Below are positions 1-45,106 of a stretch of 45,106 nt of DNA, piece by piece. The DNA comes from Nitrosomonadaceae bacterium. Lineage in GTDB: Bacteria; Pseudomonadota; Gammaproteobacteria; Burkholderiales; Nitrosomonadaceae. The stretch is taken from contig BJGV01000013.1 of assembly GCA_014190895.1 (NCBI GenBank), positions 1 to 45,106 of the forward strand, written 5' to 3'. Made by a program: the position numbers and the translations under genes. Under the pieces are notes generated by a model. The model had not been told where the DNA came from. It saw only the letters and a program-made list of their open reading frames with translations, and did no database searches. Position 1 is the first letter of the stretch, and every line of letters begins with the position of its first letter.

Positions 1-69
1 CGAGATCATTGCGATTTACTGATATCGTCTAATTTGAGAAAAGTTATTTCTTTAGACTACTAAAAACAT

Positions 70-90
70 ACAGGAGTTTATTCCTCCTGT
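70..90 (-). terminator. Possible second terminator hairpin
   Basis: ACAGGAG at 70-76 pairs perfectly with CTCCTGT at 84-90 around a 7-base loop. Read on the minus strand it is followed within three bases by a run of five T, as in a weak intrinsic terminator. No T run follows on the plus strand. It may be a backup terminator for the urt operon. Confidence 0.35.
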
Positions 91-217
91 CTAGCAGTTC
101 AGAGTAATCTTTTTAATTGGGGGGTTACTGTCGTAATAATGTTTAATTAAAATAATTCGCCACATAAAACAATGCCAATGCATTTTAGTTGCGCTAGACA
201 GGCATATTATGACAAAT

Positions 218-261
218 AGAATATACTTCTAAGCACCTACCCCTTCATAGAAGTGTATTCT
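218..261. repeat. Long imperfect inverted repeat (hairpin)
   Basis: Arms 218-231 and 248-261 are 14 bases each and complementary throughout except for one T-G pair; the loop is 16 bases. No T run follows on either side, so it is not a typical intrinsic terminator. It could be a transcript-stabilising hairpin, a small repeat element or a protein-binding palindrome. Confidence 0.5.
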
Positions 262-336
262 TAAATGCATCATTTATGCTATAAGTTAGTCGCGTTTATT
301 ATCTGACAGAGCTGCTATTCAAGGCTTTTAAAAGAA

Positions 337-364
337 AAAGCCCTAAGTTGAGGCCTAGGGCTTT
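337..364 (-). terminator. Intrinsic terminator of the urt operon
   Basis: AAAGCCCTA at 337-345 pairs perfectly with TAGGGCTTT at 356-364, a 9-bp stem with a 10-base loop. On the minus strand the stem runs into a T-rich tract. It lies 34 bases after the urtE stop codon, the right place to end the urtBCDE transcript. Confidence 0.8.
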
Positions 365-397
365 ACGTGTACATAGAGAAGAGTGTCGCCGATCAAT

Positions 398-1090
398 TTA
401 AACCGCTAATAAGTCTTTAACCCCGTCTTTGTCCATATCTTCGCCTGTTCCACGTTTTATAAATTCGCCGCGTTCCATTAATAAATATTGATCTGCTAAA
501 GAACGTGCAAAATCATAATATTGCTCCACTAATAAAATTGCCATAGTGCCCTCATCCGCCAAGGTACGAATTGCACGCTCAATATCTTTTATAATTGAGG
601 GCTGTATGCCTTCTGTTGGCTCATCTAATATGAGAAGCTTTGGAGAGGCTGCGAGTGCACGACCAATAGCGAGCTGTTGTTGTTGACCACCGGACAAATC
701 ACCACCACGACGTTTAAGCATTTGTTTTAAAACAGGAAACATTTCATAAATTCTTGAAGGCAAAGGTGTTCCGGGGGGTTTAGATGCAAGGCCCATAATT
801 AGATTTTCATATACAGTTAGGCGTGGAAAAATCTCACGTCCTTGGGGTACATAGCCAATACCGGCACGTACACGAATATGTGAGGGCGCGTGAGTAATGT
901 CTTTGCCATCAAAATTAATTGTACCAGAAGCCGAAGAAACTACGCCCATTAAACATTTAAGTAACGTTGTTTTGCCCGCGCCATTACGACCCAGTAGGGT
1001 AGTAACTTCGCCAGTCTTTAACTCGACCGAGAGGTTGCGTAAAATATGACTACCACCGTATTTCTGATTAAGGTTTTCAACCGTTAACAT
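398..1090 (-). CDS. urtE: Urea ABC transporter ATP-binding protein UrtE
   Basis: Cytoplasmic ATPase subunit of a urea-type ABC importer of the branched-chain amino acid transporter family. The 230 residues cover one complete nucleotide-binding domain: Walker A GRNGAGKTT near residue 34, the Q-loop region VPQGREIF, the signature LSGGQQQQLAIGRAL, Walker B LLILDEP, and the switch histidine replaced by Q in LLVEQYY, as is usual for LivF/UrtE-type subunits. It is the last gene of urtBCDE, starting two bases after the urtD stop, and is followed by a clear terminator. UrtE and LivF are similar; the assignment to urea rests on the neighbouring UrtB with its HEAT-like N-terminal region. The substrate is therefore inferred, and short amides remain possible. 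Confidence 0.9.
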   Translation of the reverse strand: MLTVENLNQKYGGSHILRNLSVELKTGEVTTLLGRNGAGKTTLLKCLMGVVSSASGTINFDGKDITHAPSHIRVRAGIGYVPQGREIFPRLTVYENLIMGLASKPPGTPLPSRIYEMFPVLKQMLKRRGGDLSGGQQQQLAIGRALAASPKLLILDEPTEGIQPSIIKDIERAIRTLADEGTMAILLVEQYYDFARSLADQYLLMERGEFIKRGTGEDMDKDGVKDLLAV

Positions 1091-1092
1091 GA

Positions 1093-1893
1093 TTAGCGTC
1101 CTAAATAAACCTCAATAACTTTCGGGTTAGCCTGGACAGTTGCAAGATCTCCTTCGCAAAGTACTGAGCCCTCATGAAGCACGATCACATTGCTTTTAAG
1201 TTGTTCAACAAAAGCCATGTCGTGCTCAACCACAACCAAAGATTGTTTCCCTTTAAGGGAGTTAAATAATTCACCGGTACGTTCAGTTTCATCATCAGTC
1301 ATGCCTGCAACTGGCTCATCTAGCAGTAGTAATTGCGGCTCTTGCATCAACAACATACCAATTTCTAACCATTGTTTCTGTCCATGAGACAATCGTCCGG
1401 CAACTTGCTCCGTATGCTCGCCAAGATGGATTAAACGCAGAGTATCTGAAATACGATCGCGTGTTAGGTCATCAACTACGGCAAACAAACTATGACGAAC
1501 CCGCTTGTCAACCTTCATTGCAAGTTCTAGATTCTCAAATACAGTGTGATTTTCAAATATTGTCGGTTTTTGAAATTTTCTACCTATCCCAACACGGGCA
1601 ATCTCTGGCTCAGATAAATTTGAAAGGTCAATTGTTTGATTAAAAAAAACAGTACCTGAGTCAGCACGCGTCTTGCCGGTGATTACATCCATCATTGTAG
1701 TTTTACCTGCGCCATTTGGACCAATGATGCAACGCAATTCATTAACCTGAAAAGTTAATGTTAAATCATTCAGCGCCCTGAAGCCGTCAAACGATACCGT
1801 AATATTTGACAGTTGCAAAATAGAGTTGTTTTTAATTGGCTCGGACAAATTCTCCCCCATTCCATGAGCCATATTTACTGAAGTGTCGCTCAT
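1093..1893 (-). CDS. urtD: Urea ABC transporter ATP-binding protein UrtD
   Basis: Second ATPase subunit of the importer, 266 residues from the chosen start. It shows Walker A GPNGAGKTT, the signature LSHGQKQWLEIGMLL, Walker B LLLLDEP, and a switch histidine in VVVEHDMAF. The reading frame stays open upstream to 2019, but the ATG at 1891-1893 overlaps the urtC stop as ATGA, which indicates translational coupling, and conserved sequence only begins about 30 residues further in. The longer form would overlap urtC by 130 bases and is unlikely. It pairs with UrtE below the UrtB/UrtC membrane dimer. Confidence 0.9.
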   Translation of the reverse strand: MSDTSVNMAHGMGENLSEPIKNNSILQLSNITVSFDGFRALNDLTLTFQVNELRCIIGPNGAGKTTMMDVITGKTRADSGTVFFNQTIDLSNLSEPEIARVGIGRKFQKPTIFENHTVFENLELAMKVDKRVRHSLFAVVDDLTRDRISDTLRLIHLGEHTEQVAGRLSHGQKQWLEIGMLLMQEPQLLLLDEPVAGMTDDETERTGELFNSLKGKQSLVVVEHDMAFVEQLKSNVIVLHEGSVLCEGDLATVQANPKVIEVYLGR

Positions 1894-3005
1894 CGCATAC
1901 TCCGGTGACGAAGTTTCTGCCACAAACCGACCATCCCCTGAGGCAAGAGTAGGGTAACCACTACAAACAATAACCCAAGGAAAAATAACCAATATTCTGG
2001 GAATGCTACAGTAAACCAACTTTTAGATAAGTTAACCAAAAAGGCTCCAATTACCGGCCCCACTAGGGTGCCACGACCACCAACTGCGGTCCAAATCGCA
2101 ATCTCAATTGAATTCGCTGTTGACATCTCGCTTGGGTTAATAATTCCAACTTGTGGCACATAAAGAGCGCCAGCGATAGCGCACAACATGGCCGATACAG
2201 TCCAAATAAATAATTTGTACCATAATGGGTTGTAGCCTAAAAACATGACACGCATCTCAGCATCACGGATAGCCGTTAGTATGCGACCAAATTTTGATTG
2301 CATTAGATAGCGTCCCAGAATAAGTGTAAACATCAGCATAAATGCACTGAGTGCAAATAACGTTACTCGCATCTCTGGGGCGGTAATTGAGTATCCCAAA
2401 ATACGCTTGAAATCAGTGAAACCATTATTGCCACCAAAACCAGTTGCATTACGGAAGAACAATAACATAAAGGCAAATGTCAGAGCCTGAGAGATTATAG
2501 CAAAATAGACGCCCTTAATGCGTGAACGGAAAGCAAAATAACCAAATACAAAAGCCAGTGATGCCGGTATAACCAATACTAAGAATACGGCGTAGAGAAA
2601 ATGCTCTGTGCCAGTCCAATACCATGGATACTCTTTCCAGTCCAAAAACACCATGAAATCTGTTAAGTGTGATTTATATACGCCATCAAGACCGATGCTG
2701 CGCATTAAATACATACCAAAGGCATAACCACCTAACGCAAAAAATAGGCCATGTCCTAGAGAAAGAATACCTGCAAAGCCCCAAATTAAATCCATCGCTA
2801 CGGCAACAATGGCATAACACATAACTTTACCAATTAACGTAATCGCATAATCGGAAACATGCAGGGCGTGGTCGGCTGGTAACATAAGATGCGCTGCTGG
2901 CACCAGCACAAATGTTAACAAAGAAAAAAACCCAATTGCTAACCAACCTTTACATCCAGTGGCAGCGAAAAAACGAATTACAAATGGAGTTCGATTGGTT
3001 TTCAT
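1890..3005 (-). CDS. urtC: Urea ABC transporter permease UrtC
   Basis: Inner-membrane permease of 371 residues, a normal UrtC length, with about ten hydrophobic segments. Family hallmarks include DLIWGFAGILSLGHGLFF near residues 68-85 and the segment NATGFGGNNGFTDF, both seen in UrtC and related to LivM. It starts four bases after the urtB stop and overlaps urtD by four bases, so it sits in a tightly coupled operon. It forms the transmembrane heterodimer with UrtB. The substrate (urea) is inferred from family and context. Confidence 0.92.
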   Translation of the reverse strand: MKTNRTPFVIRFFAATGCKGWLAIGFFSLLTFVLVPAAHLMLPADHALHVSDYAITLIGKVMCYAIVAVAMDLIWGFAGILSLGHGLFFALGGYAFGMYLMRSIGLDGVYKSHLTDFMVFLDWKEYPWYWTGTEHFLYAVFLVLVIPASLAFVFGYFAFRSRIKGVYFAIISQALTFAFMLLFFRNATGFGGNNGFTDFKRILGYSITAPEMRVTLFALSAFMLMFTLILGRYLMQSKFGRILTAIRDAEMRVMFLGYNPLWYKLFIWTVSAMLCAIAGALYVPQVGIINPSEMSTANSIEIAIWTAVGGRGTLVGPVIGAFLVNLSKSWFTVAFPEYWLFFLGLLFVVVTLLLPQGMVGLWQKLRHRSMR

Positions 3006-3009
3006 TATT

Positions 3010-4632
3010 TTAATCGACGAATCGACCTTTAATTGCGAATAGCCCTTGTGGCCGTTTCTGAATAATGGCGATAATAATAGCTAAAACTACAATCTTAGCA
3101 ATTACTGCACCCGCCACACCTTCTATTAATTTAGTAACTATGCCCAAACCCATCGCCGCCCATACCGCGCCCGCAAGTTGACCCACCCCACCCAGCACTA
3201 CTGTCATGAATGCGTCAACAATATATCCTTGTCCCATATCCGGACCTACGTTGGCAATTTGTGATAATGCTACACCCCCCAAACCTGCGATGGCCGAACC
3301 AAGTCCAAATGCTACCGTATCAATACGGGCAGTCGGCACACCAACACAACCGGCCATGGCACGATTCTGTGTAACAGCTCGAACAAATAGACCCAAACGT
3401 GTCCGGTTTAGAAGAACCCACATCAGGGCCAATACAAAGAAAGCAAAACCAATGATAATAATACGATTCAAAGGTAACACTACATTACTCATTGCCTCTA
3501 TGCTACCTGACAACCAGATTGGATTAGCAACTTCTAAATTTTGCGGACCAAAAGCAACACGCGCTGATTGAATTAAAATTAACGACAGTCCCCAAGTGGT
3601 AAGTAATGTTTCAAGTGGACGACCGTATAACCAGCGAATTACAGTGCGCTCTAAAAGAATACCTACTAAACCTGCGCTGAAAAATGCAACCGGAATTGCC
3701 GCGAGCACATACCAATCAATGTACTCAGGAAAATGGGTTCGAAATATACCCTGCATAACGTATGTCGCGTAAGCACCGACCATTAACAATTCACCATGGG
3801 CCATGTTAATAATACCCATGACACCGTAGGTGATAGCAAGACCCAAGGCGGCCAATAAAAGCACGCTCCCTAGACTCAAACCGGTGAATACACGGCTAAT
3901 ACTCTCTCCTACCAACAGTCTATTTTCAAGAGAAGCCAAAGATTCTTTAGCGGCGGATTGTACTCCAGCGTCTGGCTCATTAGCTGGGTCAGTTAATTCG
4001 GTAAGTTTTATTTTAACATCTGGATGGTTACTCTCACCAAGGGATTTAACTGCAGCCAAGCGTTTGGCTGGATCAGGGTTCTTAAGTTCAATTGAGGCCC
4101 GCGTTAGCGTAATAATTTGTTTTATTTCGGGATCAGATTCTTTAATTAAAACTTGGTCAAGAATTGGCATTGAAAGAGCATCCGCGCTCGCTTCCAAGGC
4201 TTTTGCCGCTTTTATTCGCTCTTCGCGATCGGGTGAAAATAATTTTAATAAGGATAAACTGGCATTAAGTGCACGACGTGTACTATTGTTAGTAACAAGT
4301 GTCTCTATATTCTCCGGTAATGGTTTGATTTCCTGACCGGTGGCAACATTAATAGCTCGATCTCCTTCCATGCGGATAATAGTATCGCCTGAGAATGACA
4401 AGGCATCATCGGCCATAGCTTGTAACAAAGCTGCAGCTTCCGGTGTCCCTAAAAGTGCTATGTTTTTAATGGATGCAACTTTTTCCTCATTAGTCTCGGC
4501 ATTTAATTGCTTTACTATCTCTGGATCTAATGCGGCATATGCTGGAAGAGAGAAAACTATCAAAAAGAACGGTAATAAGAAAACTATTCGGGAAAAATTC
4601 GATAACATTTTAATTCTAATTTTTAGAAACAT
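3010..4632 (-). CDS. urtB: Urea ABC transporter permease UrtB
   Basis: Inner-membrane permease of 540 residues. It begins with a signal-like hydrophobic stretch (about residues 12-33, ending PAYA), then a helical HEAT-like region (about 34-235), then a LivH-type permease domain with ITYGVMGIINMAHGELLMVG. The extra N-terminal region separates UrtB from LivH. An alternative ATG lies eight codons in, but the first ATG has a GGTG element upstream. It is the first gene of the operon and is preceded by a good promoter. The substrate-binding gene urtA, which normally comes directly before it, is absent from the window. Confidence 0.92.
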   Translation of the reverse strand: MFLKIRIKMLSNFSRIVFLLPFFLIVFSLPAYAALDPEIVKQLNAETNEEKVASIKNIALLGTPEAAALLQAMADDALSFSGDTIIRMEGDRAINVATGQEIKPLPENIETLVTNNSTRRALNASLSLLKLFSPDREERIKAAKALEASADALSMPILDQVLIKESDPEIKQIITLTRASIELKNPDPAKRLAAVKSLGESNHPDVKIKLTELTDPANEPDAGVQSAAKESLASLENRLLVGESISRVFTGLSLGSVLLLAALGLAITYGVMGIINMAHGELLMVGAYATYVMQGIFRTHFPEYIDWYVLAAIPVAFFSAGLVGILLERTVIRWLYGRPLETLLTTWGLSLILIQSARVAFGPQNLEVANPIWLSGSIEAMSNVVLPLNRIIIIGFAFFVLALMWVLLNRTRLGLFVRAVTQNRAMAGCVGVPTARIDTVAFGLGSAIAGLGGVALSQIANVGPDMGQGYIVDAFMTVVLGGVGQLAGAVWAAMGLGIVTKLIEGVAGAVIAKIVVLAIIIAIIQKRPQGLFAIKGRFVD

Positions 4633-5175
4633 GCCTACACCGAAGAAATTTTTAAAGATACTGCAGTTAAGAGGATTTGACCGCGCTGGATATTAACCTA
4701 TCTCAGCACACTTAAAACCCTGATTTTGTAAAAACGAAATATTAACCATTCAATCTTGATCGGTCAAGTAAATATATCATTATTGTTATTATATGTATAA
4801 ATCTATGACGGCATCCAATATTATTTAATAAGATTTATATTGCTATTATAAAATAAAAACAAGAAATGGAATATGGTTAGATTAAGTACATGCTGGCTGA
4901 ATATATACGCCAACTATACACGCTAACAGATCTGGTCTGCAAATTACAACAATGCAAGTTTGGATACAGGAATTCAGAATTAAGTGAAAAACCGGCTGAT
5001 TTAATACTTACTTAGATTCTATTAGGTCTCATTAGTGTGCCATGCATCCGGCAGATCTTACATCTATAGGAAGCTGGGTTTTTACATAGTTGCTTAGTTC
5101 GCTTCGTTAACGCTATGCACCGATTAGTGCCATGCGAGAGCCTGGGCAGTGGTATGGACTACGAAATATTTTTTA
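4633..5175. other. Intergenic region between urt operon and tRNA-Leu
   Basis: No gene is supported here. It contains the urtB promoter (4739-4767, minus strand) and otherwise AT-rich sequence. A 41-codon open frame at 4890-5015 (plus) has no ribosome binding site and no recognisable similarity. Confidence 0.6.
4739..4767 (-). promoter_or_regulatory. Sigma-70-type promoter of the urt operon
   Basis: On the minus strand TTGACC (4762-4767) is followed by a 17-base spacer and TAATAT (4739-4744). Transcription would start near 4732, giving a leader of about 100 bases before urtB. It is the best promoter match in this intergenic region. Confidence 0.7.
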
Positions 5176-5263
5176 TGGTGCCCAGAGCCGGAATCGAACC
5201 GGCATGCCCATTACAGGCGAGGGATTTTAAGTCCCTTGTGTCTACCTATTTCACCATCCGGGC
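5176..5263 (-). tRNA. tRNA-Leu(UAA)
   Basis: An 88-base class II tRNA with encoded CCA. The acceptor stem GCCCGGA pairs with TCTGGGC with one G-U pair. The anticodon loop CTTAAAA gives UAA, and the long variable arm fits leucine. It is the last of three tRNA genes downstream of pgsA. Confidence 0.97.
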
Positions 5264-5406
5264 CATCAATTCATTGAAGGATTGATACAATCACGCTTGA
5301 TTTCAAACATATTTAATCAGCAATAATTAGCGGGGTTATTTGCTACTTAATTTAATACTAAATGTTGGTTTCAGTTTAAATATTATCAAGAAATGAAGTA
5401 TTTTAT

Positions 5407-5480
5407 TGGAGGCGGGGGTCGGAATCGAACCGGCGTACACGGCTTTGCAGGCCGCTGCATGACCACTCTGCCACCCCGCC
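5407..5480 (-). tRNA. tRNA-Cys(GCA)
   Basis: A 74-base tRNA with encoded CCA. The acceptor GGCGGGG pairs fully with CCCCGCC; the anticodon loop CTGCAAA gives GCA. It lies between tRNA-Gly and tRNA-Leu, the usual order after pgsA in many proteobacteria. Confidence 0.97.
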
Positions 5481-5617
5481 ATTGTTATTGTGCAATCAGA
5501 AAATAAGTTAAATTAAACAATGCGGCTAAACAAATAACTAAGAAAACGAAATTTTTAGCAAGAATCTGTATCGTGCCTATATGAATTCTTGCTAAAGAAC
5601 CTATCTTCCCTAGATAT

Positions 5618-5692
5618 TGGAGCGGGAAACGAGGCTCGAACTCGCGACCCCAACCTTGGCAAGGTTGTGCTCTACCACTGAGCTATTCCCGC
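5618..5692 (-). tRNA. tRNA-Gly(GCC)
   Basis: A 75-base tRNA with encoded CCA. The acceptor GCGGGAA pairs with TTCCCGC; the anticodon loop TTGCCAA gives GCC. It is the first of the Gly-Cys-Leu cluster and has a consensus promoter 50 bases upstream. Confidence 0.97.
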
Positions 5693-5741
5693 GAATAAGG
5701 TGTTATTGTATTTTTAACAATACTTCAAAAACTAGTCCCTT

Positions 5742-5769
5742 ATTATAAAGATGCAGATATTTTTGTCAA
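5742..5769 (-). promoter_or_regulatory. Consensus promoter of the tRNA Gly-Cys-Leu cluster
   Basis: On the minus strand a perfect TTGACA (5764-5769) and a perfect TATAAT (5742-5747) are separated by 16 bases. Transcription would begin near 5735, just before tRNA-Gly. Both hexamers match the sigma-70 consensus exactly, as expected for a stable RNA operon. Confidence 0.85.
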
Positions 5770-5804
5770 GAAAAGACGGGCAAGGATATGACTTTAAAAT
5801 ACTT

Positions 5805-6377
5805 TTAATTTCTCTCTGATGCTTTTGGAATAGCCGCTTTCAGATAAAATATCATGGACCACAATGTCAAAATAGCCGCTAGATAAATAAGCCATGTGCC
5901 CACCTCCTGGGGATTGAAATTTTCACCAATTTTGTCGTGATATAACAACAGTGGAATAGAGATCATTTGCGATATTGTTTTTATTTTTCCCAGAAAAGAA
6001 ACACCTACATTTTTACTTCTACCAATTTTTGCCATCCATTCTCGCAAAGCAGAAATAGTGATTTCACGACCAATGATAATAAAAGCAATCAGCGCATCAA
6101 GTCTGCCTAAATAAACCAATACAATTAATGCTGCTGCTACCATCAATTTGTCCGCGACAGGATCAAGAAATGCGCCAAAAGTAGAGGTCTGGTTAAGAAC
6201 TCGTGCAAGAAAACCATCTAACCAGTCGGTAACAGCTGCGCCAGTAAAAATAACTGTGGCGATGAAATTTTGCTCAGAGTGTGAAAGCCAATCTGAAGGA
6301 CAATAGAAAATTCCCATAAATAAGGGGATGGCAAGTATTCTCATCCAAGTAAGCAGATTGGGTAAAGTTAATACCAT
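5805..6377 (-). CDS. pgsA: CDP-diacylglycerol--glycerol-3-phosphate 3-phosphatidyltransferase
   Basis: Inner-membrane enzyme making phosphatidylglycerophosphate from CDP-diacylglycerol and glycerol 3-phosphate, the committed step to phosphatidylglycerol and cardiolipin. The 190 residues, a normal length, hold several hydrophobic segments and the CDP-alcohol phosphotransferase signature, read here as DWLDGFLAR followed by GAFLDPVADK (residues about 50-77), giving the DG-AR-G-D-D pattern. It follows uvrC on the same strand after 58 bases, and the tRNA-Gly/Cys/Leu cluster comes next. This uvrC-pgsA-tRNA order is widely conserved in beta- and gammaproteobacteria. Confidence 0.95.
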   Translation of the reverse strand: MVLTLPNLLTWMRILAIPLFMGIFYCPSDWLSHSEQNFIATVIFTGAAVTDWLDGFLARVLNQTSTFGAFLDPVADKLMVAAALIVLVYLGRLDALIAFIIIGREITISALREWMAKIGRSKNVGVSFLGKIKTISQMISIPLLLYHDKIGENFNPQEVGTWLIYLAAILTLWSMIFYLKAAIPKASERN

Positions 6378-6435
6378 GTCAGTAATTAAGATATGTGATT
6401 AAATTATTAGAAAGAGGTTTAGTATTTGATAAAAA

Positions 6436-8253
6436 TTAATGTAATTTTTTATAAATTTTTTCTGCCAACATAAGACTAACACCTTCTGTCTGCCGTAATT
6501 CTTCAACACTCGCAATAAGAACACCCTTCAGTCCTCCAAATCGCGTCAACAAATTTTGACGGCGCTTAATGCCGACGCCATTAATTTCTTCTAGGCTTGA
6601 TTTCACACGAGACCTATCGCGTCTAGCTCGATGTCCTTGAATTGCAAAACGATGCGCCTCATCACGAATCTGCTGGATTAAATGCAATCCAGGGTGACCT
6701 CCTGATAATTGTAACGACTTTTTTTGATCCGCAAATATTAATCGTTCCAGGCCTGGTTTTCTTCCCTCTCCCTTGACTACTCCAATCAAATTTTTATTGT
6801 TTAACCCCAATTCTGCTAATGCCCTCTTAGCGGCACCAATCTGTCCTTTACCCCCATCAATAAGAATTAAATCTGGGAAACTGCCCTGCTCTTCTATAAA
6901 TTTATGATAGCGTTTTAAAAGGACGTGATACATGGCAGCACAATCGTCTCCTGGGATAATTTCGTTAATATTGTACCGACGATATTCATTATTGCGCATA
7001 GAAAAATTCTTATAAACCACGCAAGAAGCAACGGTGGCTTCGCCCTGTGTATGACTAATATCAAAGCATTCTATATGAGTAATGACAGGGATATTTAGCG
7101 TCTGTTGTAGAGCCTGCACTCGTTCTTCTTGAGTTATTTTGTCACTTAATAACCGCTCGAGTCCTAAGCGTGCATTCTCTGTTGCCATATTTAACCACAC
7201 GCGTCTTTTACCAACTGGATTGAGGCTAATAAAGATCTTTTGATTTGATTGTTCGCACAGTAACTTCTGAAGGATTTCTCGATGAATTTTCTCACCTACT
7301 ATGATTAAACGTGGCGCACTATAATTAAGATAGTGCTGAGAAATAAAAGCTTCTACTGCAGAAACTGAGTCGTATCCTTCTGAATTTTTTGGGAAAAAAT
7401 TTTTGTCTCCTAAATGTCTTCCTCCTCTTACTATGGTTAAATTAATGCAGAGCTTTCCTCCTCCAATTTGAACCACGCAACTAATAACATCAGCATCTAA
7501 ATCTTTACCGCTATCAACAAACTGCTTCTCTTGAATTCCGCGTAATGCTTGAATTTGATCTCGGAATGATGCTGCCTGCTCGTAATCTGATACGCGAACA
7601 GCATCTTGCATCTTTTTTTCAATACTTTTTAACACCTCGGTTTGTTCGCCTAATAAAAATAATTCAGCATTTTTAATCTCTTCGCGATACGTCTCATTCG
7701 TTATCTTATCAACACAAGGTGCGCTACAACGTCTAATCTGGTACAACAAACAAGGCCGGGTGCGATTATTGAAAACACTGTCTTCACAGGTACGAATGCG
7801 AAATATTTTTTGGAGCAACTGAATACTTTCTCTTACGGCTTTCACATTGGGAAATGGGCCAAAATAACGATGACATTTGTCAAGCGCCCCTCGATGAAAA
7901 ACAAGACGAGGAAATTGATGCCCTGTTAGGAGAATATATGGATATGATTTATCATCTTTAAATAATATATTGTAGCGTGGGGTCAGAGCTTTAATTAAAT
8001 TATTTTCTAGCAACAGTGCCTCAATTTCCGAACGGGTGACAGTTGTCTCTATCCCTGTTATTTGAGATACCATCAACTGTATCCTGGGAGTTAAGTTAGT
8101 TTTCTGAAAATAAGAAGAAACACGTTTTCTTAAATTAATGGCCTTTCCGACATATATTACTTTTCCTGCCACGCCCAACATACGATAGACTCCGGCCTGG
8201 GAGGGTAAATTTGAAGAATAATTTTTTGCATCAAATAAGGGAGTACGTGACAA
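6436..8253 (-). CDS. uvrC: Excinuclease ABC subunit C
   Basis: Endonuclease subunit of nucleotide excision repair that makes both cuts around a lesion in the UvrBC complex. The 605 residues contain the N-terminal GIY-YIG nuclease (GVYRM...KVIYVGKA, residues about 20-40), a four-cysteine-like region (CEDSVFNNRTRPCL...RRCSAPC), a UVR motif near residue 205-240, an RNase H-like second nuclease domain (CFDISH, LILIDGGKGQ) and C-terminal helix-hairpin-helix motifs (INGVGIKRRQNLL, TEGVSLMLAEKI). The start is TTG: a strong GGAGGAGGG ribosome binding site, lying inside the last glycine codons of the upstream tautomerase gene, sits 8 bases ahead of it. Confidence 0.95.
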   Translation of the reverse strand: MSRTPLFDAKNYSSNLPSQAGVYRMLGVAGKVIYVGKAINLRKRVSSYFQKTNLTPRIQLMVSQITGIETTVTRSEIEALLLENNLIKALTPRYNILFKDDKSYPYILLTGHQFPRLVFHRGALDKCHRYFGPFPNVKAVRESIQLLQKIFRIRTCEDSVFNNRTRPCLLYQIRRCSAPCVDKITNETYREEIKNAELFLLGEQTEVLKSIEKKMQDAVRVSDYEQAASFRDQIQALRGIQEKQFVDSGKDLDADVISCVVQIGGGKLCINLTIVRGGRHLGDKNFFPKNSEGYDSVSAVEAFISQHYLNYSAPRLIIVGEKIHREILQKLLCEQSNQKIFISLNPVGKRRVWLNMATENARLGLERLLSDKITQEERVQALQQTLNIPVITHIECFDISHTQGEATVASCVVYKNFSMRNNEYRRYNINEIIPGDDCAAMYHVLLKRYHKFIEEQGSFPDLILIDGGKGQIGAAKRALAELGLNNKNLIGVVKGEGRKPGLERLIFADQKKSLQLSGGHPGLHLIQQIRDEAHRFAIQGHRARRDRSRVKSSLEEINGVGIKRRQNLLTRFGGLKGVLIASVEELRQTEGVSLMLAEKIYKKLH

Positions 8254-8258
8254 GACAA

Positions 8259-8447
8259 TTACCCTCCTCCATCTAATAACTTACCTGCAACAGCCCAATT
8301 TTCATGAGGAAATTCGTCGAATGTAATATATGTATAAGATTTCGGTTTGTGCGCAATTCGTTCTAAGGTATTAGTAATTTCTTCTGCAATTTCTTTTTTC
8401 TGTTCTCGATTAAGGGAACCGGCAATGCGAATATTAACGTAGGGCAT
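8259..8447 (-). CDS. 4-oxalocrotonate tautomerase family protein
   Basis: Small enzyme of 62 residues from the tautomerase superfamily, which uses an N-terminal proline exposed after removal of the initiator Met. Two ATGs are close together; the second (8445-8447) is chosen because it puts proline next (MPYVNIRIAG) and lies five bases after AAGGA, while the first is directly against that element. The sequence NREQKKEIAEEIT is typical of the family. It sits between the uracil-DNA glycosylase and uvrC genes, with uvrC starting five bases after its stop. The substrate is unknown. Confidence 0.85.
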   Translation of the reverse strand: MPYVNIRIAGSLNREQKKEIAEEITNTLERIAHKPKSYTYITFDEFPHENWAVAGKLLDGGG

Positions 8448-8456
8448 AGTCATCCT

Positions 8457-9119
8457 TTAGCGCTTGTTTTTAATTGGAACCTTAAGATTAATAGAAATTT
8501 TTTCAAACACCTGCTCAAACATTTTAACGGTAAGACGTTTCGTCTGAGTATTGTAACGACTACAATGGTAGCTGTCATACAATATGACTCCATTGGGTAG
8601 TGTATGAGCTTTACCATGCTGAAAAGGATAAATTTTAAACTTTAGTCCCATAGTTATCAAACATGCTCGGTGCGCAATGATACCCAAAGCAAGCAGCGCT
8701 CTTCCATTTCTTCCTATAAATGTTGTAATTTCAGCTGCGAGGTGTTTATTACATTCTAAAATTTCGACATTCTTTGGTTTATTTTTAGGCGGCAAACATT
8801 TCACTGCATTGGTAATACGACATCCAAAAAGCTGAAGATCATCGTCTATAGAGATTGATTTATGATGACTAGAAAGGCCAAATTTATATAATGTTTGATA
8901 CAATAATACTCCTGCAAAATCACCGGTAAATGGTCTACCGGTTCTATTTGCACCATGCATGCCAGGAGCCAGTCCTATAATAAGAAGTTTTGGCACCGTA
9001 TCACCAAAAGATAGAACTGGTCGAGCGTAATAATCTGGATGGTCAATTTTAATCTCATCCAAAAATTCTGCTAGCCTTTGACACCGCCTGCAATCTTTTA
9101 TTTCTTCGTTAAGTATAAT
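8457..9119 (-). CDS. Uracil-DNA glycosylase, family 5 (UDGb) type, probable non-canonical start
   Basis: Base-excision repair enzyme removing uracil or related deaminated bases. The motif GLAPGMHGANRTGRPFTGD and the C-terminal SYHCSRYNTQTKRLT fit family 5 (UDGb). Family 4/5 enzymes carry a [4Fe-4S] cluster bound by four cysteines. Two are plain (C-x14-C after NAVK). The other two (CRRC, encoded at 9081-9092) lie upstream of the first canonical start, the TTG at 9060-9062, in an open frame whose only plausible starts are ATT (9117-9119) or ATA (9114-9116), with AAGGA just ahead. I place the start at ATT, giving 220 residues. From the TTG the protein would be 201 residues and lack half its cluster ligands. 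Confidence 0.8.
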   Translation of the reverse strand: MILNEEIKDCRRCQRLAEFLDEIKIDHPDYYARPVLSFGDTVPKLLIIGLAPGMHGANRTGRPFTGDFAGVLLYQTLYKFGLSSHHKSISIDDDLQLFGCRITNAVKCLPPKNKPKNVEILECNKHLAAEITTFIGRNGRALLALGIIAHRACLITMGLKFKIYPFQHGKAHTLPNGVILYDSYHCSRYNTQTKRLTVKMFEQVFEKISINLKVPIKNKR

Positions 9120-9211
9120 GAATCCTTGTCTGACGATCTATTGCATTAGATAAAGTAAATTTTAGGCATGCATAAATCTATACATGATCCTATGCTCGTT
9201 ATTGTTCTTTA

Positions 9212-9940
9212 TTAAATAATTAACGGTTTCAGTAGAAAAGAATCTATCAGCACATCAATACCGGTTATTGGCATAATCGCACGTGCAGGAATATTTTTCC
9301 CGGCGAGCCACATTGCTACTATCTTATGTTTAGCCTTACCATGGACTAAAAATATTACTTGTCGCGAACGACTTAAGCGTGAGGCGCTAAGAGATACACG
9401 TTGTAATGGAAACTTTGGTGAATTAATTACTGCCAGTGTATCGGGAGCATCAGGTGCTGTTCCCCATTCTTGATCTGGAAACAAACTTGCCGTATGACCA
9501 TCTTCACCAAGACCAAGTAACGTTAAGTCAAATATATCCACATTCTGCAAGGTTCTGGCATACTCATCAGCCGCCAGATTTGCACCCAATTCGCCTGGAA
9601 TAACATGCAGCTGACTCGGAGGAATAGGCACATGATCAAGCCAAATTTTTTTAGCCATGTATGAATTACGTCTTGAGTCGGTTTGCAGAAGACAACGTTC
9701 ATCGCTAAAGTAAATATGCCACGCAGACCAATCATCTCTAATCACATTTAGCAGCCGATAGATCTCATACGGAGTCTCTCCGCCAGTAATTACTAAATGA
9801 AAGGCCCCTCGCTGTTTAATCGCTACAGAAGAAGCAGAAAAAATGGCATCACATGCTGCTTGACGCCAATCTAATAGATTATCAAAGGCGTGCCACCGGT
9901 GGTGTTTTGAATCGATTAAATTTACAATGTTCATGGGCAT
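9212..9940 (-). CDS. pgl: 6-phosphogluconolactonase
   Basis: Pentose phosphate pathway enzyme hydrolysing 6-phosphogluconolactone to 6-phosphogluconate in the cytoplasm. The 242 residues match the SOL/DevB type: ITGGETPYEIYRLL near residue 50, FSDERCLLQTDSRRNSYMAKK, and GLGEDGHTASLFPD near residues 141-154. ATG at 9940 is followed two codons later by a second ATG; either could be used. It lies between gloB and the glycosylase gene on the same strand. No glucose-6-phosphate dehydrogenase gene is in the window. Confidence 0.93.
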   Translation of the reverse strand: MPMNIVNLIDSKHHRWHAFDNLLDWRQAACDAIFSASSVAIKQRGAFHLVITGGETPYEIYRLLNVIRDDWSAWHIYFSDERCLLQTDSRRNSYMAKKIWLDHVPIPPSQLHVIPGELGANLAADEYARTLQNVDIFDLTLLGLGEDGHTASLFPDQEWGTAPDAPDTLAVINSPKFPLQRVSLSASRLSRSRQVIFLVHGKAKHKIVAMWLAGKNIPARAIMPITGIDVLIDSFLLKPLII

Positions 9941-9987
9941 ATTATATTTATATATTACGTCTTACCAAATTCTTGAGCGGCATTAGA

Positions 9988-10758
9988 TCAACGCAAAAAA
10001 TTATTTTTCCAGTGGCGTATTGCAGAAAACACGCTAACAGGATCAGACAACTCTTTATTTAGATAATGACTCGCGCTATGGATAACTTCTGACTGATTGC
10101 AACGCAGAAAAGGGTTACTCAATTTTTCTCTTTCTATGGTTGATGGCAGACTGGAGTTTTTTTGTTCGCGTAATTTCATTACTGAAGTCTCAAGATCATT
10201 TAATATCTGGTTATTTGGCTCAACCTCTCTAGCAAAATAAATATTATCTAACGTGTATTCATGGCCGCAATAAACGAGAGTTGCATCAGGCAATTCTGCT
10301 AATTTTTGTAGTGAACTGTACATCTGCTCAGCAGTTCCTTCAAATAATCGCCCACAACCACAAGCAAACAGAGTATCCCCGCAGAATAAAAAATTTTCTC
10401 CAAAATATGCAATGTGCCCAGCAGTATGCCCAGGAATATCTAGCACGCTAAAACTAAGTGATAATTCTTCCAAATAAATCCTATCTCCTTCTCGAAGGCG
10501 ATGGGTAAGTGTTGGAATAAACTCGCCTGCAGGGCCATAAATTGGGACTGAGTATTTTCCTAGCAAAACAGCGTTTCCACCAGTATGATCTTTATGGTGA
10601 TGGGTATTTAATATTGCGATGAGCTTCAAATTCTGTTGCAACAAAAAATTTAGTACAGGCAACGCATCACCAGGATCAACTACAACAGCATAGTATTGAT
10701 CGTGAATAACCCAGATATAATTATCTGTAAATGCGCAGATTGGAGTGACATGTAGCAT
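9988..10758 (-). CDS. gloB: Hydroxyacylglutathione hydrolase (glyoxalase II)
   Basis: Metallo-beta-lactamase-fold enzyme that hydrolyses S-lactoylglutathione to lactate and glutathione, the second step of methylglyoxal detoxification. The 256 residues show the binuclear metal motif THHHKDH (residues 52-58), then GHTAGHIAYF, CGDTLFACGCGRLFEG and CGHEYTLDN, all in the usual order. The ATG at 10756-10758 is chosen over a TTG five codons upstream because glyoxalase II proteins start with a short stretch before the first strand. It is divergent from the methyltransferase gene; gloB-methyltransferase-rnhA-dnaQ is a conserved neighbourhood in proteobacteria. Confidence 0.95.
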   Translation of the reverse strand: MLHVTPICAFTDNYIWVIHDQYYAVVVDPGDALPVLNFLLQQNLKLIAILNTHHHKDHTGGNAVLLGKYSVPIYGPAGEFIPTLTHRLREGDRIYLEELSLSFSVLDIPGHTAGHIAYFGENFLFCGDTLFACGCGRLFEGTAEQMYSSLQKLAELPDATLVYCGHEYTLDNIYFAREVEPNNQILNDLETSVMKLREQKNSSLPSTIEREKLSNPFLRCNQSEVIHSASHYLNKELSDPVSVFSAIRHWKNNFLR

Positions 10759-10861
10759 AATATATAAACCCAAAAAAATTTAAACTTAACTATCACAATG
10801 AACAGCATGCGGCAATTGACAGTGAGGTTTTCTTCCAGCAGACAATATCTGACTATTATAT

Positions 10862-11560
10862 ATGCCGATACAAAATAAACAGCAATGGTTTGAAACATAT
10901 CTTGGTCAACGACTTTTCCTATGCGAGCAAGACTATTTCGATCAGGCAGTGACTGATGTCTTTGGCTACAATGCTATTCAAATAGGATGTCCACAGCATG
11001 ACTTTTTACGTACCAATCGTATGCCCTTTAAACTCTGCGTTGGAGTTGAGACAGGCTCCGCACTCCAAGCTAATCCTGATTTTTTACCAATCGAGAGCGC
11101 TAGTACTGATCTCATATTGTTACCACATACACTTGAATTTAATTTAAATCCACACCAAATTTTACGCGAAACGTATCGTGTATTAGTACCCGAAGGTCGT
11201 GTAGTTATTTGTGGCTTTAATCCCTATAGTTTCTGGGGGGTACGTCGGTTATTTAACTCGGGAATCAATAATTTTCCATGGGACGGAAATTTTATCTCGT
11301 TACCTCGACTTAAGGACTGGTTGACGCTATTGGACTTCGAAATGACTGCGGGTCGACTATGCTTTTATGTCCCACCATTTAATCAAGAGAAATGGTTGCG
11401 GCGATTTAATTTTATGGAAGCCGCTGGTGATCGCTGGTGGCCAATTTATGGAGGTATATACTTTCTACAGGCCATCAAACGCGTTCATGGCATGCGTATA
11501 ATTAAACCAAAATGGAATGGTAAACTTGCGGTCAAAAAAAGAATTGCCCAAGTCACATAA
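10862..11560 (+). CDS. Class I SAM-dependent methyltransferase (YafS-like)
   Basis: Predicted methyltransferase of 232 residues. The nucleotide-binding glycine motif is weak (CVGVETG, about residues 59-65), but the following blocks, TDLILLPHTLEF, ILRETYRVLVPEGRVVICGFNP and the YRVL-x-P-x-G core, are typical of the family. It lies between divergent gloB and rnhA-dnaQ, the position of yafS in Escherichia coli. The substrate is unknown. The glycine-poor first motif could mean altered SAM binding. Confidence 0.85.
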   Translation: MPIQNKQQWFETYLGQRLFLCEQDYFDQAVTDVFGYNAIQIGCPQHDFLRTNRMPFKLCVGVETGSALQANPDFLPIESASTDLILLPHTLEFNLNPHQILRETYRVLVPEGRVVICGFNPYSFWGVRRLFNSGINNFPWDGNFISLPRLKDWLTLLDFEMTAGRLCFYVPPFNQEKWLRRFNFMEAAGDRWWPIYGGIYFLQAIKRVHGMRIIKPKWNGKLAVKKRIAQVT

Positions 11561-11635
11561 AAACTTAACGATAAAATGACTAAAGAAAAAACACAGATAA
11601 CTTCTGGTAATAAAATTAAGATGCGCAATTAAAAA

Positions 11636-12112
11636 ATGAAAGAAGACTTTCATAATACAAGTGAATTTGGTAGCTTGGTTGAGATTTTCACCGATGGAGC
11701 CTGCAAGGGCAACCCAGGTATTGGTGGCTGGGGCGCTTTATTACAATACGGAGAACGAACGCTTGAGTTGTCTGGAGGTGAGAAACTGACTACTAATAAT
11801 CGAATGGAGCTACTTGCGGTAATAAGAGCTTTAGAGGCATTAACGCGATCAAGTAAAATCCGACTATATACTGACTCGCAGTATGTACAAAAAGGCATTA
11901 GTCAATGGATACACTCATGGAAGAAACGCAATTGGACGGGCGTTAACAAGAAGCCCATAAAGAATGATGATCTCTGGAAACAGCTCGATCAGCTAGCAAA
12001 ATTACATCGAATTGAATGGCTTTGGGTACGTGGTCATTCTGGGCATAAAGGTAATGAAAAAGCCGACCAACTTGCCAATTATGGGGCAGAATCAATTATT
12101 AAAGATATATAA
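11636..12112 (+). CDS. rnhA: Ribonuclease HI
   Basis: Degrades RNA in RNA-DNA hybrids (R-loops, Okazaki primers). The 158 residues carry the full catalytic set: D20 in [13 protein letters not shown]58 in NNRMELLA, D80 in YTDSQYV, and D144 in GNEKADQLA, with H134 in RGHSGH. There is a short N-terminal extension of about ten residues before the first strand. dnaQ follows 57 bases downstream, the arrangement seen in many proteobacteria. Confidence 0.97.
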
Positions 12113-12169
12113 TTAAGTTTTGAAAATAAACCAGTTTCAGCTTCTCAACTCTATTAGTTAATAAAAGAT

Positions 12170-12871
12170 ATGCGTCAAATTTTTTTGGACACCGAAACGA
12201 CTGGATTAGAAGCGACGCTTGGTCATCGCATTATCGAAATCGCAGCACTAGAGATGTTGGACAGAAAATTAACAGGCTCTTACTTCCATCGCTACCTTAA
12301 TCCTGGACGGGAGAGTGATATCGGTGCATTAAAAATACATGGTCTCACCAGTGCATTTCTCGAAGATAAAGAAAAATTTGGTGACATCGCTCAAGAATTG
12401 CTTGAGTTCATTGACGGAGCCGAACTTGTCATACATAACGCGCCTTTTGATGTTAACTTTCTTAATCATGAATTAGGGTTAATTAAATTACAATCGCTCA
12501 ATCAATATTGTCACTCGATTACCGATACTCTCAATATGGCAAAGGAGTTATATCCCGGTAAAAAAAATAATCTCAATGCTTTATGTGAGCGGTATCAAAT
12601 AGACAATTCTAGACGCACCTTGCATGGAGCATTATTAGACGCAGAATTACTGGTCGATGTCTACATTGCCATGACTCGCGGTCAAGAGAATTTATTAATT
12701 GAGACGGAGATTCTTTCATCGGCGTCTCATTCCGTCGATAACCAGAATGGTCTGCAATTAACACTGCTGAAGGCCGATATTAAGGAATTAGAGTTGCACG
12801 CACAACAACTAGAGATGATCCAACATGAGAGCAAAAATCATTGCTTATGGAAACGTCTTGAAAATTCATAA
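12170..12871 (+). CDS. dnaQ: DNA polymerase III subunit epsilon
   Basis: Proofreading 3'-5' exonuclease of the replicative polymerase. The 233 residues contain ExoI LDTETTG (D7, E9), ExoII HNAPFDVNFL (D94) and ExoIII LHGALLDAELL (H152, D157), a DEDDh exonuclease. The region after residue 185 corresponds to the segment that binds the alpha subunit and is poorly conserved, ending LWKRLENS. It follows rnhA on the same strand. Confidence 0.96.
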   Translation: MRQIFLDTETTGLEATLGHRIIEIAALEMLDRKLTGSYFHRYLNPGRESDIGALKIHGLTSAFLEDKEKFGDIAQELLEFIDGAELVIHNAPFDVNFLNHELGLIKLQSLNQYCHSITDTLNMAKELYPGKKNNLNALCERYQIDNSRRTLHGALLDAELLVDVYIAMTRGQENLLIETEILSSASHSVDNQNGLQLTLLKADIKELELHAQQLEMIQHESKNHCLWKRLENS

Positions 12872-13124
12872 AGTAAAATAAAATCGGAAACTATAACGGG
12901 CACAACCTTTACTCCTTGATGACTTTCTTCAATTTTCTATTAGAAAAAATATTACATGAGGCTCTTAAAAGACATTTTAATAATTTAGCTACATCAGGTA
13001 AATCTAGATGCAACATTGACACCAGAATACACAAATATCTACACTACCTTCTTCTGGAATTTACCAAATAACACAGTCTTTATAAAATTATTTTGCATAT
13101 CTATGGAATATTGAGAAATAAATA

Positions 13125-13757
13125 ATGCTTTCAATTTTGGCGCTAACTATCAAAAAAATAATTACACTCCTGGTGCTAGTCGGCCCTATCTCGATGATTC
13201 CAATTTTTCTTGCCAATACAGATGGACTTGATTTACGCAAAAAATTCCAGTTTGCTAGGACCATAGGGATCAGCGTTACGTTAGTGCTATTAATAGCAAC
13301 ATTCCTCGGAATGCCTATCCTGGAATTGCTTGGTATATCACTCGGGGCAATGCAAATTGGAGGAGGGATTATTGTTTTATTATTAGCAATAGCTATGGTT
13401 CTTGGGAAAGAATCTACTTTTAAAGGATCGCCATTTATCGTCGAATATGAGGCAAAGGAAATATCTATTGTTCCTCTGGCGGTGCCACTTCTGGCTGGAC
13501 CAGCGGCATTCAGTTACGTCATGGGTAACGGCACATGGAACTCTTCTGCAGATCTAATTCATATTGTTTTACCCACCATAGCCGCGGGTATTGCTTGTTG
13601 GTTCACTTTTCACATGGCCAGTCAAGCGGAAAAGAAAATTCGACAGTCTACTCTGGATGTTGTGCAACGTATTGGGGGGTTTATTCTTGCAGCGATAGCC
13701 ATAGAGATGATAGCCATTGGTCTGCGTGGATTATTTCCGATATTAGTTACGACCTAA
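13125..13757 (+). CDS. MarC family integral membrane protein
   Basis: Inner-membrane protein of 210 residues with about six hydrophobic segments. Recognisable MarC/UPF0056 features are LVGPISMIPIFLANT near residue 18, the central GGGIIVLLLAIAMV, and PLAVPLLAGPAAFSYVM. The function of the family is unknown; the old link to multiple antibiotic resistance was not upheld. It stands alone, 253 bases after dnaQ; that gap contains nested short inverted repeats. Confidence 0.9.
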   Translation: MLSILALTIKKIITLLVLVGPISMIPIFLANTDGLDLRKKFQFARTIGISVTLVLLIATFLGMPILELLGISLGAMQIGGGIIVLLLAIAMVLGKESTFKGSPFIVEYEAKEISIVPLAVPLLAGPAAFSYVMGNGTWNSSADLIHIVLPTIAAGIACWFTFHMASQAEKKIRQSTLDVVQRIGGFILAAIAIEMIAIGLRGLFPILVTT

Positions 13758-14030
13758 TCTGACAATTAATTTTAAAACAAAGCGCGGCACTTCCAGAAAA
13801 AGATCAGAAAGAGCTTTCTTCTCACAGATATACCAAATTTATTATTAGATTATAGAAAATAAAAGTTTAATTTCTATATATACAATATCAATCTTTTCCA
13901 TCGGCACATTACTATTTATTTGAGGCACTCACCCAGTGCGCAAAATAAGAGCTCTATCGAAGCTAACAATCGTTACTCAGTTCCCTAGAAAATTTCCTAG
14001 AAATTAGGCGAAACCAAGAATCAATAATTT

Positions 14031-14429
14031 TTATTTAACTGTTATTTCAATTGTCTTACTAAGTTTTTCGCCATAGGACTGATGGGCGCCGTTAGCAAAT
14101 TGCAAGCTAAGCTTATGTTTTCCTGGGAGCAAAGTAATTTCTGTCTCAGTTTGACCCTGACCAAAATGTTTGTGTGTGTCGTCTTTTGGAATGACAATAC
14201 CATTGGCAATGTCTTCAGTATCAATTAATAAATGATGGTGTCCAGTATTCACAGTCATATCTCCAGATGGTGCAATAGTCATGCCTGAAATCATAAAAAC
14301 AACTTTGAATGGACTGATTACCGTGGTGTTATTTTTAGGCTCGAAAAAATCTACTGACTGAGCAGATACCGAAGTCGTAAATAATATAAAGATAGTGGGC
14401 ACTAGTAGTGCATAAGATCTCATAATCAT
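14031..14429 (-). CDS. DUF4399 family secreted protein
   Basis: A 132-residue protein with a signal peptide (about residues 1-23, ending VSAQ) and a single small beta-rich domain. The features GHHHLLID, IPKDDTHKHFGQGQTE, LLPGKHKLSLQFANGAH match the DUF4399 family, whose role is unknown. The histidine-rich GHHH and HKHFG segments suggest a metal site, which is my inference. It is divergent from gltX and is not obviously in an operon. Confidence 0.85.
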   Translation of the reverse strand: MIMRSYALLVPTIFILFTTSVSAQSVDFFEPKNNTTVISPFKVVFMISGMTIAPSGDMTVNTGHHHLLIDTEDIANGIVIPKDDTHKHFGQGQTETEITLLPGKHKLSLQFANGAHQSYGEKLSKTIEITVK

Positions 14430-14639
14430 AATTAATCTTCCTTAAAGTTTAGGAGGTTACTACATGCTGATGAATGTGACATTCTATCGTTGAATCAGTT
14501 CAATTAAAGATAAAAAAATGAGAATTTATACTTTTGATTTTAATCATATTAAAGAAATCAAAATGCCGCTAGAAAGAAGAAGCCTATTATCTAAAGAAAT
14601 CACGTAAAATGAAATTTTCTTAATAATTAATATTCTTAT

Positions 14640-16016
14640 ATGATCCGCACTCGTTTTGCACCCAGTCCAACAGGATATCTTCACATTGGTGGCGCTCGTA
14701 CCGCTCTATTTTCATGGGCCTACGCTCGCAGACATGGTGGAAAATTTGTTTTGCGCATTGAAGACACAGATCTTGAACGTTCTAACACACAATCTACTCA
14801 AGCAATAATTGATGGAATGGCGTGGTTAGGTATTGATTACGATGAAGGGCCATTTTATCAGATGCAACGATTAGAACGCTATCGTGAAGCGGCAGAGCAA
14901 TTACTGCGTTCAGGAGATGCTTACCATTGTTACGCCAGTAAAAATGAATTAGAGATCATGCGCGAACAGCAACGGGCCGCTGGATTAAAGCCGAGATACG
15001 ATGGACGCTGGCGTGACTCTAAAAAGACTCCCCCAATTGGCATTAAGCCCGTAATAAGACTGAAAAATCCAACGTCTGGCAATGTTGTCTTCAATGACTT
15101 AATTAAAGGTCCCATTACAGTAACTAATGCCGAACTTGATGACTTGGTTCTGATGCGTGCAGATGGAATACCCACTTATAACTTCGGTGTTGTCTTAGAT
15201 GATCTTGATATGGGTATTAGTCACGTAATTCGTGGTGACGATCACGTTAACAATACCCCGCGTCAGATTAATATTTTAATGGCGCTGGGTGGATCGCTGC
15301 CGCAGTATGCCCATGTACCAATGATATTAGGGACCGATGGTGAGCGCCTGTCTAAGCGTCATAGCGCGGTCTCAGTGATGCAGTATCAGGATGAAGGCTA
15401 TCTACCAGAAGCTTTAATAAATTATCTAGCCCGGCTTGGTTGGTCACATGGTAATGAGGAATTATTTAGCCGAAAACAACTGATTGAATGGTTTGATCTG
15501 GAATCGATTAATTGTTCTCCAGCAAGATTTAATCTGGAAAAATTACAATGGATTAATCAACATTATCTAAAAATATCAAATGATGCTTACTTAATGCAGC
15601 TTGTTACTCCTTTACTTGAGAAACGTGGTTGTAATGTTATAAATGGACCGGATTTGAAGAAAATTGTAAATATTATAAAAGAAAGGGTTGGTACAATTAT
15701 GCAGCTTGCTGATGAGTCATCCTATTTTTTTGTCTACCAACAACCTTCTGATGAGCTGAAAACCCAGTATTTGGGAATTGAAACAAAGGCGTTAACAGAA
15801 GATCTAAAGAAAATATTTGCCGTTACAAAATGGAATCGTCAGGCTATTCATGATGCAATTAAGGTCATTGCAAGTGCCCACAATATAAAGCTGCCAAAAG
15901 TAGCCATGCCCTTACGGGTAATGATAACGGGTAGAACTCAAACGCCATCAATAGATTCAGTGTTAGAATTAATTGGAAAAGAAGAGGTACTTAAACGTAT
16001 AAATTTTCAAGTATAG
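14640..16016 (+). CDS. gltX: Glutamate--tRNA ligase
   Basis: Charges tRNA-Glu with glutamate. The 458 residues carry the class I signatures: PSPTGYLHIGGARTA (HIGH motif, residues 9-23) and LSKRHSA (KMSKS motif, near residue 240), plus DDLDMGISHVIRGDDH. The length is normal for a discriminating or non-discriminating bacterial GluRS. The ATG lacks a clear ribosome binding site. tRNA-Ala and tRNA-Glu genes follow directly, so enzyme and substrate are neighbours. Confidence 0.97.
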   Translation: MIRTRFAPSPTGYLHIGGARTALFSWAYARRHGGKFVLRIEDTDLERSNTQSTQAIIDGMAWLGIDYDEGPFYQMQRLERYREAAEQLLRSGDAYHCYASKNELEIMREQQRAAGLKPRYDGRWRDSKKTPPIGIKPVIRLKNPTSGNVVFNDLIKGPITVTNAELDDLVLMRADGIPTYNFGVVLDDLDMGISHVIRGDDHVNNTPRQINILMALGGSLPQYAHVPMILGTDGERLSKRHSAVSVMQYQDEGYLPEALINYLARLGWSHGNEELFSRKQLIEWFDLESINCSPARFNLEKLQWINQHYLKISNDAYLMQLVTPLLEKRGCNVINGPDLKKIVNIIKERVGTIMQLADESSYFFVYQQPSDELKTQYLGIETKALTEDLKKIFAVTKWNRQAIHDAIKVIASAHNIKLPKVAMPLRVMITGRTQTPSIDSVLELIGKEEVLKRINFQV

Positions 16017-16038
16017 AACTCCTTGATCTGATTGCTTC

Positions 16039-16067
16039 TTTACATTAATGAGAGGTCTCAGTATAAT
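16039..16067 (+). promoter_or_regulatory. Promoter of the tRNA-Ala/tRNA-Glu operon
   Basis: TTTACA (16039-16044), a 17-base spacer and a perfect TATAAT (16062-16067) place the transcription start near 16074, about ten bases before tRNA-Ala. It lies in the gap after gltX, so the tRNAs can be transcribed independently. Confidence 0.8.
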
Positions 16068-16084
16068 TTCTCTTCTTTTTGTTT

Positions 16085-16160
<76 letters not shown>

Positions 16161-16188
16161 ACCCAGGAATGTTGTAAAAAGCCCTTTA

Positions 16189-16264
16189 GTCCCCATCGTC
16201 TAGAGGCCTAGGACATCACCCTTTCACGGTGAGTACAGGGGTTCGAATCCCCTTGGGGACGCCA
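16189..16264 (+). tRNA. tRNA-Glu(UUC)
   Basis: A 76-base tRNA with encoded CCA. The acceptor GTCCCCA pairs with TGGGGAC; the anticodon loop CTTTCAC gives UUC. It is 28 bases after tRNA-Ala and probably cotranscribed. Confidence 0.97.
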
Positions 16265-16285
16265 GTTATATTTTTATGTTAGTCA

Positions 16286-17089
16286 CTAAAATTTCCACCA
16301 AGATTTAATATCTAGTATATTAGAATCGCTTAGAAAAGGACTGTCTGGAAAACTTTTTCTCATTACGCGTTCCGCGTCATCACGTAAATCATTCATTCCT
16401 AGTGCATCATAAGATTTTATAATAATAGATAAGGCTTCCTCTGTGGCTTGAGTTTGCGGATACTCCTTCAAAATAAACTGAGCGCGATTAACCGCAGCAA
16501 TATAGGCACCTCTCTCTATATAGTGATGCGCAACATAAATCTCGCCCATGGCTATTTCATTAATTAGATAAGTCATCCGTTTTATCCCATCCGCTCTATA
16601 TTTGCTATTAGGAAAACGAGTAACCAGATCCTTAAAATTTTCAAATGATTCACGTGACGCATTAGAATCTCGTTCGGCCATTTTTTGTTTCATAACTTTC
16701 TGTATAAATACACCCCCTACTTGCAGATCATCGTTAAAGTTTGCCAGTCCCTTAAGATAATAGGCATAATCAACATTCGGATGGTTTGGGTACAGTTTAA
16801 TGAAACGATCAACAGCAATGATAGTTGCAGCTGGTTGACGTTCCTTATAGTTTGCATAAGCTATTTCAAGTAACGCTTGTTGTGGGTAGATTCCATATGG
16901 GTAACGCGCTTCTAATCCTTCAAATAATCTAATTGCTCCCTTATAATCACCCGCCTCTAGATCATGCTTAGCTTCAGAATAGAATTTATTTACTGTCCAA
17001 TTGCTGGTATCCTCATGCCTTTGTGTAGTTCTTAAAAAACCGCATGAAGATAGAAAAATTAATAAAAATAGAATGGATTTACACAGCAT
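16286..17089 (-). CDS. bamD: Outer membrane assembly lipoprotein BamD
   Basis: Essential lipoprotein of the BAM complex that inserts beta-barrel proteins into the outer membrane. It has a lipoprotein signal with lipobox LSSC near residue 16 and tetratricopeptide-like repeats beginning FYSEAKHDLEAGDYKGAI and RYPYGIYPQQALLEIAYANY, typical of BamD. The ATG at 17087-17089 gives 267 residues. An in-frame TTG at 17108-17110 with AAGGA eight bases upstream would add seven residues and is a real alternative. The start lies one base from the ATG proposed for the divergent rluD, so each promoter must sit inside the other gene. Confidence 0.93.
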   Translation of the reverse strand: MLCKSILFLLIFLSSCGFLRTTQRHEDTSNWTVNKFYSEAKHDLEAGDYKGAIRLFEGLEARYPYGIYPQQALLEIAYANYKERQPAATIIAVDRFIKLYPNHPNVDYAYYLKGLANFNDDLQVGGVFIQKVMKQKMAERDSNASRESFENFKDLVTRFPNSKYRADGIKRMTYLINEIAMGEIYVAHHYIERGAYIAAVNRAQFILKEYPQTQATEEALSIIIKSYDALGMNDLRDDAERVMRKSFPDSPFLSDSNILDIKSWWKF

Positions 17090-17090
17090 A

Positions 17091-18110
17091 ATGATTTTAT
17101 TAGAAACCAAAAACGATATCCTTAATTATAGCGCAAAATCTTTGTTGCCTAGGTTAGATGAAGATATTATCTATCTTACAGTACCAGAAAACTTTGCCGG
17201 ATTGCGACTTGATCAAGCTTTAGTACAATTATTACCAAATTTATCACGTGGTCGTTTGCAGCTATGGATATCAGAAAATAGAATCAGTGTAGATGGCTTG
17301 AAAACAAGCTCGAAGAAGAAAGTATGGGGTGGAGAGAAAATTGAAGTCACGCCACAGTCGAACATCACTGAAACTACCGATATTGCCGAAGCTATTGAGC
17401 TTGATATCGTCTACGAAGATGACACACTCATAATTATTAATAAACCTGTTGGAATGGTTGTACACCCCGGTAATGGTAATCGACAAGGAACCATGTTAAA
17501 TGGTCTATTGCATCACGCTATAAAATTACAAGAAATACCACGCGCAGGAATCGTACATAGACTAGATAAAGATACTAGCGGTTTACTGGTGGTAGCAAAA
17601 ACCCTAGAGGCACAAATCAGCTTAGTTCGACAGTTACAAAAACGTACCATAAAACGAGATTATCTAGCACTAGTTCTTGGTTCTGTTCCTTGTGACGGTT
17701 TAGTAAATAGGCCAATAGGACGGCATCCAACACAGCGAATAAAAATGACAATTACCGATAAAGGTAAAGAAGCATGCACCCGTTATTTTGTATTAGAGCG
17801 TTTTGATGGATCCACTCTACTGCAATGCAGTTTAGAGACTGGACGTACTCACCAAATCCGCGTTCATCTACAATCTATTGGACATCCATTAGTGGGTGAT
17901 CCAGTTTATGGTGGCAAATTTAAACATATGGCACAAAAAATTGAACACCTAGTAAAAAATTTTCAAAGACAAGCCCTCCATGCAACTAAATTAGAATTAA
18001 TACACCCGCAAAATGGGCAGATTATGATGTGGGAGGTATCGCCGCCAAAAGATATGAACGAATTACTCTTGTCACTACATAAATTTAGCGATAAGAATTC
18101 CTCCCTTTAG
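17091..18110 (+). CDS. rluD: 23S rRNA pseudouridine synthase RluD
   Basis: Makes pseudouridines in helix 69 of 23S rRNA (RluD-type specificity inferred from synteny with bamD and pgeF). From ATG 17091 it has 339 residues: an N-terminal S4 RNA-binding domain (GLRLDQALVQLLPNLSRGRL) and a catalytic domain with HRLDKDTSGLLV, whose Asp (near residue 156) is the nucleophile, then GRTHQIRVHLQSIGHPLVGD. The frame stays open upstream to 17001, inside bamD, but that part shows no conservation. A TTG TTG pair at 17142 could also start the protein. No ribosome binding site is evident at the ATG. Confidence 0.93.
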   Translation: MILLETKNDILNYSAKSLLPRLDEDIIYLTVPENFAGLRLDQALVQLLPNLSRGRLQLWISENRISVDGLKTSSKKKVWGGEKIEVTPQSNITETTDIAEAIELDIVYEDDTLIIINKPVGMVVHPGNGNRQGTMLNGLLHHAIKLQEIPRAGIVHRLDKDTSGLLVVAKTLEAQISLVRQLQKRTIKRDYLALVLGSVPCDGLVNRPIGRHPTQRIKMTITDKGKEACTRYFVLERFDGSTLLQCSLETGRTHQIRVHLQSIGHPLVGDPVYGGKFKHMAQKIEHLVKNFQRQALHATKLELIHPQNGQIMMWEVSPPKDMNELLLSLHKFSDKNSSL

Positions 18111-18124
18111 ACAAATTGGTTCAT

Positions 18125-18859
18125 ATGAATAACTGGATTACTCCAAACTGGCCGGCTACGTCTAACATTCAAGCATTTTTTACAACCCGTCAGGGAGGAT
18201 TTAGTCGTGACCTCTATGCAGGTTTTAATTTGGGTGATCATGTTGGCGATAATCCGTTACTAGTTCAAAAAAATCGCGCAAAATTGCGTAACACTCTACC
18301 AGGAGAACCTAGATGGTTGAAGCAAGTACACGGCAAGACCTTAGTCTGGGTAGATAAAGACAATAGAATACTACCAGAAGCTGATGCTGCATTAAGTTGC
18401 CATCCAGGTGTAATCTGTGCAGTACTAACTGCAGACTGCTTACCGGTCTTCTTATGTAATGATGCTGGAACCATAGTGAGCGTTGTACATGCCGGTTGGC
18501 GCGGACTAGCCGCAGGAATAATTGAGCGTACGGTAACAGAAATGGATAGCAATGGTATTATGGCCTATCTTGGTCCAGCAATTGGACCCAATTACTTTGA
18601 AGTCGGTGAAGAAGTACGGGAAATCTTTATCCAGCATGATAAGAGGTCTGCTGTTGCCTTTACTCCACATCACAAAGAAAAAAAAGGAAAATGGTTTGCT
18701 AATATTTTTTTATTAGCACAACAACGACTGACAGAGATCGGCATAACTAAGATTTATAGTTCCTATGAATGCACTTTCAGTGATCCAACAAGATTTTTTT
18801 CTCATCGTCGCGATGGCAATACTGGACGAATGGCAGGATTAATTTGGATAACAAATTAG
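18125..18859 (+). CDS. pgeF: Peptidoglycan editing factor PgeF / LACC1-type purine nucleoside phosphorylase
   Basis: Cytoplasmic protein of the YfiH/LACC1 family, 244 residues. Family members show purine nucleoside phosphorylase/deaminase activity, and E. coli PgeF affects peptidoglycan composition. Metal-binding and core motifs are present: TADCLPVFL, VHAGWRGLAAGI, GPAIGPNYFEVGEEV, YECTF and FSHRRDGNTGRMAGLIW. The ATG at 18125 is preferred over the TTG three codons earlier. It follows rluD by 14 bases, the conserved rluD-pgeF pair. Confidence 0.93.
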   Translation: MNNWITPNWPATSNIQAFFTTRQGGFSRDLYAGFNLGDHVGDNPLLVQKNRAKLRNTLPGEPRWLKQVHGKTLVWVDKDNRILPEADAALSCHPGVICAVLTADCLPVFLCNDAGTIVSVVHAGWRGLAAGIIERTVTEMDSNGIMAYLGPAIGPNYFEVGEEVREIFIQHDKRSAVAFTPHHKEKKGKWFANIFLLAQQRLTEIGITKIYSSYECTFSDPTRFFSHRRDGNTGRMAGLIWITN

Positions 18860-18906
18860 AAAATAATTTCCTGGTATTCTCTATCGAATCTATTAAAGAT
18901 TCCAGA

Positions 18907-18971
18907 GGATAGAAATTTATCGTTAATTAATCTCTATTCTATCCAATATAAACACGACAACAACGTATAAT
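18907..18971 (+). promoter_or_regulatory. Promoter with overlapping inverted repeat before the ZIP gene
   Basis: GGATAGAA (18907-18914) and TTCTATCC (18937-18944) form a perfect 8-bp inverted repeat with 22 bases between. A perfect TATAAT lies at 18966-18971, so the right arm falls next to the -35 region. An operator is possible; a hairpin at the end of pgeF is the alternative. Confidence 0.4.
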
Positions 18972-18996
18972 CTCCTATTTTTCTAAGAATTTTCTC

Positions 18997-19803
18997 ATGC
19001 CTACTACTCTCTCTTGGATTATTTCTGCTAGTCTGCTAGGCGGTTTATTGAGCGTACTCCTTGCCGCCGCGTTAACGCTTAATACACGGGTTTCGTGGAT
19101 ACAAATGCTAGTTTCTTATGCTATCGGTGCTTTATTGGGGGCAACATTTTTCAATACGTTACCAGAGGCGCTCGAACTTTCAAAAAATCCAGGACAAATC
19201 TCCGCCACTGTTCTATTCGGGATTTTACTGTTTTTTATTCTGGAAAAATTACTATTATGGCATCACTGTCATCTTGAAAAATGTGAGGCGCATCATTCTC
19301 TGCAGGATATACCTCGCACGGTCTCTACCGTTAATGATTTCAATAACAATCGCAGCGGCATGATGGTCGTGTTGGGAGATACATTTCATAATTTTGTTGA
19401 TGGTATACTGATTGCTGCAGCATTTATGACAGACATCCAACTTGGGATCGTTACTTCTTTCGCCATTATAGCTCATGAGATTCCTCAGGAAGCAAGTAAC
19501 TTTATCATTCTACTTAGCTCTGGTTATACCCGCCAAAAAGCGCTGCTTCTTAATTTATTATCTAGTACAGCAACGTTAATTGGGTCCATTTTAACTTACC
19601 TCATGTTACAAAACATGAATCATCTCATGCCATCTTTACTAGCTTTGGTTGCATCCAGCATGCTCTATGTAGCAATGGCAGATTTAATTCCTCATCTGCA
19701 CAAGCGCCCACAAATTGATGCTACTGTGCAACAGGTTGCGTTAATCTTATTAGGCATTGGTTCTATCTGGCTAACAGGTAATTTTTTTTCTCACTCTATA
19801 TAA
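18997..19803 (+). CDS. ZIP family divalent metal transporter
   Basis: Inner-membrane metal transporter of 268 residues with about eight hydrophobic segments. The two ZIP metal-site motifs are present: HNFVDGILIAAAF (about residues 129-141) and AHEIPQEASNF (about 158-168). A histidine-bearing loop (WHHCHLEKCEAHH, near residue 89) lies between helices III and IV, as in many ZIP proteins, and may bind metal. Zinc import is the usual role, but iron and other metals are possible. A possible operator precedes it. Confidence 0.9.
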   Translation: MPTTLSWIISASLLGGLLSVLLAAALTLNTRVSWIQMLVSYAIGALLGATFFNTLPEALELSKNPGQISATVLFGILLFFILEKLLLWHHCHLEKCEAHHSLQDIPRTVSTVNDFNNNRSGMMVVLGDTFHNFVDGILIAAAFMTDIQLGIVTSFAIIAHEIPQEASNFIILLSSGYTRQKALLLNLLSSTATLIGSILTYLMLQNMNHLMPSLLALVASSMLYVAMADLIPHLHKRPQIDATVQQVALILLGIGSIWLTGNFFSHSI

Positions 19804-19839
19804 ATTTAACTTGTTATGATCGAGTCTTAATACTTCCCT

Positions 19840-21177
19840 ATGTTACCGCTTAAAAAATTATTCCCGAAAATTGGTTTTGTTTCGCTTGGTTGCCCAAAAG
19901 CATTGGTGGACTCGGAGCAAATTCTTACCCAATTACGCGCTGAAGGTTATGACACTTCCTCTACTTATAAAGATGCTAATTTAGTAATAATTAATACCTG
20001 TGGTTTTATCGATAGCGCAGTAGAAGAGTCTATGAATGCAATTGGTGAGGCGTTAGCAGAAAATGGCAAAGTTATTGTTACCGGTTGCCTTGGCGCAAAA
20101 GATAATGGCAACGTAATTAAACGAGCCCATCCAAATGTGCTGGCAGTCACCGGCCCACAAGCCCTGTCTGAAGTCATGACAGCTGTACATAAACATTTGC
20201 CACAGCCACACGACCCCTATACTAACCTCATTCCACCACAGGGAGTTCGACTTACACCTAAGCATTATGCTTATATCAAGATTTCAGAAGGCTGCAATCA
20301 TCGCTGTACTTTTTGTATTATTCCTTCCATGCGGGGAAATCTAGTCAGTCGCCCAATTAATCAGGTTATGCAGGAGGCAGAAAATCTGGTCAATGCTGGC
20401 GTCCAAGAACTGCTAATAATCTCTCAAGACACTAGCGCCTATGGTGTAGATATTAAATTTCGCACTGGTTTTTGGCAAGGGAGTCCAATCAAGACTAATA
20501 TGTTCTCGTTAGTCCGCGCTTTAAGTCAATTTGGCAAATGGATAAGGTTGCATTATGTTTACCCCTATCCCCACGTGGACGAAATAATTCCATTAATGGC
20601 CGAGGGAAAAATATTACCTTATATTGACGTACCATTTCAACATGCTAATACACGCATATTGAAGGCAATGAAACGCCCCGCTAATTCAGAAAATAATTTA
20701 GTGCGCGTTAAAAAATGGCGCGAAATGTGTCCAGAGATAACCCTCCGCAGTACTTTTATCACTGGTTTTCCTGGCGAAACAGAGGCAGAATTCCAACAAT
20801 TACTAGAATTTATACAGGAAGCGCAACTAGATCGCGTTGGTTGTTTTACATACTCTCCTGTTGCCGGAGCAACGGCAAACGATCTTCCTAATCACGTTCC
20901 AGAAGAAATAAAAGAAGAACGACGCGCACGATTAATGATGGCTCAAGCAGCAATTAGTAAGGCACGTCTTGCTCAAAAGATTGGAAAACGTATAACTGTC
21001 TTAGTAGATGAAGTTCAAAAAGATAAAGTGATAGCTCGTAGTGCAGCCGATGCCCCAGAGATTGATGGTGTGGTCTACATTAAAAATACTAAAAATTTGA
21101 AAGCTGGAGAGTTCGTTAAGGTTGAAGTTATTAAATCTGATGCACACGATCTGCAAGCGAAAATAGTTACCGTATAA
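19840..21177 (+). CDS. rimO: Ribosomal protein S12 methylthiotransferase RimO
   Basis: Radical-SAM enzyme that methylthiolates an aspartate of ribosomal protein S12. The 445 residues show the N-terminal UPF0004 domain with its cluster cysteines ([25 protein letters not shown]), the radical-SAM CxxxCxxC in [16 protein letters not shown] (near residue 152), and a C-terminal TRAM domain ([10 protein letters not shown]). The sequence around [10 protein letters not shown] separates RimO from MiaB. It stands 36 bases after the ZIP gene. Confidence 0.96.
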
Positions 21178-21250
21178 AATATATCTATTGGGATTTTCTC
21201 GCTTTCCTTAATTTAAAGCATGCAATTAAATAAATACTGTCTGTTACAGT

Positions 21251-21562
21251 TCAGCTTTGATCAGATTCTGAGAGAATTATTCCGTCCGACATTGATAAGC
21301 TTCGTTGCATTAGTTCGGCATTAATCTGAGCAAGAAAACTAATATTTGATTTACGTTTCTTGTCACTCTGATACCAAGAAAAACAAATCACAGCGCCAAG
21401 AGTTACTAAGCAGAAATTTAATACGGTCATATCACCAAAAAAAATACCGACAAACCCTATAAGAAGCCCATACGCACCGAAAAGCGCAGTCCCCAGCCAG
21501 AATCGATTTCCCCATTTTGATTGTTTGCGCCGTAAACACCAGGTATGCAATTTATCACGCAA
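21251..21562 (-). CDS. Small predicted membrane protein, function unknown
   Basis: I do not recognise this 103-residue protein. It has a basic N-terminal part (RDKLHTWCLRRKQSKWGNRF), two hydrophobic helices (about residues 23-41 and 46-62), and a polar C-terminal tail, so a two-helix hairpin membrane protein is likely. The start is TTG with GAGGA ten bases upstream. The open frame continues 15 codons further and encodes a plausible amphipathic stretch (TTWTDEELISL) without any ATG, GTG or TTG, so a non-canonical earlier start is possible. It is convergent with rimO. Confidence 0.6.
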   Translation of the reverse strand: MRDKLHTWCLRRKQSKWGNRFWLGTALFGAYGLLIGFVGIFFGDMTVLNFCLVTLGAVICFSWYQSDKKRKSNISFLAQINAELMQRSLSMSDGIILSESDQS

Positions 21563-21727
21563 CGAGATAAGTTCCTCGTCAGTCCAAGTTGTAAGATTTA
21601 CTAGAATTTAATTTCAACCATAATAAAAGTTATCTAACTTTACGCGATCAACTGACCGAGGTCAATATTGTTTAAAAAGCGTATACGGCTCCACAAAATA
21701 AAAAAATTAAGGTTAAATAAAATTTAT

Positions 21728-22132
21728 TTACTTCGATTTAAGTAAAATTACAGAAGGTTTGCAATAGTGCTTCGATGGGAATTCCCTGCTCCGACGTGAA
21801 TTTTTAATTATATCTCCGCCATTTTTAACACACTCTATTATTGATTTATCCATACTCGCAAAATGCTCATTTGTTCCAGGAATTGCTAGAGTTGGGGCAA
21901 CAATTGATCTAACTCTAGAACAAGTATTTGATTCATGTGTTATGGATACAGTCTCTTCTTTCATGGGTGGTAAGGCACATAACCCACAAGGATTCCCAGG
22001 ACAGATGCATCCAACACACTCCGCCTTAATCGGTGTAGCAGATAGCCCTAATAATAAAATTAAGATGTACGTTAAAGTGCTCCAAATTAATTGCAGATTT
22101 AACAATTTTATATTTAAAATAAATTTTGGCAT
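21728..22132 (-). CDS. Cysteine-rich secreted protein, function unknown
   Basis: An unrecognised 134-residue protein. A long N-terminal hydrophobic segment (about residues 15-37, ending PIKA) looks like a signal peptide or anchor. The mature part has eight cysteines: five clustered in ECVGCICPGNPCGLC (C39, C42, C44, C49, C52), then C71, C101 and C124. Four disulfides or a metal site in the periplasm are possible. The C-terminal part is basic. A weak AAGAG precedes the ATG. The next gene upstream on the strand is arsC-like. Confidence 0.6.
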   Translation of the reverse strand: MPKFILNIKLLNLQLIWSTLTYILILLLGLSATPIKAECVGCICPGNPCGLCALPPMKEETVSITHESNTCSRVRSIVAPTLAIPGTNEHFASMDKSIIECVKNGGDIIKNSRRSREFPSKHYCKPSVILLKSK

Positions 22133-22191
22133 ACTACTCTTATTTAATATTTTTTAAAAATTTACTCTTCTTAATTAATTAAATGCCAATA

Positions 22192-22545
22192 CTAGAGTAA
22201 TTTCATTACATTTTCTGGTGGTCGACACAACAAAGCTTTCTCACCTCTAACAACAATAGGTCTCTGAATTAAAATTGGATTTTTAACTACAATATCGATC
22301 AATTCATCATCCGTTAGCTTTCTCTTGATCAATTTCAAATTAATTGCTAACGGCTCATCTTTTCGCAAGATATCGTGTACCGATAATCCTAATTTTTTAA
22401 CTAATTCACGTAATTCGTTACCTGTTAAGGGTACTTTACGGTAGTCAATAATTTCGAATTCTTTTCCGCTATTCTCAAGAATAGCAAGCGTCTCTCTGCA
22501 TTTGCTACACGAGGGATTATAGTAAATAATTATTTTATCTTCCAT
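22192..22545 (-). CDS. arsC: ArsC family (glutaredoxin-type) arsenate reductase
   Basis: Thioredoxin-fold protein of 117 residues. The nucleophilic cysteine is in NPSCSKCRETLAIL (Cys 13), and the region ILIQRPIVVRGEKALLCRPP carries the conserved arginines of the ArsC family. Arsenate reduction with glutathione/glutaredoxin is the standard role. There is no arsR, arsB or acr3 nearby, and close relatives (YffB/Spx type) act in other ways, so the substrate is not certain. Confidence 0.85.
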   Translation of the reverse strand: MEDKIIIYYNPSCSKCRETLAILENSGKEFEIIDYRKVPLTGNELRELVKKLGLSVHDILRKDEPLAINLKLIKRKLTDDELIDIVVKNPILIQRPIVVRGEKALLCRPPENVMKLL

Positions 22546-22656
22546 ATTTTTTCTTTGTCTTTTTTAATAAATCAATGATATAAACGCAAAAGATAACTAA
22601 CTGATAATAATCTAGAGTACGAGACTTTTTTTAATTTTTTTATATTTATAAAAAAT

Positions 22657-23280
22657 TTATATTTCTAGCCAATTGTCGATTCTTAACCGTAATTCTTCTG
22701 AAGAACAATACCCTCTAGTTAACACTTTGTGACTCGATGCATCTTGTGCTACCAAGGAAGGAAAGGTATTCACGCCCCACCTATGAACCCGATTAAAATG
22801 AGCACGAGTCTGAATTTTTGCTTCACTGGATTCGTATACTTCTAAAAATTTTTCTGCACTCACCCCCATATTGACGGCAAGCTGCGCCAACACATCAAAC
22901 TTGGTTACATCTTTTAATTCAGTATAGAAAGCAGATTGAATTGCTTTTAAAAATGGGAATATAATTTCTGGTTTGATTAAAGATACTGCTATCAAACCTC
23001 GACTAGTAGGTTCGGTATCGTAAATGAATCCTTCCGGCATTGCGCCTTCAAACTGAAATTTCTGGTCCGTTAAATATCGTACGGCCTGCCAATGATGCAA
23101 TATTCTATTACGCTCTTTTGGTGTTATCGTTTCTTTAGTGCCAGTTCTTAATCCGCCTAATACAAGTTTTACTTGGAGTTGTTCAAAATAATCTAATCGA
23201 ATACTTTCAATTACAGGCGAGAATCCCCAGCACCAAGAACACAATGGGTCAGCAATATACCAAAGAGTTTTTTCACTCAT
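22657..23280 (-). CDS. DsbA family protein (FrnE-like)
   Basis: A 207-residue thioredoxin-fold protein with an active-site CSWC in DPLCSWCWGFSPV (residues 11-23) and the cis-proline region GVNTFPSLV. There is no signal peptide, so it should act in the cytoplasm, unlike DsbA itself. Members of this group are annotated as DsbA-like or 2-hydroxychromene-2-carboxylate isomerase-like oxidoreductases; CxxC favours a redox role. It lies between typA and the arsC-like gene on the same strand. Confidence 0.85.
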   Translation of the reverse strand: MSEKTLWYIADPLCSWCWGFSPVIESIRLDYFEQLQVKLVLGGLRTGTKETITPKERNRILHHWQAVRYLTDQKFQFEGAMPEGFIYDTEPTSRGLIAVSLIKPEIIFPFLKAIQSAFYTELKDVTKFDVLAQLAVNMGVSAEKFLEVYESSEAKIQTRAHFNRVHRWGVNTFPSLVAQDASSHKVLTRGYCSSEELRLRIDNWLEI

Positions 23281-23391
23281 TTCAACGTATTTTAATTACG
23301 CTCAATTCATTAGCAACTAGCATATTTAAGTGATGCTGAATTAACGATTATGCTTATTCACATCTATTAATTCGATAAGTTTCACTTCCTA

Positions 23392-25206
23392 TTACACAGC
23401 CAAGCGTGAGGCCTTCTTGCGTTCATTTTCTGACAAAAAACGTTTACGAACACGAATGGTCTTTGGGGTAATTTCTACTAATTCATCATCAGCAATGAAT
23501 TCAATTGCAGATTCTAAAGTAAGTTGAATAGGTGGGGTTAATGTTACGGCTTCATCTGTTCCTGATGCACGTACATTAGTCAGTTGTTTACCTTTGATCG
23601 GATTTACCACTAAATCGTTATCCCGACTATGAATACCAATGACCATGCCTTCATACAAGCGATCGCCTGGACTCACAAACATACGTCCGCGCTCTTGCAA
23701 TTTCCACAGCGCATAAGCTACTGCTTCGCCCTGTTCCGATGAAACAAGCACACCATTTCTACGTGCCGCAATTTCTGCTCGCATTGGTCCATACTCATCG
23801 AATACATGGCTCATTATGCCAGTGCCGCGTGTCATAGTCATAAAATCAGACTGAAAACCAATGAGACCACGGGCGGGAATGCGGTAATCTAATCTTACCC
23901 GTCCGCGCCCATCTGGAACCATGTCTTGTAAATCGCCACGGCGCGCTCCTAAAGCCTCCATTACTATGCCCTGATTTGCTTCTTCCACGTCCACAGTAAG
24001 CATCTCAAACGGTTCGCACTTTATATTATTAATCTCTCGAATCACAACATGTGGGCGAGATACTGCAAGTTCGTAGCCTTCTCGACGCATACTCTCAAGT
24101 AAAATAGTAAGGTGTAACTCGCCTCTTCCGGAAACAAGAAATGAGTCAGTATCACCAGTATCTTCCAATTTCATTGCAACGTTAGTAAGCAACTCTTTTT
24201 CTAAACGTTCACGTAATTGGCGGCTAGTGACAAACTTACCCTCTTTCCCGGCAAAAGGTGAGGTATTGACTTGAAAATTCATAGTCAGGGTCGGCTCATC
24301 TACAGCATGCATCGACATTGCTTCAGGTCGATTAATATCGGCTAAAGTAGCGCCAATACTAAGATCTTCGATACCGTTAATTAACACAATATCACCTACC
24401 ATGGCTTCAGTCAGCTGCACCCGCTCAATGCCACGAAAACCTAATATCTGATTGACCTTGGTCTTCTTTGGCACATTGTTTCCCGCTAATAACATAACTT
24501 CTTGATTAGGTTTGAGACGTCCACGAGTGATGCGGCCAATACCGATACGCCCAACAAAACTAGAATAGTCTAATGCGCTAATTTGTAACTGCAAAGGCCC
24601 ATCTGAATCACCGGAAGGGGCCTGAACATGGCTAAGCACAGTATCAAATAGCGGGCGCATATCAACGCCAGTTTTTTTAATATCTAGCGTGGCATAACCA
24701 TTGAGCGCCGAGGCATACACTACTGGGAAATCAAGTTGCTTTTCAGTTGCGCCTAACTTGTCAAATAAATCGAAAGTGTGATTTACCACCCAATCAGGAC
24801 GAGCTCCTGGCCGATCAATCTTGTTAATTACTACAATTGGATTCAAACCCAACGCCAGTGCTTTCTTGGTAACAAAACGAGTCTGGGGCATAGGGCCTTC
24901 AACAGCATCTACTAACAGCAATACACCATCTACCATCGATAGCACTCGCTCTACTTCGCCTCCAAAATCGGCATGACCAGGTGTATCCACAATGTTGATA
25001 TGCACACCTTCATAATTTACTGCACAATTCTTAGCAAGAATAGTAATTCCGCGCTCGCGCTCGATATCATTGGAATCCATTACTCTTTCTGCAATATGTT
25101 GATGTGCAGCAAAAGAACCCGCCTGATGTAATAATTTGTCTACTAATGTAGTTTTACCATGATCCACGTGTGCGATGATGGCAATATTGCGAATAGGACG
25201 AGACAT
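23392..25206 (-). CDS. typA: Translational GTPase TypA/BipA
   Basis: Ribosome-associated GTPase needed for ribosome assembly and growth at low temperature. From the chosen ATG it has 604 residues, the normal length. G motifs are visible: [26 protein letters not shown] and [13 protein letters not shown]. Domain II, EF-G-like domains and the TypA-specific C-terminal domain follow. ATG 25204-25206 has AAGGGA six bases upstream; the longer frame to 25239 has no such support. Confidence 0.96.
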
Positions 25207-25240
25207 TATAATCCCTTTGGCTGAACGAGAAAAAGGCAAG

Positions 25241-25249
25241 ATTATATCA
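25241..25249 (-). promoter_or_regulatory. Extended -10 promoter element of typA
   Basis: On the minus strand TGATATAAT forms an extended -10 (TGnTATAAT), with the TATAAT at 25241-25246. No good -35 is seen, which is common with extended -10 promoters. Transcription would begin near 25234, a leader of about 28 bases. Confidence 0.6.
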
Positions 25250-25365
25250 GATAACCAATAACATGGCTAATCTTGCACCTAAATTCGCGGCTTCCCATTT
25301 AAACCTATTCAGAAAAAAATTTCTTAATAAAGATAGTTATAATCTACATTCATCTAAAAATTGTA

Positions 25366-25393
25366 TCGACATCGATCATAATTCCTGTACAAT
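25366..25393 (+). promoter_or_regulatory. Promoter of the DEAD-box helicase gene
   Basis: TCGACA (25366-25371), 16 bases and TACAAT (25388-25393), each one mismatch from consensus. The start near 25400 leaves a leader of about 195 bases, long for this genome. Confidence 0.55.
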
Positions 25394-25528
25394 TGCCCCT
25401 CTCTAATGAGAAGAGATTATGTCTTCTTGTTGAGTTCATCGTTCCTGACCCCCCCCGATTTTCAATTCTCTGCGAAGATTGTTTGGCATTTAGGTTAGCG
25501 GCGATGCCTTACGCGCGCTAGCGGTACA

Positions 25529-25561
25529 CTGCTCATTAAGTCTTAGCAGCTATTTTCTGCT
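25529..25561 (+). promoter_or_regulatory. Mutually exclusive stem-loops in the helicase leader
   Basis: CTGCT at 25529-25533, AGCAG at 25545-25549 and CTGCT at 25557-25561. The middle segment can pair with either flank, so two alternative hairpins are possible just ahead of the ribosome binding site (AAGGA near 25585). The stems are only five base pairs. Confidence 0.3.
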
Positions 25562-25595
25562 TGTGTGTTTATTCTTTACTTATTAAGGAAATAAC

Positions 25596-26945
25596 ATGTC
25601 TTTTGAGAATCTTAATCTTCACCCACTAATCCTTAGAGCCATTATTGATTCTGGTTATGCTGCACCTACTCCAATTCAAGAACAAGCTATTCCTGAATTA
25701 TTAGCAGGGCGCGATATTATGGCATCAGCCCAAACTGGCACCGGAAAAACTGCAGCATTTATGCTACCGGCGCTCCATCGATTAGCTACACCACCCAAAG
25801 TTCATAGTCGTGGTCCGCGTATATTAATCCTGACTCCTACTCGTGAACTTGCTCTTCAAGTATCAGAGGCTGCTACTAAATACGGAAAACATTTAGCCCG
25901 TGTCAAGGTAGTAAGCATACTTGGCGGCATGCCGTATCCGTTACAAAATAAATTACTGTCACAACCGGTAGATATTTTAGTGGCAACACCCGGACGATTA
26001 ATTGATCATATTCAACGAGGACGTATTGATTTTTCTCGTTTAGAGATGCTCGTACTAGATGAGGCTGATCGAATGCTTGATATGGGCTTTATAGATGATG
26101 TTGAAAAAATTGCATCGGCCACGCCCGCTAACCGTCAAACCTTATTATTTTCTGCCACTTTAGACAGCGCAATAGATAAAGTTGCCGCACGTTTACTAAA
26201 ATCGCCCAAACGAATTCAAATTGCAGCCCAACAAGCAAGACTAGAAAATATCGAGCAACGCTTACATTACGTAGATGATCTTTCACATAAAAACCGACTA
26301 CTGGGTCACCTATTAAACGATCTAAATTTAAAACAAGCCATTATTTTTACTGCCACGAAACGCGATGCAGATACCTTGGCAGATAACCTGTTGGCTCAGG
26401 GACACGAAGCTGCTGCGCTACATGGCGACATGAATCAACGTGATCGCACTCGTACACTAACAAGACTTCGCCATGGTGGGTTACGAGTATTGGTAGCAAC
26501 AGACGTAGCGGCTAGAGGAATTGATATAATTGGCATTACCCACGTCATTAACTTTGACTTACCAAAGTTTGCCGAAGATTATGTGCATCGTATTGGTCGC
26601 ACCGGTCGAGCCGGCGCATCAGGAATTGCAATTTCATTCGCTTCTGGTAAAGACGGCATCAATCTAAAGAAAATAGAACGCTTTACCGGTCAGCAAATAG
26701 CTTCTCATGTGGTGCCTGGTCTAGAGCCAAGATTCAAATCTTATACTGGAAATAATAATAAATCCAGAGGAGCCCCTGGCATCACACACAAACGAAATCG
26801 TTCGTGGTCAAATGATGGCAATAAGAGCAACCTTAGTAGCGTAAATGGAAATCGAGGTAACAACAGAAATCGTTCACTGAGCGGGGAAAGTCGCGGTAAT
26901 TCCTTAAGAGGAAACAGCCCCAGTCCTTATGCCAGAACTAAATAA
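25596..26945 (+). CDS. DEAD-box ATP-dependent RNA helicase, RhlE-like
   Basis: RNA unwinding enzyme of 449 residues. It carries the Q motif (PTPIQEQAIP), motif I SAQTGTGKTAAF, Ia PTRELALQ, II DEADRMLDMGF, III SAT, and motif VI HRIGRTGRAG. After residue about 385 comes a low-complexity basic tail rich in Asn, Ser, Gly and Arg (residues about 390-449), suited to unspecific RNA binding. RhlE-type proteins act in ribosome assembly and cold adaptation; the nearby typA has related roles. A long leader suggests post-transcriptional control, which is an inference. Confidence 0.93.
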   Translation: MSFENLNLHPLILRAIIDSGYAAPTPIQEQAIPELLAGRDIMASAQTGTGKTAAFMLPALHRLATPPKVHSRGPRILILTPTRELALQVSEAATKYGKHLARVKVVSILGGMPYPLQNKLLSQPVDILVATPGRLIDHIQRGRIDFSRLEMLVLDEADRMLDMGFIDDVEKIASATPANRQTLLFSATLDSAIDKVAARLLKSPKRIQIAAQQARLENIEQRLHYVDDLSHKNRLLGHLLNDLNLKQAIIFTATKRDADTLADNLLAQGHEAAALHGDMNQRDRTRTLTRLRHGGLRVLVATDVAARGIDIIGITHVINFDLPKFAEDYVHRIGRTGRAGASGIAISFASGKDGINLKKIERFTGQQIASHVVPGLEPRFKSYTGNNNKSRGAPGITHKRNRSWSNDGNKSNLSSVNGNRGNNRNRSLSGESRGNSLRGNSPSPYARTK

Positions 26946-26986
26946 CTTGACATGATTTTAAATTAAAGGATTGGAGGTTTATATTC

Positions 26987-27373
26987 TCATTCCGACCGGT
27001 TGCGCATGAAATCGGCAGTTTGCTCGAATGCTTTGACGAGATTCTTGCGCAATCCTTCCTGAACTCCTGTATTGATCATTGCCTGATTCATGCAGGATAA
27101 CCACTGATCTTTTTCAAGAATACCAATAGAAAAGACTAGGTGCCGAGAGCGTAAACGGGGCTCGCCATATTTTTTAACATATAAAGATGGTCCCCCCATC
27201 CAACCAGATAAAAACATAAATAACTTATCTCGAGAATCCTTTAAATTCTGCGGATGTAACTTGCGTATAGCAAAATAATCTGGATTCTCGCTCATCAAAT
27301 CATAGAAATTATCTACTAACTTGCGTATAGATATTTCGCCACCTATTATTTTATAAGCCTCTGAAAGATGCAC
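26987..27373 (-). CDS. Group II truncated haemoglobin
   Basis: Small haem protein of 128 residues. The sequence shows group II (TrHbO) features: FYDLMSENPDYFAIRKLHP in the B-E region, FLSGWMGGPSLYVKKYG, the proximal histidine in RSRHLVFSIG, and the conserved Trp in DQWLSCMNQAM. Roles in oxygen or NO handling are proposed for the family. The start codon is GTG at 27371-27373, with GGGAGGGA five bases upstream. It is convergent with the helicase gene and followed by none on its strand nearby. Confidence 0.92.
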   Translation of the reverse strand: MHLSEAYKIIGGEISIRKLVDNFYDLMSENPDYFAIRKLHPQNLKDSRDKLFMFLSGWMGGPSLYVKKYGEPRLRSRHLVFSIGILEKDQWLSCMNQAMINTGVQEGLRKNLVKAFEQTADFMRNRSE

Positions 27374-27440
27374 CCGATTCCCTCCCCCTTACAATACTAA
27401 TTCATATAAAAATTAGCCGTTCCTTTAATAGTCATTTGTG

Positions 27441-28790
27441 TCAGCATATTTTTGCAACAGCGTCTTCCACTCGCTCTACTAAAAAAATTTCAATACCTGG
27501 AATCTCATACTTTGGTTTATTAGCGACAGGGATAATAGCCTGAATGAAACCTAATTTAGCGGCTTCTTTTAAACGTTCTTGACCACGCTGGACTGGGCGT
27601 ACTTCGCCCGCTAATCCAATCTCACCAAACACCACCATCTTTGTTGGTAAAGCTTTATTTTTTAACGAGGAGACAACTGCTAATAACACCGCTAAATCCG
27701 CACCTGGTTCAGTAATTTTAACTCCTCCAACAGCATTAACAAATACATCTTGATCAAAACAAGGAATGCCAGCATGGCGATGCAGAACTGCTAACAACAT
27801 CGCCAATCGATTCTGTTCTAATCCGACACTGAGGCGTCTCGGATTGAGTGAACGTGCGTCATCTACCAAAGCCTGGATTTCTACAAGCAAAGGGCGCGTT
27901 CCTTCCTGAGTGACCATCACACAAGAACCGGGTACTTTATTACCGTGATGAGAAAGAAAAAAGGCAGAAGGATTACTTACTTCACGCAACCCTCTCTCGG
28001 TCATGGCAAATACACCTAGTTCATTTACTGCACCAAAGCGATTTTTAAAAGCACGAATTAAACGAAAACTAGAGTGAGTATCACCCTCAAAATACAACAC
28101 CGTATCTACCATATGTTCTAAAACGCGTGGGCCAGCTAACGCCCCCTCCTTTGTCACATGGCCTACTAAAATAACACAAATTCCAGTAGCTTTAGCTAAC
28201 TGAGTTAATTGAGCAGCGCATTCCCGTACTTGGGCAATAGATCCTGGCGCAGATTGTAATGCACTAGAATAAACTGTCTGAATAGAGTCAATTACCACTA
28301 CGTCAGGTCGGTGTTCAATTAATAATCTTTGAATTCTTTCAAGTTGAATTTCCGCTAATAAATTTACTGTTTGCACATCAAGCGCTAAACGTTTACCTCG
28401 TAATGCTATTTGTCGAGAAGATTCTTCCCCGCTTACATACAAAACATTGCGCATGATTGACATATGACAAAGAGACTGCAGCAACAAAGTAGATTTACCA
28501 ATGCCTGGATCACCTCCTAATAGCACTACACCTCCGTGCACCAATCCGCCACCCAAAACTCGATCAAATTCTAATATCCCTGTTGAATATCTAGCATCCT
28601 CCCCTGTCACTACCTCATTCAAATTTTCTATGCGACTAATCTCTGGTAATGCGACAAAACGTGATGTAACCCTATCCGAAACCACTTCAACCAGAGTATT
28701 CCATGCCTGACAGTGAGGGCATTGTCCCTGCCATTTAAGGGCTTGGCCGCCGCACTCAGTACAGGAATAAATAGATTTTGATTTAGACAT
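27441..28790 (-). CDS. radA: DNA repair protein RadA
   Basis: RecA-like branch-migration ATPase of 449 residues. It has an N-terminal zinc finger (SCTECGGQALKWQGQCPHC), Walker A GGDPGIGKSTLL, the RadA-specific KNRFG motif, and a C-terminal Lon-protease-like domain (GGVKITEPGADLAVLLAVVSS, FGEIGLAGEVRPV). All parts are in the usual order and length. It sits after tilS on the same strand, 102 bases away. Confidence 0.96.
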   Translation of the reverse strand: MSKSKSIYSCTECGGQALKWQGQCPHCQAWNTLVEVVSDRVTSRFVALPEISRIENLNEVVTGEDARYSTGILEFDRVLGGGLVHGGVVLLGGDPGIGKSTLLLQSLCHMSIMRNVLYVSGEESSRQIALRGKRLALDVQTVNLLAEIQLERIQRLLIEHRPDVVVIDSIQTVYSSALQSAPGSIAQVRECAAQLTQLAKATGICVILVGHVTKEGALAGPRVLEHMVDTVLYFEGDTHSSFRLIRAFKNRFGAVNELGVFAMTERGLREVSNPSAFFLSHHGNKVPGSCVMVTQEGTRPLLVEIQALVDDARSLNPRRLSVGLEQNRLAMLLAVLHRHAGIPCFDQDVFVNAVGGVKITEPGADLAVLLAVVSSLKNKALPTKMVVFGEIGLAGEVRPVQRGQERLKEAAKLGFIQAIIPVANKPKYEIPGIEIFLVERVEDAVAKIC

Positions 28791-28892
28791 AATTAGAAGT
28801 GAATTTACATCAATAACTTAATACTATTAAAATATTTAACTCATTATTTTTGGTTAATTAATTTAATTATTTACTTAAAAATAACCGGCTAT

Positions 28893-30272
28893 CTAACTGG
28901 AGTTTATCAACCATTTCACCACCAAACCAGGCTCTCCAGGCGTTGCCTGAAAATTACAATCTACTCCAATACCTGGAACCCATACAAGATTTTTTCCGCT
29001 AAGAAGTATTGGCAGCATTTCTCGTTCCCATGGCGGAAGAGATGCTTCTCTTAACAAATTTTTCAAACTACGACGGGGGCGTTTACAATCGGGTTGAAAA
29101 TATTCCCCTCCTGAACGTGAACGAATAAGAATTTGATTTTCTTTTAGCTTTTGCAAACTAATTCCTGCGCCCTGTTGAGGCACAAGACTAATTTCACCTC
29201 CTAATTCTTGGATCATTACCCGCTCCTCACCGCGCCAAGAAAACTGCCAGTTACTTTTCGGAAGTGGGCTAACTAAATTTATATAAACAGATCCCCTAAA
29301 ACAACGAACTTGAGTATTTCCAAAGATAATATTTAATCTGGTACTTTGGCCAGACGACAGCAATTGCTGCAAAATATCTCTCAGTTTTGCAGTGCTTGGA
29401 AGTACCATTCCTTGACGGGAAAAAGTAAAGCGCAATAAATTTGCAGCCCGAGAGAGCTCAAGTGTTCGTAAACCTTCAATCTGAAGCTTTCCAAAATGAA
29501 TACAACTTTGCTCATCAATCCTAGCTAATTCATCCAATAGACTAGATGCCTCTGCAACGTGTCGGCTTGCACGAAAAAAATTGGTACGATATGAAGGGAA
29601 ACGTTCTGCCAATAAAGGAAAGATCTTGTGTCTTAGAAAATTTCTATCAAAGGAAATATCACCATTACTTTCATCGGTAATCCAATTCAATTTATTTTTT
29701 TGAGCAAAATTTTCAATCTCGTTTTTTGATACTTCAAGCAATGGCCGTAATATTGGTGGCCCAAAATTTAGGGTCCCATTTTTTAATTTACCGGCTTGAA
29801 CTCTGACTAGAGGCATCGCTCTCAGTCCCCTTAAGCCTGCACCACGAAGCAATTGCAGAAACAAAGTTTCGGCTTGATCATCCAAATGCTGTGCTAATAG
29901 AATATAGTCAGCCTCTAGTTTTTCAAACACTTGATAGCGAAGCTCTCGAGCCGCGGCTTCAAGACTTGCGCCTAGATTCTGATTAATTTTTACTCTGGTA
30001 ACTGTAATGGGAACATTGTGAAATTTACATAAATCCTGACAAAATATTTCCCATCGATCAGCATTAAAACTTATGCCATGATTAACGTAAATAGCAGAAA
30101 GCGAGAAATGCATTTTAGCTGATAGTGTAACGAGTATATTCAGCAATACAACCGAATCAATGCCACCACTTAATCCTAGAATTAAGTGGTCATTCTGCTG
30201 AGTCTGTTCGCGTAATATCTTCTCAACATGGCCGAGAATGCTATTTAGTTTTACTTTCCTGAAATCTGCCAT
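28893..30272 (-). CDS. tilS: tRNA(Ile)-lysidine synthase
   Basis: Converts the wobble cytidine of tRNA-Ile(CAU) to lysidine, using ATP and lysine. The 459 residues show the PP-loop [13 protein letters not shown] (residues 32-44), the HLDDQAET segment (near 128), [14 protein letters not shown], and the C-terminal TilS domain ([19 protein letters not shown]). The ATG overlaps the accA end by 32 bases; accA-tilS adjacency is common in proteobacteria, and the overlap suggests coupled translation. Confidence 0.95.
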
Positions 30273-31209
30273 ATTCCATCAGCCGCTCAAAACGTTTCTT
30301 TAATAGAGTTTCTGTGGAGTGACTCTGTAATTTTTCAAGTGATCCTAGTAATGCTTGCTTTACAGACTGCATAACAGAAGAATAATCTCGATGAGCGCCG
30401 CCAATTGGCTCAGCAATGATTGTATCAATCAATCCCATGGCTTTCAGACGATGGGCAGTAATTCCCATAATTTCAGCAGCCTCCTGCGCTTTATCGGCAG
30501 ATTTCCACAAAATAGAGGCACAACCCTCAGGAGAGATTACCGAGTAGGTTGCATACTGCAACATCTGTATTATGTCACCTACAGCTAAGGCCAGAGCTCC
30601 ACCAGAACCGCCTTCGCCAATAATAGTGCAGATTACTGGTATCCGCAGTTTCGTTAAAGTGTAAAGATTTCGTCCAATAGCTTCAGACTGTCCTCTCTCT
30701 TCTGCATCGATACCGGGGAACGCACCAGGAGTGTCAATAAACGTAAACAATGGTATAGAAAATTTCTCTGCTAAAAGCATAAGACGCAGCGCTTTACGAT
30801 AACCTTCTGGCTTGGACATGCCAAAATTTCGATAAATTTTTTCCTTAGTATCGCGTCCCTTCTGTTGACCAATGATCATCACTGCTTGGTCATTAAAACG
30901 TGCTAAGCCGCCAACAATCGCATGGTCATCAGAGAAATTCCGATCACCGTGTAATTCTTCAAAATTAGTAAATAGATGCTCTATGTAATCTAGTGTATAA
31001 GGGCGCTGAGGATGTCGAGATATTTGCGAGATTTGCCAAGATGTCAGTTTAGAATAGAGATCTCTGGTTACAGACTCACTTTTTTTTTGGAGACGAGTAA
31101 TTTCAGCTACAGTGCCAGGGGAAAATGCGTGCTGAGCAAGACCACGTTTTTCAATTTCCTTCTCAATCTCGGCAATAGGCCGCTCAAAATCTAAAAAAGT
31201 AAGTTTCAT
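30241..31209 (-). CDS. accA: Acetyl-CoA carboxylase carboxyltransferase subunit alpha
   Basis: Subunit of the carboxyltransferase that makes malonyl-CoA for fatty acid synthesis. The 322 residues match AccA over the whole length: [15 protein letters not shown] at the start, [58 protein letters not shown] and [15 protein letters not shown]. The stop codon lies 32 bases inside tilS. accD is not in the window. Confidence 0.97.
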
Positions 31210-31472
31210 GGGATTTAAAATATAACTCTAATGCCGTAATAATACAGGATTTATGGAAGAATTAGCATCCTTGTTTGCGAAACGATGTCAAGATAAAAAA
31301 TTGCGCATAATATATAAAATTCTAAGAAAACTATCTATAAAAATTGATGTAATTTCTCGCACCATTCTAGTTTTTTAAGTTCTCGTCAAGAGTGCATACA
31401 AAATATTTTATAAATGATTGACAATATCATATAAAATACAGGCCTTTTTGCAACATTTACTTCTATATACTT

Positions 31473-33077
31473 TTGATTACTACTGCCAACATTACAATGC
31501 AATTCGGGGCAAAGCCCTTATTTGAAAATGTTTCCGTAAAATTTGGTGACGGAAATCGCTATGGTTTAATTGGTGCAAATGGTTGCGGGAAATCTACCTT
31601 CATGAAGATTCTTGGAGGTGATCTTGACTCTACTGCCGGAAATATCAGCATTGATTCTAATGAGCGCGTAGGTAAGTTACGTCAGGATCAGTTTGCATTT
31701 GAAGATTGTTTAGTAATCAATACGGTAATGATGGGGCACGATGAATTATGGCAAGTAAAAGAAGAACGTGATGCCATTTATGCCAACATTGATGCCGTTG
31801 AAGCTGATTTTATGCGCGCCGCTGAACTTGAAGTGCGCTTTGCTGAGTTAGATGGCTATTCCGCTGAATCACGTGCGGGAGAATTGCTGCTAGGTGTCGG
31901 CATACCATTGTTCCAACATCAAAAACTCATGAGCACAGTTGCACCTGGATTCAAACTACGTGTACTGCTAGCGCAGGCTTTATTTTCAGATCCTGAAATT
32001 TTGCTACTAGATGAACCAACTAATAACTTAGATATCAATACTATCCGCTGGTTAGAGGGTGTAATTAACGCAAGCAAAAGTACCATTGTTATTATTTCAC
32101 ATGATCGTCATTTTTTAAATAGCGTCTGCACGCATATGGCCGATCTAGATTATGGAGAAATTCGTATTTATCCCGGTAATTATGATGAGTATATGACCGC
32201 CTCTACTCAGGTTCAGGAGCGTATGTTATCTAACAACGCTAAAAAGAAAGTACAAATTGCTGAATTACAATCTTTTGTCAGCCGCTTTTCTGCCAATGCT
32301 TCCAAGGCGCGGCAAGCCACCAGTCGTGCACGTCAAATTGAAAAAATAAAATTGGAAGATGTAAAGCCATCTAGTCGTCAGTACCCTTACATTCGATTTG
32401 ACGTAGATGATAAAGATAAGCTCTATCGTCTAGCGTTGTCGGCACAAAGTATTTATAAACATTTTTCAGGTGCGACCAAACCTTTATTAGAAAAATTTAG
32501 TATTAATATCGAAGCTGGTGAGAAGATTGCCATCATTGGACCCAATGGAATTGGCAAGACTACTTTATTACGTTGCTTAATCGGTGACCTTGCTCTTGAT
32601 GCGGGAGAAATAAAGTTAGCAGACAAAGTATGTTTGGGTTATTTTGCACAAGATCATGCGGTTGATTTCGAAACAGATATGCCTCTTACTGACTGGATGG
32701 CACAGTGGAGACGCGAGTATGATGATGATCAAGCAGTGCGTAGTATTCTTGGAAGACTATTATTTTCAGGTGATGAGGTAAAGAAATCAGTCAAAGTAAT
32801 CTCCGGAGGAGAGCAAGGGCGAATGTTATTTGGCAAACTCATGTTAAGAAAATCTAATGTATTATTAATGGACGAGCCAACCAATCACCTTGATATGGAA
32901 TCTATCGAATCATTAAATAGCGCACTAGAAAAATATACTGGCACGCTGATCTTTGTTTCGCACGATCGGGAATTCGTGTCATCCTTGGCAACGCGTATCA
33001 TTGAGATGAAATCTGATGGAATTACTGATTTTAAAGGAAATTATGAGGAGTATTTACAAACTCAAGATATCAGATAA
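31473..33077 (+). CDS. ABC-F family ATPase, YbiT type
   Basis: Soluble ribosome-associated ATPase with two nucleotide-binding domains and no membrane part; 534 residues. Walker A motifs are GANGCGKST (near residue 38) and GPNGIGKTT (near 351), signatures are [14 protein letters not shown] and [15 protein letters not shown], and Walker B motifs are [12 protein letters not shown] and [11 protein letters not shown]. The stretch [20 protein letters not shown] and the interdomain linker [20 protein letters not shown] match E. coli YbiT. ABC-F proteins act on the ribosomal E site during translation. The start is TTG with no ATG nearby upstream of the conserved sequence. Confidence 0.93.
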
Positions 33078-33183
33078 AAATTATTCTAACTTATAAAGAT
33101 AGGTCATTGTAAAGCACGTCGATATTTTTCTCGGGCAAGAAAAAATTGGTACAAATTGCTAATGTGTTGATTTAAAAAAAATT

Positions 33184-33741
33184 TTAGCGTGAAGAGTGGT
33201 TAGCAGCAGGTAACATTGTGCGATAGTATTCCCAGTCAAAATATGGGCCAGGGTCTGTTTTTCGTCCGGGGGCAATGTCAGAATGGCCTGTAATATCTTC
33301 GATTGGATAGGTCTCACGTAGCGCTAATGTAACCGCAATCAGTGATGCATACTGTTTAGCGGTAAAAAGTTCTTTATCATTGCCCTCTAATTCCACGCCA
33401 ATAGAAAAATCGTTACAACATGCCTTACCCTGCCAATATGAAACTCCTGCATGCCAGGCGCGCTTTTTACAAGAAACAAACTGTATAGTTTCCCCGTCCC
33501 GACGAATAAAGAAATGTGCAGAGACGCGTACTGCAGAAAGAATTTGAAAAGAAGAATCCACTTTCGGATCCAGTTGATTGGTAAATAAGTCAATTACCTC
33601 GTTACCGCCAAATTTATCTGGCGGTAAACTAATGTAATGAATCACCAGTAAATTTATTAAGCTCCCTGCTGGTCGCTCGTCGCAATTGGGAGAAGAGATA
33701 AGGCGTATGTTCCCAATGTAACCTTCTGTATTAATTTTCAT
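33184..33741 (-). CDS. ampD: 1,6-anhydro-N-acetylmuramyl-L-alanine amidase AmpD
   Basis: Cytoplasmic zinc amidase that recycles cell-wall muropeptides. The 185 residues match AmpD closely: zinc ligands H35 (VIHYISLPP), H153 and D163 (GHSDIAPGRKTDPGP), and the catalytic E117 (SIGVELEG). Length and spacing agree with the enterobacterial protein. It is convergent with the ABC-F gene and divergent from the cyanophycin-linked transporter. Confidence 0.95.
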   Translation of the reverse strand: MKINTEGYIGNIRLISSPNCDERPAGSLINLLVIHYISLPPDKFGGNEVIDLFTNQLDPKVDSSFQILSAVRVSAHFFIRRDGETIQFVSCKKRAWHAGVSYWQGKACCNDFSIGVELEGNDKELFTAKQYASLIAVTLALRETYPIEDITGHSDIAPGRKTDPGPYFDWEYYRTMLPAANHSSR

Positions 33742-34020
33742 TAGTTTATTTTTTCGTGAAAAATAATTAATTTTAATCGTACGCTCTCAGAAAAATTTCT
33801 TAATATGAGGCCTGAGTTAGGTCATATAATGGCACATGTTAAATATACTTACTTTTATGTTACGGTGTCGACCAAGGGAATCATTCTCAAAAAATTTTAA
33901 CAACAATACAGAATTATCTCATTGCACCGAGAATAATGTAACTCTTTAGCGCCCACGCTAAGATAAGTATATTCGTAAATTTTTATATATTCTTCCATGC
34001 TACCTACCTAATACTCAATA

Positions 34021-36339
34021 ATGACAGATTCTGAGCGCTCCCCTATCAAAATTCTCCTTAGTGCTGCACTACCAACCATGTCGCCCTTATGGTTTACACA
34101 AATTGAATCGCGGCTAAATGTTGAAGAGAAGGTAATCGCTTGGTTAGAAACTGATCTTGACCATCAATTACGTTTTTCTCAAGGCCTCGTTATTCTCACT
34201 AATCAACGTTTATTCTCTAAGGTATCGATAAATGCCTCTTGGGAGAATTGGGACTGTCGACAACAAGATCTGACATTAATACGCCGAGATTATTCTGGTG
34301 CAGGAAATCTTGAACTTATTGACGCAAATTCATTGCTTGTTAATTGGCGCTATACAATTGGAAAAGATATTGCTGCCGGATATTTAATCAAACAGTTTAT
34401 GCGGCACTATAAATCAGGGTCCGCAGAGGAAAAATATCTGCGCGCGACACAAATTTTATGTCCGAAGTGCAAAACACTTTTACCGGTCGATCAGGAAAAA
34501 TGTTCGATATGTATAAAAAATATTGATGCGCGGCCTTCTGTATGGATATTATTTCGTCTTTGGCGCTTTGCTAGGCCTTATAAATGGCGTTTATTAACTG
34601 GTTTTTTACTGACGTTAGGGAGTACAGCGGCAACATTGGTGCCCCCTTATTTGGCCATGCCTCTCATGGACAATGTGCTGATTCCTTATCAAAATGGAAA
34701 ATCAATAGATATAAGTCTGGTAACGTTCTATCTCTCTGGTTTATTAGGTGCAGCAATTATTGCTTGGGCATTAGGATGGGCGCGCACATATACTCTGGCA
34801 TTAGTTTCAGAACGAATTGGCGCCGATCTAAGAACCGCTACTTACAAGCATCTTCTTAAACTTTCGCAAGAGTATTTTGGTGGGAAACGTACCGGCGATT
34901 TAATAGCTAGGATCGGCTCAGAGACGGATCGCATTAATATTTTTATCTCATTACATCTGCTTGATTTTGCTACTGATGTATTAATGATAATTATGACCAC
35001 AGGAATTTTGATCTCAATTAATCCTTGGCTAGCACTTATAACTTTGCTCCCATTACCGGTTATTGCCTGGTTGATTCATATCATACGTGACAAATTACGT
35101 ACTGGTTTCGAGAAAGTGGATCGTATCTGGGCTGAGGTGACAAATGTTCTATCTGACACCATTCCTGGTATACGTGTAGTCAAGGCTTTCGCACAAGAAG
35201 AGCGTGAAGCGGAACGTTTTTATACAGCAAATCAGCACAATTTAGAAATCAATAACCGAGTAAATAAAGTATGGTCATTATTTATTCCAAGTGTAACATT
35301 CCTCACTGAAATTGGATTGCTCGTAGTGTGGATCTTTGGCATTTGGCAAGTATCAAATAACGCGATCACTGTTGGAGTGCTCACTGCTTTCTTAGCTTAT
35401 ATAAGTCGCTTTTATTTACGGCTCGATTCAATGAGTCGAATTGTTTCTGTGACACAAAAATCAGCTGCTGGAGCTAAACGTATTTTTGATATTCTTGACC
35501 ACGTTTCAAGTGTTCCAGAACCAATAAATCCAGTGCATTTGCCCGCTATTAAAGGTCGCATTGAATTATGTAACGTTAGTTTTCGGTATGGTACACGTAG
35601 CGTGGTGCGTAATATTAATCTTGTCATTGAGCCCGGAGAAATGATCGGTTTAATTGGTCACAGCGGTTCTGGTAAAAGCACGCTGGTCAACTTAATCTGT
35701 CGCTTCTATGACGTCACTGAGGGCGCAATTCTGATTGATGGGATTGATATTCGTTCATTACCAGTAGCCACGTACCGTAAGCATATTGGACTTGTTCTTC
35801 AAGAATCTTTTCTTTTTTTTGGTACGATTGCTGAAAATATCTCTTATGGAAGACCTGGTGCAACACGCGAAGATATTATTGCCGCAGCTCGCTCTGCCCA
35901 TGCTCACGAATTTATTCTGCGTTTACGGCATGGTTATGATTCGCTAGTTGGCGAACGTGGGCAAGCACTTTCTGGTGGTGAAAGACAGAGAATCTCAATC
36001 GCTCGCGCGCTACTGATCAATCCACATATCTTAATCCTTGATGAGGCAACTTCTTCGGTAGATACAACCACTGAAAAAGAAATTCAAAAAGCGCTTGATA
36101 ATCTTGTAAGAGGCCGCACAACTATTGCTATCGCACACCGTCTATCCACATTACAGAACGCCAATCGTCTAATTGTACTTGACCGTGGCAATATTGTTGA
36201 AATTGGCAGCCATCAGGAATTGATGGCACGTAAAAACCATTACCATCGTCTTTATGAGGCTCAGATGCGTAACATTGATACCGAGGGAGAATTAGTGGGC
36301 TTAAACGTTGCGCATAAGATTGTAGGGGATCAAAAATGA
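34021..36339 (+). CDS. Cyanophycin locus ABC half-transporter with PH-like domain and zinc ribbon
   Basis: A 772-residue exporter-type ABC protein. N-terminal: a PH-like region (residues about 25-130, with RFSQGLVILTNQRLFSK), then a zinc ribbon with C147, C150, C161, C164 (CPKC, CSIC). Then a six-helix ABC exporter membrane domain (about 185-480) and a nucleotide-binding domain with Walker A GHSGSGKST near residue 547, signature LSGGERQRISIARAL and Walker B LILDEATSSVD, with H-loop IAIAHRLS. Proteins of this layout are known as cyanophycin metabolism-associated ABC transporters from gene context; the substrate is not known. It overlaps the DUF1854 gene by ATGA and should dimerise to work. Confidence 0.9.
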   Translation: MTDSERSPIKILLSAALPTMSPLWFTQIESRLNVEEKVIAWLETDLDHQLRFSQGLVILTNQRLFSKVSINASWENWDCRQQDLTLIRRDYSGAGNLELIDANSLLVNWRYTIGKDIAAGYLIKQFMRHYKSGSAEEKYLRATQILCPKCKTLLPVDQEKCSICIKNIDARPSVWILFRLWRFARPYKWRLLTGFLLTLGSTAATLVPPYLAMPLMDNVLIPYQNGKSIDISLVTFYLSGLLGAAIIAWALGWARTYTLALVSERIGADLRTATYKHLLKLSQEYFGGKRTGDLIARIGSETDRINIFISLHLLDFATDVLMIIMTTGILISINPWLALITLLPLPVIAWLIHIIRDKLRTGFEKVDRIWAEVTNVLSDTIPGIRVVKAFAQEEREAERFYTANQHNLEINNRVNKVWSLFIPSVTFLTEIGLLVVWIFGIWQVSNNAITVGVLTAFLAYISRFYLRLDSMSRIVSVTQKSAAGAKRIFDILDHVSSVPEPINPVHLPAIKGRIELCNVSFRYGTRSVVRNINLVIEPGEMIGLIGHSGSGKSTLVNLICRFYDVTEGAILIDGIDIRSLPVATYRKHIGLVLQESFLFFGTIAENISYGRPGATREDIIAAARSAHAHEFILRLRHGYDSLVGERGQALSGGERQRISIARALLINPHILILDEATSSVDTTTEKEIQKALDNLVRGRTTIAIAHRLSTLQNANRLIVLDRGNIVEIGSHQELMARKNHYHRLYEAQMRNIDTEGELVGLNVAHKIVGDQK

Positions 36340-36809
36340 TTCAAGAATTTAATTACCATCTAAATCGCGATGTATTTGGTAAATTGCTGTGCACTAATTT
36401 AGATGATCAATCCCAGAAAAGTGTCGTACCAATACGCACCTTTCCAATTACGGCACCGAATGAAGGCATTTCACTTATTGATTCACAAGGTCACGAACTT
36501 GTTTGGATTAACAATCTAGGCGAGCTATCAAATGAGTTACGTATTTTAATTGAAGAGGAGCTCGCTAACCGGGAATTTATGCCGGAAATTAAATATATCT
36601 ATGAAGTTTCAAATCTTACAACACCGAATGTCTGGCAGGTAGAGACCGATCTAGGCAAAACATCATTCATTCTCAAAGGTGAGGAAGATATTCGTCATCT
36701 CACTTCAATGACTCTTGTAATTACTGATAGTCACGGTATCTGTCTTCTGATCCGCAATCGCTCTGCACTTGATTCCCATAGTCGCAAGATTCTTGATCAC
36801 TTCCTTTGA
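36336..36809 (+). CDS. DUF1854 family protein, cyanophycin locus
   Basis: A 157-residue soluble protein without signal peptide or membrane segments. The DUF1854 pattern is visible: PIRTFPITAPNEGISLIDSQ, GHELVWINNLGELSNELR, IEEELANREFMPEI and the C-terminal RNRSALDSHSRKILDHFL. The family has no known function and is found beside the cyanophycin-linked ABC transporter. Its ATG overlaps the transporter stop codon, so the two proteins are probably made in matched amounts and may form a complex. That partnership is inferred from gene order only. Confidence 0.85.
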   Translation: MIQEFNYHLNRDVFGKLLCTNLDDQSQKSVVPIRTFPITAPNEGISLIDSQGHELVWINNLGELSNELRILIEEELANREFMPEIKYIYEVSNLTTPNVWQVETDLGKTSFILKGEEDIRHLTSMTLVITDSHGICLLIRNRSALDSHSRKILDHFL

Positions 36810-37046
36810 CTGGAAAATTTACTGTCTTTATTTGTCGAAAAATTTCTTGCGTTTCATCGTTCTCTTTTTCTTAGTTAATTTATTTAATGAGCTATAGTAT
36901 TTACATAGATCATTACTCAAATTCTCCTATAAAAGTTATAATAAGAAGATAAATTTAATCAACTTGAACGTTAAATATAACTATCTAACTTTACTATAAA
37001 CCCCTTAATTTATTTTCACTAGGTCTATTTACCCGTCTGTTTCGCG

Positions 37047-37052
37047 TACAAT
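37047..37052 (+). promoter_or_regulatory. Possible -10 element of the cyanophycin synthetase genes
   Basis: TACAAT lies nine bases before the ATG at 37061, with no clear -35 and no ribosome binding site. If used, the transcript would begin at or next to the start codon, that is leaderless. The evidence is weak. Confidence 0.3.
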
Positions 37053-37060
37053 GTTATCTC

Positions 37061-39259
37061 ATGACAGTTTCCGCTAATATTACCTCCGTTAATAAAGGAG
37101 GAATAACCTTTATTGATATTCGGCATCTAAATGGTCCCAATATCTGGACTTATTACCCTGTTCTTGAAGCAATTGTTGATATTGGTGCGCTGGAGGAATT
37201 TCCATCTAATATTATCCCGGGATTCTATCAGCGTCTCTCCTCTTGGATTCCTTCTCTAATTGAGCACCGCTGTAGCTATGAAGAACGTGGTGGCTTCTTA
37301 CGACGCGTTAAAGACGGTACTTGGCCAGGTCACATCTTAGAACATATTACTCTTGAATTACAAAATCTAGCTGGCATGCCTGGGGGGTTTGGCAAAGCTC
37401 GAGAAACTCCATTGCGTGGAGTCTACAAGGTCATTGTTAGTGCATGGCATAAAGATATTACATACAGTGCTCTATTTGCTGCCCGTGAATTAATTTTAGC
37501 GGCAATGGAGCCACATCAACCGTATGACGTTGATGCGGCTGTTGGACAGTTGCGAAGCCTAGTTGAGAAACTCTGGTTAGGACCCTCTACAGCATGTATT
37601 GTTGATGCTGCCATGAATCGCAATATTCCCGCAATTCGTCTTCTTGGGGAAGGCAATCTTGTTCAACTCGGTTATGGTGCTCTTAGTCAACGTATCTGGA
37701 CAGCTGAAACTGAACGAACTCCGGCAATAGCCGAGAATATTTCACGTGATAAAAACTTAACTAAAACGTTACTTCGAGCTTGCGGTCTTCCTGTTCCGAA
37801 AGGTGACGTCGCCAATAGCATCGAAGATGCCTGGGAAATCGCACAAAATATTGGTTTACCAGTTGTTGTCAAGCCCACTGATGGCAACCATGGACGCGGT
37901 GTCTTTATTGGATTAACCACAAAAGAAGAGGTTGAGGAATCTTATCGCATAGCATCTGAAGAAGGTAGTCATGTGTTAATTGAGGGCTATATTCCAGGTA
38001 CCGAACATCGTCTACTAATTGTTGGTGGGGAATTGGTGGCTGCTAATCGAGGTGATTCAGTATCGATCATTGGAGACGGCATATCCACGATTACTGAGCT
38101 GATTAACTGTCAAATTAACGCTGACCCACGTCGTGGCACAACTGAAAATCACCCGCTCAATACAATCTATTTGGATAGTGCCGTACAAATAGAAATTACC
38201 CGTCAGGGACTCAACGGTGACTCAGTGCCCCCATTCGGTCTAGAAGTCTTAATTCAGCGTAATGGTAATCACGCCCTTGATGTTACTGACTTAGTGCATC
38301 CAAGTATTGCTAAATCCGCTTCATTAGCTGCTCGTATTGTTGGTCTAGATATTGCCGGAATTGATCTTGTTGTAAGTGATATTTCGCATCCACTCAGCCA
38401 ACAAGGAGGGGCCATTGTTGAAGTTAATGCTGGCCCCAGTTTGCTGATGCACATTAAACCCGCTATTGGCCAGGTGCGGCCTGTTGGCCAAGCAATTCTT
38501 AATCATCTATTCGGAAAGGATAATGATGGTCGTATTCCAATTGTGGGTATCAGCGGTAGCCATGGCAAAACTACGGTAGCACGACTTGTTGCCCAGTTAC
38601 TCGTTCTTTCTGGAAAATATACCGGATTAGCTTGTAGCAACGGGCTTTATCTTAATCATAGGCAAATTTGTAGAAGCAATAGCGCTACATGGGATGCGGC
38701 CGAACGTATCTTAATGAATAGATTGGTTGAGGTTGCTGTTTTTGAAAATGATGGCAAAGCTATCCTTAGCGAGGGATTGGCTTATGATCGCTGTACAGTA
38801 GGCGTCATCACTAATATTGATAAAACCCATGAACACTATGGTCTTTACGACATTAAAACTCCTAGACACATTTTTAATGTATTACGCACCCAAGTGGATA
38901 TCGTATTGCCGTCAGGTTTCGCTGTACTCAATGCCAGAGAACCAATGCTTGTTGAGATGGCTACGCTGTGTGATGGTGAAGTCATTTACTTCGCTCTTGA
39001 TCCAGAATTACCAAGTATCGTTGAACATCGTGCACAAAATGGTCGCACGGTATTAATTAGCAATCATAAGATTATACTCGCCACGGGCTCCATAGAAATC
39101 ACAGTAGCAGAATTGGTAGAGTCTGCTTTAATAGAAGAAAAGGCAATTCTAGAGGTTGAGAATATCCTCACTGCAATAGCAGTTACTTGGGCGCTTGGTA
39201 TTAATCTTGATCTCATCTGTAAAGAGATTCAAACTTTTTCTACCATCAAATCAAGTTAA
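37061..39259 (+). CDS. Cyanophycin synthetase paralogue lacking the C-terminal ligase lobe (CphA2/CphA'-like)
   Basis: A 732-residue relative of cyanophycin synthetase. The N domain (1 to about 160) carries HILEHITLE (H91, E94, H95, E99), as in cyanobacterial CphA1, where the N domain is reported to hide a metallopeptidase-like site making primers. The ATP-grasp domain (about 215-480) looks intact (VVKPTDGNHGRGVFIGL, EVNAGPSLLMHI). The Mur-ligase-like domain has a P-loop GISGSHGKTT (near 494) but altered FENDGKAILSEG, and ends after the central lobe: the C-terminal lobe with DYGHNPDA is missing. Cyanobacterial CphA2 is likewise reduced and joins Asp-Arg dipeptides. It may supply primers or repolymerise dipeptides; Arg addition seems unlikely. 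Confidence 0.88.
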   Translation: MTVSANITSVNKGGITFIDIRHLNGPNIWTYYPVLEAIVDIGALEEFPSNIIPGFYQRLSSWIPSLIEHRCSYEERGGFLRRVKDGTWPGHILEHITLELQNLAGMPGGFGKARETPLRGVYKVIVSAWHKDITYSALFAARELILAAMEPHQPYDVDAAVGQLRSLVEKLWLGPSTACIVDAAMNRNIPAIRLLGEGNLVQLGYGALSQRIWTAETERTPAIAENISRDKNLTKTLLRACGLPVPKGDVANSIEDAWEIAQNIGLPVVVKPTDGNHGRGVFIGLTTKEEVEESYRIASEEGSHVLIEGYIPGTEHRLLIVGGELVAANRGDSVSIIGDGISTITELINCQINADPRRGTTENHPLNTIYLDSAVQIEITRQGLNGDSVPPFGLEVLIQRNGNHALDVTDLVHPSIAKSASLAARIVGLDIAGIDLVVSDISHPLSQQGGAIVEVNAGPSLLMHIKPAIGQVRPVGQAILNHLFGKDNDGRIPIVGISGSHGKTTVARLVAQLLVLSGKYTGLACSNGLYLNHRQICRSNSATWDAAERILMNRLVEVAVFENDGKAILSEGLAYDRCTVGVITNIDKTHEHYGLYDIKTPRHIFNVLRTQVDIVLPSGFAVLNAREPMLVEMATLCDGEVIYFALDPELPSIVEHRAQNGRTVLISNHKIILATGSIEITVAELVESALIEEKAILEVENILTAIAVTWALGINLDLICKEIQTFSTIKSS

Positions 39260-39317
39260 ATTAATGGCATGCATTAGAATTTTGTATGTTTAATTATAAA
39301 TTAATAATAAATTTTTT

Positions 39318-41891
39318 ATGAAAATATCAAATATTCGAGCCTTGCGTGGTCCCAATTTATGGAGTCAAAATACAGCTATAAAAGCTATCATTTCCTGTAG
39401 TGATAATGAATGCAATATTGACAAGATATCGAATTTAGAAACTAGACTACATGGGTATTTTCCAAAAATTTTAATGACCCAGTCGCTTGATCACCCAACA
39501 AAATTAAGCATAGCCCATGTGATTTCATGCACTACACTTGCCCTACAAACTAGAATTGGCTGTCAGATTACTTTTAATTATGCTATGCAGATATTGCAAA
39601 CCGACGCCTATCAGATTGTCGTCGAGTATAGCGAAGAAGAGGTTGGCCGACTTGCACTTCAATTGTCAATCACCCTGTGTTTTGCACTTATCAACAATAC
39701 CCCATTTAATTTGACCGAAGCACTTGATCAACTACGCGAACTCAACGAAAATGTGCGCTTAGGTCCCAGTACCAGTGCTATTGTTCATGCTGCTATTGCA
39801 CGCGATATTCCCTATCACAGACTAACAACAGGTAGTATGGTGCAACTTGGTTGGGGTAGTCGACAACGTCGCATACAAGCTGCAGAAACTGATCTAACCA
39901 GTGTTGTTTCCGAATCTATTGTACAAAATAAAGAGTTGACTAGAACTCTGTTATCTTCAGCTGGCATCCCTGTTCCGTTAGGCAGAGCAGTATTAAATGC
40001 AGAAGATGCTTGGCTGGCTGCCTGTGAAATTGGCGGCTCAGTTGTCATAAAACCACGAGATGGAAATCAAGGCAAAGGTATCGGTGTAAACCTCACTAAT
40101 CGCAAACAGGTTGAAGAAGCTTATACGGTAGCAGTTAAAATCAGCGCTGTAGTTTTGGTCGAAAGCTATATTTCAGGCAAAGATTATCGCATGCTAGTAA
40201 TTGGGAATAAATTAATTGCAGCTGCACAACGTACTCCGCCAAGAATACTTGGTGATGGCATACATAATATTTCTCAGTTGGTAGAAGAAATTAATACTGA
40301 TCCACTGCGTGGCGAAGGTCACGCTAATTCGTTAACAAAGATCCGTCTCGATGAAATTGCTATTGCTCATCTAGCAACTCAGGGCTTGGTAATTGAATCT
40401 ATACCAACTAAAGGTACGTATATTACCTTGCGTAATAATGCCAATCTCTCAACTGGTGGCACAGCCACCGATGTAACTGATGAGGTTCATCCAGAATTTT
40501 CTATGCGCATGATAGAAGCTGCGAAAATCACCGGTCTTGATATCTGCGGCATTGATGTTATTTGTGATAACGTGCTACACCCATTAGAAGAAAAAAATGG
40601 CGGCGTTATTGAAGTAAATGCTGCGCCTGGTCTGAGAATGCACTTGCAACCGTCTTTTGGAAAAGGACGCGCAGTTGGCGATGCAATCATTGCCAGTATG
40701 TTTGCCGAGGGAAATAATGCGCGCATTCCAATTATTGCAGTAACAGGAACGAATGGGAAGACCACTACTGTTCGTCTAATTGCCAATATTCTTCATAATA
40801 CTAATCTACGTGTGGGCATGACATGCACTGACGGTTCTTATGTTGAGGGTCAGCGCATAGATACTGGGGACTGCAGTGGCCCCAAAAGCGCAAAAAATAT
40901 TCTCTTTCATCCTGACGTCGATATCGCTGTGTTTGAAACAGCTAGGGGTGGTTTATTACGAGAAGGATTAGGTTTTGACCGCTGTCAGGTTGCAGTAGTT
41001 ACTAACATAGGAGAGGGGGATCACCTTGGTCTTTCTCATATCAGTACAGTTAAAGATCTAGCTGCAATCAAACGTATCGTTGTGCAAAATGTGACCCCAG
41101 AAACTGGTATAGCAGTACTTAATGCAAGCGATCCCATAGTGGTAGACATGGCCAAAAATTGCCCTGGTTTAGTTACTTTTTTCTCTCATGATCTTAACAA
41201 CCCACTCATTGCCCTGCAACGTAAACAAAAAAAGCAAGTTGTATATCTTGATGGCAGCGCAATCGTTGCTTTTAAAAATGGTGTTGAGCATCGAATATCG
41301 CTCACTGAAATTCCGGTAACGAAAAATGGCGCTATCGATTTTCAAGTTGAGAATGTCATGGCAACCATTGCGGCTACTTTAGCGCTTGATCTTAGTTGGA
41401 AAACTATTTGTCTTGGTCTGACTAGTTTTGTCAATGATGCACAGACTATGCCAGGTCGATTTAATCTCTTCAGTCATCGCGGCGCTACCCTTGTTGCTGA
41501 CTATGGCCACAATCCAGATGCTATGCGTGCACTTGTATGCGCTATCAACAACATGCCATCTAAGTGGCGCTCAGTTGTCATCAGCGCTGCCGGTGACAGA
41601 CGTGACGAGGATATTCGTCAACAAACTAAAATTCTTGGGGATGCCTTCGATAAAGTTGTAATTTATCAGGATCAATGTCAACGTGGTCGAGCTGATGGAG
41701 AGGTGCTTAATCTATTGCGGCAAGGCTTAAAAAATGCCAAACGCACTAGCAAAGTTAGTGAGGTTTACGGTGAGTTAGCGGCTATTGATAATGCCTTCTC
41801 TAATTTAAAAAAAGATGAGTTATGCCTCATTCTCATTGATCAAGTTGAGGAGTCCCTCAGACATATTACTCAGCGGATTGCTGAAGGGTAA
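39318..41891 (+). CDS. cphA: Cyanophycin synthetase (CphA1-type) with degenerate N domain
   Basis: Makes cyanophycin, a poly-aspartate with arginine side chains, from Asp, Arg and ATP. The 857 residues are near full length. The ATP-grasp domain (about 205-470; VVIKPRDGNQGKGIGV, EVNAAPGLRMHL) adds Asp. The Mur-ligase-like domain has P-loop VTGTNGKTTT (near 475), FETARGGLLREG, and the complete C-terminal lobe (PGRFNLF, VADYGHNPDAM, about 712-735), so it should add Arg. The N domain is diverged: at the HxxEHxxxE site it reads H67, S70, C71, A75, so the primer-making site is lost. It lies 58 bases after the paralogue. No cyanophycinase gene is in the window. Confidence 0.92.
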   Translation: MKISNIRALRGPNLWSQNTAIKAIISCSDNECNIDKISNLETRLHGYFPKILMTQSLDHPTKLSIAHVISCTTLALQTRIGCQITFNYAMQILQTDAYQIVVEYSEEEVGRLALQLSITLCFALINNTPFNLTEALDQLRELNENVRLGPSTSAIVHAAIARDIPYHRLTTGSMVQLGWGSRQRRIQAAETDLTSVVSESIVQNKELTRTLLSSAGIPVPLGRAVLNAEDAWLAACEIGGSVVIKPRDGNQGKGIGVNLTNRKQVEEAYTVAVKISAVVLVESYISGKDYRMLVIGNKLIAAAQRTPPRILGDGIHNISQLVEEINTDPLRGEGHANSLTKIRLDEIAIAHLATQGLVIESIPTKGTYITLRNNANLSTGGTATDVTDEVHPEFSMRMIEAAKITGLDICGIDVICDNVLHPLEEKNGGVIEVNAAPGLRMHLQPSFGKGRAVGDAIIASMFAEGNNARIPIIAVTGTNGKTTTVRLIANILHNTNLRVGMTCTDGSYVEGQRIDTGDCSGPKSAKNILFHPDVDIAVFETARGGLLREGLGFDRCQVAVVTNIGEGDHLGLSHISTVKDLAAIKRIVVQNVTPETGIAVLNASDPIVVDMAKNCPGLVTFFSHDLNNPLIALQRKQKKQVVYLDGSAIVAFKNGVEHRISLTEIPVTKNGAIDFQVENVMATIAATLALDLSWKTICLGLTSFVNDAQTMPGRFNLFSHRGATLVADYGHNPDAMRALVCAINNMPSKWRSVVISAAGDRRDEDIRQQTKILGDAFDKVVIYQDQCQRGRADGEVLNLLRQGLKNAKRTSKVSEVYGELAAIDNAFSNLKKDELCLILIDQVEESLRHITQRIAEG

Positions 41892-41984
41892 TTCATTAAA
41901 CTCTACAGCTATCAAATCAGGTGTCAATTGGACATATTCTCTTCACTGAATCGCACCAAAGTCTGACTATATTAAATACTTTTA

Positions 41985-43340
41985 ATGATCCAAAATCTTG
42001 CAACGGATAACAATGCCGTTCCAAATTCTGTCAGTTTTTGGCAAGCCTTAGGTTTTTGGTTCAAACTAGGATTTATTAGCTTTGGTGGCCCTGCCGGACA
42101 AATAGCCATCATACATGAAGAGTTGGTGGTACGCAGACGCTGGATTTCAGAAAAACGTTTTCTGCATGCGCTCAATTACTGCATGGTTTTGCCGGGACCT
42201 GAGGCACAACAATTAGCTACCTACATTGGCTGGTTGATGCACAAGACGCCTGGCGGCATTGTGGCTGGAGTCTTATTTGTATTGCCATCATTTTTTATTT
42301 TGGTGGCTTTATCTTGGATTTACATCGCCTTTGGCGAGGTGTCCTTGGTCGCCGGATTGTTCTATGGTATTAAACCTGCTGTGACAGCTATTGTTGCGCA
42401 AGCGGCTCACCGCATTGGTTCGATGGCACTTAGAAACAATATTTTATGGGCTATTGCAGCTGCAAGTTTTGTTGCCAGTTTTGTGTTGAACCTGCCATTC
42501 CCAGTGATTGTTTTAGGAGCTGCGGCCATTGGGTTTTTTGGTGGTCGGTTAACGCCAGAGATATTCAAAACGAGGGGCGAGCACGGAACAGCTGAAAAAT
42601 CGTTTAGCCTTGCTCTGATCGATGACCATACACCCACGCCAGAACATGCAATATTTCAGTGGAGTAGATTGGCACAAGTTGCACTGATTGGTGCTGTGCT
42701 GTGGATTACACCCATGGGATTGTTGGCACTCAACTTCGGCTGGGATAACACACTGACGCAGATGAGTTGGTTCTTTACCAAGGCGGCGTTACTGACTTTT
42801 GGTGGCGCCTACGCTGTGCTGCCCTATGTTTATCAAGGTGCTGTAGAGCAGTTTGGATGGACTACTGCGACGCAAATGATTGACGGATTGGCGCTTGGAG
42901 AAACAACGCCAGGACCCCTAATCATGGTGGTGACCTTTGTGGGCTTCATTGGTGGCTATGTCAAGGCACCGTTTGGTCCTGAGAGTTTGTTTCTGGCTGG
43001 CTTTATGGCGGCTACTTTGGTCACTTGGTTCACATTTTTACCCTCGTTTATCTTTATTTTGGCGGGAGGACCTTTGGTTGAGAGCACTCATAACGACCTA
43101 AAATTCGCTGCGCCATTAACTGCCATTACAGCTGCAGTGGTTGGTGTGGTTTTGAACCTAGCACTGTTTTTTGGTTACCACGTGCTTTGGCCCACTAGTT
43201 TTAGTGGTAATTTTGAATGGCCTTCTGCTTTAATTGCTTTAGCAGCTGCGCTGGCATTGTTCAAATACAAACGTAACGTGATTCATGTAATCGCTGTCAG
43301 TGGACTGGCCGGTATTAGCATTCAATGGCTCATGATTTGA
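41985..43340 (+). CDS. chrA: Chromate transporter ChrA
   Basis: Inner-membrane protein of the CHR family, 451 residues, a long (two-domain) form. Each half starts with its hallmark: FKLGFISFGGPAGQIAIIHEE (near 27-47) and FTKAALLTFGGAYAVLPYVYQ (near 264-284), each followed by a PGP motif (VLPGPEAQQLA; ETTPGPLIMVVTFVGF). Chromate efflux is the known activity of some members. No chrB or other chr gene is adjacent. The gene is visibly richer in G and C, especially at third codon positions, than the genes before it, which suggests separate ancestry. Confidence 0.92.
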   Translation: MIQNLATDNNAVPNSVSFWQALGFWFKLGFISFGGPAGQIAIIHEELVVRRRWISEKRFLHALNYCMVLPGPEAQQLATYIGWLMHKTPGGIVAGVLFVLPSFFILVALSWIYIAFGEVSLVAGLFYGIKPAVTAIVAQAAHRIGSMALRNNILWAIAAASFVASFVLNLPFPVIVLGAAAIGFFGGRLTPEIFKTRGEHGTAEKSFSLALIDDHTPTPEHAIFQWSRLAQVALIGAVLWITPMGLLALNFGWDNTLTQMSWFFTKAALLTFGGAYAVLPYVYQGAVEQFGWTTATQMIDGLALGETTPGPLIMVVTFVGFIGGYVKAPFGPESLFLAGFMAATLVTWFTFLPSFIFILAGGPLVESTHNDLKFAAPLTAITAAVVGVVLNLALFFGYHVLWPTSFSGNFEWPSALIALAAALALFKYKRNVIHVIAVSGLAGISIQWLMI

Positions 43341-43452
43341 AATCAATGCAAAGGTTACAGCTGGGAAGGATAAATGCCCCCCCTCTTGAGACCCCAGAAA
43401 CTTTCAAATTATTAGTTGATGCCAATCTTAGCAGCGTGCATGGCCCTGATGC

Positions 43453-43505
43453 GACCGGTTGTTGTGAAAGTATTGGGGGGCGAGCTCAAAATCCCGGAAC
43501 CGGTC
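43453..43505. repeat. Inverted repeat after chrA
   Basis: GACCGGTT (43453-43460) and AACCGGTC (43498-43505) are perfect inverted copies 37 bases apart, in a GC-richer non-coding stretch that includes a run of six G (43475-43480). No T run follows. It may belong to the chrA segment or be the scar of an insertion. Confidence 0.35.
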
Positions 43506-43623
43506 TACGTTCTCTCAATACCAAGATAGAAATACCTAGTTTTAATTGCGCATATATATTGTGTTATATTGAGATGTCTCTTGTCATTTTTTATAACGTT
43601 CACTTAATTTAAAAAAGGAATTT

Positions 43624-43863
43624 ATGAAAACATTACTTGTAGCTGTTGCTATGTTATTTGCATTTACCGGTGCCGCATTAGCCAGTAATTGTCCAAATGA
43701 ACTAAAAACAATTGATGCAAAATTGTCTGCGGTTAAATTAACTCCTGAAGAAATAATTAAAGTTAAAGCTTTGAGAAATAAAGGTGCGCAGGAACATATG
43801 GATGGCAAGCATGGAGACTCAATGAAGTCTTTTGCCGAAGCTAAAAAAATGCTAGGTATTTAG
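43624..43863 (+). CDS. Small secreted helical protein, function unknown
   Basis: A 79-residue protein with a clear signal peptide (MKTLLVAVAMLFAFTGAALA, cleavage likely after residue 20). The mature part, about 59 residues, is polar, charged and predicted helical from its pattern (DAKLSAVKLTPEEIIKVKALRNKGAQ), with one cysteine. The region HMDGKHGDSMKSF has several residues that could bind metal. A good ribosome binding site (AAAGGA) lies four bases before the ATG. I do not recognise the family. A strong 11-bp hairpin follows the stop. Confidence 0.75.
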   Translation: MKTLLVAVAMLFAFTGAALASNCPNELKTIDAKLSAVKLTPEEIIKVKALRNKGAQEHMDGKHGDSMKSFAEAKKMLGI

Positions 43864-43891
43864 TACTTCTTATTTTAAGTCGCAAAATAAA

Positions 43892-43926
43892 GATATAACT
43901 TATATCAGCTTATCTTAAGTTATATC
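43892..43926. repeat. Perfect 11-bp inverted repeat
   Basis: GATATAACTTA (43892-43902) and TAAGTTATATC (43916-43926) with a 13-base loop, starting 29 bases after the small secreted protein gene. No T run follows, so it may be a stabilising 3' hairpin or an operator rather than a classic terminator. Confidence 0.55.
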
Positions 43927-44124
43927 AAGACGTATCAATTTTGCCGGAGAGAAACCGCCATTATAGGAGTCTAATACAAGTTATTTAGTGTTAGAAGACT
44001 TTAATAACAAGACAGTTAGTAATTATCGCGTAATGTCACCGGGCTTTGACACTCCAAAGCGTTCCTACCTCATTTTTAAATATTGCTTGCTAATTTAAAA
44101 TTATAAGAATATTATATTTATACG

Positions 44125-44178
44125 CCGATTTGATTCAGCTTGCAGGGCGTTTAATAAATACTGCTAAAGCGAGTGCAA
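44125..44178 (+). promoter_or_regulatory. Structured element, copy A
   Basis: An outer stem TTGCA (44140-44144) / TGCAA (44174-44178) encloses an inner stem CG-TTTA (44148-44153) / TAAA-G-CG (44165-44171, one bulged G) with an AT-rich loop that ends in TACTGC. The block AATACTGCTAAA (44157-44168) recurs exactly in copy B. It is followed at once by an intrinsic terminator. Confidence 0.5.
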
Positions 44179-44212
44179 ACCCGTTTTAGCTAAAAGCTGA
44201 TGCGGGTTTTTT
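44177..44212 (+). terminator. Intrinsic terminator between the two element copies
   Basis: AAACCCG (44177-44183) pairs with CGGGTTT (44203-44209), and the stem runs into six T (44207-44212). Inside it AGCT/AGCT can pair. It would end a transcript carrying copy A, either a small RNA or an attenuated leader for the gene at 44303. Confidence 0.7.
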
Positions 44213-44225
44213 GTTGTCCATCGTC

Positions 44226-44278
44226 CCGATTTAGCCTCAATTGCGGGGGACGTTAAATGAATACTGCTAAACGAGGCT
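44226..44278 (+). promoter_or_regulatory. Structured element, copy B
   Basis: AGCCT (44233-44237) pairs with AGGCT (44274-44278) and CGTT (44251-44254) with AACG (44270-44273), enclosing the shared loop with AATACTGCTAAA (44260-44271). The outer stem sequence differs completely from copy A yet pairs, so the pairing rather than the sequence is kept. It ends 10 bases before the ribosome binding site of the next gene. Confidence 0.5.
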
Positions 44279-44302
44279 TATTCCACCAAAGGAGTTAAGA
44301 GC

Positions 44303-44971
44303 ATGACTACAATCACCTCTGCAGTTATCCCATCAAACCCAAGTTACACCCCACCCAGCTACTTCTTCCCTATGGACCTAGGCACGTATCTGCTTGCCAC
44401 CGTTAAGGGAACTCAACGAAGGAGTAGCATTGAGAAATTGATAGCAGAAGGTAGGGTACTCCATGTCGAGGACTGGTTAGCTCACAGTTCATTAGACAAT
44501 GACACCAGAGAACTCATCGGTAGATTCCATCCTGTTTTCATGGGTGGAGAGTATTTGCCAGACTTAAATGAAGGTGAGGTTGAGATCGCCAGAATTGAAC
44601 TAGCCAGCACTACAGCTGACGTGATTAGTGTCCGTGCTACTAAACATAAATCTCGCATCTACTATTCTGTTCAAGATGAATATTCTACTAAGTTTAAGGT
44701 GAAGCCTGGGTGGTCTAAAACCCCTCTAACATGCGGTCAAATAATTAATCTAATTGAGACAGCCACTGACACAAAGTATGGAGAGCAGTCTCTCGGGCTG
44801 CGTAGCTTAGATGAGCTGTATCGCTTACATGATGTGGGCTTAGATACTTGTCGATCTTTTGTACGAATCACCTCAGCCTTCTATTCGGAACTTGAGACTT
44901 GCTATGAACAAGCAATTGAAGATTGGTATCAATGCTGTTTAGAAGAACTCTTGGTAGATGAAAAACAATAG
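44303..44971 (+). CDS. Unrecognised 222-residue protein
   Basis: I do not recognise this protein. It has no signal peptide and no membrane segment. A proline/serine-rich start (SNPSYTPPSYFFP) precedes a mixed domain; the C-terminal third (from about residue 165) is helical and acidic, with Cys at 177, 194, 205 and 206 (CYEQAIEDWYQCCLEELL). A strong AAAGGAG eight bases upstream supports the ATG. Its leader carries the duplicated hairpin element and terminator, and a second short gene follows in the same direction, so it may be the first gene of an accessory operon or a mobile element. Confidence 0.75.
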   Translation: MTTITSAVIPSNPSYTPPSYFFPMDLGTYLLATVKGTQRRSSIEKLIAEGRVLHVEDWLAHSSLDNDTRELIGRFHPVFMGGEYLPDLNEGEVEIARIELASTTADVISVRATKHKSRIYYSVQDEYSTKFKVKPGWSKTPLTCGQIINLIETATDTKYGEQSLGLRSLDELYRLHDVGLDTCRSFVRITSAFYSELETCYEQAIEDWYQCCLEELLVDEKQ

Positions 44972-45028
44972 AAATGGAAGTCTGTTAGGCTAAATTTGAC
45001 AGCTTGAATGAAAGCATAGGAGAGCAAA

Positions 45029-45106
45029 ATGAGTGTATTGAACAAAGGTCAACGATGTATCGTGATCGCTGGTTGCCCAAAGAACATTGGAATATTAGTC
45101 GAGGTA
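45029..45106 (+). CDS. Start of an unrecognised gene, cut by the window end
   Basis: ATG at 45029 with AGGAG six bases upstream opens a frame of 26 codons that runs off the window, reading MSVLNKGQRCIVIAGCPKN and onward. Gly and Val content with a CIVIAGCP segment hints at a small beta-barrel, but no function can be given. It begins 57 bases after the preceding stop, in the same direction. Confidence 0.6.
   Translation, partial: MSVLNKGQRCIVIAGCPKNIGILVEV

Follow-up and report, generated by a model that had tools for sequence, protein, structure and literature searches.

A candidate tandem SAM-II riboswitch in the leader of an uncharacterised protein family

Introduction

What kind of RNA, if any, is repeated in the leader of a gene for a 222-residue protein near the end of this contig, and what might it control? 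The window analysed here is the whole stretch of 45,106 nucleotides, one complete contig of a 25-contig assembly, which ends at position 45106. The original prediction described two copies of a structured RNA-like element with an intrinsic terminator between them, proposed that one copy acts on transcription and the other on translation, or that the element is a small RNA matching the leader of the next gene, and left it without a known riboswitch class. It pointed to covariance-model searches and to the leaders of homologues of the 222-residue protein as places where the idea could be checked, and to copies found only as repeats at recombination sites as the case that would speak against it. 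Layouts of this kind have been described, since 44 examples of tandem SAM-II riboswitches have been published, some with a terminator first and a ribosome binding site second (PMC9481103).

Results

The repeated element and its locus

The exact 12-mer AATACTGCTAAA occurs at 44157-44168 and at 44260-44271, with the expected spacing of 103 bases, and sits within a 24-nt repeat with 88% identity between copies. It has no further copies across the 1.32-Mb genome, where a reversed-pattern control also gave zero. All features of the locus lie on the plus strand. The Shine-Dalgarno sequence AGGAG (44290-44294) and the ATG start codon at 44303 are likewise where they had been placed, and they open the 222-residue gene (44303-44971). 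It is followed by a gene beginning with MSVLNKGQRCIVIAGCPKNIGILVEV (45029-45106) that is cut off by the contig end, and the operon may continue beyond it. By eye, the start of this next gene resembles a small protein that follows the homologue in locus L101. A stretch at 44989-45006, upstream of this second gene, also looks similar by eye to the aptamers, but a search for a third aptamer there gave no match. About 7 nt 5' of copy A there is a promoter-like TTGCTA-17-TATTAT (44087-44115) with 9/12 consensus matches; its position fits, but the evidence is weak, with one such site found against 1.3 expected by chance. Further upstream, 43624-43863 encodes a 79-residue, secreted-looking small protein with a signal-peptide-like start and no Pfam family above the cut-off.

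Both copies are recovered by SAM-II models

An Rfam scan of the whole window at the cut-off returned tRNAs only. A permissive scan of the leader placed SAM_alpha on both copy A (44120-44179) and copy B (44221-44281), over the full model length and on the correct strand, with RF00521 scores of 22.6 and 18.9 bits, respectively, both below the gathering cut-off of 36, which is a curators' score and not a biological feature. Two covariance models were built from relatives with the window left out. R1, made from the genus's metZ leaders plus a further tandem of that genus, recovered copy A with 55.1 bits (E 5.9e-13) and gave copy B 10.9 bits, which is chance level. R3, made mainly from the second copies of other tandems, recovered copy A with 58.2 bits (E 7.7e-15) and copy B with 34.7 bits (E 2.9e-8), and ranked them as the top two places in the 45-kb window, the next scoring 14.5 bits. 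That third place, at 24310-24357, is a partial match (E 0.012) containing CGGCUAAAG and is likely due to chance. Because R1 (for copy A) and R3 (for both) recover them, homology to SAM-II (RF00521/RF01726) is found for both copies, which on these grounds are divergent SAM-II aptamers lying under the Rfam cut-off; SAM would then be the ligand of each. The view that the element matches no known riboswitch class is thereby superseded, and the homologues that a covariance search was expected to find do exist.

Rfam SAM_alpha matches with an E of 1 or lower are present in 7 of 8 genomes of the genus. The strong matches, at 28 to 38 bits and with one of them in the genome of the window, precede metZ, which codes for O-succinylhomoserine sulfhydrylase and has a purF-like gene just 5' in the loci that were read, and two of the genus metZ leaders used in the models pass the RF00521 cut-off. 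SAM-V (RF01826) gave no match up to E 10 in 44050-44340, and copy B lacks the extra L3 hairpin of the SAM-V-like leaders described below.

Pairing is kept in P1 while its sequence changes

Both copies contain P1, a loop that starts with GAUUU, a UUGC box and the GCUAAA core. P1 of copy A is formed by ACGCC/GGCGU (44122-44126/44146-44150) around a loop 1 at 44127-44145 that carries GAUUU and UUGC, with the core at 44163-44168. In copy B, P1 is a perfect 6-bp helix, CGUCCC/GGGACG (44222-44227/44247-44252), and loop 1 again carries GAUUU and UUGC (the latter at 44241-44244), with the core at 44266-44271. The pseudoknot helix P2 is clear in copy B, where AGCCUC (44233-44238) and GAGGCU (44273-44278) give 6 perfect base pairs; in copy A it is possibly AUUC (44133-44136) with GAGU (44171-44174), 4 bp with one G-U pair.

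Evidence for the structure is comparative. The 32 aptamers have 14 different P1 5' arms, and each pairs better with its own partner than with foreign ones (means of 5.6 and 3.8 consecutive paired positions). A formal count of covariation in 12 relatives found 98.6% of P1 paired, against 83.7% in shuffles. Support for P2 is modest, with own arms at -3.6 kcal/mol and swapped arms at -2.5 kcal/mol over all copies. Plain folding of each copy alone was no better than that of shuffled sequence, a null result that is uninformative because plain folding cannot represent a pseudoknot. These findings change the argument that had been made from the closing stems. The stretches TTGCA (44140-44144)/TGCAA (44174-44178) and AGCCT (44233-44237)/AGGCT (44274-44278) are present, but they are not the same helix: TTGCA of copy A corresponds to the UUGC box conserved in the SAM-II loop, while AGCCU/AGGCU of copy B is part of P2. 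Covariation was thus argued from stems that are not homologous, although there is real covariation, with changed sequence and retained pairing, in P1.

Copy A overlaps a terminator and a competing antiterminator

The terminator proposed after copy A was borne out as a stem with an inner hairpin and six T at 44177-44212 (-15.9 kcal/mol), although a simple terminator scan did not list it. As in tandems that work by two mechanisms, the first aptamer is thus joined to an intrinsic terminator. Its left arm, CGUUUUAGC (44182-44190), can instead pair with the core of copy A, GCUAAAGCG (44163-44171), in a 9-bp antiterminator (44163-44190) that excludes both the aptamer and the terminator. This core-to-arm duplex has an energy of -11.5 kcal/mol, compared to -3.7 ± 1.7 for shuffled arms, and for transcripts ending at 44190-44200 the minimum free energy fold consists of P1 and the antiterminator. 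Forbidding the aptamer any other pairing, to mimic the SAM-bound RNA, leaves the terminator alone. The full-length copy A RNA prefers the terminator even without ligand, therefore switching must be kinetic. The same core-to-arm pairing was present in most of the metZ leaders tested, in the genus and in sister genera; it was not seen in the tandems of genus g2 with this core window. Taken together, sequence and folding energies tie copy A to a putative transcription switch.

Copy B is placed for control of translation

Copy B ends shortly upstream of the Shine-Dalgarno sequence. In an anti-SD hairpin (44280-44295, -3.8 kcal/mol; a function in control would be a prediction from its position), AUUCC can mask GGAGU of this region, and GAAUA in L3 of copy B (44259-44263) can pair with UAUUC (44279-44283, -4.9 kcal/mol); the two pairings are mutually exclusive. 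In known SAM-II structures L3 is engaged within the folded aptamer, so SAM should favour the covered Shine-Dalgarno sequence. The anti-SD hairpin is weak, and folding predicts it in the ligand-free state as well. Position and competing pairings are compatible with control of the ribosome binding site by the second aptamer, the energies being small, and the translational step that we infer for copy B is the weakest part of the model.

Other tandem SAM-II leaders

Within the same family of genomes, R1 found tandems in G001, G024, G069 and G090 and, on closer look, in G021. In L051 the tandem precedes metK; in L054 metK follows about 1.2 kb after the tandem, behind a SAM-V-like leader of its own. 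Another genus has a second uncharacterised family of related proteins (L051:6003-6584, L052:298-1122 and L053:8494-9441), which share a C-terminal domain with a AATWCPMACVIW-like motif and lie behind or near tandem SAM-II leaders. A shared KSRIY motif suggested a kinship of the 222-residue protein to these, for which BLAST gave no support (E 0.23). A further tandem of the window's genus (L056:12903-13077, on contig C7 of G001) is at the contig's very end, with its target gene cut off, and has as neighbours Druantia-like defence genes (DruE, DruF- and DruL-like) and an HhH-GPD protein. In more distant genomes of the order, tandem SAM-II elements at L170:3828-3889 and L174:3886-3947 stand before other small uncharacterised proteins.

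The 222-residue protein family is found behind SAM riboswitches

Pfam, NCBIfam, PHROGs and PADLOC gave no match for the 222-residue protein, and a Pfam scan of 39 family members gave one marginal hit. Searches with one genome per species, in which matches were confirmed by tblastn with the unaltered sequence, returned 59 related loci. Their record titles place most of them in beta- and gammaproteobacteria, alongside verrucomicrobial, planctomycete and other bins, and Polynucleobacter, Limnohabitans, Zwartia and Ramlibacter are among the named isolates with the gene. The seven other genomes of the window's genus lack it, and no homologues were found in phages, plasmids or viral contigs. An AlphaFold2 model from 39 aligned sequences reached pLDDT 91 and pTM 0.86; there was no significant match in the PDB by sequence, and Foldseek against the PDB and a viral fold library gave no match at E 0.001, with a Z of at most 3.8 on a second look. 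Two homologues (L063, 7007-7642, and L066, 7512-8165) have one in-frame stop each, with leader and frame otherwise kept.

An Rfam scan of 47 of the loci found SAM-I/IV in 20 and SAM-I in 3, above the cut-off and all upstream on the gene's strand, and R1 found SAM-II with 27 bits or better in 7 more. At least 30 of the 59 loci thus have a SAM-I, SAM-I/IV or SAM-II riboswitch upstream; by comparison, the total of SAM-I/IV matches in 150 whole genomes of the order is 12. A metK-like gene lies upstream in 8 of the 59 loci and ends 12 to about 1,750 bases away from the family gene. The search for an accessory metK in the window's genome returned one metK and no second copy.

A second leader type resembles SAM-V

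Many family genes and several nearby metK genes have another leader just 5' of the Shine-Dalgarno sequence, for example at L083:5895-5976, L103:5889-5973, L068:2274-2358 and L054:6160-6245. It consists of a 5' hairpin, P1, an extra hairpin in L3 and a GCUAAA that runs into the Shine-Dalgarno sequence; the loop of the 5' hairpin often carries CCU, which could pair with the latter. Its helices covary (93.9% paired, against 84.3% in shuffled sequences, with 24 against 6.7 cells changed on both sides). One member matched SAM-V with 34.0 bits (E 2e-4, cut-off 41) and another had no Rfam match at all. We do not claim a new class, since a member matched SAM-V, below the cut-off, and we read the leader as a divergent SAM-V. 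With model R2 it was detected in 32 of the 399 genomes of the order. A number of loci have it behind a SAM-I/IV or SAM-II element, among them L078 and L101, where SAM-II, a terminator and then the SAM-V-like leader precede the family gene. This order of elements repeats the proposed transcription-then-translation layout of the window in aptamers of other classes. Depending on lineage, the family gene is therefore found behind four riboswitch types: SAM-I, SAM-I/IV, SAM-II and SAM-V-like.

Discussion

Our results support, with a probability of roughly 85%, a tandem SAM-II riboswitch that represses its operon under abundant SAM, at the level of transcription first and of translation second. At low SAM, the core of copy A would pair with the left arm of the terminator and RNA polymerase would read through, while L3 of copy B would hold the anti-SD sequence and the 222-residue protein would be made. 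At high SAM, copy A would fold around its ligand, the terminator would form and most transcripts would end near 44212; in those that escaped, copy B would fold around SAM and leave AUUCC free to cover the Shine-Dalgarno sequence. The proposed division of labour between the copies fits the evidence well, and the direction of control and the translational step are its more conjectural parts. Against the mechanism stand Rfam scores that do not reach the gathering cut-off, the preference of the full-length copy A RNA for the terminator without ligand, the shortness of P2 in copy A with its modest support over all copies, and the weakness of the anti-SD hairpin.

The last of these, together with the fact that copy B scores lower than copy A in every model, would also suit a leader in which only copy A functions and copy B is a decaying duplicate, with translation not regulated by SAM. 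This is unlikely, since P1 and P2 of copy B are both perfect 6-bp helices, the latter with a sequence of its own, and its core boxes are retained; other tandems likewise keep a second aptamer near the start codon. It is less probable still that copy A chiefly yields a terminated, trans-acting small RNA and that control in cis is secondary. Copy A should give a short transcript of about 90 nt, and in Sinorhizobium meliloti, where a SAM-II leader of metZ is also described, that leader is reported to be predicted to give such an RNA, named RZ, for which action in trans has been proposed (PMC9373788); however, every tandem that was read has the cis layout, and a short transcript is compatible with control in cis.

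The divergence of the sequences from Rfam SAM-II could reflect SAM-II-like aptamers with a changed ligand, such as SAH. We regard this as improbable, more so than the small RNA, since the GAUUU, UUGC and GCUAAA boxes are kept and homologous genes use SAM-I and SAM-I/IV elements and adjoin metK. Least credible of all is a recombination-derived repeat with no RNA function, to which one might be led by the contig ending 0.8 kb further on, by the absence of the gene from the rest of the genus and by the position of the genus's other tandem, also at a contig end and beside Druantia-like defence genes. Against this, the copies differ where pairing allows, the 12-mer is not found elsewhere in the genome and, within the genus, homologues form single leaders of metZ; far from being confined to recombination sites, they stand in many genomes in front of met genes and of members of the same protein family.

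The tandem SAM-II riboswitch favoured here shares with the published tandems a leader with two aptamers, a terminator after the first and a ribosome binding site after the second, and differs from them in its divergent aptamers under the Rfam cut-off and its undescribed downstream family (PMC9481103). The bhmt leader of Candidatus Pelagibacter ubique similarly combines a transcription stop with control of translation and one predicted ligand used twice, but its second aptamer is SAM-V, whereas that of the window is SAM-II (PMC2704228, PMC9481103). The mixed layout has thus already been reported and the window is a further case. Copy A, with its terminator and core-to-arm antiterminator, is of the same type as the single SAM-II metZ leader of the genus, which has one copy, where the window has two, and a target in methionine biosynthesis.

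SAM-II is common in this order below the Rfam cut-off, as R1 at E 0.001 matched 272 of 399 genomes, and in the twelve loci fetched the downstream gene was, by NCBIfam, metZ in five, metX in two, and metH and metK in one each. A 2014 survey had SAM_alpha only from Rhizobiales and Rhodobacterales and proposed 'metXZ', found before metX or metZ in beta-proteobacteria, as a new pseudoknotted element with terminators (PMC4239095). The metXZ element has the same pseudoknot (regions 1 with 4 and 2 with 6) followed by a terminator, ahead of the same genes, and differs in that the paper treats it as new and SAM_alpha as limited to those two orders. Judging from its place and layout, the beta-proteobacterial metXZ element is probably SAM-II, which would give it a ligand.

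What is new here is the SAM-II identification, the uncharacterised protein family downstream and the wide presence of SAM-II in the order. The regulation and neighbours of the family point to SAM supply or use, and the 222-residue family is more likely than not an unrecognised part of SAM homeostasis. The presence of several riboswitch classes before one family argues strongly, on genomic grounds, for a need for the protein at low SAM, and an uncharacterised but widely spread family thereby gains a candidate ligand, SAM.
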